Assembly (NCBI GenBank): GCA_017933995.1
Contig: JAGBKI010000039.1
Span: 1-39,189, forward strand
Source of the DNA: Bacteroidaceae bacterium
GTDB lineage: Bacteria > Bacteroidota > Bacteroidia > Bacteroidales > Bacteroidaceae
Reading direction: 5' to 3'
Length of the DNA stretch: 39,189 nt
The position numbers and the translations under genes are program-made. The notes under the pieces were generated by a model, which did not search any database, was not told where the DNA came from, and saw only the letters and a program-made list of their open reading frames with translations. Below are positions 1 through 39,189 of the stretch, in pieces; position 1 is the stretch's first letter; every line of letters begins with the position of its first letter.

Positions 1-771
1 ATGCGCGAGTTCGAGCAGATGGAGATGCAGTACTTCGTGCGCCCCGGCACCGAACTCGAATGGTTCCAGCGATGGAAGCAGCAGCGCATGGCCTGGCACC
101 AGGCACTCGGTTTCGGCGCCGAGAACTACCGCTTCCACGACCACGACAAACTGGCCCACTACGCCAACGCAGCCACCGACATCGAGTTCCACATGCCCTT
201 CGGCTTCAAGGAGGTGGAGGGCATACACAGCCGCACCGACTTCGACCTCTCCCAGCACGAGAAGTTCAGCGGACGCTCCATCAAGTACTTCGACCCCGAG
301 ACCGGCGAAAGCTACACGCCCTACGTCATCGAGACCTCCATCGGCGTCGACCGCATGTTCCTCAGCGTCATGTGCCACGCCTACTGCGAGGAGCAGCTCG
401 AAAACGGCGAAACGCGCACCGTGCTGCGCCTCCCCGCCGCCCTCGCGCCCACAAAGTTAGCCATTCTCCCGCTGGTGCGCAAGGACGGCCTGCCCGAAAA
501 GGCGCGCGAGATTATGAACGAACTCAAGTTCCACTTCAACTGCAAGTACGAGGAGAAGGACACCATCGGCAAGCGCTACCGCCGCCAGGACGCCATCGGC
601 ACGCCCTACTGCATCACCGTCGACCACGACACCCTGCAGGACGGCACCGTCACCCTGCGCGACCGCGACACCATGCAACAGCAGCGTGTGCCCGCCGCCC
701 AACTCCGCGCCCTGCTCGAAGAAAAGGTAAGCATCACCGGGCTGCTCAAGACCATTGACAACAAGGCTTAA
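1..771 (+). CDS. glyS: Glycine--tRNA ligase, C-terminal part (cut by window edge)
   Basis: This is the last 256 codons of a homodimeric class II glycyl-tRNA synthetase, which charges tRNA-Gly with glycine in the cytoplasm. The window starts inside the gene, so the Met at position 1 is internal. Visible family features are FVRPGTELEW (residues 12-21), the segment FGFKEVEGIHSRTDFDL (68-84), the class II motif 3 stretch ETSIGVDRMFL (111-121) with its conserved Arg, and from about residue 150 the HGTP-type anticodon-binding domain starting LAILPLVRKDG. The sequence up to the TAA at 769-771 is intact. A repeat array begins immediately after the stop. The gene is followed by an FKBP lipoprotein, an arrangement I recall from other Bacteroidales. 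Confidence 0.96.
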   Translation: MREFEQMEMQYFVRPGTELEWFQRWKQQRMAWHQALGFGAENYRFHDHDKLAHYANAATDIEFHMPFGFKEVEGIHSRTDFDLSQHEKFSGRSIKYFDPETGESYTPYVIETSIGVDRMFLSVMCHAYCEEQLENGETRTVLRLPAALAPTKLAILPLVRKDGLPEKAREIMNELKFHFNCKYEEKDTIGKRYRRQDAIGTPYCITVDHDTLQDGTVTLRDRDTMQQQRVPAAQLRALLEEKVSITGLLKTIDNKA

Positions 772-772
772 T

Positions 773-818
773 AAGGTTTAAGAGGTTTAATGAGGTTTAA
801 GAGGTTTAAAGCTGCGCG
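773..818 (+). repeat. AGGTTTAAG 9-bp repeat array, locus 1 (3' of glyS)
   Basis: Four copies of a 9-10 bp unit (AGGTTTAAG / AGGTTTAATG) start 1 nt after the glyS stop and end in the signature GCTGCGC (811-817). The same unit and signature recur at 14688-14869 and 26559-26700. Here the usual inverted partner arm is missing and is replaced by an 18-bp array. Confidence 0.85.
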
Positions 819-821
819 CCG

Positions 822-893
822 CCCAGCCACCCCATTAAGCCCAGCCACCCCATTAAGCCCAGCCACCCCATTAAGCCCAGCCACCCCATTAAG
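822..893 (+). repeat. 18-bp tandem repeat, four perfect copies
   Basis: The unit CCCAGCCACCCCATTAAG is repeated four times without mismatch (822-839, 840-857, 858-875, 876-893), followed by a partial fifth copy to about 901. It is made of two 9-mers, CCCAGCCAC and CCCATTAAG. It lies between glyS and the FKBP lipoprotein start. It could be read in frame with the downstream gene from an ATG at 790, but that would put a Pro/Ala/Thr-rich tail before a signal peptide, so it is more likely untranslated. Confidence 0.9.
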
Positions 894-939
894 CCCAGCC
901 CTCCCCCATAAACCCCAGCACCCACCAGCCCCCCACCCG

Positions 940-1575
940 ATGAAAACCCGCCTTCTCCTGCTTCTCCTCCCCCTGCTCGCCCTCTGCGCCTGCTCCGAGG
1001 AGAGCGAAAACGACAACAACAACGAATACGCCAACTGGCAGGTTCGCAACGAGCAGTTCTTCGCCCAGAAGATGGCCGAGGCACGCGCCGCCCGCGATGC
1101 CGCCCGCGCCCTCTACGGCGACGCCTGGCAAGAGCACAGCGAATGGCTCATCCTGCGCGACTACCAGCTTTCGCCCGATGCCGCAGCAAGCTATCTCGAC
1201 AGCATACCCGTGCAGGTGTTGCAACGCGGCACCGGCAGCGGCAGCCCGCTCTACACCGACACCGCCAGCGTCTGCTACCTGGGGCGCCTGATGCCCACTG
1301 ACGTACATCCGCAGGGCTACCCCTTCAGTTTCACCGGCACGTTGCCCACTGACGCGCAGGTGTTTGGCGAGACAACCCGCGCCCCGGTCAAGTCGCTCGT
1401 CAGCGGCAACGTAGCTGGTTTCACCACCGCCCTACAACACATGCACATCGGCGACCGCTGGCGCATCTATCTCCCCCCCGGCCAGGCATACGGCAGCAAC
1501 GCCACTACCCTCATCCCTGCCTACTCCGTCCTCGACTTCACCCTCGAACTGCGCGCCTATTTCAAGCCGCAGTGA
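940..1575 (+). CDS. FKBP-type peptidyl-prolyl cis-trans isomerase lipoprotein
   Basis: This 211-residue protein probably helps fold exported proteins by isomerising prolyl bonds. The start at 940 was chosen because it puts the signal sequence at the N-terminus: MKTR followed by a Leu run and lipobox LCAC, with the lipidated Cys at residue 18. The mature end reads SEESENDNNN, an acidic/polar stretch typical of Bacteroidetes lipoproteins. The middle is helical and charged. The FKBP domain occupies about residues 85-208 and ends with the family pattern AYGS..TLIPAYSVLDFTLEL. Some active-site aromatic residues are hard to confirm by eye, so catalytic activity is inferred. A strong hairpin terminator follows. 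Confidence 0.88.
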   Translation: MKTRLLLLLLPLLALCACSEESENDNNNEYANWQVRNEQFFAQKMAEARAARDAARALYGDAWQEHSEWLILRDYQLSPDAAASYLDSIPVQVLQRGTGSGSPLYTDTASVCYLGRLMPTDVHPQGYPFSFTGTLPTDAQVFGETTRAPVKSLVSGNVAGFTTALQHMHIGDRWRIYLPPGQAYGSNATTLIPAYSVLDFTLELRAYFKPQ

Positions 1576-1599
1576 GAACGCCCGCAATCCTATAGAATA

Positions 1600-1641
1600 C
1601 GTGCCGCGCAGTGGTTCATCCACAGCGCGGCACGCGTTTTT
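1600..1641 (+). terminator. Rho-independent terminator after the FKBP gene
   Basis: Perfect 10-bp stem CGTGCCGCGC (1600-1609) / GCGCGGCACG (1625-1634), a 15-nt loop, then CG and five T. It sits between the convergent FKBP gene and menG. The T run is only on the plus side, so it should act on the FKBP transcript. Confidence 0.85.
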
Positions 1642-1660
1642 GTTTGAAACGCCGACGTGT

Positions 1661-2395
1661 TCACTTGGCAGCCGTGTAGAGCGTGTTCAGCCCGAAAGTG
1701 AAACGCTTGAAACGGACATCCGTATAGCCAATCTCGCCGAGGATGCGCGCCATGCGCTCGCCCTGCGGGAAAGCGGCCATCGTGGCGGGCAGGTAGCGGT
1801 AGGCCGCACCGTCGCCACCGAGCAGTTTGCCCATCAAAGGCATATAGACCTTGCTGTATATAGCGAAGAGCCACGACATCGGCGCGCGGCGCGGCGTGGT
1901 GAGTTCGCAAATGACCAAACGCCCGCCGGGGCGCAACACGCGACGCATCTCTGCCAATCCACGGTCGAGGTCGGCAAAGTTGCGCGCGCCATAGGCCACC
2001 GTCACCGCGTCAAAGGAAGCATCGGCATAAGGCAGGGCGAGCACATCGCCCTTTTCAAACGACACGCGCGCATTCCCCGACTTCCGCACCTTTTCACGCC
2101 CCACGGCAAGCATACCCTCCGAGAGGTCAAGCCCCGTCACCTTTGCCTCGGGAAGCATCTGCGCCTCCAGGAGGGCGAAATCGCCCGTACCAGTGGCTAC
2201 ATCAAGAACATCCTGAGGCGAATAGGGTTGCAGGGAACGTATGGCCGCACGCCGCCAACGGCGGTCGATGCCGAAGGACAGCAAGTGGTTCAGCAGGTCG
2301 TAGCGCGGGGCGATGCCGTCGAACATACGCTCCACTTGTTCGGCCTTTTCGCCGTCCTGCGCATAGGGCTTTATGGTTTCTTGGGTGTACTTCAT
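1661..2395 (-). CDS. menG: Demethylmenaquinone methyltransferase
   Basis: This SAM-dependent methyltransferase of the UbiE/MenG family carries out the last step of menaquinone synthesis, methylating demethylmenaquinone. The 244-residue protein shows the family N-terminus with [16 protein letters not shown] (28-43), the SAM-binding motif [11 protein letters not shown] (63-73), and the signature [19 protein letters not shown] in the middle. I chose the ATG at 2395, giving [11 protein letters not shown]. An in-frame ATG seven codons upstream (2416) lies in a short TTTCTCGGAC direct-repeat tract and is less family-like. In Bacteroidales, which respire with menaquinone, this gene would supply the quinone used by the NQR complex encoded further right. 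A tandem promoter-bearing repeat lies upstream. Confidence 0.94.
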
Positions 2396-2486
2396 AGTTT
2401 CTCGGACGAATTTCATAGTTTCTCGGACTTACTTCGTTTTTTCTCGGACGAAGATTTTCCGAGCCCCGCTGTTTTCTTTTCGGCGG

Positions 2487-2494
2487 CAAAGATA
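2487..2494 (-). promoter_or_regulatory. Promoter -7 box (TATCTTTG) nearest to menG
   Basis: Minus-strand TATCTTTG fits the Bacteroidetes TAnnTTTG consensus and has TTTC 19 nt upstream in place of the usual TTTG. It lies about 90 nt before the menG start. Two further identical boxes are at 2569-2576 and 2651-2658 because the unit is tandemly repeated. Confidence 0.6.
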
Positions 2495-2711
2495 CAGCAA
2501 GGCGAGCGCAATGGAAAGAAAGCTTGCTTTCTTTTCAATGCCGAGCCGCAGCGTATCTTCGGTAAAGCCAAAGATACAGCAAGGCGAGCGCAATGAAAAG
2601 AAAGCTTGCTTTCTTTTCAATGCCGAGCCGCAGCGTATCTTCGGTAAAGCCAAAGATACAGCAAGGCGAGCGCAATGGAAAGAAAGCTTGCTTTCTTTTC
2701 AATGCCGAGCC
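2487..2711 (-). repeat. 82-bp tandem repeat with promoter-like boxes, 2.7 copies, upstream of menG
   Basis: Units start at 2488, 2570 and 2652 (period 82), the last truncated at about 2711. Copies differ at very few positions. Each contains a palindrome GAAAGAAAGCTTGCTTTCTT and, on the minus strand, the perfect Bacteroidetes -7 box TATCTTTG (plus-strand CAAAGATA at 2487, 2569 and 2651) preceded 18-19 nt upstream by TTTC. A diverged version of the same unit, pointing right, occurs at 30334-30538. The copies contain short open frames beginning MERKLAFFSM, which I regard as chance. Confidence 0.88.
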
Positions 2712-2811
2712 AAGCGTACTGCAAGACAAACGAAAAGGCATATACAACAGTCTAAAAGCTCAAAATCAGACAAAAAGAATGATTATAAATAAGGTTTTTC
2801 TGTTTTTTGCA

Positions 2812-2819
2812 TACTTTTG
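2812..2819 (+). promoter_or_regulatory. Promoter -7 box (TACTTTTG) for the TSCPD-domain gene
   Basis: TACTTTTG followed by C matches TAnnTTTG. It rules out the ATG at 2779 as the start used from this promoter and favours the GTG at 2848. No convincing -33 TTTG was seen. Confidence 0.55.
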
Positions 2820-2847
2820 CAATCAGACAAACCAAAAGAACAAGCCC

Positions 2848-3594
2848 GTGGATAACCTTCTCTTCGCTCCCGAAACGGTCGGCACCGTGGACAAGCAAAC
2901 CGAATGCAGCCCCTTGGCCGAAGCGTTGGCACGCGCTGCCACAGAAAAACTGGTCGGCAGCGGCGAAAGTCTGACACCGCAGGAGGCGCAGGCCATCATT
3001 GATGCTCACACACCTGCGACAAAAGAAATGCCGGCGACGTCTGGCACAAAAGAAACAGCCGGAAAGCCGCTGGAAACGACACCCGAAGTCACTTCGCAAA
3101 ACAACGCTGCGCCTCTGGTGGTGAAACGCCCCGATGTGTTGGAATGCGACGTGGTGCGCTTCCAGAACAACAAAGAGAAGTGGGTCGCCTTTGTCGGCCT
3201 GCTCGACGGCAAGCCATACGAAATCTTCACTGGGCTACAGGACGACGACGAAGGCATACTCCTGCCCAAGAGCGTCACCAAGGGACGCATCATCAAACAA
3301 CCACAGTCCGACGGCACAAAGCGCTATGACTTCCAGTTTGAGAACCGACGCGGTTTCAAAACCACCGTCGAGGGACTCAGCGGAAAGTTCAACCCAGAGT
3401 ATTGGAACTACGCCAAACTCATCAGCGGCGTGTTGCGCTACGGAATGCCTATCGAAAACGTGGTGCGTCTCGTGGCCTCCCTCCAGCTCGACAACGAAAG
3501 CATCAACAACTGGACGACGGGCGTGCAGCGCGCGCTGAAAAAGTACCTGCCATCCGACACCTTGGAAAGCAGCGAGACCAGCGACCAGCCGTAA
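2848..3594 (+). CDS. Stand-alone ribonucleotide reductase C-terminal (TSCPD-type) domain protein
   Basis: Residues about 94-235 of this 248-residue protein resemble the C-terminal TSCPD-type region of adenosylcobalamin-dependent (class II) ribonucleotide reductases of Bacteroidetes: VVRFQNNKEKWVAFVGLLDG (102-121), DDDEGILLPKSVTKG (132-146), FNPEYWNYAKLISGVLRYGM (181-200). The catalytic barrel is absent, and the C-terminal Cys pairs typical of the full enzyme are missing: the protein ends SSETSDQP. The first 90 residues are a variable Thr/Pro-rich linker. The GTG start at 2848 was chosen because a promoter box lies at 2812; an ATG at 2779 is in frame but would precede the transcript. It could be a split subunit comparable to NrdJb of Pseudomonas, a regulator, or a retained fragment. 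The role is unknown. Confidence 0.75.
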   Translation: MDNLLFAPETVGTVDKQTECSPLAEALARAATEKLVGSGESLTPQEAQAIIDAHTPATKEMPATSGTKETAGKPLETTPEVTSQNNAAPLVVKRPDVLECDVVRFQNNKEKWVAFVGLLDGKPYEIFTGLQDDDEGILLPKSVTKGRIIKQPQSDGTKRYDFQFENRRGFKTTVEGLSGKFNPEYWNYAKLISGVLRYGMPIENVVRLVASLQLDNESINNWTTGVQRALKKYLPSDTLESSETSDQP

Positions 3595-3645
3595 AGCCCG
3601 TCCGCCACAAGCAACGACTATTTTCACCCCAAAAACTTTTCCGTT

Positions 3646-4017
3646 ATGAACATCGAAAGCCTTAGCGTGAAAATCCGCAAGATGAAATTCTTTGCCTACC
3701 ACGGCGCTTACCCCGAAGAGCGGCAGAAAGGCGGCTCCTACACCGTTACGCTCGAACTCGAACTGGCTGGCACGCGCGCAGCCGAAAGCGACCAGCTGAC
3801 GGACACGGTGGACTACGCCGAGGTGTACGACCTCGTGCGCCAGACGATGGTCGTGCCCAGCAACATCATCGAACACGTGGCCGCCCGCATCGCCCAAACC
3901 GTGCTCGACGCATTCCCGCTCGTAAAAGCCGTCACCGTGAAACTGGTAAAGGACAATCCCCCCATCACCGGCGCGAACTTCAATGGCTCGGCCGTACAAC
4001 TTCGTGCCACACGCTAA
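3646..4017 (+). CDS. folB: Dihydroneopterin aldolase
   Basis: The 123-residue protein matches FolB in length and pattern. It should cleave 7,8-dihydroneopterin to 6-hydroxymethyl-7,8-dihydropterin in folate synthesis. Recognisable parts are KIRKMKFFAYHGAYPEERQ (9-27), DTVDYAEVYDLV (around 51-62), NIIEHVAARIAQTVL and the C-terminal VTVKLVKDNPPI with the catalytic Lys. The start follows the previous gene by about 50 nt with no separate promoter seen, so the two may be cotranscribed. Confidence 0.93.
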   Translation: MNIESLSVKIRKMKFFAYHGAYPEERQKGGSYTVTLELELAGTRAAESDQLTDTVDYAEVYDLVRQTMVVPSNIIEHVAARIAQTVLDAFPLVKAVTVKLVKDNPPITGANFNGSAVQLRATR

Positions 4018-4057
4018 CATTTTTTCACTTTTTGGGCGCATATTCCAAAGAAACGCC

Positions 4058-4065
4058 TACCTTTG
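4058..4065 (+). promoter_or_regulatory. Promoter -7 box (TACCTTTG) for the ferredoxin
   Basis: TACCTTTGC matches TAnnTTTG, with a TTTG 23 nt upstream (4031-4034), slightly wider than usual. The ferredoxin ATG is 72 nt downstream. Confidence 0.65.
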
Positions 4066-4137
4066 CACTTACAAAGCCGCCGTGAGGCAGCCCGAACAAG
4101 AACATAACATACACATAACAATTTAATCTTATCACTT

Positions 4138-4308
4138 ATGGCTTATGTAATTAGCGACGATTGCGTTGCCTGCGGCACGTGTATCGGCGAATGTCCCGCT
4201 GGTGCCATCAGCGAGGGCGACAAGTATTCTATTGATCCCGACACCTGCTTGGACTGCGGCACTTGTGCCGATGTCTGCCCCACCGGAGCAATCAGCCCCG
4301 GGGAGTAA
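4138..4308 (+). CDS. 2[4Fe-4S] ferredoxin
   Basis: This 56-residue protein is a clostridial-type bacterial ferredoxin carrying low-potential electrons. It has two CxxCxxCxxxCP cluster motifs: CVACGTCIGECP (residues 9-20) and CLDCGTCADVCP (38-49), each followed by AGAIS or TGAIS. All eight ligand Cys are present. It has its own promoter and its own terminator, so it is probably transcribed alone and at high level, as expected for an anaerobe in which pyruvate:ferredoxin oxidoreductase reduces ferredoxin. Confidence 0.96.
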   Translation: MAYVISDDCVACGTCIGECPAGAISEGDKYSIDPDTCLDCGTCADVCPTGAISPGE

Positions 4309-4338
4309 GCATTTGGGAAATACTGATAACAAAAGTGA

Positions 4339-4370
4339 CGGAAGCACAAGGGGTGCTTCCGTTTTTGTTT
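4339..4370 (+). terminator. Rho-independent terminator after the ferredoxin
   Basis: Perfect 9-bp stem CGGAAGCAC (4339-4347) / GTGCTTCCG (4353-4361), 5-nt loop, then TTTTTGTTT. Confidence 0.9.
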
Positions 4371-4415
4371 GCCCCGCCACAATCGTGGGAAGAGCGTCGG
4401 GCTGAACCAAGGAAA

Positions 4416-5177
4416 TCAGACCTCGATGCGCAGACCGTCGTAGGCAAAACGAACCGAAGGCGGAAGGCAGCCGCTGGACTCGGCGTGGGGCGGAGCATCG
4501 TGGTTAAAATGCGTGAGGAAAGTGCGCTCAGCGCCGATTTCAGCGGCCAGTGCCACGGCCTCGGCAATGGTCTGGTGGGTGGGGTGCGGCTTGTGTCGCA
4601 AGGCGTTCAGCACCAGCGTGCGCACGCCGCGCAACATCTCCACCGAGGCCGGAGCGATGGTCTTCAGGTCGGTGACGTAGGCGAACGCGCCGATGCGGTA
4701 GCCCAAGATGGGCAGCCGCCCGTGCATCACCTCTACAGGCAACACGTCGAGTTCTCCCACACGGAACGCCTCGCCGCTGCGCGCCTCGTGCAGCACGATG
4801 CGCGGCACGCTCGACTGCTGCGGCCCGGCGAAGCAATAGGGCATACGCTGCTCCAAATGGCGCTTGCAGGTGGCGTCGGTCCAGACGTGCGTGTGGCCGA
4901 ACGTGCCGTAGGGGCGCAGGTCGTCGAGACCGCCCACATGGTCGTAGTGCTCGTGCGTGAGCAACACGGCGTCGAAAGGCCGGAACGGCAGCCCCATCAC
5001 CTGCTGCCGGAAGTCCGGCCCGCAGTCAAGCAGCACGCGCGTACCCCGCTCCGTCTCCAGCAGGGCGGAGCACCGCAGCCTTCGGTCGCGCGCGTCGCCG
5101 CTGGTGCACACACAGCACCGGCAGCCTATCACGGGCACGCCCGAACTCGTCCCGGTGCCGAGGAATGTGAGGTGCAT
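4416..5177 (-). CDS. MBL-fold metallo-hydrolase (PhnP-like)
   Basis: A 253-residue metallo-beta-lactamase-fold hydrolase. MHLTFLGTGTSSGVPVIGC at the start and the Cys cluster CRCCVC (19-24) resemble PhnP-type cyclic phosphodiesterases. The zinc motif THEHYDH (74-80) is followed by VGGLDDLRPY, and a later LTHFNHD supplies another His ligand. The likely reaction is hydrolysis of a phosphodiester, but the substrate cannot be read from sequence; no phosphonate genes are nearby. I used the ATG at 5177 because it places the conserved beta strand at the N-terminus; an in-frame ATG at 5213 would add 12 residues. Confidence 0.88.
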   Translation of the reverse strand: MHLTFLGTGTSSGVPVIGCRCCVCTSGDARDRRLRCSALLETERGTRVLLDCGPDFRQQVMGLPFRPFDAVLLTHEHYDHVGGLDDLRPYGTFGHTHVWTDATCKRHLEQRMPYCFAGPQQSSVPRIVLHEARSGEAFRVGELDVLPVEVMHGRLPILGYRIGAFAYVTDLKTIAPASVEMLRGVRTLVLNALRHKPHPTHQTIAEAVALAAEIGAERTFLTHFNHDAPPHAESSGCLPPSVRFAYDGLRIEV

Positions 5178-5263
5178 TGGTTTCTTATTGGGGTTGATGT
5201 CGGCCATAACCACACTTCGCCGTCGCTCGTGTGGTGCGGATTTTGTGACGTGGTGCTACGGGC

Positions 5264-5776
5264 TTATTTCACACCATATTCAAATATGGTGTCACTGGGA
5301 AGGTCTATTTCCTCGTTCCAATAGATGCAGGTTCGGCTCTCGTCAAGCCGGACGTTTTCAAAAAGCCCGCGTTGTGTGAGCAGCGGACGGAAAGCTGGCA
5401 GCGTGTCAATGTCGTCCTTTACATCATAGCGCACATTTGTGCCGTCGTCGAAGCTGACAAAAAGTTGGTAATCCCCCACCGGGCGGACGGTCTTAATACG
5501 GGGTATCATAGGTCTTGTTCGTTTAGAGGGGCGGGAGTTTGACAATAAGTTGCGTCTGCCACATTTGAAGCAGTTCGTCGCGGTGTGCAGCTCCAGCCAT
5601 TCGCGCACCAACTGTTGGGCTTTGTTGGGCAAGTCCCCGTCAAGCATCTCAAGGGTGCGGAGGTTGAACGTTCCGAAATAATCATTGTAGAGCGCATGGA
5701 TGTGCGCAGGTTCGTGTTCTTTCGGTTTGAAGAACATCTTGATGACAATCCCGTAGAAGCGGCTGATTTCCGGCAT
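5264..5776 (-). CDS. DUF4160-DUF2442 fused frame (probable frameshifted gene pair)
   Basis: The 170-residue frame joins two families normally encoded by adjacent genes. Residues 1-64 are a DUF4160 protein (MPEISRFYGIVIKMFFKP ... REWLELH). Residues 90-170, from an internal ATG at 5509, are a complete DUF2442 protein (MIPRIKTVRPVGDYQLFVSF ... IFEYGVK). The linker between them is not family-like. If two bases are removed from GTGTG at 5583-5587, the DUF4160 frame reads HRDELLQMWQTQLIVKLPPL and stops at 5523-5525, which is the usual C-terminus. So the fusion seems to come from a 2-bp duplication. The DUF2442 part could still be made from its own ATG. Such pairs have been suggested as toxin-antitoxin-like, which I treat as unproven. 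Confidence 0.8.
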   Translation of the reverse strand: MPEISRFYGIVIKMFFKPKEHEPAHIHALYNDYFGTFNLRTLEMLDGDLPNKAQQLVREWLELHTATNCFKCGRRNLLSNSRPSKRTRPMIPRIKTVRPVGDYQLFVSFDDGTNVRYDVKDDIDTLPAFRPLLTQRGLFENVRLDESRTCIYWNEEIDLPSDTIFEYGVK

Positions 5777-5803
5777 AATCCCGTTGTTTAGTCGTTTTCA
5801 GGG

Positions 5804-5811
5804 CAAAAGTA
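5804..5811 (-). promoter_or_regulatory. Promoter -7 box (TACTTTTG) for the DUF4160/DUF2442 locus
   Basis: Minus-strand TACTTTTG, 28 nt before the ATG at 5776. Matches TAnnTTTG. Confidence 0.65.
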
Positions 5812-5942
5812 CACATTCCGCGCCTTGCGGGCAAGCGTGCGTGCGGATTTCGGGTTACTCGGGGCGGAGGGACTTTGCGCGTTTCAGTGATGCACCTCCG
5901 AAATAAAACTTTCAGTACGTAAGGTATACAAGAAAGCCCAAC

Positions 5943-6167
5943 TCACCTGCCCGCCCTGACATATTGCCCGGCGATACATCCCAAAGGCGTGGTACCGTCG
6001 GTGACGCGCTCAAGAATCATCCAGCCGGTGCGATAGTCTATCTGAATCTCCAGAGCGATGCAGTCGGAGGTGAGCCAATTCACGGCCAATGGTACTGCTC
6101 TTTCATCAAAACGCAAAATTAAATAGCTGCCGCCACAAAACAATGCGCCGCCCCGATTTTTGCTCAC
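5943..6167 (-). CDS. Doubtful 74-residue open frame
   Basis: I do not recognise this protein (MSKNRGGALFCGGSYLIL ... GQYVRAGR). It has no promoter box and no signal peptide. Composition is protein-like in the second half (RTGWMILERVTDGTTPLG), so it may be a remnant of a larger gene. It is the only candidate gene in the roughly 640-base stretch 5777-6420. Confidence 0.25.
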   Translation of the reverse strand: MSKNRGGALFCGGSYLILRFDERAVPLAVNWLTSDCIALEIQIDYRTGWMILERVTDGTTPLGCIAGQYVRAGR

Positions 6168-6208
6168 TTCGCCGAGTTATATCCCCTTGTCTATGGATTC
6201 AATGAAAT

Positions 6209-6293
6209 TTCCAAGGCTTGAAACTTAAATTTCAAGGCTTGAAACTCAAATTCCAAGGGCTTGAAACTTAAATCCCAAAGGCTTGGAATTTCC
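6209..6293 (+). repeat. 21-bp direct repeats, four imperfect copies
   Basis: Four consecutive copies of a unit like TTCCAAGGCTTGAAACTTAAA start near 6209, 6230, 6251 and 6273. The last ends in GGCTTGGAATTTCC and so makes an inverted end. The array lies downstream of the acetyltransferase gene. Confidence 0.8.
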
Positions 6294-6420
6294 GCGAACA
6301 GCGTTTCACACGGTTTCCCGCTCATAGAAGAACGCTGTAGAACCATGTAATCCCCGAAAGTTGCGCGGCACAGATTTCGTGGATCCTTTCGCAATTCGCA
6401 AACTTTGGCTCTGGAGGCCG

Positions 6421-6861
6421 CTACAGCGTGCGTTCCATACGGATGTGGGGGATGCCAGCTTCCTCGAAGACGTCGGAGCGTGTGCGGAAACCGAAGCGTT
6501 CGTAGAAACCCTGGGCGTGGTGCTGGGCTTCCATACGCAGCAGGGTGGCTCCGCGTTCCTGCGCCGCCTGTATCACGGTCTGCATCACAGCCCGCCCCAG
6601 CCCTTGGCCCCGCTGCGTGGTGAGCATACGACCAACGTGCCACACGCCCTCTTCTGGCTCGGGGAAGAGCCGCGCATAGGCAAGAACTTCGCGTTCGGGG
6701 CGGACGAAGACGTGCAGGCTGTGGTAGTCGGTGCCGTCGGGGTCGAGATAGAAACAGCGTTGCTCCATAACGAAGACGCGGAAGCGTGCCGAGAGTATCT
6801 CGTAGAGTTCCTCCACGGTCAGTTCCTGGAATGTCCTGACGACAGGGAAATAGTGAGGCAT
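6421..6861 (-). CDS. GNAT family N-acetyltransferase (ElaA-like)
   Basis: The 146-residue protein fits the ElaA branch of GNAT acetyltransferases. It has the ELYEILSARFRVFVMEQRC N-terminal segment (18-36), YxDxD-like residues FYLDPDGTDYHSLH (37-50), VGRMLTTQRGQGLGR (76-90) with the acetyl-CoA pyrophosphate loop, and the C-terminal FYERFGFRTRSDVFEEAGIPHIRM. The ATG at 6861 was used instead of the upstream 6903 because a promoter box at 6891-6898 leaves only this one in the transcript, and because the family begins here. Substrate unknown. Confidence 0.9.
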   Translation of the reverse strand: MPHYFPVVRTFQELTVEELYEILSARFRVFVMEQRCFYLDPDGTDYHSLHVFVRPEREVLAYARLFPEPEEGVWHVGRMLTTQRGQGLGRAVMQTVIQAAQERGATLLRMEAQHHAQGFYERFGFRTRSDVFEEAGIPHIRMERTL

Positions 6862-6890
6862 AATGAATTGCTTTCGCGATTTATCAGTTG

Positions 6891-6898
6891 CAAAGCTA
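6891..6898 (-). promoter_or_regulatory. Promoter -7 box (TAGCTTTG) for the acetyltransferase
   Basis: Minus-strand TAGCTTTG, 30 nt before the ATG at 6861, matches TAnnTTTG. Confidence 0.6.
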
Positions 6899-6975
6899 CG
6901 CATTTCAGTAGAGAAGCGCGTGGCTTGGAGGAAGATTGTTGCACAGAATCCTTATGCGCGTCCATAACACAATCT

Positions 6976-8721
6976 TCACCGCACGCCCTGCATAATGCCG
7001 TTGTCCTTGTCTTCGTTGTTAATCTTGCGGCTGCCTGATGCGGGCTGCCTGCGGCCATAGCCGAGGCGGAAGGAGAGGCGGGCCATCACATAGAAAGGCT
7101 TCTCGGTGTAGGCGCGGGAGGTGGAGGGGAGCAGGGGCGAGAAGTCGCGCGTCTCCATCCAGTACTCCTTCTCGAAGGGGTCGATGACGCCGAGTTGCAG
7201 GTGCCATCGCTCGGCCTTGTAGCCCGCCGAGAGCAGGTGCATGTTGCGCTCCCGCATCAGCCGCTCGCCGTACATATAGTTGGCGTAGCACGTCATTTCC
7301 TGATAGCCGAGCGTCCAGTGATGCCAGACGAAGTCGGCACTCCAAAGGAACTTCGGCAGGGTGTAGGTGTGGATGCATCCCTGCATACGGCTGACGTAGC
7401 GGTTCACTTCGGGCGTGAGGGTGACGGTCAGGTGTTCGCCCCACGGACGGATGATGATGTTAGCGTCGGCTGTCAGGCGGTCGAAGGAACGCTGGTTCCG
7501 GCTCATACGGACGAAGAGCCCTTCCTGCCACGAGACTTGTTCCATAATGGGCTTGTACTCGTGCTGCCAGGCGAGGCCGACGTTGAGCGACAGCCACGAG
7601 CCTACTTCCACTCCGTAGGTCAGCCGCTGATCGAGCACGCTGAAGGGTTTTAGGTGGGGATTGCCTCGGCGCACCTCGCCGCTGGCTATCTCCTGTTCCA
7701 CGTTGTTCATTGCCGCGAGGCTGGGCGACTTGGTGTGCAGGACTGCATCGTAGCGCAGGCTCATGCCCTTTGTCGGCATCCACTGCACGGAGGCTGCTGG
7801 CTGGAGCGCGTATCGGCTCAGGTGCGTGTCGCCCTGGCTATGATAGAGGCGCGAGGCGGTGAGACTGGCCGTGTACGACCACTTTTCCTGCGACCGCTGA
7901 TACTCCGCATAGGCACTGCTCTCCGACTGACGCAGGCCGACCTTAGCCGCCCTGCTGCCCGTATAGTCGTTTTCGGTGTAGGCTTGCAAGTGGCGCAGTC
8001 CGCCGCTCAGCGTGTGGGTGCCGATGCGCTGCTCGAAGATGCCCTCGGCTATCACGGAGTATTTGTTGCCTCGGATGTCGGAAAAGAACACGTCGGCATC
8101 CTCAGCATATTCGCGGTGGCTCTTAGAACGTATATAAGTCCCCAGCACGTCGAAGGTTAGCGTCTGGCTCGCCGAGAGATGGTGTTGGAAGTAGAGGTCG
8201 AGCGACGGCGAATGTGTCCGCTCGGACATATGCCCGGCGATAAGACTGCTCGTCTCGTCCGAAAGCACCGTACAGCGGCGGTCGGCCTCCTCGCTTCGGG
8301 GCGTGTCTTCAAGGTCGTAGTTCAGTTTTGCGCTGAACAGATACTTGCCACTCTCGGCACGGCTGTAACCGATGTGGGTGTTCAGTGCGCGGAGCAGTAT
8401 CGGCACAGCCTCGCCCTTTTCCTCCCGATAGCGTTCACCCGCCGGGGTGATGCGTGTTTCGCGGTAATCACGAATCCAGTTCGAGCGGTCTATCTCGAAA
8501 TAACCAGCACCAACCGACAAGGCTGATTTCCCGACACTGTGCTGCCATCCCAGATGGTCGATGACGGAGTGTCGCCCTTCTTCCACGTTGTTCATCAGGT
8601 CGCCCATCAGCGTACCGCCACTGTCCCGTCGGCGCGTAATGATGTCTATCACGGCGTCAAGCGTCTTGCCGCTTTCCGATGCGCCGAAGCGCGCACCGGG
8701 CGAGGGATGGTACTCTATGCG
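6976..8721 (-). pseudogene. Outer-membrane TonB-dependent-receptor-like barrel, 5' end deleted
   Basis: About 580 residues of an outer-membrane beta-barrel receptor (TonB-dependent receptor / OMP_b-brl_3 type) remain. Homology begins abruptly at RIEYHPSPGARFGASESG, the end of the plug domain (usually IEVI..PGARY), and runs through DAVIDIITRRR and the barrel to a C-terminal strand FYVMARLSFRLGYGRR. The signal peptide, carboxypeptidase-like domain and most of the plug are missing. Upstream of 8721 the same frame stays open only as an out-of-frame reading of the sigma gene. No start codon or promoter of its own is visible. It appears to be a fusion product of a deletion, hence pseudogene; an assembly collapse is the alternative. 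Confidence 0.78.
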
Positions 8722-9083
8722 CACTGCTCGTCGGGCAGTTCGGACAGGGCGGCTTCCAGTTCCTCCCACACCATCTGCCGCAGCATAGCAGTTTCGGGCG
8801 TGTCATCGCTGGCGAGCAGGCAGGTCATCTCCTCCAGCCCCTCATCGGGCAACTGCTCGCGCCGCTTTTTGTCGCGGTTGATGAGGAGGTTCTTCGCCGT
8901 CCGGTAGAGCCACGCCGCGACGTTCTCAATCGGACTTTCGGCAAGGTCGACGGCGCGGAGCAACTGGTAGTAAGCGTCCTGCACCACGTCCTCGGTGTCC
9001 TCCTCGCTCTTCGTCCATCGGCGCACGAACGAGCGGAGCCATCCGTCGGAGGCCGTCACTCGCAGCAGTTCATCCTTACTCAT
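8715..9083 (-). pseudogene. ECF-type RNA polymerase sigma factor, 3' end lost
   Basis: The 122-residue frame starts MSKDELLRVTASDGWLRSF and contains sigma region 2: SEEDTEDVVQDAYYQLL and NVAAWLYRTAKNLLINRDKK. It reaches the start of region 4 at AALSELPDEQ and then stops after CA, exactly where the receptor fragment begins in another frame. The helix-turn-helix of region 4.2, needed for -35 recognition, is absent, so it should not work as a sigma factor. The start ATG overlaps the stop of the upstream membrane protein gene by 8 nt (9076-9083), showing translational coupling in the original operon. Confidence 0.85.
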
Positions 9084-9414
9084 CGTCCTTCCGGCTGACG
9101 GTATTGAAGCCACGTTTGTCCCTAAAGGCCCGCATCCGCTCGCGGAATGCCTCACGCTCCTCGCCACTCATCTTGTGCCAGTGGTCGTGGTGGAAGTGTC
9201 CGCGATAGCCCCGCTGGTGGTGCTGTCCCGCAAAGGGATGACCGCCGAAGAGTAAACGCACCAGCACCAGCAGTCCCGCCGCCTGCCAGAAGGTAATCAC
9301 CGTCAGCCCGAACAGCGCGGGCATCAGCCAGTTCCACAGCCACATCGTCACGGCTGACGTCAGTGCCATAATCGCCACGAATGCCAGCGGCATCAGAAAT
9401 CTAAGTCTCTTCAT
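9076..9414 (-). CDS. Small His-rich membrane protein of an ECF sigma operon
   Basis: The 112-residue protein has two predicted membrane segments (about residues 7-27 and 32-58), then a His-rich tract QHHQRGYRGHFHHDHWHK and a basic amphipathic tail MSGEEREAFRERMRAFR. I recall similar small proteins beside ECF sigma factors and outer-membrane receptors in Bacteroidetes. A metal-sensing or sigma-modulating role is inference. It is first in the operon with the truncated sigma gene. A pair of overlapping inverted repeats lies just upstream. Confidence 0.7.
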   Translation of the reverse strand: MKRLRFLMPLAFVAIMALTSAVTMWLWNWLMPALFGLTVITFWQAAGLLVLVRLLFGGHPFAGQHHQRGYRGHFHHDHWHKMSGEEREAFRERMRAFRDKRGFNTVSRKDDE

Positions 9415-9432
9415 TGTCTTGTAGTTCTTATT

Positions 9433-9464
9433 GGTGAAACATTGTCTTCACCTATATAGACAAT
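9433..9464. promoter_or_regulatory. Two overlapping inverted repeats before the ECF operon
   Basis: GGTGAA (9433-9438) pairs with TTCACC (9447-9452), and ATTGTCT (9441-9447) pairs with AGACAAT (9458-9464). The two dyads interlock and lie 19-50 nt upstream of the membrane protein ATG at 9414. No TAnnTTTG box was found, which fits a promoter read by an alternative sigma factor or an operator. Confidence 0.45.
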
Positions 9465-9523
9465 CAAGCGGCAGCAATATTTTAAGGCGCGCCTGTTTTT
9501 TTGTATTACTCCCTCCCGCAGGC

Positions 9524-9560
9524 AAAAAGACACGGCCTGAGACGTATGTTTCAGGCCGTG
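9524..9560 (-). terminator. Rho-independent terminator after the LRR lipoprotein
   Basis: Inverted repeat CACGGCCTGA (9531-9540) / TCAGGCCGTG (9551-9560). On the minus strand the stem is followed by a T run (plus-strand AAAAAG at 9524-9529). It ends transcripts arriving from the lipoprotein gene to the right. Confidence 0.85.
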
Positions 9561-9651
9561 GGAGATTTCGGAGGCAAGTGCGCTCCCCGTGGTTTCTTTT
9601 CGCGCGCCCTCGGTATGTATAACCGAAAGGGGCGGTGAGACACGCGGCGTG

Positions 9652-10416
9652 TCAGCTGCCGGCGTAGTCGTTGCCGACGCTGCTCATCACTTTCCAGCCC
9701 TTGGCCTTTGCCGCGCTGACCTGCGTGTCGGTGCAGACGTTGCCTTCCAGTTTGCTTGCGGTGGCACTGATTACATAGAATTTGCCGCTGTCGACGGTGG
9801 GCAGGCTGGAAATCAGGGCGGTCATTTGCGCGCCTTTAATCTGGTTTTCAAAGCACCTCAAATCCCTCAGGGCGGGATTCGAGGCCACATTCAGCAAGGA
9901 CAGCCGGTTCTGGTAGCATTCCAGTTTCTTCAGCGCGGTGTTCTTGGAAACGTCCAGCCAGGTCAGGTCGTTGTCGCCGCAGCACAGCGTTTCCAGCGCG
10001 GGGCAACCCGACACGTCCAGCGTAGCAAGTGTCTTGTTGTTGTTGCAATACAGGGTCTTCAGGCGGACGTTTTTGGTGAGGTCGAGCGACGTGAGGCGGT
10101 TCCACCGGCAGTCCAGGTATTCCAGTGCGGTGAAGTGCTCAATGCCTTTCAGGGTGGTGGCCTCCTTGCCGATCTCTGTGAGTTCTATGGCCGTGACCAG
10201 CGCAAGTTTTTCTGCCGGTATCTCTTCGCCCAATGCCACGCCCGTGAGGTTTGCCACATAGGCGCGGAAGTACTCATCAGGAAAGTTCGTGGCGTTCAGC
10301 ACGACGTTGGCGGTAGCGGGCTTGTCGTCGTCATCGTCGCTGCCGCAGGCGATGAAAGCCAGACCCGTGCAGAGCAGGCACGCGGCCATCAGGAAAACGG
10401 AGAATTTCTTTTTCAT
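9652..10416 (-). CDS. Leucine-rich-repeat surface lipoprotein
   Basis: The 254-residue protein begins MKKKFSVFLMAACLL and has lipobox FIACGSDDDDD with the lipid Cys at residue 24. The five Asp after the Cys resemble the acid-rich lipoprotein export signal described in Bacteroidetes, suggesting surface display. It continues with an AxNFPDEYFRAYV motif seen at the start of internalin-like LRR proteins, then about five LRR units of the type LTSLDLTKNVRLKTLYCNNN, ending near residue 205, and a short C-terminal domain containing GWKVM. The start at 10416 follows a promoter box at 10467-10474. Probable binding or adhesion role; ligand unknown. Confidence 0.85.
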   Translation of the reverse strand: MKKKFSVFLMAACLLCTGLAFIACGSDDDDDKPATANVVLNATNFPDEYFRAYVANLTGVALGEEIPAEKLALVTAIELTEIGKEATTLKGIEHFTALEYLDCRWNRLTSLDLTKNVRLKTLYCNNNKTLATLDVSGCPALETLCCGDNDLTWLDVSKNTALKKLECYQNRLSLLNVASNPALRDLRCFENQIKGAQMTALISSLPTVDSGKFYVISATASKLEGNVCTDTQVSAAKAKGWKVMSSVGNDYAGS

Positions 10417-10466
10417 AACTGTAGGGATTGGGATTATGGTGTTTGCTTCCTTTGCGTTCTGAAGCG

Positions 10467-10474
10467 CAAAAATA
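10467..10474 (-). promoter_or_regulatory. Promoter -7 box (TATTTTTG) for the LRR lipoprotein
   Basis: Minus-strand TATTTTTGC, 51 nt before the ATG at 10416, matches TAnnTTTG. Confidence 0.65.
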
Positions 10475-10580
10475 CAAAAACTTCCGAATGCACCGACGGC
10501 GCAGAGCGTTCTTTTTACGTGCGGGAACATAAGGAGGCCGACACCTTTCCGCCGGTTATCGCTCCCTTTTAGCCGTATTT

Positions 10581-10681
10581 CCAGCGGAAACACAAAGAAA
10601 AAGGCTGGTTTCCGCTGGTTATAGGCACTTTTTTAGCGTATTTCCAGCGGAAACACAGGATGAAAGGCTGGTTTCCGCTGG
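10581..10681 (+). repeat. Tandem pair of 11-bp-stem hairpins
   Basis: CCAGCGGAAAC / GTTTCCGCTGG pairs at 10581-10591 with 10608-10618 and again at 10644-10654 with 10671-10681. The second copy is a 63-bp direct repeat of the first, with loops of similar sequence. They lie just downstream of the glycosyltransferase gene but lack T tracts, so they are not typical terminators. Confidence 0.85.
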
Positions 10682-10721
10682 TTATAGCCACTTTTCTGTT
10701 AGATTTCAGCGAGAGTACGCG

Positions 10722-11438
10722 TCAAAGCAGCCGCAACATTGCCTTAGCGACGTAGAGGCGGTAGTGGAGTTTGAAGAGGAGGGAGGTGCCGCGCCCGGTC
10801 TCACTTTCGGTGACGGTGGCGGCGTGGCGGCGGTAGAGCATCAGCGGCTCGTCGACAAAGCCCACGCGGAAGCGGCGTATGGCCACGAGGCCGAGCCACA
10901 GGTCGTGCGCCACACCGCTCGACGGGAAGGGCAGTGCGGCTTCGTAGACCGCACGGCGGAAGGCCATACAACTGCCGGTGAGCGTGGGGCGCAGGAACTG
11001 AGCGCGCAGCGTGGGGGCGAAGGGATGCAGCGCGCAGTAGGACGGCGTGACAACGTTCAGTTCGCCGTCCGTCACGCTGCAGTCGGACTTCACGAGGTCG
11101 TAATCGCGCAGGGCGGCTGTCATCTTGTCCACCTTGCCGGGCAGCCACACGTCGTCCTGGTCAGAAAGGAAGAAGATGTCGCCGCGCGCGTGGCGCATAG
11201 CATTGACGAAGTTGGCCGTGCTGCGGTCGATGGTGAAGCGGACGCAGGAGGACGGGGTGTGCTCCACGATGCGTATGCGGTCGTCGCCAAGCGAACGGAT
11301 GCGCTCAAGCGTGGCGTCGGTGGAGCGGTCGTCGGACACGACCACCTCGTCGTCAGGGCCGAGTTGGGAAAGGATGGAGCGCAGTTGCTCAAGTATGTAT
11401 TTCTCGCCGTTGTAGGTGGCGATGCAGACGGAAATCAT
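10722..11438 (-). CDS. Family 2 glycosyltransferase
   Basis: The 238-residue GT-A protein begins MISVCIATYNGEKYILEQL, the nucleotide-sugar-binding strand of GT2 enzymes. It has VVVSDDRSTDATLERI (the DD-x-S-x-D motif) and FLSDQDDVWLPGKV with the metal-binding DQDD. Later residues SGVAHDLWLGLVA and LMLYRRH are typical of rhamnosyl- or galactosyltransferase-like members acting on O-antigen or capsule. Donor and acceptor are not predictable. It follows the next gene by 6 nt on the same strand, so the two glycosyltransferases form one operon. Confidence 0.92.
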   Translation of the reverse strand: MISVCIATYNGEKYILEQLRSILSQLGPDDEVVVSDDRSTDATLERIRSLGDDRIRIVEHTPSSCVRFTIDRSTANFVNAMRHARGDIFFLSDQDDVWLPGKVDKMTAALRDYDLVKSDCSVTDGELNVVTPSYCALHPFAPTLRAQFLRPTLTGSCMAFRRAVYEAALPFPSSGVAHDLWLGLVAIRRFRVGFVDEPLMLYRRHAATVTESETGRGTSLLFKLHYRLYVAKAMLRLL

Positions 11439-11444
11439 TGTGTG

Positions 11445-12344
11445 TCAATAGGTGTTGGCCAGCAGGGCGAGGCGGAAGTGCCGGTAGGTGTGCGCGTCGC
11501 CACAGCGCAGGCCGGGTTCGCGCAGCAGGCTGAGGCGCAGCGGGAAGCTGTGTTTGGCGCGGACGAAGCGATGGAGCAGATTGCGGCGGTCGGCGGGCAT
11601 ACGGTCGGCAAAGCCGCGCTCAATCTCTGCGGCGCGTGCTGAGCGCGAGCCGCCCCCGGCGCGCAGACGTTGCAACCGTTTGCGCCACTCGCCGAGCGCG
11701 CTGCCCGTGGCGCCGACGGCGTTGGCGGCGTGCTGGCGGTAGAGGATGTGGGGCGTGGGGTCGAAGGCGATGTGCGCACCGACGGCCTGCGCCACGCTGT
11801 ACGCCCACACGTCGTGCATCGGCAAGTAAGTGGGCGTATAGGAAAGGAGCAGGCGGCGCAGGGCGTGGTTCATCACCATCGTGCAGCCCGACACAAACTC
11901 GGCCACGAGGCTTTCGCCGAAAGTCAGCAGCGGACGGATGTCCTGCACGGCGACGGGCGCGAGGTCGGCATCGGCGATGTGGGTGGGACTGAAATAGAGC
12001 GCGGGGCTGTCGCCAGCAGTCTGCAGTTTCTCGGCGGCGGCGGCGAGTTTGTCGGGCAGCCAGTAGTCGTCCTGGTCGGCAAAGGCGTAGAGGTCAGCGT
12101 CGGCGCACTGGGCGAGCAGGCGCATAAAACCGCGCGCGGGGCCCAGGTGGTCGGTGTCGTGCAGGATGCGGAGGTTGCACCGCTCGCGGTATTCGTCGAA
12201 GATGGCGGGCGTCGTGTCGGTGGAGCCATCGTCGCGCACGGTCAGCGACACGTCGACACCCTCCTGGGCAAGGATGCTGTCGAGCTGCTGGCGCAGGTAG
12301 CGCGCACCGTTATAGGTGGCCATCAGGACGTTGACGTGGGGCAT
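11445..12344 (-). CDS. Family 2 glycosyltransferase
   Basis: The 299-residue protein starts MPHVNVLMATYNGARYLRQQ. It contains LTVRDDGSTDTTPAIFDEY (35-53) and AFADQDDYWLPDKL with the metal site, then MHDVWAYSVAQAVGA and ILYRQHAANAVGA. This layout resembles RfbF-like rhamnosyltransferases of polysaccharide synthesis. The C-terminal 90 residues are Arg-rich and probably membrane-associating. It is the first gene of a two-gene operon downstream of murB, separated from it by a repeat element. No other polysaccharide genes lie in the window. Confidence 0.92.
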   Translation of the reverse strand: MPHVNVLMATYNGARYLRQQLDSILAQEGVDVSLTVRDDGSTDTTPAIFDEYRERCNLRILHDTDHLGPARGFMRLLAQCADADLYAFADQDDYWLPDKLAAAAEKLQTAGDSPALYFSPTHIADADLAPVAVQDIRPLLTFGESLVAEFVSGCTMVMNHALRRLLLSYTPTYLPMHDVWAYSVAQAVGAHIAFDPTPHILYRQHAANAVGATGSALGEWRKRLQRLRAGGGSRSARAAEIERGFADRMPADRRNLLHRFVRAKHSFPLRLSLLREPGLRCGDAHTYRHFRLALLANTY

Positions 12345-12350
12345 AAATAT

Positions 12351-12520
12351 GAGGTTGAATGAAGTTGAAAAGGTTTAAGAGGTTTAAGCCTTCCGGCGCG
12401 GGCGAGGTGGGAGTTATGGTAGTTATGGGATTTATTAGGAGATGGGGAGGCTGGGGATTTCTGGTGTTGCCGAAGCCGGACGGATTAAACCTCTTAAACC
12501 CCTTAAACCTCCTTAAACCT
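12351..12520 (-). repeat. AGGTTTAAG repeat element, locus 2 (3' of murB)
   Basis: On the minus strand, starting 1 nt after the murB stop, there are four copies of AGGTTTAAG-like units, then ATCCGTCCGGC, a spacer of about 80 nt, and an inverted arm (plus-strand AAGGTTTAAGAGGTTTAAGCC near 12370-12390 followed by TTCCGGC). The two arms can pair. Confidence 0.85.
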
Positions 12521-12521
12521 T

Positions 12522-13541
12522 TTATATGAAATTCACTTCCGGCTGTATCTCGATGCCGAACTTGGCGCGAACGGTGTCGCGGACGGCGTCGCTCAGGGCC
12601 ACGATGTCGGCTCCCGTCGCCCCGCCGTGGTTGACCAGGACGAGTGCCTGGCGCTCGTACACGCCTGCCGGGCCGAGGCGGCGGCCTTTCCAGCCGCACT
12701 GCTCGATGAGCCACCCGGCGGGCACTTTGACGCCGCCCTCAACGTCGTAGTGGGGCGCGGCGGGATAGTCGGCCTGCAGGAGGGCGAACGCCTCGCGGCT
12801 GATGACTGGGTTCACGAAGAACGAGCCGCCGTTGCCCAGTTCCGTGGGTTCGGGCAGTTTGGCACGGCGGATGTCGATGATCAACTGGCGCAGCGCCTGC
12901 GGTGTGAGTTTGCCCTCCAGGCCGCGCGCGGCGATTTCGCGTCCCAGCGAGCCGTAGCCCGTGGCGGGGCGGAACGTCGTGGAGAGGCGGAAGGTGACAG
13001 TGGTGACGGCGTAGCGCCCTCGCAGTTCCTGCTTGAACGCGCTCTGGCGGTAGGCGTAGCGCAGTTCGTCGTGGGTGAAGACGCGCGTTTCGCCCGTGGC
13101 CAGTTCGATGGCCGCGACGCGCTCGATGAACTGCTCGGCCTCGGCGCCGTATGCGCCGATGTTCTGCACCGCCGAAGCGCCGACCGTGCCGGGGATGTAG
13201 GAGAGGTTCTCCAGCCCGTACCAGCCGTTGCGGACGCAGAAGTCTACAAACTCGTCCCACACCCACCCGCTGCCTGCGATGACGTAGGCGGTGCCGTCGT
13301 CGCGGACGTCGGCGGCCCAGCGGGTAATGTTGCTGTGGAGCACGGTGCCGGGATAGTCGCGGGTGAAGAGCAGGTTGCTGCCTGCGCCGACGCACAGCAC
13401 GGACTCGCCGGGATGGTCGCGGCGCAGGGCGTCGAGGATGGCGCGCAGCCGGGTCTCGCTGTCGTATTCGGCGAAACGGGCGCAGCGCACGTCGATGCCG
13501 AAGGTGTTATAGGGTAGCAGGGATTGGTTTTCGGTCCACAT
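12522..13541 (-). CDS. murB: UDP-N-acetylenolpyruvoylglucosamine reductase
   Basis: This FAD enzyme reduces UDP-GlcNAc-enolpyruvate to UDP-MurNAc, the second committed step of peptidoglycan precursor synthesis. The 339-residue protein shows NTFGIDV near the start, VLCVGAGSNLLFTRDYPG (FAD binding), YIPGTVGASAVQNIGAYGAE, and GNGGSFFVNPV carrying the active-site Ser. The C-terminal part with WLIEQCGWKGRRLGPAGVY is of the long, E. coli-like (type I) class. A promoter box at 13569-13576 leaves the ATGs at 13556 and 13541 available; 13541 (MWTENQSLLPYNTFG) gives a normal leader. It is divergent from pheS. Confidence 0.95.
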   Translation of the reverse strand: MWTENQSLLPYNTFGIDVRCARFAEYDSETRLRAILDALRRDHPGESVLCVGAGSNLLFTRDYPGTVLHSNITRWAADVRDDGTAYVIAGSGWVWDEFVDFCVRNGWYGLENLSYIPGTVGASAVQNIGAYGAEAEQFIERVAAIELATGETRVFTHDELRYAYRQSAFKQELRGRYAVTTVTFRLSTTFRPATGYGSLGREIAARGLEGKLTPQALRQLIIDIRRAKLPEPTELGNGGSFFVNPVISREAFALLQADYPAAPHYDVEGGVKVPAGWLIEQCGWKGRRLGPAGVYERQALVLVNHGGATGADIVALSDAVRDTVRAKFGIEIQPEVNFI

Positions 13542-13568
13542 CGTTGCCGGTTGCATAGGTTTGGTGCG

Positions 13569-13576
13569 CAAAAGTA
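13569..13576 (-). promoter_or_regulatory. Promoter -7 box (TACTTTTG) for murB
   Basis: Minus-strand TACTTTTGC, 28 nt before the ATG at 13541 and 13 nt before the alternative ATG at 13556, which favours the former. Confidence 0.65.
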
Positions 13577-13619
13577 CGGCTTTTCCACTGCCCACGGGCG
13601 GTTTTCTGCGAAAATGCAC

Positions 13620-13627
13620 TAACTTTG
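13620..13627 (+). promoter_or_regulatory. Promoter -7 box (TAACTTTG) for pheS
   Basis: TAACTTTGC, 38 nt before the pheS ATG. The box is only 44 nt from the opposing murB box, so the two promoters are back to back. Confidence 0.65.
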
Positions 13628-13664
13628 CGCGCTGAAAACCAAAAACATCATCAGACACACTGCT

Positions 13665-14684
13665 ATGTTAGAACAAATACGCCGCGTGCGCGAGAGCCTT
13701 TCGGAACTGAAGGCCGCCAACGAGCAGGAACTGGAAGCACTCCGTATTAAATATATGAGCAAAAAAGGTTTGCTCAACGACCTGATGGCGCGCTTCCGCG
13801 AAGTGCCCGCCGAGCAGAAGCGCGAAGTGGGTATGCGCATCAACGAACTGAAAACCGCCGTGCAGGAGCGCATCGACGCGTTGCGCGGCCAGCTGGCGCG
13901 CACCGAGACGGTCGACGACGACCTCGACCTGACGCGCACGCCCTATCCCGAGCCGCTGGGTTCGCGCCACCCCATCACACTGGTGCGCGACGAAATCCTG
14001 CGCATCTTCCAGCGTCTGGGCTTCAGCATCGCCGAGGGACCGGAGGTGGAGGACGACTGGCACGTATTCTCGTCGCTCAACTTCGCCGCCGACCACCCCG
14101 CCCGCGACATGCAGGACACGTTCTTCGTGGAGCAGCAGCCCGACGTCGTGCTGCGCACGCACACCAGTTCGGTGCAGAGCCGTGTGATGGAGACGCAGCA
14201 GCCGCCCATCCGCGTCGTCTGCCCGGGCCGCGTCTACCGCAACGAGGCCATCTCGGCGCGCGCCCACTGCTTCTTCCACCAGATTGAGGGCCTGTACATC
14301 GACAAGGGCGTGTCGTTCACCGACCTGAAGCAGGTGCTCCTGACGTTCGCCCGCGAAATGTTCGGCGCCGACACGAAGATACGCCTGCGCCCCAGCTACT
14401 TCCCCTTCACCGAGCCGAGCGCCGAGATGGACATCTCGTGCAACATCTGCGGCGGCAAGGGCTGCGGTTTCTGCAAACACACGGGCTGGGTGGAAATCCT
14501 GGGCTGCGGCATGGTGGACCCCAACGTGCTTCGCGCGGGCGGCATCGACCCCGACGTCTACTCGGGCTACGCCTTCGGCCTCGGCGTGGAGCGCATCACG
14601 AACCTGAAGTACCAGGTGAGCGACCTGCGCCTCTTCTCCGAAAACGACGTGCGCTTCCTTGAGCAGTTCACGGCGGCACACTAA
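13665..14684 (+). CDS. pheS: Phenylalanine--tRNA ligase alpha subunit
   Basis: The 339-residue catalytic alpha chain pairs with PheT (not in the window) to charge tRNA-Phe. The N-terminal 85 residues are the coiled-coil tRNA-binding arm. The class II core shows HPITLVRDEILRIFQRLGF, VLRTHTSSVQSRVM, RVYRNEAISARAHCFFHQIE (motif 2) and FGLGVERITNLKYQ (motif 3). A Cys-rich insert CNICGGKGCGFCKHTGW occurs before the last motifs, as in Bacteroidetes PheS. It has its own promoter and is followed 3 nt after the stop by a large repeat palindrome that may end the transcript. Confidence 0.97.
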   Translation: MLEQIRRVRESLSELKAANEQELEALRIKYMSKKGLLNDLMARFREVPAEQKREVGMRINELKTAVQERIDALRGQLARTETVDDDLDLTRTPYPEPLGSRHPITLVRDEILRIFQRLGFSIAEGPEVEDDWHVFSSLNFAADHPARDMQDTFFVEQQPDVVLRTHTSSVQSRVMETQQPPIRVVCPGRVYRNEAISARAHCFFHQIEGLYIDKGVSFTDLKQVLLTFAREMFGADTKIRLRPSYFPFTEPSAEMDISCNICGGKGCGFCKHTGWVEILGCGMVDPNVLRAGGIDPDVYSGYAFGLGVERITNLKYQVSDLRLFSENDVRFLEQFTAAH

Positions 14685-14687
14685 TTT

Positions 14688-14869
14688 GAGGTTTAATGAG
14701 GTTTAAGAGGTTTAATGAGGTTTAAGCCGTTCGGCCTTGGACAAGGTTTAAGAGGTTTAAGGAGTTTAAGAGGTTTAATGCTTCGCAACGATTGCACACC
14801 GAGGCCGGATGGCTTAAACCTCTTAAACCTTATTAAACCTCTTAAACCTCATTAAACCTCTTAAACTTT
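14688..14869 (+). repeat. AGGTTTAAG repeat palindrome, locus 3 (3' of pheS)
   Basis: A left arm of four GAGGTTTAA-like units (14688-14725) ends in AAGCCGTTCGGCC; a second block (14750-14785) ends in the TGCTTCGC signature; then GAGGCCGGATGG and a right arm of six inverted units (TTAAACCTC, 14813-14866). Left and right arms are complementary over nearly 40 bp. It fills the whole gap between pheS and the nucleotidyltransferase gene, whose start is 10 nt away. Confidence 0.92.
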
Positions 14870-14878
14870 GCAAAAGTT

Positions 14879-15625
14879 ATGAAATCCCTCGTCTTCGCCG
14901 CCGGCCTGGGAACGCGGCTGCGGCCGCTGACCGACACGATGCCCAAGGCCCTGGTGCCGGTGGGCGGCAGGCCGCTGCTCGACATCACCCTGCGCCGCCT
15001 CATCAGCGAGGGCGCGACGGAGGTGGTGGTGAACGTCCATCACTTCGCCGACCAGGTGACGGCCTACCTCGCCGCCCGCGACTACGGCATCCCCGTGCGC
15101 GTCAGCGACGAGACGCGCCTGCTGCTCGACACCGGCGGCGGCCTGCGCAAAGCCCTCGCCCTCTTCGAGACCGAGCCTGACGCCCCCATCCTCATCCACA
15201 ACGTCGACATCCTCAGCGACGCGCCGCTCGCCCGCTTCTACGCCGCCTGCCGCGAGGCCGACGCCGCCCTGCTGGTCAGCCCCCGCCCCTCCACACGCCA
15301 GCTCTACTTCGACAACGCGATGCGCCTGCGCGGCTGGCAGAACCTCACCACCGGCGCCACGCGCAGCCCCCTACCCCACTTCAGCCCCGACGCCCACACG
15401 CCCTACGCCTTCAGCGGCATCCACCTCTTCTCGCCCCGCCTGCTCCGCGCGCTGGAGGCATACGGCGAGCGTTTCCCCATTATGGACTTCTACCTCGGCG
15501 AGTGCGCCCGCGCCGACATACGCGGCCACCTGCTGCCCGCCCTGCGCCTGATGGACGTGGGCAAGGCCGACACGCTGGAACGCGCCAAAGACTTCGCCGA
15601 GGAACTTGGACTTGCAACGCAATAG
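14879..15625 (+). CDS. Sugar-1-phosphate nucleotidyltransferase
   Basis: A 248-residue NTP-transferase-fold enzyme that joins a sugar-1-phosphate to an NTP. The N-terminus FAAGLGTRLRPLTDTMPKAL (6-25) is the nucleotide-binding signature with the catalytic Arg and Lys. VVVNVHHFADQV, ETRLLLDTGGGLRKAL and LIHNVDILSD (metal-binding Asp) follow. This pattern is close to mannose-1-phosphate guanylyltransferase-like and MurU (MurNAc-1-phosphate uridylyltransferase) proteins. MurU would fit peptidoglycan recycling, but the usual AmgK-like kinase partner is not next to it here, so the sugar is left open. It is followed 12 nt later by the HsdR-domain gene. Confidence 0.9.
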   Translation: MKSLVFAAGLGTRLRPLTDTMPKALVPVGGRPLLDITLRRLISEGATEVVVNVHHFADQVTAYLAARDYGIPVRVSDETRLLLDTGGGLRKALALFETEPDAPILIHNVDILSDAPLARFYAACREADAALLVSPRPSTRQLYFDNAMRLRGWQNLTTGATRSPLPHFSPDAHTPYAFSGIHLFSPRLLRALEAYGERFPIMDFYLGECARADIRGHLLPALRLMDVGKADTLERAKDFAEELGLATQ

Positions 15626-15637
15626 CCCGCCGCCATC

Positions 15638-16111
15638 GTGAACGCAGCCCAATCCTACTATCCTCGCCTCAACCTGCCGGAGGCCCAATTGCGCATCCGC
15701 CAGGGCAAAGGACACTACGAAGTGTGGTGTCCGTTGCGCCGTCGCTTCGTGGCCTTGACGCCGGAGGAATGGGTGCGCCAGCATTTCGTGGCATTTCTCA
15801 CAGCCGAGCGCGGCTATCCCACTGCCCTGCTCGGCAACGAGGTGACCATCCGGGTGGGTAACGCCACGCGCCGCTGCGACACCATTTTGTACAACAAGGA
15901 AGGCGGCACGCCCCGCGCCATTGTGGAATACAAAGCGCCGAACGTGCCCATCACGCAGGCCGTGTTCACCCAAATCAGTTCCTACAACAGCGTGTTGCGC
16001 GCCGAATACCTCTTTGTGAGCAACGGCCTGCGCACCATCGCCTGCCACATTGACTACGCCACCCGGCAATACCGTTTTCTGCCCGACATTCCCCGCTACG
16101 AAGCGCTCTGA
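15638..16111 (+). CDS. Stand-alone HsdR N-terminal-type nuclease domain protein
   Basis: The 157-residue protein, starting at GTG 15638, consists only of the type I restriction enzyme R-protein N-terminal domain (HSDR_N_2 type). The PD-(D/E)xK active site looks complete: Asp81 in RRCDTILY, Glu97 and Lys99 in AIVEYKAP, and the following QxxxY (Gln112, Tyr116 in TQISSYN) typical of HsdR. The N-terminal YYPRLNLPEAQLRIRQGKG and LTPEEWVRQHF segments also fit the family. No helicase, HsdM or HsdS gene is near, so it is not part of a restriction system here. Such proteins are common in Bacteroidetes. It is probably cotranscribed with the nucleotidyltransferase. Confidence 0.85.
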   Translation: MNAAQSYYPRLNLPEAQLRIRQGKGHYEVWCPLRRRFVALTPEEWVRQHFVAFLTAERGYPTALLGNEVTIRVGNATRRCDTILYNKEGGTPRAIVEYKAPNVPITQAVFTQISSYNSVLRAEYLFVSNGLRTIACHIDYATRQYRFLPDIPRYEAL

Positions 16112-16148
16112 ACGGCCTGCCGCTGAGCGCGAAAACGCATAATACAGA

Positions 16149-16177
16149 CTCAAAACGCACAAGGTTTGAGCCTTTTT
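16149..16177 (+). terminator. Probable terminator after the HsdR-domain gene
   Basis: CTCAAA (16149-16154) pairs with TTTGAG (16165-16170), followed by CC and six T. The stem is short. The T run directly precedes the next promoter box. Confidence 0.55.
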
Positions 16178-16179
16178 TG

Positions 16180-16187
16180 TATTTTTG
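16180..16187 (+). promoter_or_regulatory. Promoter -7 box (TATTTTTG) for the lipoprotein/YqeG/VanW operon
   Basis: TATTTTTGC with TTTG at 16165-16168 12 nt upstream. It lies 84 nt before the lipoprotein ATG at 16271. Confidence 0.55.
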
Positions 16188-16270
16188 CCCAATCCGAGGA
16201 AACATCGGCCACATCGTCAGTGGGAATGGCTACCCCAATTTATGAAACGCTTAATCACCCGATAAAACTT

Positions 16271-17575
16271 ATGAAGAAGTCACTTTGGCTCATATCGCTT
16301 GCGGCTTTTGCGGCTTGCAACAGCGATGAGGCGCTCAGCGAGTTGCCCGAATCCACCAGCGAAACTTTTACGGCCTATGCCCCGCCCGTGGCCGACGAGA
16401 GCTATTTCCCCGCCGAGGACAAGTCCGTCCAGCTCTCCACGCTCGACCTCTCCTCCGCGCTCTACCGCTGCGTGTACAAAGTGGGCGACGATGTGGGCCG
16501 TGCCTTCGACAGCACCAAGGCCACCGAGGAGGAGGCCGACTTCCTGCAAACCGAGGCCGAAGCCATTTTCGAGGGCTGCGAAACCGAGAAGCAGAAACTC
16601 GACGCCATCTTCAACTGGGAGGTGAACAACGTGCGCTACGACACGGGCGGCGAAAATCCGGGCCAGACGGCCTACAACACCTATGTGAACCATGTGGCCA
16701 ACTGCCAAGGCTACTCCAACCTGCTCAACGTGATGTGCCACTTCGCCGGTCTGCAATGCTTCAACGCCAACGGCTTTGTCACGCAATACTGGCTCGGCCA
16801 CGCCTGGAACTACGTCAAGGCCGACGGCAAATGGTATGTGGTCGACGCCACCAACAACCGCATGTACCTCATGACCAACACGGCCAAGTACAAGGACGAG
16901 TATTTCCCGATGCGCGTGGACGTGACGCTCTTCGAGGATGAGAGCTTCAAGTACACCTGGGAGGCCGGCGCGTTCGCCGTGGTCGAGGTGAAGCAGGGTG
17001 CAGAGCGGCTCACCGTGCCGTTCAGTGTGGAAAACCTGCGCATCTTCTCCTTCAACCCGCAAACAGACCTCCCTGCCTCCGTCCGCGAAGTCTACCTCGG
17101 CAGCAACATCACCTCGCTGGGCGACGGCAACGACACGGGCCTCCGCAACCACGCCCCTAACGTCGAAGCCGTCCACGTGGCCGAGGGATGCCGCACGTTC
17201 TGCAGCGAAAACGGCATCGTCTACCGGCGCAATGGCAGCGAGGTGCAGCTAAGCCTCATTCCGCCCGCCATGCGTTGGGTGGAACTCTCCTCCAAACTGA
17301 CGCGCCTGGAGAAGAACGCCGTCTACAACCACTATGGCGTGCAGACGCTTGTCATCCCGGCCAGCGTGACCGAAATCGAACCGTGGGCTGTGGAAAACGC
17401 TCCCAACCTGCTTTGGATTTACGTGCCCGAAAACTGTAGCTACCTCGGTGTCGACAGCAACTACAACACCACCTACAACAGCGAACCCACCGCCGACACC
17501 TTTGTGGGCATCAACAAGGTGTGCGAAATCATCAAGGGCGCAGTGCCCACAAGCATCAAGACCGTCCGCCTCTGA
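16271..17575 (+). CDS. Transglutaminase-like plus LRR lipoprotein
   Basis: The 434-residue protein starts MKKSLWLISLAAFAAC with the lipid Cys at residue 16, followed by NSDEALSE. Residues about 85-205 form a transglutaminase-like (papain-fold) domain. The expected triad is visible: Cys145 in ANCQGYSNLLN, His177 in LGHAWNYVK and Asp192 in WYVVDATNN. Residues about 230-430 are BspA-like LRR_5 repeats (SVREVYLGSNITSLG, VQTLVIPASVTEIEPWAVEN). This combination suggests a cell-surface peptidase or cross-linker that binds a partner through the LRRs. The ATG at 16271 was chosen for the signal peptide; earlier in-frame ATGs lack one. It leads an operon with a HAD phosphatase and VanW. Confidence 0.85.
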   Translation: MKKSLWLISLAAFAACNSDEALSELPESTSETFTAYAPPVADESYFPAEDKSVQLSTLDLSSALYRCVYKVGDDVGRAFDSTKATEEEADFLQTEAEAIFEGCETEKQKLDAIFNWEVNNVRYDTGGENPGQTAYNTYVNHVANCQGYSNLLNVMCHFAGLQCFNANGFVTQYWLGHAWNYVKADGKWYVVDATNNRMYLMTNTAKYKDEYFPMRVDVTLFEDESFKYTWEAGAFAVVEVKQGAERLTVPFSVENLRIFSFNPQTDLPASVREVYLGSNITSLGDGNDTGLRNHAPNVEAVHVAEGCRTFCSENGIVYRRNGSEVQLSLIPPAMRWVELSSKLTRLEKNAVYNHYGVQTLVIPASVTEIEPWAVENAPNLLWIYVPENCSYLGVDSNYNTTYNSEPTADTFVGINKVCEIIKGAVPTSIKTVRL

Positions 17576-17603
17576 CACCTCTCCCGCAATTCCCCACGCC
17601 GCC

Positions 17604-18137
17604 GTGCCCGCCCTACTCTTTCCCCACGGATATGCTGACAGCGTGCTGGCCATCGACTACGCCCGCCTGCACGACATGGGCATACGCGGCCTCATTTTCG
17701 ACATCGACAACACCCTTGTGCCCCACGGCGGCGACGCCACGGCTGAAGTCGAAGCCCTCTTCCGCCGCCTCCACGCCCAGGGTTTCCGCACACTCCTGCT
17801 CTCCAACAACAGCGAAGCGCGCATCCGGCACTTCAACCGCCACATCGGCACGCGCTACATCCACAACGCCCGCAAACCGTCGCCAGCAGCCTACATCAAG
17901 GCCGTCGAAACGCTGGGGCTGGACAAATCGGAAGTCGTTGTGATTGGCGACCAACTGTTCACCGACGTGCTCGGCGCGGGTCGCAGCGGGCTGAAGAGCA
18001 TCCTTGTGCGCTACATCGGCCACGAGCGAAAGGAGTGGAAAGGCTGGCGGCGCATGGCCGAGCGCATTGTGCTGGCCGTCTACGCCCTGCTCCCGCCCTC
18101 CCGCCATCGCCTTTCCAGCGCCCTGCAGCCACGCTAA
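17604..18137 (+). CDS. YqeG-family HAD-type phosphatase
   Basis: The 177-residue protein is a HAD IIIA phosphatase of the YqeG type. It has the conserved entry VPALLFPHGYADSVLAIDY, motif I FDIDNTLV with the nucleophile Asp, motif II LLSNNSE, the Lys in ARKPSPAAYIKA and motif III VVIGDQLFTDVLGAGRSG. The GTG at 17604 was preferred because the family starts at this segment and it lies 28 nt after the previous stop; the open frame upstream overlaps the lipoprotein gene in another frame. Substrate is unknown (some YqeG relatives act on phosphatidylglycerophosphate). The C-terminal 40 residues are basic and hydrophobic. Confidence 0.88.
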   Translation: MPALLFPHGYADSVLAIDYARLHDMGIRGLIFDIDNTLVPHGGDATAEVEALFRRLHAQGFRTLLLSNNSEARIRHFNRHIGTRYIHNARKPSPAAYIKAVETLGLDKSEVVVIGDQLFTDVLGAGRSGLKSILVRYIGHERKEWKGWRRMAERIVLAVYALLPPSRHRLSSALQPR

Positions 18138-18149
18138 GCCGCCCTGCCT

Positions 18150-18983
18150 ATGGAAAAGAAGAAACGCCTTTTTTGCGAAATAAGCCCCACGACCTACGCC
18201 ATCTCCCTCTTCAAGGAAAGGCTGAAACGCCACGCCAAGAACCTCCTCGGCCACGAGCGCTACGCCAAGGAAATCCAAACCTCGCCGCTGCCCGTACTCG
18301 TCGCAACGGGCGGTGGCGATATGATAAAACGCGGGCCGGGCATAAACCCCATCCACCAGCAGGGCAAGGCCGACAACATCCGCCTCGCCGCCAGCCGCAT
18401 CGACGGCCTGATTATACACCCTGGCGAGACGTTCTCCTTCTGGCAGCGCGTGGGCAAAACCTCGCGCCGAAACGGATTCCGCGAAGGGCGCGTCATCGTT
18501 AACGGACGGCTCGTGGCGGGCACCGGCGGCGGGCTGTGCAACCTCGCCCATACGCTCAACCTGCTCGTGCAGCAAAGCCCGCTCACCGTCACCGAACTCC
18601 ACCACCATTCCGACGCCCTTGCGCCCGACGCAGACGGCGTGCGCGTGCCCTACAGCGCGGGCACCTCCGTGAACTACAACCACATCGACTACCGCTTCCG
18701 CAACGACACCGCCCAGGCGTTCCAGCCCCGCGTGTGGTGCGAGGGCGACACGCTGCGCGCCGAACTGCGCACCACCGCCCCCCTGCCCCACCGCTACCGC
18801 ATCGCCGAGGAGAACCACCACTTCCACCGCAGCGAAAGCGGCGACTTCTACCGCATCTCCCAAATCTACCGCGAGACGCTCGACGCGCAGACCCACGCCG
18901 TCACCCACCGCCGCCTCATCCGCGACAACCGCTCCCGCGTGATGTTCGACCCCTCGCTCATCCCGCCCCACCTCATCGCGTAA
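18150..18983 (+). CDS. VanW family protein
   Basis: The 277-residue protein carries the VanW core: HPGETFSFWQRVGKTSRRNG, then GTGGGLCNLAHTLNLLVQQS and ELHHHSDAL, followed by VNYNHIDYRFRND. VanW proteins were named from a vancomycin-resistance cluster, but their function is not known and these stand-alone copies do not imply resistance. No signal peptide is present. It begins 12 nt after the HAD phosphatase gene and ends the three-gene operon. The first 40 residues (ISLFKERLKRHAKNLLGHERYA) are a basic helix. Confidence 0.9.
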   Translation: MEKKKRLFCEISPTTYAISLFKERLKRHAKNLLGHERYAKEIQTSPLPVLVATGGGDMIKRGPGINPIHQQGKADNIRLAASRIDGLIIHPGETFSFWQRVGKTSRRNGFREGRVIVNGRLVAGTGGGLCNLAHTLNLLVQQSPLTVTELHHHSDALAPDADGVRVPYSAGTSVNYNHIDYRFRNDTAQAFQPRVWCEGDTLRAELRTTAPLPHRYRIAEENHHFHRSESGDFYRISQIYRETLDAQTHAVTHRRLIRDNRSRVMFDPSLIPPHLIA

Positions 18984-18998
18984 CCTCTGAAGATTCTT

Positions 18999-19179
18999 CC
19001 AAAAAATCTCAAATCTCAGTTATCTCAGTTAAAAAACGGCACACCCACATAACGGAACGGTCTCCTTTAAGAGCCTCTAACTTACTTATAATCAATAATA
19101 TAAATAATAATATAAGTAAAAAGAGTCTCTTGAGGTGTCCGAAAAACAACTGAGATAACTGAGATTTGAGATTTTTTGG
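18999..19179. repeat. Inverted-repeat element with perfect 32-bp arms and AT-rich core
   Basis: The arm at 18999-19030 (starting CCAAAAAATCTCAAATCTCA) is the exact reverse complement of 19148-19179. Inside, a second dyad (ACTTATA near 19082 / TATAAGT near 19115) surrounds an AT-rich core containing ATAATCAAT. No coding capacity. The form is that of a small non-autonomous mobile element (MITE), but no target duplication is visible at the ends. Confidence 0.88.
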
Positions 19180-19423
19180 CCAACAAAAGGTCAAATATCA
19201 AGCCTTGAAACAACCTAAAAACCAGCAAGTTAAATCATTTTCTCCTCCGCCACCCGATACCTCGTTCCCCGCTCCGACACCCTCTTTTTCCGCCCCAAAA
19301 CCCTCACATTTCGGCGGATTTACTTTGAAAACAAGCCCGTTTACCTTGAGAACAGACGGACTTGCTTCGTTTTTTTCGCCGCACCGTGGTGCGCCGTAAG
19401 CAGTTGTAATCGTACGCGCGTAA

Positions 19424-19689
19424 GACGCCTTTGCGTCTCCCCCTCTGTAACCGCAGGTTCGCGGAATGAAATGGAGCGAACCTGCGGCAGCAGCGGATGG
19501 TATGACGGACGCTGGAAGTGTCCCCCCACGACGGGCGGAAGTAACTTATAGTGCAGGTGGGGCACGCTTTCTTGCGGTGGCAAGCGCTTCGCGATTACAG
19601 CGTGCATTCGGTGGTGTTCCGACTGCCGCAGGTGCTCTCCGTTGCACTTCGCGCACCTGCGGTTACAGAGAGGGCTACGCAAAGGCGTC
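19424..19689. repeat. 266-bp nested palindrome
   Basis: Outer arms 19424-19458 (GACGCCTTTGCGT ... CCCTCTGTAACCGCAGGT) and 19655-19689 pair almost perfectly. Within, CCGCAGGTTCGC (19451-19462) also pairs with GCGAACCTGCGG (19476-19487), and CCGCAGGTGC (19626-19635) pairs with GCACCTGCGG (19653-19662). The same sequence can therefore fold either as one long hairpin or as two side hairpins. It fills part of the gene-free stretch 18984-19805; 19180-19423 shows nothing I can support. Confidence 0.85.
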
Positions 19690-19805
19690 ATGACGTCGCC
19701 TCATTGAACCGAAAGTTTGAGCGGACACCAATAATTTATTAACTAAAAGTGTGTAATAATCCCCGCCCCCGGCGGTCTTATAGGTGTAGCAACCGCACAA
19801 GAACG

Positions 19806-20354
19806 ATGACAGACAGGGAACTTGCACAGCGCGTCGTCCGCCACGGCGACCACAAGGCTTTCGCCGGGATAGTCCGCCGCCACTCCGCAGCGGTCTTCTC
19901 CAAGGCCGTCGGCATCCTGCACGACGAGGACGCAGCAGCCGAGGTGACGCAGCAGGTCTTTGTCCGTGCCTACGAGGGCCTCGACACCTGGCGCGGCGAC
20001 AACCTCGCCCCGTGGCTCATCGCCATCGCCGCGCACACCGCCCTGAAACACCTCGAAAAAATCCGACGGCGCCGCACCGTCTCCCTCGACACCCTCCCGG
20101 ACGACAGCCCGCGCGACTTCGCCCGTCTGTCCGACGAAGACGACTATTCCGACGAACGCGAATCCCGCCTGCAGCGCATGGAAGCCGCCATCGCCGCCCT
20201 GCCCGAGGCCGACCGCGCGCTGCTGGGCCTCCACTACTACGAACAGCTGAGCACTGCCGACATTGCACGCCGCACCGGCCTCACGCAGAGCAACGTCCTC
20301 GTGCGCCTCCACCGCATACGCGAACGACTCAAAACCCACCTCTCCCATGAATGA
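19806..20354 (+). CDS. ECF-type RNA polymerase sigma factor
   Basis: A complete 182-residue ECF sigma factor. Region 2 includes HDEDAAAEVTQQVFVRAYE and LAPWLIAIAAHTALKHLEK; an acidic linker (SDEDDYSDERESR) follows; region 4 is LPEADRALLGLHYYEQLSTA with the helix-turn-helix STADIARRTGLTQSNVLVRL. The ATG at 19806 (MTDRELAQRVV) is the family start. It overlaps the next gene by 8 nt, so a small membrane protein is translationally coupled to it. It should direct transcription of its own small regulon; the targets cannot be read here. Confidence 0.93.
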   Translation: MTDRELAQRVVRHGDHKAFAGIVRRHSAAVFSKAVGILHDEDAAAEVTQQVFVRAYEGLDTWRGDNLAPWLIAIAAHTALKHLEKIRRRRTVSLDTLPDDSPRDFARLSDEDDYSDERESRLQRMEAAIAALPEADRALLGLHYYEQLSTADIARRTGLTQSNVLVRLHRIRERLKTHLSHE

Positions 20355-20670
20355 AATGAACGACACCCAGTTCGACCGCCTGATAGCCGACACATTGCGC
20401 CGCGAAGCCTTGCTTAGCGACCTCAACCGCCACGTCATCCGCGACGTGCGCCGCTGCACGCACCGGGCGTGGCTGCGCCGCTGGGCGCGCACGGCCGCTT
20501 TCTGTTTCGGCCTGCCGCTGGCGCTGGGCCTTTTCGCCCTTGCCGCCTACACCTGCATCAAGCAATACGGCCCCACCCCTGAAACCCTCGGCCTCCTCTT
20601 CTGGCCCACGCTCGGCCTGCTCGCCGCCGCTGCCCGCGCCGTCAGCGACTTTTCCCCCTCCGACGTGTAA
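20347..20670 (+). CDS. Small membrane protein coupled to the ECF sigma factor
   Basis: The 107-residue protein starts at ATG 20347 inside the end of the sigma gene. It has a charged cytoplasmic N-terminal half (NDTQFDRLIADTLRREALLSDLNRHVIRDV) and two membrane segments (about residues 50-70 and 80-97). The position and layout suggest an anti-sigma-like regulator, although it lacks a recognisable ZAS motif. I do not recognise a named family. Confidence 0.78.
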   Translation: MNEMNDTQFDRLIADTLRREALLSDLNRHVIRDVRRCTHRAWLRRWARTAAFCFGLPLALGLFALAAYTCIKQYGPTPETLGLLFWPTLGLLAAAARAVSDFSPSDV

Positions 20671-20747
20671 TAAACCCGCCAGCAACGGGTCATATCAACA
20701 GAGCGCTCTATACAATAAACATTAACCGCTAAACATTAAAAGTAAAC

Positions 20748-21152
20748 ATGTATTCATCCCACATCGTAGGCATCTTCGCCATCGTCTTCTCGCTCTCCAT
20801 CCCCATCGTAGCCATCGTGGCGCTGGCCGTTGCGTACATCAAGCGCAAGAAGAGCGACACCGAACTGCGCATCGCCCTCATCCGCCAGGGCACGGACGCC
20901 GAAACGGCCAAGGTCATCATCGCCGAGCAGCAGCGGAAGCGCGCCGACAAGTACACCACGCTCCGCTGGGGCAGTGCCTGTCTCGGTGCCGGACTGGGCG
21001 TGCTCACGGCCTCCCTCTGCGGCCTCGACGCCGAAAACGACATCGTCTTCTGGTTCTGCCCCGTCATCGGCCTCGGCCTGGCCCTCCTCGCCGCCTTCAT
21101 CGCCGAATACCGCCTCACACGCCGCAAGCACGGACGGGAGGAAGAGGCATAA
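20748..21152 (+). CDS. DUF6249-like membrane protein
   Basis: The 134-residue protein has an N-terminal membrane segment (GIFAIVFSLSIPIVAIVALA), a charged middle KRKKSDTELRIALIRQGTD followed by AETAKVIIAEQQRKR, and two further membrane segments (about 72-92 and 98-117), with a basic tail. This resembles DUF6249-type proteins that often sit beside ECF sigma genes in Bacteroidetes. It is 77 nt after the small membrane protein gene and is closed by a terminator, so it is probably the last gene of the sigma operon. Function unknown. Confidence 0.82.
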   Translation: MYSSHIVGIFAIVFSLSIPIVAIVALAVAYIKRKKSDTELRIALIRQGTDAETAKVIIAEQQRKRADKYTTLRWGSACLGAGLGVLTASLCGLDAENDIVFWFCPVIGLGLALLAAFIAEYRLTRRKHGREEEA

Positions 21153-21269
21153 GGTCAGGAAGACAAGGTATAAAGGAACTGGGAACGAAACGTCCATACC
21201 GTCCGCAGCTCTGCCAAACCTCCCCCCCCGCCCTTCGCCCCGCTCCCCGCGCACGCCCCCTCCCCCTAT

Positions 21270-21308
21270 AACTCCCGCACAGCCCCTGACGCTATGCGGG
21301 AGTTTTCG
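21270..21308 (+). terminator. Rho-independent terminator of the ECF sigma operon
   Basis: Perfect 10-bp stem AACTCCCGCA (21270-21279) / TGCGGGAGTT (21295-21304) followed by TTCG; the T run is short but the stem is strong. Confidence 0.8.
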
Positions 21309-21342
21309 TATTCCACCAAGTTGAAAACCGAATTTACCACAA

Positions 21343-21506
21343 AACCCGTTGGCGGGATTACCAGAATCTGTTCAATTTTGATATAAATTTTGATGAATTT
21401 CTGCGCGAAGCGCATAAAGAGTAGTCGCCTACGGCGAGAAATTTTACAAAATTAAATTCAAAATTATTCAAAATCCGCATTATTGGGCTAATTCCGCCAA
21501 CGGGTT
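21343..21506. repeat. 164-bp inverted-repeat element with AT-rich interior
   Basis: AACCCGTTGGCGGGATTA (21343-21360) pairs with TAATTCCGCCAACGGGTT (21489-21506), one mismatch. Inside are AT-rich arms (AATTTTGATGAATTTCT / AGAAATTTTACAAAATT) and two small hairpins, GCGCGAAGCGC and TCGCCTACGGCGA. The flanks ACCACAAA occur on both sides in direct orientation (21336 and 21507). Confidence 0.82.
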
Positions 21507-21558
21507 ACCACAAACTGTTTTTAGGCCGACCAAAGCCCCGATAGGGGCGGCATTGGTT

Positions 21559-21697
21559 AGGCGGGGGCGTGAGCCCCCGTAATGCGGGCGGCATTAACGA
21601 ACCGCGTAGCGGTGACACATCATACTCGTCCTGATGTATCACCGCTACGCGGTTCATTCGGGTGGCATTCCCGCCCACGGGGGTTACACCCCCGCCT
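21559..21697. repeat. 139-bp nested palindrome
   Basis: A 17-bp perfect dyad GAACCGCGTAGCGGTGA (21599-21615) / 21639-21655, with ACATCA / TGATGT continuing it, forms the centre. Outside it AGGCGGGGG and CCCCCGT on the left pair with ACGGGGG and CCCCCGCCT on the right. The stretch 21700-21872 shows nothing else I can support. Confidence 0.85.
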
Positions 21698-21872
21698 ATC
21701 CTATGTCGTCGCTACGCGACTATAATAACCTCTGGTGCCGCCTAATGTGTTTATAAACAGATTTGGAGGCCGTGGAAGCACGCTTTTGTGTGGAGGAAGA
21801 TTCTTTGTGTAGAATGCCCGCCAAAACTGCGCGGGGTGAAGGGAGGAGCGGAACAAACGAGACGCGCGGCTA

Positions 21873-22763
21873 TCAGCCCTCGCGGCGGTAGGCGGAAGGC
21901 GACTGGCCAGTGTGGGACTTGAAATAGGTGCCGAAGAAACTCTGGTTGGGGAAATGGAGCGCCAAGGCCACCTCCTTGACGCTCATCGTCGTGTCGCGCA
22001 GCAAGCGGCGCGCCTCGCGCACAACGTAGTTGTCAATCCACCGGCTCGGCGTCTGGTGCGACACGCGGCGCACGGCGTGGGCCAGGTGTTTGGGCGAGAT
22101 GCAGAGTTCGGCGGCATAGAAATCCACAGCGCGCTCGCGCCGGAAATGTTGCTCGAGCAGGCGCAGGAAGTCGCGGAAGATGAACTCGCTGCGCGAAGCG
22201 GGCTGGCGCGCCACGGCGGCGCGGCGACGGATGCCCGCTATCTCGTAGATGAGCGCCAGCAGCTGCGTGCGGACGAGCTGTGTGCGGTAAGGGTTTTCGG
22301 TGTCGGCAGTGCGCTCACGGATGATGTCCCAATAGGTTGAAAAGAGCCACGCCTCGCGCTCGGTCAGCGCCACGACGGGATGGTCGGCGGTGTAGATGTA
22401 GAGTTGCGAGAGGTCGGCCAGCCCCACCACGATGTCGTTGAAGAAACGCTGCGACAGCAGGATGCATTGCGCCTCGAAGTCCCCGCTCGTCCGCAGCGCG
22501 CCCACCACGCTGCCCCATCCGCCCAGAAAGAGGTCGCCGGGATAGAGGCGTTTCTCCTCGGTGTCGAGGCGCAGGCTGGCACGTCCCTGGCGGCAGAGAC
22601 CGATGAGGATGTAGCCCAGACGAAAAGCGTCATCCTCGCCCACCCCGTTCCCGGCACCGAGGCGCATGAGGAGCAGTTCGTCGTCGATGGCATCGCCGCC
22701 TGTGCGCCCGCCCACCAGGCGGATGTCCGATTCGCGTATGGCTGTGCGTTTGTTGTTTTCCAT
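21873..22763 (-). CDS. AraC family transcriptional regulator
   Basis: The 296-residue protein has an N-terminal sensing domain (YILIGLCRQGRASLRLDTEE, LYPGDLFLGGWGSV) like cupin-type AraC regulators, and a C-terminal double helix-turn-helix: VDFYAAELCISPKHLAHAVRR and SVKEVALALHFPNQSFFGTY followed by GQSPSAYR. The ATG at 22763 was chosen because it precedes a likely leader; 21 codons upstream the sequence has no family likeness. A near-consensus minus-strand TATTTTCG lies about 35 nt upstream. The regulated genes and the effector are not evident; the nearest genes are divergent or convergent. Confidence 0.9.
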   Translation of the reverse strand: MENNKRTAIRESDIRLVGGRTGGDAIDDELLLMRLGAGNGVGEDDAFRLGYILIGLCRQGRASLRLDTEEKRLYPGDLFLGGWGSVVGALRTSGDFEAQCILLSQRFFNDIVVGLADLSQLYIYTADHPVVALTEREAWLFSTYWDIIRERTADTENPYRTQLVRTQLLALIYEIAGIRRRAAVARQPASRSEFIFRDFLRLLEQHFRRERAVDFYAAELCISPKHLAHAVRRVSHQTPSRWIDNYVVREARRLLRDTTMSVKEVALALHFPNQSFFGTYFKSHTGQSPSAYRREG

Positions 22764-23130
22764 TGTGTGGTTTGTGTTTCCGTGTGTGCTTTTGGTGCGA
22801 AAATAAACAATCCGAGCCACTTTCACACTCTGCTTCCGCTATTTTGAACAATCCTTGCGCCCGCCCGGACAAGCCGCCGTGGGCAAAAACACTTTCACTC
22901 TTACCCTCACAAAGCAAAGCGAGTATCATCCGCACTGCTCGAAATTCAGTGCAAGGTGAGCGCAGAGAGAAACAATGTTATCTTTCGCACTTTCAGTGCT
23001 TCTGCGGAAATCGGTTTATCAGAGTCCTTTTATGTACTAATGTCTTGTATTTAGAGATTACAACGTTTTTAAGCGGACAGTAATAACTCCAAACAGTTCA
23101 AAACCTCAAATGCCTTGCTGACCACACAAC
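22764..23130. other. Gene-free stretch with a possible lone 82/84-bp repeat remnant
   Basis: No gene is supported here. Around 22950-22990 the sequence TGCAAGGTGAGCGCAGAGAG and the following AAAC resembles the CTGCAAGGCGAACGCAGAGG portion of the repeat at 30334-30538, so a degenerate single copy may be present. Confidence 0.35.
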
Positions 23131-23166
23131 AAAAAGCATCCGCAACACGTAAGGCGTTGCGGATGC
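23131..23166 (-). terminator. Rho-independent terminator after the acidic lipoprotein
   Basis: Perfect 11-bp stem GCATCCGCAAC (23136-23146) / GTTGCGGATGC (23156-23166). On the minus strand it is followed by TTTTTGTTG. Confidence 0.9.
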
Positions 23167-23189
23167 ATATAAGTACGTTGTTTGAACGA

Positions 23190-23879
23190 TTAACGACGGA
23201 CAATGAACTTGTGGTTCTTACGGGCTGGAACAGAGAAGAAAGGACGTGTAGCCGCCTCTTCTTCCCAAACTTCCTCTTCCACGGGTTCTTCCACTTCACC
23301 GCCTTCATCTTCGATTTCGCCAATATAATAGTAGTATGCACCATCATAGTCAATAGCGAAATCAACAGCAGGATGCTCGTCTCCATCATCGCCAACGAAT
23401 TTATTGGTTTTGCCCGAAACCTTCACGCGAACGGTCTCGTCGCCGATGTTCACATAAAGAGTGCCGCTTTGGAAAGCTTTCTCATCGGTCCAATAACCAT
23501 AATAATTAATGCCCGGGAAAATGATTCCTGTGTACCAAGGGTCACCACTAAGGTCTTGGGTAAGGGAGTAAGTCTTGCCTAAATGAGTGGGATCAATATC
23601 CACACTGGCAATTTTGATGAGGTCTTCTTCACCGTCTGCAGCCTCATAGAATTCAATTGTATAGCCATCAAAAAACTCAAAGTAAGTCACATCCACAGCG
23701 TCAATGGTGTGCTTTGTGCCGTTGATGGTCACATAGTTGGAAGCATTGGGGTCTAACGGTTTCTTGTCGTCTTTGTTATCGTCGTCATCGCCACAGGCGG
23801 TGAACGAAAACGCCATCGTTGTCATCAACAACATTGTGCAGACGGTGCTAAGCAGTCCGCGAAAATCAAACTTTTTCAT
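23190..23879 (-). CDS. Acidic lipoprotein of unknown function
   Basis: I do not recognise the 229-residue protein. It begins MKKFDFRGLLSTVCTMLL and has lipobox SFTACGDDDDNKDDKK with the lipid Cys at residue 29; the run of Asp suggests surface export. The body has beta-rich segments with Tyr-rich motifs (YFEFFDGYTIEFYEA, FPGINYYGYWTDEKA). Then comes a Glu/Val-rich tract EVEEPVEEEVWEEEAA, and it ends in a short basic tail RKNHKFIVRR. It starts 46 nt after the end of nqrF on the same strand; a weak CACATTTG lies between them. GC content appears lower than in the nqr genes. Confidence 0.75.
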   Translation of the reverse strand: MKKFDFRGLLSTVCTMLLMTTMAFSFTACGDDDDNKDDKKPLDPNASNYVTINGTKHTIDAVDVTYFEFFDGYTIEFYEAADGEEDLIKIASVDIDPTHLGKTYSLTQDLSGDPWYTGIIFPGINYYGYWTDEKAFQSGTLYVNIGDETVRVKVSGKTNKFVGDDGDEHPAVDFAIDYDGAYYYYIGEIEDEGGEVEEPVEEEVWEEEAATRPFFSVPARKNHKFIVRR

Positions 23880-23925
23880 AAGAATAAATGTGTCGGGGTT
23901 CGTGATGTAAACATCAAATGTGGAC

Positions 23926-25194
23926 TTATCCGCCGAAGTCATCGTACATGATGCTTTCGGGTTCTACGCCGAGGCCGTCGAGCATGTTCTTCACGGCGTT
24001 GGACATGGGGCCGGGGCCGCACATGTAGTACTCGATGTCTTCGGGCGCGGGGTGGTCCTTGAGGTAGGTGTCGTGCATCACCTGGTGGACGAAGCCCGGT
24101 GTGTAGGGCACGCCTGCTGCGTCGGCGGCGGGGTCGGGGCGGTCGAGGGCAAGATGGAACTTGAAGTTGGGGAACGCCTTTTCGAGCGCGCGGAAGTCTT
24201 CCAGGTAGAAGACCTCGGAGAGTGAGCGTGCGCCGTAGAAGTAGGACATCTTGCGGTCGGTAGTGTGGAGGGTGCGCGTCATGTGCATGATTTGGGCGCG
24301 GAGGGGAGCCATACCGGCGCCGCCGCCCACCCATATCATTTCCTTCTTGCTGTCGAAGATGGGGTGGAAGTCGCCGTAGGGGCCGCTCATCAGCACCTTG
24401 TCACCGGGTTTGAGCGAGAAGATATAGGAGGAGGCGATGCCGGGCATGACATCCTGGAAACCGCCGCCCTGGTCTTTGGGCTTGAACGGGGGCGTGGCGA
24501 TGCGGACGGTGAGCATGAAGCGGTCGCCCTCGGCGGGGTAGTTGGCCATGGAGTAGGCGCGGATGGTGGGTTCGGTGTTCTCGCACTTGAGGGTGAAGAG
24601 GCCGAACTTCTCCCAGGCGGGGAGGTAGTCGCCGAGGCTGGCCTTGTCGATGTCCTTGTCGTAGTCCATCTTGTAAGCGGGGATGCGTATCTGGGCGTAG
24701 GAGCCGGGGACGAAGTCCATGTGCTCGCCCTCGGGGAGCTGGACGATGAACTCCTTGATGAAGGAGGCGACGCAGTTGTTGCTGACGACGGTACACTCGT
24801 ACTCCTTGACGCCCATAATGCTTTCGGGCACGCCCACCTTGAGGTCGCCCTTCACCTTGCACTGGCAGCCGAGGCGCCAGTTGTCCTTGATCTGCTTGCG
24901 CGTGAAGTGGGGTTTCTCAACGTCGAGTATCTCGCCTCCGCCGTCGAACACCTGGCACTTGCACTGGCCGCAGCTTCCCTTGCCGCCGCAGGCGGAGGGG
25001 AGGTGCACGCCGTTGTCGTTGAGCGTGGTGAGGAGCGTGCCGCCCTGTGCCACGTCGAGCGTCTGCTTGCCGCCGTTGATGTCGATGGCCACGTTGCCGC
25101 TGGGCGTGAGGTAGTTCTTGGCCAAAAGGAGGATGGCCGTCAGTATGAGTATGACGACTAAGAATACGCCGATACTTGCTACTATAAAATTCAT
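23926..25194 (-). CDS. nqrF: Na+-translocating NADH:quinone reductase subunit F
   Basis: The 422-residue NADH-oxidising subunit has one N-terminal membrane anchor (residues 3-25), a 2Fe-2S ferredoxin domain with ligands Cys69, Cys75, Cys78 (ACGGKGSCGQC) and Cys110, and an FAD/NADH reductase module with RAYSMANYP (FAD), GPYGDF, MIWVGGGAGMAPLRAQI (NADH) and the C-terminal YYMCGPGPM. It takes electrons from NADH and passes them via FAD and 2Fe-2S to the membrane part. It is the last gene of the nqr operon, matching the usual ABCDEF order. Confidence 0.97.
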   Translation of the reverse strand: MNFIVASIGVFLVVILILTAILLLAKNYLTPSGNVAIDINGGKQTLDVAQGGTLLTTLNDNGVHLPSACGGKGSCGQCKCQVFDGGGEILDVEKPHFTRKQIKDNWRLGCQCKVKGDLKVGVPESIMGVKEYECTVVSNNCVASFIKEFIVQLPEGEHMDFVPGSYAQIRIPAYKMDYDKDIDKASLGDYLPAWEKFGLFTLKCENTEPTIRAYSMANYPAEGDRFMLTVRIATPPFKPKDQGGGFQDVMPGIASSYIFSLKPGDKVLMSGPYGDFHPIFDSKKEMIWVGGGAGMAPLRAQIMHMTRTLHTTDRKMSYFYGARSLSEVFYLEDFRALEKAFPNFKFHLALDRPDPAADAAGVPYTPGFVHQVMHDTYLKDHPAPEDIEYYMCGPGPMSNAVKNMLDGLGVEPESIMYDDFGG

Positions 25195-25248
25195 AAGCGA
25201 TAGTAGTATTAAAAATCAGTTTTCGGTTTCCACTGGAAAGCCAAACTC

Positions 25249-25281
25249 ATTTTTTACTTTTTACTTTTTATTTTTTACTTA
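25249..25281 (-). repeat. Short AT-rich tandem repeat between nqrE and nqrF
   Basis: About four copies of TTTTTACT/TTTTTATT run into the nqrE stop codon. Low-complexity tract, possibly a weak spacer in the operon. Confidence 0.55.
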
Positions 25282-25908
25282 AAGACTCAGTCCGCTGAAG
25301 CACATAAATGCCATGGCCATAAGGCCGACGGTGATGAAGGTGATGCCGAGGCCCTGGAGGGGTTTGGGCACGTCGGTGTAGGCCATTTTCTCACGGATGG
25401 CTGCGAGGGCTACGATAGCCAGGAGCCAGCCGATGCCGCTGCCGAGGGCGAAGACGAAGCAGTCGCCCACGCCGCCGATGGCCTGCGAACTGGTGGCAGG
25501 GTCCATGTCAATGCGCTGCTGCATAAAGAGGCTGGCGCCCATAATGGCGCAGTTCACGGCGATGAGGGGCAGGAAGATGCCGAGGGCATTGTAGAGCGAG
25601 GGGCTGAAGCGTTCCACGACCATCTCAACGAGCTGCACGATGCCGGCGATGACGGCGATGAAGAGGATGAAACTGAGGTAGGTCAGGTCGAGGTCGCCGA
25701 AGATGCCGCCGGGGGCCAGCACCCTGGTCTGCAAGAGGTAGTTCACGGGGCAGGTGACGAGCAGCACGAAGGTGACGGCCACACCCAAGCCGAGCGACGT
25801 CTTCACGTTCTTGCTCACGGCGAGGTAGGAGCACATGCCGAGGAAACTGGCGAAAATCATATTGTCCACAAAAATACTGCGGACAAACAAACTAAGAGCG
25901 TGTTCCAT
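25279..25908 (-). CDS. nqrE: Na+-translocating NADH:quinone reductase subunit E
   Basis: The 209-residue integral membrane subunit has six predicted membrane helices. Conserved family segments include [20 protein letters not shown] (11-30), with the Cys that helps bind the intramembrane iron centre with NqrD, and [17 protein letters not shown], with the second such Cys. With NqrD it forms a pseudo-twofold pair around the iron site. It starts 3 nt after nqrD. Confidence 0.97.
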
Positions 25909-25911
25909 GGT

Positions 25912-26541
25912 TTACTTCGTGTTTTTGGTGGTGTATGCCCGGTGCGCCCAGATGATGCAGCCGAGGATGATCATTGACATAGCGGGCATGGTCATCATGC
26001 CGTTGTTGACGTAGCCCGCGTTGTAAGCGGCTTTGGGGATGATTTGGAAGCCGAGGAGCGTGCCGCTGCCGAGCAGTTCGCGGACGAAGCCGACGGCGAC
26101 GAGTATCCAGGCGTATCCGAGGCCGTTGCCGATGCCGTCGAGGAAGCTCTGCCAGGGGCCGTTGGTCATGGCGAAGGCTTCGAGGCGGCCCATCAGGATG
26201 CAGTTGGTGATGATGAGGCCGATGTAGACGCTGAGCTGCACGCTGACGTCGTAGGCGAAGGCTTTTAGCACCATGCTGACGATGGTGACGAGGGCGGCGA
26301 CGACGACGAGCTGGATGATGATGCGTATGCGGTTGGGGATGGTTTTTCGGATGAGCGAGACGATGACGTTGCTGAAGGCTGTGATGACCGTCACGCTCAA
26401 TCCCATGACGATGGCCGGCTCAAGTTTGGCTGTCACGGCCAGTGCGGAGCAGATGCCGAGCACCTGCACGAGCACGGGGTTGTTGAGGCTAAGGGGTTCC
26501 GTGAACGCCTGCCGGCTTTCCTTGGAAAACAAAGCTGCCAT
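25912..26541 (-). CDS. nqrD: Na+-translocating NADH:quinone reductase subunit D
   Basis: The 209-residue membrane subunit has six helices. Family segments are NPVLVQVLGICSALAVTAKL (with a conserved Cys), YIGLIITNCILMGRLEAFAM (with the other) and GLGYAWILVAVGFVRELLGS. It partners NqrE. Unusually, it is separated from nqrC by a 166-nt gap holding repeat elements, whereas nqrD-nqrE are 3 nt apart. Confidence 0.97.
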   Translation of the reverse strand: MAALFSKESRQAFTEPLSLNNPVLVQVLGICSALAVTAKLEPAIVMGLSVTVITAFSNVIVSLIRKTIPNRIRIIIQLVVVAALVTIVSMVLKAFAYDVSVQLSVYIGLIITNCILMGRLEAFAMTNGPWQSFLDGIGNGLGYAWILVAVGFVRELLGSGTLLGFQIIPKAAYNAGYVNNGMMTMPAMSMIILGCIIWAHRAYTTKNTK

Positions 26542-26558
26542 ATTGTTATTCTGTCTTA

Positions 26559-26700
26559 TAAGGTTTAAGAGGTTTAATGAGGTTTAAGAGGTTTAATGCT
26601 GCGCGACTACAGCCGGACGGATTAAACCTTTCAACCTGTTCAACCTTGCAAGAAGCCGGACGGATTAAACTTCTTAAACTTCTTAAACCTATTAAACCTT
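26559..26700 (-). repeat. AGGTTTAAG repeat element, locus 4 (between nqrC and nqrD)
   Basis: On the minus strand, 7 nt after the nqrC stop: AGGTTTAATAGGTTTAAG-type units ending ATCCGTCCGGC, then a second degenerate block (AGGTTGAACAGGTTGAAAGG) again ending ATCCGTCCGGC, then GCGCAGCA and an inverted arm of four TTAAACCTC units. The element has the same two signatures (GCCGGACGG and TGCTGCGC) as loci 2 and 3 or 1 and 3, respectively. Confidence 0.92.
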
Positions 26701-26707
26701 GTCCGTT

Positions 26708-27421
26708 TTACTTGTTCAACTTATGCAGATAGGGCTGGTAGAGTTTCAGTCCCTCGGCGAGCATGGCGGCGACGCCGTTGCCGGTGAGGGTGGCGCCGCT
26801 GATGCCGTCGGCCTGGGTGTCGGGGTTCTCGACCTTGCCGTTCTTGACGACGGTGAGGGCGGGGTTGCCTTCGGCGTCCTCAAGCGTCTTGCCCTTGAAC
26901 TGCTCCTGGAAGTACTCGGCCTTGATTTCGGCTCCGAGGCCCGCCGTCTCGCTGTCGTGGTTGAAGTACGCGCCGTAGACGGTCTTTCCGTCGGCGTTCA
27001 CGGCCAGGTAGCCCCAGACGGGTCCCCACAAGCCTTTGCCGTTGAGCGGCAGGACGTATTTCGTTTCGCCGTCGACGGTGGCCACGAAGACGGGCAACTG
27101 GGTCGCGCCGGGCTTGATGGTGCTGCGGTCGATGAGGAAGCCGTCCTGGTCCTTGGCCTTGCCTTGCTGGATGACTTCGCCGTCGGCACCGACCACGAGG
27201 TCGGCCACGATGGTCTCTTCCCACGTTTTCTGCACGTCGGCGTCGGCCACGCTGCGCAGGCCGAGCGAGGCGAGGATTTGCTTCTTCGTGTCGTTGGCTA
27301 CGTTGGCGTCGCTCCGCTCCTTGAGGGCGGTGGAGACGAAGGCCAGCAGGAAGGCGACGACCACCACGGTCACTGCGGCGTAGACGACGGTATAGAGGTT
27401 GCTGTTGGTGTTGAGTTTCAT
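26708..27421 (-). CDS. nqrC: Na+-translocating NADH:quinone reductase subunit C
   Basis: The 237-residue subunit has one N-terminal membrane helix (about 10-31) and a periplasmic FMN-binding domain. The FMN is attached to Thr211 in DGISGATLTGNGVAAML by a phosphoester bond; this SGAT-T motif is clear. Other family sequence: GKGLWGPVWGYLAVNADGKT and GLGAEI. The length is slightly shorter than in Vibrio. It lies 12 nt after nqrB. Confidence 0.97.
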   Translation of the reverse strand: MKLNTNSNLYTVVYAAVTVVVVAFLLAFVSTALKERSDANVANDTKKQILASLGLRSVADADVQKTWEETIVADLVVGADGEVIQQGKAKDQDGFLIDRSTIKPGATQLPVFVATVDGETKYVLPLNGKGLWGPVWGYLAVNADGKTVYGAYFNHDSETAGLGAEIKAEYFQEQFKGKTLEDAEGNPALTVVKNGKVENPDTQADGISGATLTGNGVAAMLAEGLKLYQPYLHKLNK

Positions 27422-27433
27422 TGTGTCGCGCTT

Positions 27434-28600
27434 TTATTTGCTCTGCGAGCGTTTGAGCCTGCGGCTGATGTTGCGCTGCACGAAGCAGTAGTCGATCAGC
27501 GGGGCGAACATGTTCATGAAGAGGATGGCGAGCATCATGCCCTCGGGGTATCCGGGGTTGAGCACGCGGATGGTGATGGCCAGTGCGCCGATGAGCAGGC
27601 CGTAGACGTACTTGCCGCCCTCGGTGCGCGCGCTGGTCACGGGGTCGGTGGCCATGAACACGGCGCCGAAGCAGAAGCCGCCGAGCACGAGGTGGTTGTA
27701 CCAGGGGATGTTGGCCACTGCGTTGCCTTCGAGGCCGCCAATGTTGAACAGCCAGGCGGTCAGGGCGCCTCCCACGAAGACGCTGCCCATGGTCTTCCAC
27801 GAGGCGATGCCGGTCCAGAGCAGGATGGCGGCACCGATGGCGATGGCGATGACGCTGGTCTCGCCCACGCTGCCAGGCATCAGTCCGACGCAGTAGGTCC
27901 AGAAGTCGCCCGTGGGCGCAACCTGCGCTGCCGCTTCGCCCAGGGGCGTGGCCAGCGTCGTGCCGTCTGCCACCGTGTGGCCGAGGCCCAGGAACGTGTC
28001 CTTGGCGAGCCACACCTTGTCGCCCGACATCGAGGTGGGATAGGCGAAAAACAGGAAGGCGCGTGCCACGAGGGCGGGGTTGAAGATGTTCATGCCGGTG
28101 CCGCCGTAGATTTCCTTGGCGAAGATGACGCTGAAGGCCACTGCCACGGCGAGCATCCAGAGGGGCGTCTCGACGGGGAGTATCATCGGGATGAGCATTC
28201 CGGTGACGAGGTAGCCCTCCTGTATCTCCTCTTTCTTCCACTGCGCCACGACGAACTCGATGCCGAGGCCCACGACGTAGGAGACGACGATTTTGGGCAG
28301 CATCACGGCGAGGCCGTAGAGCAGCAGCGCGCCGCAGGCCGTGGTGTCAGCGCCCGCCGCGAGGGCGTTCTGATAGCCGATGTTGTACATGCCGAACAGC
28401 AGGGCGGGCATCAAGGCGATGACGACGAACGACATGATGCGCTTGGAGTCGATGCTGTCGTGGATGCTCACGCCCGTCCGCGAGGTGGCGGAGGGCACCA
28501 CGAGGAACGTCTCGAAGCCGTCAAACACCGAGCGAAGCGCGCTTAGTTTGCCGCCCTCCTGAAAATGCGGACGCAGTTTATCAAGTGTTTTCTGAATCAT
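27434..28600 (-). CDS. nqrB: Na+-translocating NADH:quinone reductase subunit B
   Basis: The 388-residue membrane subunit has about ten helices and contains the Na+ path. A DGTTLATPL motif near residue 212-220 carries the Thr (about 218) expected to hold covalent FMN. Other family features are RTGVSIHDSIDSKRIMSFVV (41-60), FAKEIYGGTGMNIFNPALVA, and PVTSARTEGGKYVYGLLIG. Homologous to RnfD. It begins 40 nt after nqrA. Confidence 0.97.
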   Translation of the reverse strand: MIQKTLDKLRPHFQEGGKLSALRSVFDGFETFLVVPSATSRTGVSIHDSIDSKRIMSFVVIALMPALLFGMYNIGYQNALAAGADTTACGALLLYGLAVMLPKIVVSYVVGLGIEFVVAQWKKEEIQEGYLVTGMLIPMILPVETPLWMLAVAVAFSVIFAKEIYGGTGMNIFNPALVARAFLFFAYPTSMSGDKVWLAKDTFLGLGHTVADGTTLATPLGEAAAQVAPTGDFWTYCVGLMPGSVGETSVIAIAIGAAILLWTGIASWKTMGSVFVGGALTAWLFNIGGLEGNAVANIPWYNHLVLGGFCFGAVFMATDPVTSARTEGGKYVYGLLIGALAITIRVLNPGYPEGMMLAILFMNMFAPLIDYCFVQRNISRRLKRSQSK

Positions 28601-28640
28601 TGGGTAGGTAGTTTGCTATATATAAATATGGTGTCGCGGC

Positions 28641-29996
28641 TTAGGCGTTCTCCTTGCGTAAGAGGTCGAGCCCTTCGCGCACGATGCGTTGCAGCTCCAG
28701 TTTGCTGCTGTCCACGAACTCGGCCACGGCGAAGTCCTCGGGGGCCACTTCGTAGATGCCCAGGGCTTCCTGGCGGTCGATGTCGCCCGCGATGATGGCC
28801 TTGACAAGGTAGCCGGCGTAGATGTCCATCGGGAAGACGCGGTCGTACTCGCCGCTCATAATCATACGGCGCTCGCCGCCCTTGATGCGGCAGTCCAGGT
28901 CGTAGGCACGGTTCTTGCCAAGCAGCCACGAGAGGTAGCTGCGGTTGGCCGAGAACTGCTTGAGGCGGGGGGCGATCCAGCCCAGCACCTCGTGCGTGTC
29001 GTCGCCCTCGGGCAGGAGGCACACCTCGGTGGTGTGCGCGCCGAGGAAGTCGGTGGCCTCGACCTTGCGGCCCACGAGGGGGTTGCCGTCGATGATGCGC
29101 GTGTGGGCGCCCTCCGCCGGGGTGTCAGCGCCCAGCAGGTGGGCTATCTGCGCGCCCACGACGGTCTCGACGTACTGCGACTCCGCTACCTGCGAGCCTG
29201 CCACGGCGATGCGGCGCGTGAAGTCCACGCGGCCCGTTACGGCCAGTTCGCCGACGAAGATGGCCTCCTCGGCACCCAGCGTCCAGACGGTCTCGCCCTT
29301 GTTCACGGGGGCGAGGTGGTTGATGTGCACGCCGACGTTGCCGCTGGGGTTGGGGCCGTCGAACACGCTCACCGTGGCCTCGGGCAGGGGCAGCAGGGCG
29401 CTCGTTTCCTGTTCGGGCGCGATGCCGACGTAGACGGGGGCGAGTTTCGACAACAGCGCGATGCCGGCCTTGAACTTGTCCTCGCGCCCCTGGGCCACGA
29501 AACTGAAGTCTGCCGCCAGGGGCATCTTGCTGAAGGCCGACACGAAGACGGCCTTGGGCGTGTCGAGTGGCGAGGCGGTGACGTCGTAGGGACGCTGGCG
29601 CAGGTAGGCGAAGAGGCCGCTCTTCAGGAGCAGTTCCAGGGCGTCGTCGCGGCTGATGGCGGCGAGGTCGGGCTTGCCGAAGTCGACAGCCTCCTGCCGC
29701 GCGTCGGGCTGGACGGTGATGTAGAGGATTTTGCGCCGCGCGCCGCGCATGACCTCCTTGACGGTGCCGCTGACGGGCGACACGACGTTGATGCGCTCGG
29801 TGGCCTTGTCGGTCAGGAGCGGCGTGCCGGCCTTGACGCGCTCGCCCTCCTTGACCAGGAGGCGCGGCACGAGGCCGTGGAAGTCGGCGGGACGGACGGC
29901 GTAGAGCGGGGCTTGGGTGGCGGTGCGCACGGTGGCGGCGGCTTCGCCGGCCAGGCGCACGTCCAGCCCCTTCTTGAGCTTGAAATGTCGTTCCAT
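28641..29996 (-). CDS. nqrA: Na+-translocating NADH:quinone reductase subunit A
   Basis: The 451-residue peripheral subunit, thought to take part in quinone binding, is related to RnfC. It starts HFKLKKGLDVRLAGEA and has LLVKEGERVKAGTPLLTDK (biotinyl-like beta barrel), PVSGTVKEVMRGARRKILYI, and NPSGNVGVHINHLAPVNKGE followed by TVWT in the middle. The C-terminus LDCRIKGGERRMIMSGEYDR and VFPMDIYAGYLVKAI is typical of the long NqrA. It is the first gene of the operon, with a -7 box 115 nt upstream. Confidence 0.97.
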   Translation of the reverse strand: MERHFKLKKGLDVRLAGEAAATVRTATQAPLYAVRPADFHGLVPRLLVKEGERVKAGTPLLTDKATERINVVSPVSGTVKEVMRGARRKILYITVQPDARQEAVDFGKPDLAAISRDDALELLLKSGLFAYLRQRPYDVTASPLDTPKAVFVSAFSKMPLAADFSFVAQGREDKFKAGIALLSKLAPVYVGIAPEQETSALLPLPEATVSVFDGPNPSGNVGVHINHLAPVNKGETVWTLGAEEAIFVGELAVTGRVDFTRRIAVAGSQVAESQYVETVVGAQIAHLLGADTPAEGAHTRIIDGNPLVGRKVEATDFLGAHTTEVCLLPEGDDTHEVLGWIAPRLKQFSANRSYLSWLLGKNRAYDLDCRIKGGERRMIMSGEYDRVFPMDIYAGYLVKAIIAGDIDRQEALGIYEVAPEDFAVAEFVDSSKLELQRIVREGLDLLRKENA

Positions 29997-30049
29997 TGCC
30001 TATGTTAAAGTGATTTTTGCCGTAGGGTCGCAAACAAGCCAAAGCCCGC

Positions 30050-30078
30050 GCAAAACGAAATAATACGCTGCGTTTTGC
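30050..30078 (-). promoter_or_regulatory. Hairpin in the nqr leader
   Basis: GCAAAACG (30050-30057) pairs with CGTTTTGC (30071-30078) within the 5' leader between the nqr promoter box and the nqrA start. A regulatory role is only a possibility. Confidence 0.3.
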
Positions 30079-30110
30079 CACAAGCGGCGCTTGGCCTGCC
30101 GCATTGGCCG

Positions 30111-30118
30111 CAAAGTTA
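30111..30118 (-). promoter_or_regulatory. Promoter -7 box (TAACTTTG) for the nqr operon
   Basis: Minus-strand TAACTTTGC matches TAnnTTTG. A TTTG lies 14 nt upstream (30133-30136), closer than the typical spacing. The leader to nqrA would be about 110 nt. Confidence 0.6.
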
Positions 30119-30333
30119 GTCTTTTTCTTTAACAAATTATAACACCGCCCGTGTTTTTTGTTCGTATTTGTCCAAAAGGGCTTTGTGGCAGGGCGCGAAA
30201 AGAAGCGGCGGCACTCCGTATTTATATATAATATGGCACCACTTGCGCGCTTCATGTTGCATCTGCGCACGCCCACAAGTACGCGGCGGTCAAAAAAGCA
30301 CAGCGACACTCCCATTGTTGTGATTTCTTGTGC

Positions 30334-30341
30334 TATCTTTG
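30334..30341 (+). promoter_or_regulatory. Promoter-like -7 boxes in the mlaE-side repeat
   Basis: TATCTTTG in copy 1 fits TAnnTTTG; copies 2 and 3 have CATCTTTG (30418-30425 and 30502-30509), one base off, with TTTC about 20 nt upstream. All read toward mlaE at 30633. Confidence 0.5.
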
Positions 30342-30538
30342 CCGCGAAGCGAAGATGCGCAGCGGCTCAGCAGAGTAAAACAGCTTCGCGATGTTTCCCT
30401 CTGCGTTCGCCTTGCAGCATCTTTGCCGCGAAGCGAAGATGCGCGGCGGCTCAGCAGAGTAAAACAGCTTCGCAATGTTTTCCTCTGCGTTCGCCTTGCA
30501 GCATCTTTGCCGCGAAGCGAAGATGCGCGGCGGCTTTT
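30334..30538 (+). repeat. 84-bp tandem repeat with promoter-like boxes, 2.4 copies, upstream of mlaE
   Basis: Units begin at 30335, 30419 and 30503 (period 84); the third is cut at about 30538. Each starts ATCTTTGCCGCGAAGCGAAG and contains GCGTTCGCCTTGCAG. Reverse-complemented, it aligns with the 82-bp unit at 2487-2711 (shared GCAAGGCGA[AG]CGCA, GAGCCGC[AC]GCG and ATCTTCG blocks). It lies in the gene-free stretch 30000-30632 between the divergent nqr operon and mlaEF. Confidence 0.85.
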
Positions 30539-30632
30539 ACAAAGTTAAACCACATCGCAACAAGCATTCTTCGTTTGAGTTTTCCGAAAAGAACGGAATG
30601 AGGTCAATTTCATTCCAAGAAAACAACGCTTA

Positions 30633-31379
30633 GTGTTCATCCTTTCTTTCCTTCGCGCCTTAGGCCGCTACCTACAGCTGATGGGGCGGACGTTCGCCGT
30701 GCCCGAGCGGTGGCGCATGTTCCTGCGCTCCTACCTGCGCGAAATGGCGCAGCTCGGCGTGGACAGCATCGGCATCGTGCTGCTCATCTCGTTCTTCATC
30801 GGCGCCGTCATCTGCATTCAGATCAAGCTCAACATCCAGAGCGCGTGGATGCCCCTGTGGGTGAGCGGCTACGTGACGCGCGAGATTATGCTGCTGGAGT
30901 TCAGCAGTTCCATCATGTGTCTCATCCTGGCGGGCAAGGTGGGGTCGAACATTGCCTCCGAACTCGGCACGATGCGCACCAGCCAGCAGATTGACGCACT
31001 GGAGATAATGGGCGTGAACCCCGCCTCGTTTCTCATTCTGCCCAAGATTGCGGGTCTCGTGACGATGATACCCCTGCTGGTCATTTTCAGCACTGTGGCG
31101 GGCTTCGTGGGCGCCTACGCCACGGCCTACGTCGGCCACATCATCACGCCCAGCGACCTCACCGCCGGCCTGCAGCACGACTTCACGCAGTGGTTCTTCT
31201 GGATGGGCGTCATCAAGTCGCTGTTCTTCGCCTTCATCATCAGCAGCGTCTCGGCCTTCTTCGGCTACACCGTCGAGGGCGGCTCGCAGGAGGTGGGCAA
31301 GGCCTCGACCAACGCCGTCGTCTCCAGTTCGATGCTCATTCTCTTCTCCGACCTCTTCCTCACGCAGTTGCTCTCATGA
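30633..31379 (+). CDS. mlaE: MlaE-family lipid-transport ABC permease
   Basis: The 248-residue membrane protein is the permease of the MlaE/YrbE family that moves phospholipids between the membranes. Family segments include LISFFIGAVICIQIKLNI, SSSIMCLILAGKVGSNIASE, LGTMRTSQQIDALEIMGVNP and FIISSVSAFFGYTVEGGSQE followed by VGKASTNAVV. The start is GTG at 30633, as no ATG gives the family N-terminus. It overlaps mlaF by 3-4 nt (ATGA). No MlaD substrate-binding gene follows; it may lie elsewhere. Confidence 0.92.
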   Translation: MFILSFLRALGRYLQLMGRTFAVPERWRMFLRSYLREMAQLGVDSIGIVLLISFFIGAVICIQIKLNIQSAWMPLWVSGYVTREIMLLEFSSSIMCLILAGKVGSNIASELGTMRTSQQIDALEIMGVNPASFLILPKIAGLVTMIPLLVIFSTVAGFVGAYATAYVGHIITPSDLTAGLQHDFTQWFFWMGVIKSLFFAFIISSVSAFFGYTVEGGSQEVGKASTNAVVSSSMLILFSDLFLTQLLS

Positions 31380-32146
31380 TACAGCTCGAAAAACTCTCCA
31401 AGTCGTTCGCCGACAAGGACGTGCTGCACGGCATCGACAGCACGTTCAGCAGCGGCAACTGCAACCTCATCATCGGGCGCAGCGGCTCGGGCAAGACCGT
31501 GCTGATGAAGTGCATCGTGGGCCTGTTCGAACCTACCGGCGGGCGCGTGCTGTACGACGGGCGCGACTTCTGCCGCATGTCGAAGCGCGAGCGCACGATG
31601 CTGCGCCGCGAGATGGGCATGATTTTCCAGAACGCCGCGCTGTTCGACTCGATGACGGTGTTGGAGAACGTGATGTTCCCGCTCGACATGTTCAGTGCCG
31701 ACAGTTATAAGGACCGGCGCCGCCGCGCGGAGTTCTGCCTGGACCGTGTGGGGCTGGCCGACGCGCTGCAGAAGTTCCCCGGCGAAATCAGCGGCGGTAT
31801 GCAGAAGCGCGTGGCCATCGCCCGCGCCATCGCCCTGAAGCCCAAGTACCTTTTCTGCGACGAACCCAACAGCGGCCTCGACCCCAAGACGTCGCTCGTC
31901 ATTGACGAACTCATCTACGGCATCACGAAGGAGACCGGCACCGTCACCGTGATGAACACGCACGACATGAACTCCGTGCTGGGCATCGGCGACCACATCC
32001 TCTTCATCCACCAGGGCGACAAGGAGTGGGAGGGCACGAAGGACGAGGTGCTGGGTTCGGACAACCGCCGGCTGAGCGACTTCATCTTCGCCAGCGACTT
32101 CCTCAAAAAGGTGCGCGACGCCGGGCGCGCGCAGGCCGCCACCTAA
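31376..32146 (+). CDS. mlaF: MlaF-family ABC transporter ATP-binding protein
   Basis: The 256-residue ATPase powers the MlaE permease. It shows Walker A GRSGSGKT (34-41), the Q loop MIFQNAALFDSMTV, signature ISGGMQKRVAIARA, Walker B YLFCDEPNSGLDPKT and the switch His in MNTHDMNSV. The Met at 31376 overlaps the mlaE stop, showing translational coupling. A terminator follows 15 nt after the stop, so the transcript is bicistronic. Confidence 0.95.
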   Translation: MIQLEKLSKSFADKDVLHGIDSTFSSGNCNLIIGRSGSGKTVLMKCIVGLFEPTGGRVLYDGRDFCRMSKRERTMLRREMGMIFQNAALFDSMTVLENVMFPLDMFSADSYKDRRRRAEFCLDRVGLADALQKFPGEISGGMQKRVAIARAIALKPKYLFCDEPNSGLDPKTSLVIDELIYGITKETGTVTVMNTHDMNSVLGIGDHILFIHQGDKEWEGTKDEVLGSDNRRLSDFIFASDFLKKVRDAGRAQAAT

Positions 32147-32161
32147 CATAGCAAACACCCT

Positions 32162-32201
32162 TGCGGCTCCGTGCAGGAATCCTGCGAGCCGCATTTGTTT
32201 T
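32162..32201 (+). terminator. Rho-independent terminator of mlaEF
   Basis: TGCGGCTC (32162-32169) pairs with GAGCCGCA (32186-32193), with an inner GCAGGA/TCCTGC extension, followed by TTTGTTTT. Confidence 0.88.
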
Positions 32202-32236
32202 AATAGCCACCATTCACCTCCCCCAAGCATTTCACG

Positions 32237-33421
32237 ATGGAAACGCTCTCCCTCAAGTACGGCTGCAACCCCAACCAGCAACCAGCCTCCGTGAGTATAG
32301 CCGAAGGCAAACTGCCCTTCGAAGTCCTTTGTGGTCGTCCTGGCTACATCAACCTGCTCGACGCGCTCAACGCCTGGCAGCTTGTACGCGAATTACGCGC
32401 CGCCACGGGACTCCCCGCCGCCGCCTCGTTCAAGCACGTGTCGCCCGCCGGAGCCGCCGTGGCACTCCCACTCGACGAGACACTGAGCCGCATTTACTTC
32501 GTCGATGACCTGCCCCAACCACTCTCGCCCATAGCCACCGCTTACGCCCGTGCGCGCGGTGCCGACCGCATGTCGAGTTATGGCGACTTCGCCGCGCTGA
32601 GTGACACATGCGACCTTGCCACGGCCCTACTCCTCAAGCGCGAAGTCAGCGACGGCGTGATAGCCCCCGATTTCACGCCCGAAGCCCTTGATGTGCTCCG
32701 CGCCAAACGAAAAGGCACGTACTGCGTCATCAAGATGGACACCGCCTATCGCCCCGCTCCCGTGGAGCACAAGGAAGTGTTCGGCATCACGTTTGAGCAG
32801 GGTCGCAATGAAATCGACCTCGCCGACGACATGCTCTATACCCGCAACATCCCCACTCGTGCCAAGGACATACCCGCCGACGCCCTGCGCGACCTCAAAA
32901 TAGCGCTCATCACGCTTAAATACACCCAGAGCAACAGTGTCTGCTACACAAAGGGTGGCCAGGCCATCGGCATCGGGGCTGGCCAGCAAAGCCGCATACA
33001 CTGCACACGGCTGGCTGGCGACAAAGCAGATTTGTGGCATCTACGCCAGCACCCGCAAGTGCTCGCACTGCCATTCCGTCCCGGCATCCGCCGCGCCGAC
33101 CGCGATAACACCATCGACCTCTACCTCGGACGCGAAGCCGACGACGTATTGGCCGACGGCGCCTGGCAGCAGTTCTTCACCGAGAAGCCCCGTCCGCTCT
33201 CCGAGGCCGATAAGCGCGAGTGGCTCGCCCGCCAGACTGGCGTGTGCCTCGGCAGCGACGCCTTCTTCCCCTTCGGCGACAACATCGAGCGCGCCCGCAA
33301 GAGCGGTGTCTCCTATGTGGCCCAGGCGGGCGGCAGCGTGCGCGACGACCATGTCATCACCACCTGCGACAAGTATGGCATCGCCATGGCCTTCACCGGC
33401 ATCCGCCTCTTCCACCATTAA
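32237..33421 (+). CDS. AICAR transformylase (PurH-like, no IMP cyclohydrolase domain)
   Basis: The 394-residue protein is a monodomain phosphoribosylaminoimidazolecarboxamide formyltransferase, which uses 10-formyl-THF to formylate AICAR near the end of purine synthesis. Conserved parts are LKYGCNPNQQPA near the start, the catalytic SFKHVSPAGAA (Lys-His), ITLKYTQSNSVCYTKGGQAI then GIGAGQQSRIH, and the C-terminal SDAFFPFGDNIERA, QAGGSVRDDHVITTCD and FTGIRLFHH. The N-terminal MGS-like IMP cyclohydrolase domain of bifunctional PurH is absent, so cyclisation must be done by another protein or a second, full-length PurH. Confidence 0.92.
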   Translation: METLSLKYGCNPNQQPASVSIAEGKLPFEVLCGRPGYINLLDALNAWQLVRELRAATGLPAAASFKHVSPAGAAVALPLDETLSRIYFVDDLPQPLSPIATAYARARGADRMSSYGDFAALSDTCDLATALLLKREVSDGVIAPDFTPEALDVLRAKRKGTYCVIKMDTAYRPAPVEHKEVFGITFEQGRNEIDLADDMLYTRNIPTRAKDIPADALRDLKIALITLKYTQSNSVCYTKGGQAIGIGAGQQSRIHCTRLAGDKADLWHLRQHPQVLALPFRPGIRRADRDNTIDLYLGREADDVLADGAWQQFFTEKPRPLSEADKREWLARQTGVCLGSDAFFPFGDNIERARKSGVSYVAQAGGSVRDDHVITTCDKYGIAMAFTGIRLFHH

Positions 33422-33447
33422 CCCACCGCAACCTCACCCCGTTTTTT

Positions 33448-33648
33448 ATGCGCAAGGCATCACGCGACGAAGTGGCCCAGGCCATACAAGGCGGCATCGT
33501 GTTCCGCAAAAGTCCCGCCCCCGACGCGGGAAAATCCGGCAGCGTCAAGACCAAAGCCAAAAAGAAAGCCTACATCACCGGTGCCCACGGCTCGGCCTCC
33601 GCACGCAAGAAAGCGGCCATCCGCCAAGCCCGGGCGAAACGCAAATAA
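33448..33648 (+). CDS. Small, very basic protein of unknown function
   Basis: I do not recognise this 66-residue protein. It begins MRKASRDEVAQAIQGGIVF, and the rest is Lys/Arg/Ala-rich with a tract TKAKKKAYITGAHGSASARK and a tail IRQARAKRK. The composition suggests nucleic-acid binding. It follows the AICAR transformylase by 26 nt and may share its transcript. It is short, but its codon use matches the neighbourhood. Confidence 0.6.
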   Translation: MRKASRDEVAQAIQGGIVFRKSPAPDAGKSGSVKTKAKKKAYITGAHGSASARKKAAIRQARAKRK

Positions 33649-33735
33649 CCCGCTGTGACCCAGCCGCGTACCGTCGAAGCCACAGGCGAAGCGGGCATAA
33701 AAAGAATTGGAAAGCGGAAGTTTTAACCCAAAAAT

Positions 33736-33766
33736 TTTGCCGCGCCGACCTTTTGCCCTACATTTG
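33736..33766 (+). promoter_or_regulatory. Promoter for tRNA-Ser (TTTG - N19 - TACATTTG)
   Basis: TTTG at 33736-33739, 19-nt spacer, TACATTTG at 33759-33766, 15 nt before the tRNA. A full match to the Bacteroidetes -33/-7 consensus. Confidence 0.8.
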
Positions 33767-33781
33767 CACCCCGAACGCCAA

Positions 33782-33869
33782 GGAGAGATGCTCGAGTGGC
33801 TGAAGAGGCACGCCTGGAAAGCGTGTATACGCCAAAAGCGTATCCGGGGTTCGAATCCCCGTCTCTCCG
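33782..33869 (+). tRNA. tRNA-Ser (anticodon GGA)
   Basis: An 88-nt cloverleaf: acceptor GGAGAGA / TCTCTCC with G discriminator, anticodon stem CACGC-CTGGAAA-GCGTG with anticodon GGA, a long class II variable arm (ATACGC / GCGTAT), and T arm CGGGGTTCGAATCCCCG. CCA is not encoded. It reads UCC/UCU codons. Confidence 0.96.
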
Positions 33870-33879
33870 CATCCATCCC

Positions 33880-33923
33880 AGCAAGGACGGACTCACACCG
33901 AAGTCCGTCCTTGCTGTTTTTTT
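33880..33923 (+). terminator. Rho-independent terminator after tRNA-Ser
   Basis: Perfect 14-bp stem AGCAAGGACGGACT (33880-33893) / AGTCCGTCCTTGCT (33902-33915), followed by G and seven T. Confidence 0.93.
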
Positions 33924-34040
33924 CATGCCTCCCGAAAAAGAGGGAAACTGGAGAACAAACAGCGGAAATCGTGCGGACGCCAATCCGTTGGCCTCGGATT
34001 CCTTAGCGGAAAGCCATAAAAACTTTTTGAGCCCGTGCAA

Positions 34041-34107
34041 TTCTGCAAATTAAGGCTTAATTTGCAGAAACTAAGGCTTAGTTTATACAAACTTAGGCTT
34101 AATTTGT
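34041..34107. repeat. Three consecutive palindromes built on TTAAGGCTTAA
   Basis: TTCTGCAAATTAAG / CTTAATTTGCAGAA around a single central base (34041-34069), AAACTAAGGCTTAGTTT (34068-34084), and ACAAACTTAGGCTTAATTTG (from 34087). The three share the core AAGGCTTA or AGGCTTA. They lie in the gene-free stretch between the two tRNA genes (33924-34282), where nothing else was found. Confidence 0.82.
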
Positions 34108-34282
34108 AGATTTGCTTGGGTATAGACAGGATTTAAGCCGCAACAGACACGTTTCAGCCCACAGCCGCTGCGATTTTCACCGCATCGGCCAAAAGCGCCA
34201 AAGGGAAAATGCGGTTTTACAGGCCGCAATACGCCCGCCGAACCTGTTTTTTATACATTTTATGCTTTTTCCGGCCAAAAGT

Positions 34283-34313
34283 TTTGCCAATCCAAAAAGC
34301 CGCCGTACTTTTG
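34283..34313 (+). promoter_or_regulatory. Promoter for initiator tRNA (TTTG - N19 - TACTTTTG)
   Basis: TTTG at 34283-34286, exactly 19 nt, then TACTTTTGC at 34306-34313, 35 nt before the tRNA. Confidence 0.8.
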
Positions 34314-34348
34314 CACCGCATTTCCGAAAAGGAACTGCGACATTACAT

Positions 34349-34421
34349 CGCGGAGTGGAGCAGTTGGTAGCTCGCCAGGCTCATAACCTGGAGGTCACTG
34401 GTTCGAGTCCGGTCTCCGCAA
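34349..34421 (+). tRNA. Initiator tRNA-Met (anticodon CAT)
   Basis: A 73-nt cloverleaf with acceptor CGCGGAG / CTCCGCA. The first pair is C1-A72, the mismatch that marks bacterial initiator tRNA. The anticodon stem is CCAGG-CTCATAA-CCTGG; the T arm is ACTGG-TTCGAGT-CCGGT. The third G-C pair of the usual initiator anticodon stem is A-T here. CCA is not encoded. Confidence 0.93.
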
Positions 34422-34435
34422 CAACGCATCGCGAA

Positions 34436-34470
34436 AAAGGCTTGCCGTTTTGGGCAAGCCTTTCTTTATT
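34436..34470 (+). terminator. Rho-independent terminator after the initiator tRNA
   Basis: Perfect 11-bp stem AAAGGCTTGCC (34436-34446) / GGCAAGCCTTT (34453-34463) with T-rich sequence CTTTATT after it. Confidence 0.9.
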
Positions 34471-34529
34471 TTCTTTGCAGCAAGTGCGCCAATGCGGCTG
34501 TAAGCGCGCTGTAGAATTTATTTGCATAT

Positions 34530-35567
34530 CTATTTCGTTCTGTATCTGCAATACGCGTTCCAAGCATCCATCACGCTGTCTGTCACTTCCCTACCGTCAA
34601 AGAACTCTGCTTGGCATTCGTTCTTGAATGGCGACCAGTTGCCACAAATGATGCCATTATGGGCGATGATGGGTTGGAAGATGCCGCTGTTGTTGTGGGC
34701 TCGATGGCGATGTTCCACCGGGAGCACGACATCACGGCTCTTGTAGGCAATGAGGTATTCATCGTAGGGCGGTATCAGCAGATACTTTCCACTTCGGAAA
34801 CCTCTTGTGCGGCAATCGTCTGTCAGGTAGAAGCTGCGCCCCTGCCATGTTTCTTGATGAATCCAGCCTCCCAACATCTCGATTCCCCTCTTGCAGTCGC
34901 TCACGTTCAGGCCAGACCACCACACAAAATCTTCCAGGGTGGCGGGTCCACGGCTCTGGAAGTATTTGCGTGTGAAACGCATCAAGGCTTCGTCCCGGTC
35001 TATGTGGGTCGGTTTCTTTACCTTCTTGGCCGAAAGGGTGTAGGTGGCTTTTGTTGGATGCAGCTCACCGCTACAAAGCGTTCCCGACATTTCGGCCATG
35101 CGGATATGGTAAGAGAGACGATGGTCATCCATGCGAATGTCGTTCTCTGCCAATGCCTGAACAAAATTCTCCTTTGTGGCACTTCCCATATAGGCGGCGG
35201 TCTGCTCCAAGATGTCCCTCACCTTTAGTAGCTCTTCGTTGGGAATGCTGACCTTGTTACTGGCCATCCATCCTTTGGTAACGGCTATGGCTTTGGGCGC
35301 ACAAAGATGAAGGAATGTCCAATAGTCCTTGGCCGTAACCAGCTGCCATGTGCCACGCATCAGGTGCAGACGGATAATCTGCCCGCTGTCGTATGCCGCC
35401 TTGAATGCTTTATGCGATGGTCGGCGCGTCCGCATGGCCACTGCCCAGCGCATCATGCGATACTCTTGGGCCTGCATGGCTCCCATGTGGCTCACTACCT
35501 CAGACGGGCTATCAAACTGAGGCGCCGTCAATTGCTGGTTCAGGAGTCGGATGGCTATGGGGTTCAT
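34530..35567 (-). CDS. Winged-helix DNA-binding protein (AlkZ/YcaQ-like)
   Basis: The 345-residue protein has the features of the AlkZ-like winged-helix family, some of which are DNA glycosylases for bulky or cross-linked lesions. It has a Gln-x-Gln-containing segment GAMQAQEYRMMRWAVAMRT near residue 28-46, LHLMRGTWQLVTAKDYWTFL, the domain EALMRFTRKYFQSRGPATLE followed by DFVWWSGLN, and a C-terminal IPPYDEYLIAYKSRD and GNWSPFKNE. Glycosylase activity is inferred from family only. It starts 2 nt after the TIGR04076 gene and ends a minus-strand block. GC looks lower than in the flanking DNA. Confidence 0.88.
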   Translation of the reverse strand: MNPIAIRLLNQQLTAPQFDSPSEVVSHMGAMQAQEYRMMRWAVAMRTRRPSHKAFKAAYDSGQIIRLHLMRGTWQLVTAKDYWTFLHLCAPKAIAVTKGWMASNKVSIPNEELLKVRDILEQTAAYMGSATKENFVQALAENDIRMDDHRLSYHIRMAEMSGTLCSGELHPTKATYTLSAKKVKKPTHIDRDEALMRFTRKYFQSRGPATLEDFVWWSGLNVSDCKRGIEMLGGWIHQETWQGRSFYLTDDCRTRGFRSGKYLLIPPYDEYLIAYKSRDVVLPVEHRHRAHNNSGIFQPIIAHNGIICGNWSPFKNECQAEFFDGREVTDSVMDAWNAYCRYRTK

Positions 35568-35569
35568 AT

Positions 35570-35872
35570 TTACTCGATCACTTCAATATAAAAACTGAAC
35601 GGACGGAAGCCGTCGTTACAACTGATCATCGCGCTCATAGGGTTCTTCATCCATCCGTCGTAGAAGTTTCCCTCGCCTTTGGCCAATGATTCCACAAATT
35701 CGCACATGGAATACCAAGCAGCTGGACACATACCTTCTGGCCGTTCACCATTCTCAGAAATCCATTGCTGCCCCTCTCTCACGTCGCAAGCATGCTCAAT
35801 GGGATTCTCATATTTCTCCATAAGGTCTAAATATAGCGTCTGCCGAATGGCCGTAATTCGTACTCTATTCAT
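35570..35872 (-). CDS. TIGR04076 family protein
   Basis: The 100-residue protein fits the TIGR04076 family: KYENPIEHACDVREGQQWIS, RPEGMCPAAWYSMCEFV, GGNF-like GEGNFYDGWMKNPMSAMISC and NDGFRPFSFYIEVIE. It contains three Cys, two of which (in HAC and MC) are conserved. Function is not known; the family is common in anaerobes. Confidence 0.85.
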   Translation of the reverse strand: MNRVRITAIRQTLYLDLMEKYENPIEHACDVREGQQWISENGERPEGMCPAAWYSMCEFVESLAKGEGNFYDGWMKNPMSAMISCNDGFRPFSFYIEVIE

Positions 35873-35918
35873 TTGTTATCCATAGATTGGGTGTTTTTGT
35901 TCTCATCGGAAAAGATTC

Positions 35919-36782
35919 TCAAAACAAGGTCAGCTGCTCTGGCTGTGGAAATTCGCGGAGATAGGCAAAGACATCATCCAGGGTGGAGAGGATGCCATGC
36001 TGATTGCAGGTTTCTTTGAAAAGAGACATCAAGGCAGCTGCATTGGGGGATGACAGCTGATAGGCGTTTCCGTATTCCTGAATGTATCGCTGCTTCAGTC
36101 CGGGGAAATTGCGGTCGAGTGCCGCATAATAAGACTCCCTGTCGCCTTCGCGAAGGGTCATGCCCATCCAGAAGCAGATGATGCCTTTTACGCCTGTCTG
36201 GATGCAGGCCTCCAAAATTGCTTTGATGTTTTCCTCCGTATCGCTGATATACGGCAATACGGGACAGAGCCACACAACCGTTGGGATACCTCGGTCTTGC
36301 AGTTCGCGCAGCACTTCCACACGGCGTGAACTGGGGCAAACGCCCGGTTCCATCTTCCGGCTCAGCGTGTCGTCCATAATGGTAAGTGACATCTGCACCA
36401 CGCACTTGGTGCGCTGGTTGATGGACTCCAATATGTCTATGTCGCGAAGCACCCGATCAGACTTTGTAATCAGCGTCGCCCCGAAACCATAACGATAGAT
36501 GAGTTCCAAGCATTTACGGGTAATCTGAAGCTGTTCCTCGCAGTGTTGATATGGGTCGGCCATCGAGCCGGTGCCAATCATGCAAGGTTTTCGCTTGGAG
36601 CGTAGTGCTTTTTCCAACAACTGCGGGGCGTTGTGTTTTACCGCCACATCTTCGAAGAGATGTTCCATTCCATACACTTTGCTTCGTGCATCGCAGTACA
36701 CGCATCCGTGCGTACAGCCTCGATACACATTCATGCCCCCGTGGAAAGAGGTCAGGATGGATTTTGCCTCGATATAGTGCAT
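35919..36782 (-). CDS. Radical SAM protein (SPL-type)
   Basis: The 287-residue protein has the radical SAM cluster motif as RGCTHGCVYC (Cys23, Cys27, Cys30) following MNVY. It also shows PCMIGTGSMADPYQHCEEQL, TLITKSDRVLRDIDIL and MSLTIMDDTLSRKMEPG, typical of the spore-photoproduct-lyase-like Rv2578c-type family. The reaction is not known. It lies between the NTF2-like and TIGR04076 genes (gaps 22 and 46 nt) on the same strand. Confidence 0.9.
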   Translation of the reverse strand: MHYIEAKSILTSFHGGMNVYRGCTHGCVYCDARSKVYGMEHLFEDVAVKHNAPQLLEKALRSKRKPCMIGTGSMADPYQHCEEQLQITRKCLELIYRYGFGATLITKSDRVLRDIDILESINQRTKCVVQMSLTIMDDTLSRKMEPGVCPSSRRVEVLRELQDRGIPTVVWLCPVLPYISDTEENIKAILEACIQTGVKGIICFWMGMTLREGDRESYYAALDRNFPGLKQRYIQEYGNAYQLSSPNAAALMSLFKETCNQHGILSTLDDVFAYLREFPQPEQLTLF

Positions 36783-36804
36783 GGGATGTTGGCGGCAGGT
36801 ATCA

Positions 36805-37215
36805 TCACTCGTCTATCTTTCCATCCCAGCCCTGTGCCATTGAGGTATGTTCGTGCAACACGCGCCACCGTCCGCTCTGTTTTTCTAAATAGTCTGTCTG
36901 GCGCATCATGAACGGTGGATTAACGGAACCGTCCTTGTTCACTGTGTCCCATCGCTGAACGGAGCAGACCAGAGCCGTAGCGCCCACGATACGGGTGCGG
37001 ATATCGAGAATTTCCACGTCGCACGACTTTAGGTTGCCAAAGGCTTCGTCAAAAACCGCCTTTGCTTTCTCCACACCGACGCTTGCATATGGTGCCGCGT
37101 CGAACCAAATAGTCTCGCTTGTCCAGTCCTTGGTGCTATCGGCACCCGAAAACGACTGTGCTATCTGCCGCACTATATCCTCCACTTGTTGTTTGTCTGT
37201 CACAGTTGTATTCAT
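36805..37215 (-). CDS. NTF2-like (SnoaL/DUF4440-type) protein
   Basis: The 136-residue protein has the NTF2-like fold pattern: N-terminal helix VEDIVRQIAQSFSGADS, ETIWFDAAPYASVGVEKAKA, and beta strands IVGATALVCSVQRWDTV, and at the end SGRWRVLHEHTSMA (the His pair common in SnoaL-like proteins). Substrate or binding partner unknown; it is followed by the radical SAM gene 22 nt downstream. Confidence 0.85.
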   Translation of the reverse strand: MNTTVTDKQQVEDIVRQIAQSFSGADSTKDWTSETIWFDAAPYASVGVEKAKAVFDEAFGNLKSCDVEILDIRTRIVGATALVCSVQRWDTVNKDGSVNPPFMMRQTDYLEKQSGRWRVLHEHTSMAQGWDGKIDE

Positions 37216-37273
37216 TTTATTGTTAATGGTAAATTGAAATCTGGAATGGTAGACCTTTTTACATCGTATAATC

Positions 37274-37837
37274 TCATTTCAACCGCTTGCCGTCCGAATA
37301 GGCTTTGCCGACGACCTTGCCTAACTGGATATAGATGTGATGAACGGGGTCGTAGGTAATAATATTCATCTTCTCGACATCGGGATTGCCGTCAGCAGCC
37401 AGATATTGCTCGTCGCAGAGGATATTTACAATGTCTGCCACGAGATAGTAGCCCGTTTCGCTCTCGTCTATTTTCTCCTTGACGCGGCACTCCATCGTCA
37501 TCGGGAGTTCCTTGAACACAGGGGCATTCACGTTGGGGGCTTTCTCTACAGTCCAGCCTGTTTTCTTCATTTTCTCTGGCTCTTTCCTTCCACTGACGAT
37601 ACCCACATAGTCTGCTGCCACAAGTGTCTCCGTGGTAGCGAAGGCAACGGTAAATTCGCTGTTATCCTTGAGGTTGTCGGTTGTCTGGTGGGAACCGAGC
37701 GAGATAACGATTTCGTGCATATCCCATTGTCCACCCCAAGCGGCGTTCATGGCATTTGCATTACCATCTTTGTCATAAGTGCCGATAATCAGCACCGGTT
37801 GTGGAAGGATCCACGGCTTTGATCCAAAACTTTTCAT
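37274..37837 (-). CDS. Flavin reductase family protein
   Basis: The 187-residue protein has the split-barrel flavin reductase pattern: MKSFGSKPWILPQPVLIIGT, DGNANAMNAAWGGQWDMHEI, TTDNLKDNSEFTVAFAT and GRKEPEKMKKTGWTVEKAP. FMN is the likely cofactor. The ATG at 37837 is the family start; the upstream in-frame ATG at 37912 adds a non-family tail. It is the first gene of the five-gene block ending at 34530 and may deliver reduced flavin or modify small molecules. Confidence 0.9.
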   Translation of the reverse strand: MKSFGSKPWILPQPVLIIGTYDKDGNANAMNAAWGGQWDMHEIVISLGSHQTTDNLKDNSEFTVAFATTETLVAADYVGIVSGRKEPEKMKKTGWTVEKAPNVNAPVFKELPMTMECRVKEKIDESETGYYLVADIVNILCDEQYLAADGNPDVEKMNIITYDPVHHIYIQLGKVVGKAYSDGKRLK

Positions 37838-37982
37838 AACCTTCGTACTATTATTTGTTTCCTTGTTATTCTTGCCTGATTGCCTGATAATCGTAGTGAC
37901 TAACTTCTGCAATCACCTCAACACCCAATTCACTTACTTCTGATACTTCTTCCAAGGTGCCATCGGAACCCCTACTTTCCGC

Positions 37983-38160
37983 ATAAATCCTCATTTCCTA
38001 TCAATCTATCAGGCTATCAGTTCTTTTATTACCCGCCTCCGCACTTCCTATAATATATCTATATAATTGATTATTCATAAAAAAATATACTATAAGACAG
38101 ATTGGCAGGAGGCTAAAAAGAACTGTTAGAACTGTATAGATTGATAGAATTTAGGGATTA
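37983..38160. repeat. Imperfect long inverted repeat with AT-rich core
   Basis: Paired blocks from outside in: CTATCAATCTAT (37998-38009) / ATAGATTGATAG (38136-38147), AGTTCTTTT (38019-38027) / AAAAGAACT (38116-38124), GCCTCC (38035-38040) / GGAGGC (38108-38113). The core holds ATTGATTAT, the complement of the ATAATCAAT in the element at 18999-19179. It fills the gene-free gap between the flavin reductase and GltD-like genes. Confidence 0.78.
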
Positions 38161-38221
38161 GGAGAAAAATGAATGAAGTTGCGCGGAAAGCGGGCAATCC
38201 AACGATAAGCAGGCGTTCGCG

Positions 38222-39189
38222 CTACACTTTCGTGAGCATTCGGTCGATGCTCTCGGCTGCGCGCTTGCCGTCGCCCATGGCGAGAATGACGGTGGCGCCG
38301 CCGCGCACGATGTCGCCGCCCGCGAAGACTGCCGGGACGCTCGACTGCATGTCGTCGCCCACGGCGATTGTGCCTTTGCGCCCCTGCTCAAGCGCGGGGA
38401 GGCTGGCGGGCACGATGGGGTTGGGCGACACGCCGATGGCCACGATGACGAGGTCGACGTCCATCGTCTCGGTGGCGCCGGGGATGGGTTCGGGGCGGCG
38501 GCGTCCCGAGGCGTCGGGTTCGCCGAGGCGCATCTTCTGCAACACGATCTGGCGCACGTGGCCGCTCTCGTCGGCCAGGTATTCGAGGGGGTTGCACAGC
38601 GTGCGGAACTCGACGCCCTCCTCCTTGGCGTGGCGCACCTCTTCGAGACGGGCGGGCATTTCCTGCTCGCTGCGGCGGTAGATGATGACGGCCTGCTCGG
38701 CGCCGAGGCGGCGGGCGGTGCGCACGGAGTCCATAGCCGTGTTGCCGCCGCCGATGACGGCCACGCGGCGGGCGCGGGGTACGGGCGTGTAGGACGCGGG
38801 GCTGGAGGCGTCCATCAGGTTGACGCGCGTGAGGTATTCGTTCGAGGAGAGGATGCCGTTGTAGTTCTCGCCGGGAATGCCCATAAAGTTGGGCAGTCCG
38901 GCGCCGCTGGCCACGAAGACGGCGCGGTAGCCGTCAGCCTGCAACTGATCGACGGTGACGGTCTTGCCCACGATGCAGTCCTTGACGAACTCCACGCCGC
39001 TGCGGCGCAGGCTGTCAATCTCGAAGTCCACAATCTCGTTGGGCAGGCGGTATTCGGGTATGCCGTATTTGAGCACACCGCCCAGTTCGTGGAGCGCCTC
39101 GAAGACGGTGACGCGGTAGCCGCGCCGCGCCAGGTCGCCCGCGCAGGTGAGTCCGGCGGGGCCGCTGCCCACGACGGCCACGCGGGGGG
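38222..39189 (-). CDS. gltD: Glutamate synthase small-subunit-type NAD(P)-dependent oxidoreductase (5' end outside window)
   Basis: The last 322 codons are present; the frame runs off the right edge (PRVAVVGSGPAGLTCAGDLA). It has two nucleotide-binding motifs, GSGPAGLTCAGDLARRGY with VTVFE, and VAVIGGGNTAMDSVRTARRL, the LGGVLKYGIPEYRLPNEI segment of GltD/GltA-like proteins, and a final GDIVRGGATVILAMGDGKRA (FAD). It passes electrons from NAD(P)H to glutamate synthase. In Bacteroidetes a homotetrameric GltA version, sometimes fused to a DHOD-type electron-transfer domain, is common; this cannot be decided without the 5' end. Confidence 0.93.
   Translation of the reverse strand, partial: PRVAVVGSGPAGLTCAGDLARRGYRVTVFEALHELGGVLKYGIPEYRLPNEIVDFEIDSLRRSGVEFVKDCIVGKTVTVDQLQADGYRAVFVASGAGLPNFMGIPGENYNGILSSNEYLTRVNLMDASSPASYTPVPRARRVAVIGGGNTAMDSVRTARRLGAEQAVIIYRRSEQEMPARLEEVRHAKEEGVEFRTLCNPLEYLADESGHVRQIVLQKMRLGEPDASGRRRPEPIPGATETMDVDLVIVAIGVSPNPIVPASLPALEQGRKGTIAVGDDMQSSVPAVFAGGDIVRGGATVILAMGDGKRAAESIDRMLTKV

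Follow-up and report, generated by a model that had tools for sequence, protein, structure and literature searches.

Short-repeat arrays behind stop codons of a Bacteroidaceae genome and their suggested kinship with S23-bearing ribosomal RNA inserts

The window studied here is a stretch of 39,189 nt, equal to contig C31 of a 2.48 Mb genome which is assembled in 66 contigs and is 83.7% complete. Four arrays of a short unit, AGGTTTAA, are situated in it behind the genes glyS, murB, pheS and nqrC, whose names were verified with NCBIfam. As originally predicted, all four begin 1–8 nt behind the stop codon of the respective gene; their features are listed in Table 1. The unit was counted 28 times in the window, while 0.53 occurrences were expected from 100 dinucleotide shuffles, of which the largest count was 3. 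The box GCCGGACGGNTTAAAC, with up to two mismatches allowed, was found 6 times against 0.06 expected. The arrays had been described as starting alike on the gene strand. This is correct for AGGTTTAA at all four loci, but AGGTTTAAG is found at loci 1 and 2 only, while loci 3 and 4 read AGGTTTAAT. Their common orientation in four genes also stands, but it follows largely from the inverted architecture, in which both arms, when read inward from either end, give AGGTTTAA. The inverted partner arms announced for loci 2, 3 and 4 were all mapped. At locus 1 a C-rich 18-bp array is the partner, in place of a reverse-complement arm. Locus 4 is situated within the nqr operon, at the nqrC-nqrD junction.

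Table 1. Parts of the four array loci in the window
Locus	Feature	Positions	Strand	
1, downstream of glyS	Stop-side array, 4 AGGTTTAA units of 9/10 bp, from 2 nt after stop	774..810	+	
1	GC box GCTGCGCGCC	811..820	+	
1	C-rich array GCCCAGCCACCCCATTAA, 18 bp x 4.4 plus remnants, sense strand, in place of reverse-complement arm	821..923	+	
2, murB to glycosyltransferase-like gene	Stop-side array, 1 nt past murB stop	12485..12520	-	
2	Stop-side GC box (GCCGGACGG on + strand)	12475..12483	-	
2	Loop, C-rich on sense (-) strand	12398..12474	-	
2	Start-side box (12388-12397) and inverted arm	12353..12397	-	
3, pheS to murU-like gene	Stop-side array, 4 units, first AGGTTTAA 4 nt after pheS stop	14688..14725	+	
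3	Core: box GCCGTTCGGC, second short array 14744-14778, box GCTTCGC, loop, box GCCGGATGG	14726..14812	+	
3	Inverted (start-side) arm, 6 units	14813..14867	+	
4, nqrC to nqrD	Stop-side array, 8 nt past nqrC stop	26664..26699	-	
4	Core: boxes GCCGGACGG (26655, 26612), GGTTGAA units, GCTGCGCGAC (26598)	26598..26663	-	
4	Inverted (start-side) arm, end 20 nt before nqrD start	26561..26597	-	

Single-strand folds are predicted to be strong at loci 2–4 and weak at locus 1. The whole element at locus 3 folds with -95.5 kcal/mol (z -12.4), and z values of -6.7 and -4.4 were obtained for the RNA of loci 2 and 4, respectively, whereas the C-rich array of locus 1 is predicted to pair weakly with the stop-side array (z -2.75). 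A near-copy of the core of locus 3 is present at G000 C13:18085-18271. Rfam matches above the gathering threshold comprised two tRNAs in the window, none at the arrays and no rRNA. The window also holds tandem arrays with larger units, of 82 and 84 bp at 2487-2718 and 30335-30535, which perhaps form another repeat family, and of 63, 21 and 21–22 bp at 10546-10695, 34047-34110 and 6205-6285, respectively. A sequence like the 34047 unit was also seen upstream of the element at C58:17274.

The element, designated family A, occurs in about 60 copies of 100–200 bp in the genome. The pattern GGTTTAAN{1,2}AGGTTTAA gave 162 matches genome-wide and its reversed control 0, and the box GCCGGACGGNTTAAAC with up to two mismatches gave 79 against 7. 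Along the genes, a typical copy consists of the stop codon, AGGTTTAA plus 1–2 nt repeated 2–6 times, a TCCGTCCGGC-like box, a loop, a GCCGGACGGA-like box, TTAAACCTC repeated 2–6 times, and the start codon of the next gene. The family-A unit is 9/10 bp long and that of family B 7 bp. Some loops are occupied by C-rich arrays of CCCATAAAGCCCAG, all 14 of them on the sense strand, and four family-A junctions end with TAACTGAT arrays before the start codon. Among the 28 pairs of elements with similar centres, which are mutually dependent, 26 agreed in how they are oriented relative to the gene.

Genes were called with a purpose-made simple codon-usage gene caller. Out of 62 clusters listed, 53 rows passed a stricter filter, and the remainder comprised one false and eight real clusters, the latter with seven codirectional junctions and one convergent, C52:10526 being among them. 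Two of the 53 rows, both on C63, belong to a single element, the S23-bearing one described below, and represent its arms. The rows were placed in 47 codirectional, 4 divergent and 2 convergent junctions (48, 4 and 1 under looser neighbour rules), and one row counted as convergent, C57:4360, may be codirectional with an uncalled gene. The background comprises 223 codirectional, 24 divergent and 38 convergent spacers, and the codirectional excess judged by count alone is not significant (p 0.09). Judged by length, the placement is clear-cut. Junctions with less than 40 nt of residual spacer hold 29 of the 53 rows, while 2.0 were expected by bp and 15.6 by count; for the two convergent rows the expectations were 9.0 and 7.1. 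The association with stop codons extends from the window to the whole genome. Among the 47 codirectional rows, the edge on the stop side lies within 10 nt of the stop codon in 35, and the far arm is also near the start of the next gene, less tightly, with 15 edges within 10 nt. Arrays before starts as frequent as behind stops, which would have spoken against the original prediction, were not observed: the stop is closer in 37 rows and the start in 9.

The two arms of an element resembled each other no more than arms taken from separate elements did (fixed 26-nt inner arms, 4476 of 5000 permutations reaching at least the own value), and compensatory pairing is therefore not supported. Differences between stop-arm and start-arm units were not significant. 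The target-site duplication expected of a MITE of a DDE transposon was not significant in 42 two-armed elements; the mean common flank word was 4.02 compared with 3.78 in shuffled pairings, of which 23 out of 300 reached 4.02.

The genus of this genome is most likely Alloprevotella, because the congeneric species G003 is 92.3% identical to Alloprevotella sp. oral taxon 473 over 2,581 bp. From motif searches family A appears nearly unique to the genome: the pattern AGGTTTAANNAGGTTTAA was found in one of 58 genus genomes, the own one, and the 16-mer GGTTTAAGAGGTTTAA, with 98 matches here, occurs once or twice each in 6 of 398 other genomes of the family. The insertion specificity which the original prediction had offered as one option gained support from the relatives. 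A match to nqrC is present in 51 other genus genomes, and 29 of their loci were examined. In all 30 loci, including ours, nqrC and nqrD are adjacent, and the 29 others have a gap of 2–107 nt without such an array. Several further junctions are likewise short and empty in relatives. The pheS-murU junction is a 15-nt gap in G037, and in G015 it contains convergent CATTGACC arrays. Not all junctions of relatives are short or empty, as shown by 164 nt (C52:61294) and 100 nt (C52:65519) in G037 and 254 nt (C57:76771) in G015. Of nine family-A junctions with an ortholog in G015, four hold another array family there, in stretches of G015 that were mostly chosen around ATTGACC matches.

The ATTGACC unit has 55 matches in the own genome, 138 in G015 and 55 in G039, and occurs in 7 of the 58 genus genomes in all; its triple repeat was found in 30 of 399 family genomes, representing 8 of 30 genera. 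Of the 27 codirectional cases in G015, 13 have an array that reaches 5, 12 or 19 nt into the upstream gene, whose stop codon is supplied by the TGA of the unit, and 20 of the 27 junctions have a TGA stop compared with 94 of 199 in the background. In other genera about 11 of 26 ATTGACC clusters apparently fall within called genes, where most read in the stop-free GGTCAAT direction. A metagenome-assembled genome labelled Paenibacillus was found to encode a PheS 73% identical to the own Bacteroidales protein, and the label is probably wrong.

One family-A copy beyond the window, C63:22958-23515, holds a 131-aa ORF between its arms, which matches PF05635 with an E value of 1.9e-33 and is flanked by ATP-synt_A and ATP-synt_C genes (atpB-atpE). 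PF05635 is the 23S rRNA-intervening sequence protein, or S23, a four-helix-bundle protein. The C63 protein resembles XCC0516, with the structure PDB 2gsc (E 2.2e-15), and weakly the DGR protein Avd. It is the sole family-A copy with S23, and the four window copies are without an ORF. PF05635 was detected in 35 of the 58 genus genomes, in 28 of them above the cut-off. Forty genus matches had at least 52 bits; 27 were examined, the own C41 and G015 C78 being among those left out. Each flank score compared the upstream flank with the reverse complement of the downstream flank, and 477 genes from stretches of G004 and G037 served as controls. Nineteen of the 27 S23 loci scored above the 99th percentile of the controls and 24 above the 95th (Mann-Whitney p 3.8e-16), although one control gene, with a score of 112, exceeded every S23 locus. 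Under a stricter control of mismatched flanks from different genomes, 20 of the 27 lay above the 95th percentile and 11 above the 99th. There were exceptions in kind: the G002 locus has direct instead of inverted arrays, G055 is weak, and G050 passes on repeats other than short-unit arrays. An S23 ORF inside an inverted-repeat insertion, the mark of a ribosomal intervening sequence (IVS), is thus seen in the C63 copy and, at the strict threshold, in 19 of 27 genus loci. Their location is not a 23S rRNA helix, since all 27 are followed by a called protein gene on their own strand; 26 also have a same-strand neighbour upstream, and for the last none was called there. A 7-bp unit was found in 20 of 29 genus S23 flanks at the scoring threshold.

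In the own genome the arms of the S23 genes are built of AGGTTTAA (C63), ATTGACC (C65), GGAGTTA (C42) and AGTAGTTA (C19), so each of the four examined genes has its own arm family, and further arm types are found in other genomes. S23 type and arm type are correlated. For pairs of different genome and junction a Mantel test gave Pearson 0.29 and Spearman 0.22, with 0 of 3000 permutations reaching either, a result that leans on few pairs. A clear case of matching S23 and arms is G012/G026, with 64% identity of the proteins. The G016 and G021 proteins are 72% identical and have the same arms, and they sit at the nqrD-E and nqrE-F junctions, as placed from the distance to nqrC and the ends of the neighbours. 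When the 27 proteins were searched by tblastn against part of the genomic stretches, six loci were found. Five were the queries, and the sixth, in a Prevotellaceae genome, has the junction and the ATTGACC arms of the own C65 and of G015 C38. At a junction where the downstream gene starts with MGRAFEYRK, G031 and G032 have related S23 genes (69%), while that of G037 is only distantly related to them, which suggests two separate insertions. S23 is under purifying selection, with pN/pS of 0.17–0.29 in the five of six pairs where dS was saturated and dN/dS of 0.08 in the sixth. In G004, which is 99% complete, arrays are present and no strong S23 was found.

Beyond the genus, a tblastn search with the C65 protein recovered S23 on 25 of 72,556 plasmid records, and a search of phage records with one query, the C63 protein, gave none. 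Nineteen of the 25 plasmid records were examined (H8, H11, H17, H18, H21 and H25 were left out). Three plasmid stretches provided 83 control genes, and in 14 of the 19 loci the inverted flank similarity was higher than in any of these (p 8.6e-10). When mismatched plasmid flanks were the control, 14 lay above the 95th percentile and 3 above the 99th. The 14 loci above all control genes belong to Cyanobacteriota (12), Bacteroidota (1) and Spirochaetota (1). Those of Bacillota and Chloroflexota score 20 and 16, below the control maximum of 25, and short inverted repeats are visible in them by eye. In the Treponema, Planktothrix, Pseudanabaena and Anabaena loci direct similarity exceeds the inverted one. 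In most plasmid flanks the period of the longest exact tandem run is 7 bp. The operon-junction rule holds less well on plasmids, where 11 of 19 S23 genes share their strand with both annotated neighbours. S23 was seen between cas2 and cas1 on Nostoc and Anabaena plasmids (L387, L391), just before cas1 in Pseudanabaena (L389), and adjoining XisH/XisI genes on two plasmids (L376, L379).

On balance, the family-A arrays are probably the arms of ORF-less copies of S23-encoding, IVS-like insertion elements. The association of S23 with arrays, its correlation with arm type, the anatomy, location and recency of the elements and the conservation of S23 are observed; the way the element works is proposed by analogy. 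Against this reading speak the arrays of G004, which has no strong S23, the S23 loci with direct arrays or none, and the absence of co-evolution between the arms of an element. It would act like the S23-bearing intervening sequences of 23S rRNA, of which ORF-less forms also exist. The transcribed arms would form a long double-stranded stem, and RNase III would be expected to cut the predicted stems. A cut between two cistrons, as between the halves of an rRNA, would need no ligation, and insertion into operons would therefore be tolerated; junctions would be favoured as places where the cut is harmless. S23, as a relative of Avd, may be the element's own factor and would help to copy both ORF-bearing copies and the ORF-less ones, which would depend on it, much as RAYT does for REPs, possibly with RNA as the template. 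A wider reading is put forward more tentatively, and we would not call it the likelier side of the question. S23 genes and inverted short-unit arrays, mostly heptamers, might make up one class of insertion element, in at least three phyla by the strict test and in five by eye. Cyanobacterial STRRs, the GGGAATC arrays of Xanthomonas, the stop-codon arrays of this genome and the rRNA IVSs would be its members or footprints, and S23 would write or copy the arrays, perhaps via an RNA step, with an own unit in each lineage.

The alternative that survives best, though it is rather unlikely, regards the arrays as selected 3'-end regulatory elements like REPs or BIMEs, in which hairpins near the stop govern how the mRNA of the upstream cistron decays and how it is translated, and S23 is cargo. 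The close fit to stop codons, the sense-strand C-rich arrays and the co-oriented centres, with the dependence between pairs noted above, agree with it, and E. coli REPs within 15 nt of the stop were reported to stall ribosomes in the cited part of PMC12306157. A putative role of the arrays in mRNA stability, which the original prediction had named, is possible. However, the copies are not conserved, several junctions of relatives being empty or occupied by another array family, and regulation leaves the inverted arrays around S23 genes unexplained.

We consider it unlikely, too, that the arrays are neutral simple sequences which grow by slippage, spread by recombination and are placed by purifying selection, with the S23 link reflecting a shared tolerance of spacers. 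The patchy occurrence of ATTGACC among family genomes, its apparent presence inside called genes of other genera and the missing target-site duplication would suit such a process. Selection alone, however, predicts that convergent and long spacers are the richest per bp, and the reverse was observed; moreover, S23 flanks exceed the controls and arm type tracks S23 type.

Intrinsic termination, also raised by the original prediction, found no support and is very improbable. Long hairpins right behind stop codons speak for it, but in the region 12300-15000, to which this search was confined, no hairpin with a T-tract was found at loci 2 and 3, and the 2 terminator-like sites present (3.0 expected) are not at an array. 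Copies lie within the nqr and atp operons, and the rarity between convergent genes makes a terminator role unlikely. Equally improbable is that the arrays are REPs mobilised by a RAYT (Y1_Tnp) transposase: Y1_Tnp domains occur in 28 of 58 genus genomes, with 5 in the own one (matches L306 and L308, located within very long ORFs, are possibly spurious), but no family-A or family-B array adjoins these 5 or 2 further loci in G015, the nearest being a single B unit at -802 and an A array at a distance of about 1.5 kb, and RAYTs are described in the cited part of PMC2817692 as always REP-flanked. The Y1_Tnp gene on C61 of the own genome is flanked by other palindromes, of the GACGCTTTCAGCGTC type, perhaps its genuine REPs.

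Reading family A as arms of S23 elements would matter beyond this genome. Heptamer arrays near stops and S23 proteins are each without a known function in the cited parts of PMC4692102 and PMC4990558. If S23 is the factor that spreads heptamer arrays, both puzzles would merge into a single system that can be tested, comparable to REP and RAYT. Many operon junctions would then carry inserts that may set the expression of neighbour genes, and such elements could be found by searching around S23 genes. Besides the heptamers of Coxiella (PMC4990558, cited in part), no link between S23 and heptamer arrays appeared among the literature matches listed, which cover the field partially.

Several known systems resemble the elements described here. 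Like REP/RAYT systems and BIMEs, they are dispersed palindromes behind stops, with a gene-bearing copy and with correlated arm and protein types, but no link to a Y1 transposase was found and the arms consist of tandem short units. TAACTGA direct repeats have the same core as the TAACTGAT arrays before starts in four family-A junctions; they are, however, mostly single start-codon-proximal arrays in the cited part of PMC4679880. Similar, too, are the GGGAATC arrays of Xanthomonas, the GGGGA(C/T)T arrays of Nostoc and the cyanobacterial STRRs, with short tandem units mostly at codirectional junctions, near or overlapping stops (PMC4692102, in the part cited). In Xanthomonas the GGGAATC heptamers form inverted pairs near or over stop codons, without a known function according to the same part of PMC4692102, and inverted pairs are common to that genus and to this genome. 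By the description of STRR/LSSR repeats of the GGGAATC type, family A agrees in its short tandem units, convergent pairs, proximity to stops and mostly intergenic location; it departs in the unit, which is 9/10 bp instead of 7 bp and not a G4 repeat. No protein is tied to the GGGAATC and GGGGA(C/T)T arrays, and no general association with mobile elements is reported for them, in the cited part of PMC4692102. The Coxiella IVS is an insert with an S23 ORF, heptamer repeats before the ORF and excision by RNase III, and its S23 protein seems not to be made (PMC4990558, in the part cited). The elements of this study differ from the 23S rRNA IVSs of Leptospira, Coxiella and others in lying at junctions of protein genes, in reaching about 60 copies of one family and in having arms of tandem short units, and the RNase III cut is predicted for them. 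What they share with these IVSs is an inverted-repeat insertion whose loop holds the S23/PF05635 ORF, and our results suggest that short-repeat arrays and ribosomal RNA inserts are one kind of element.
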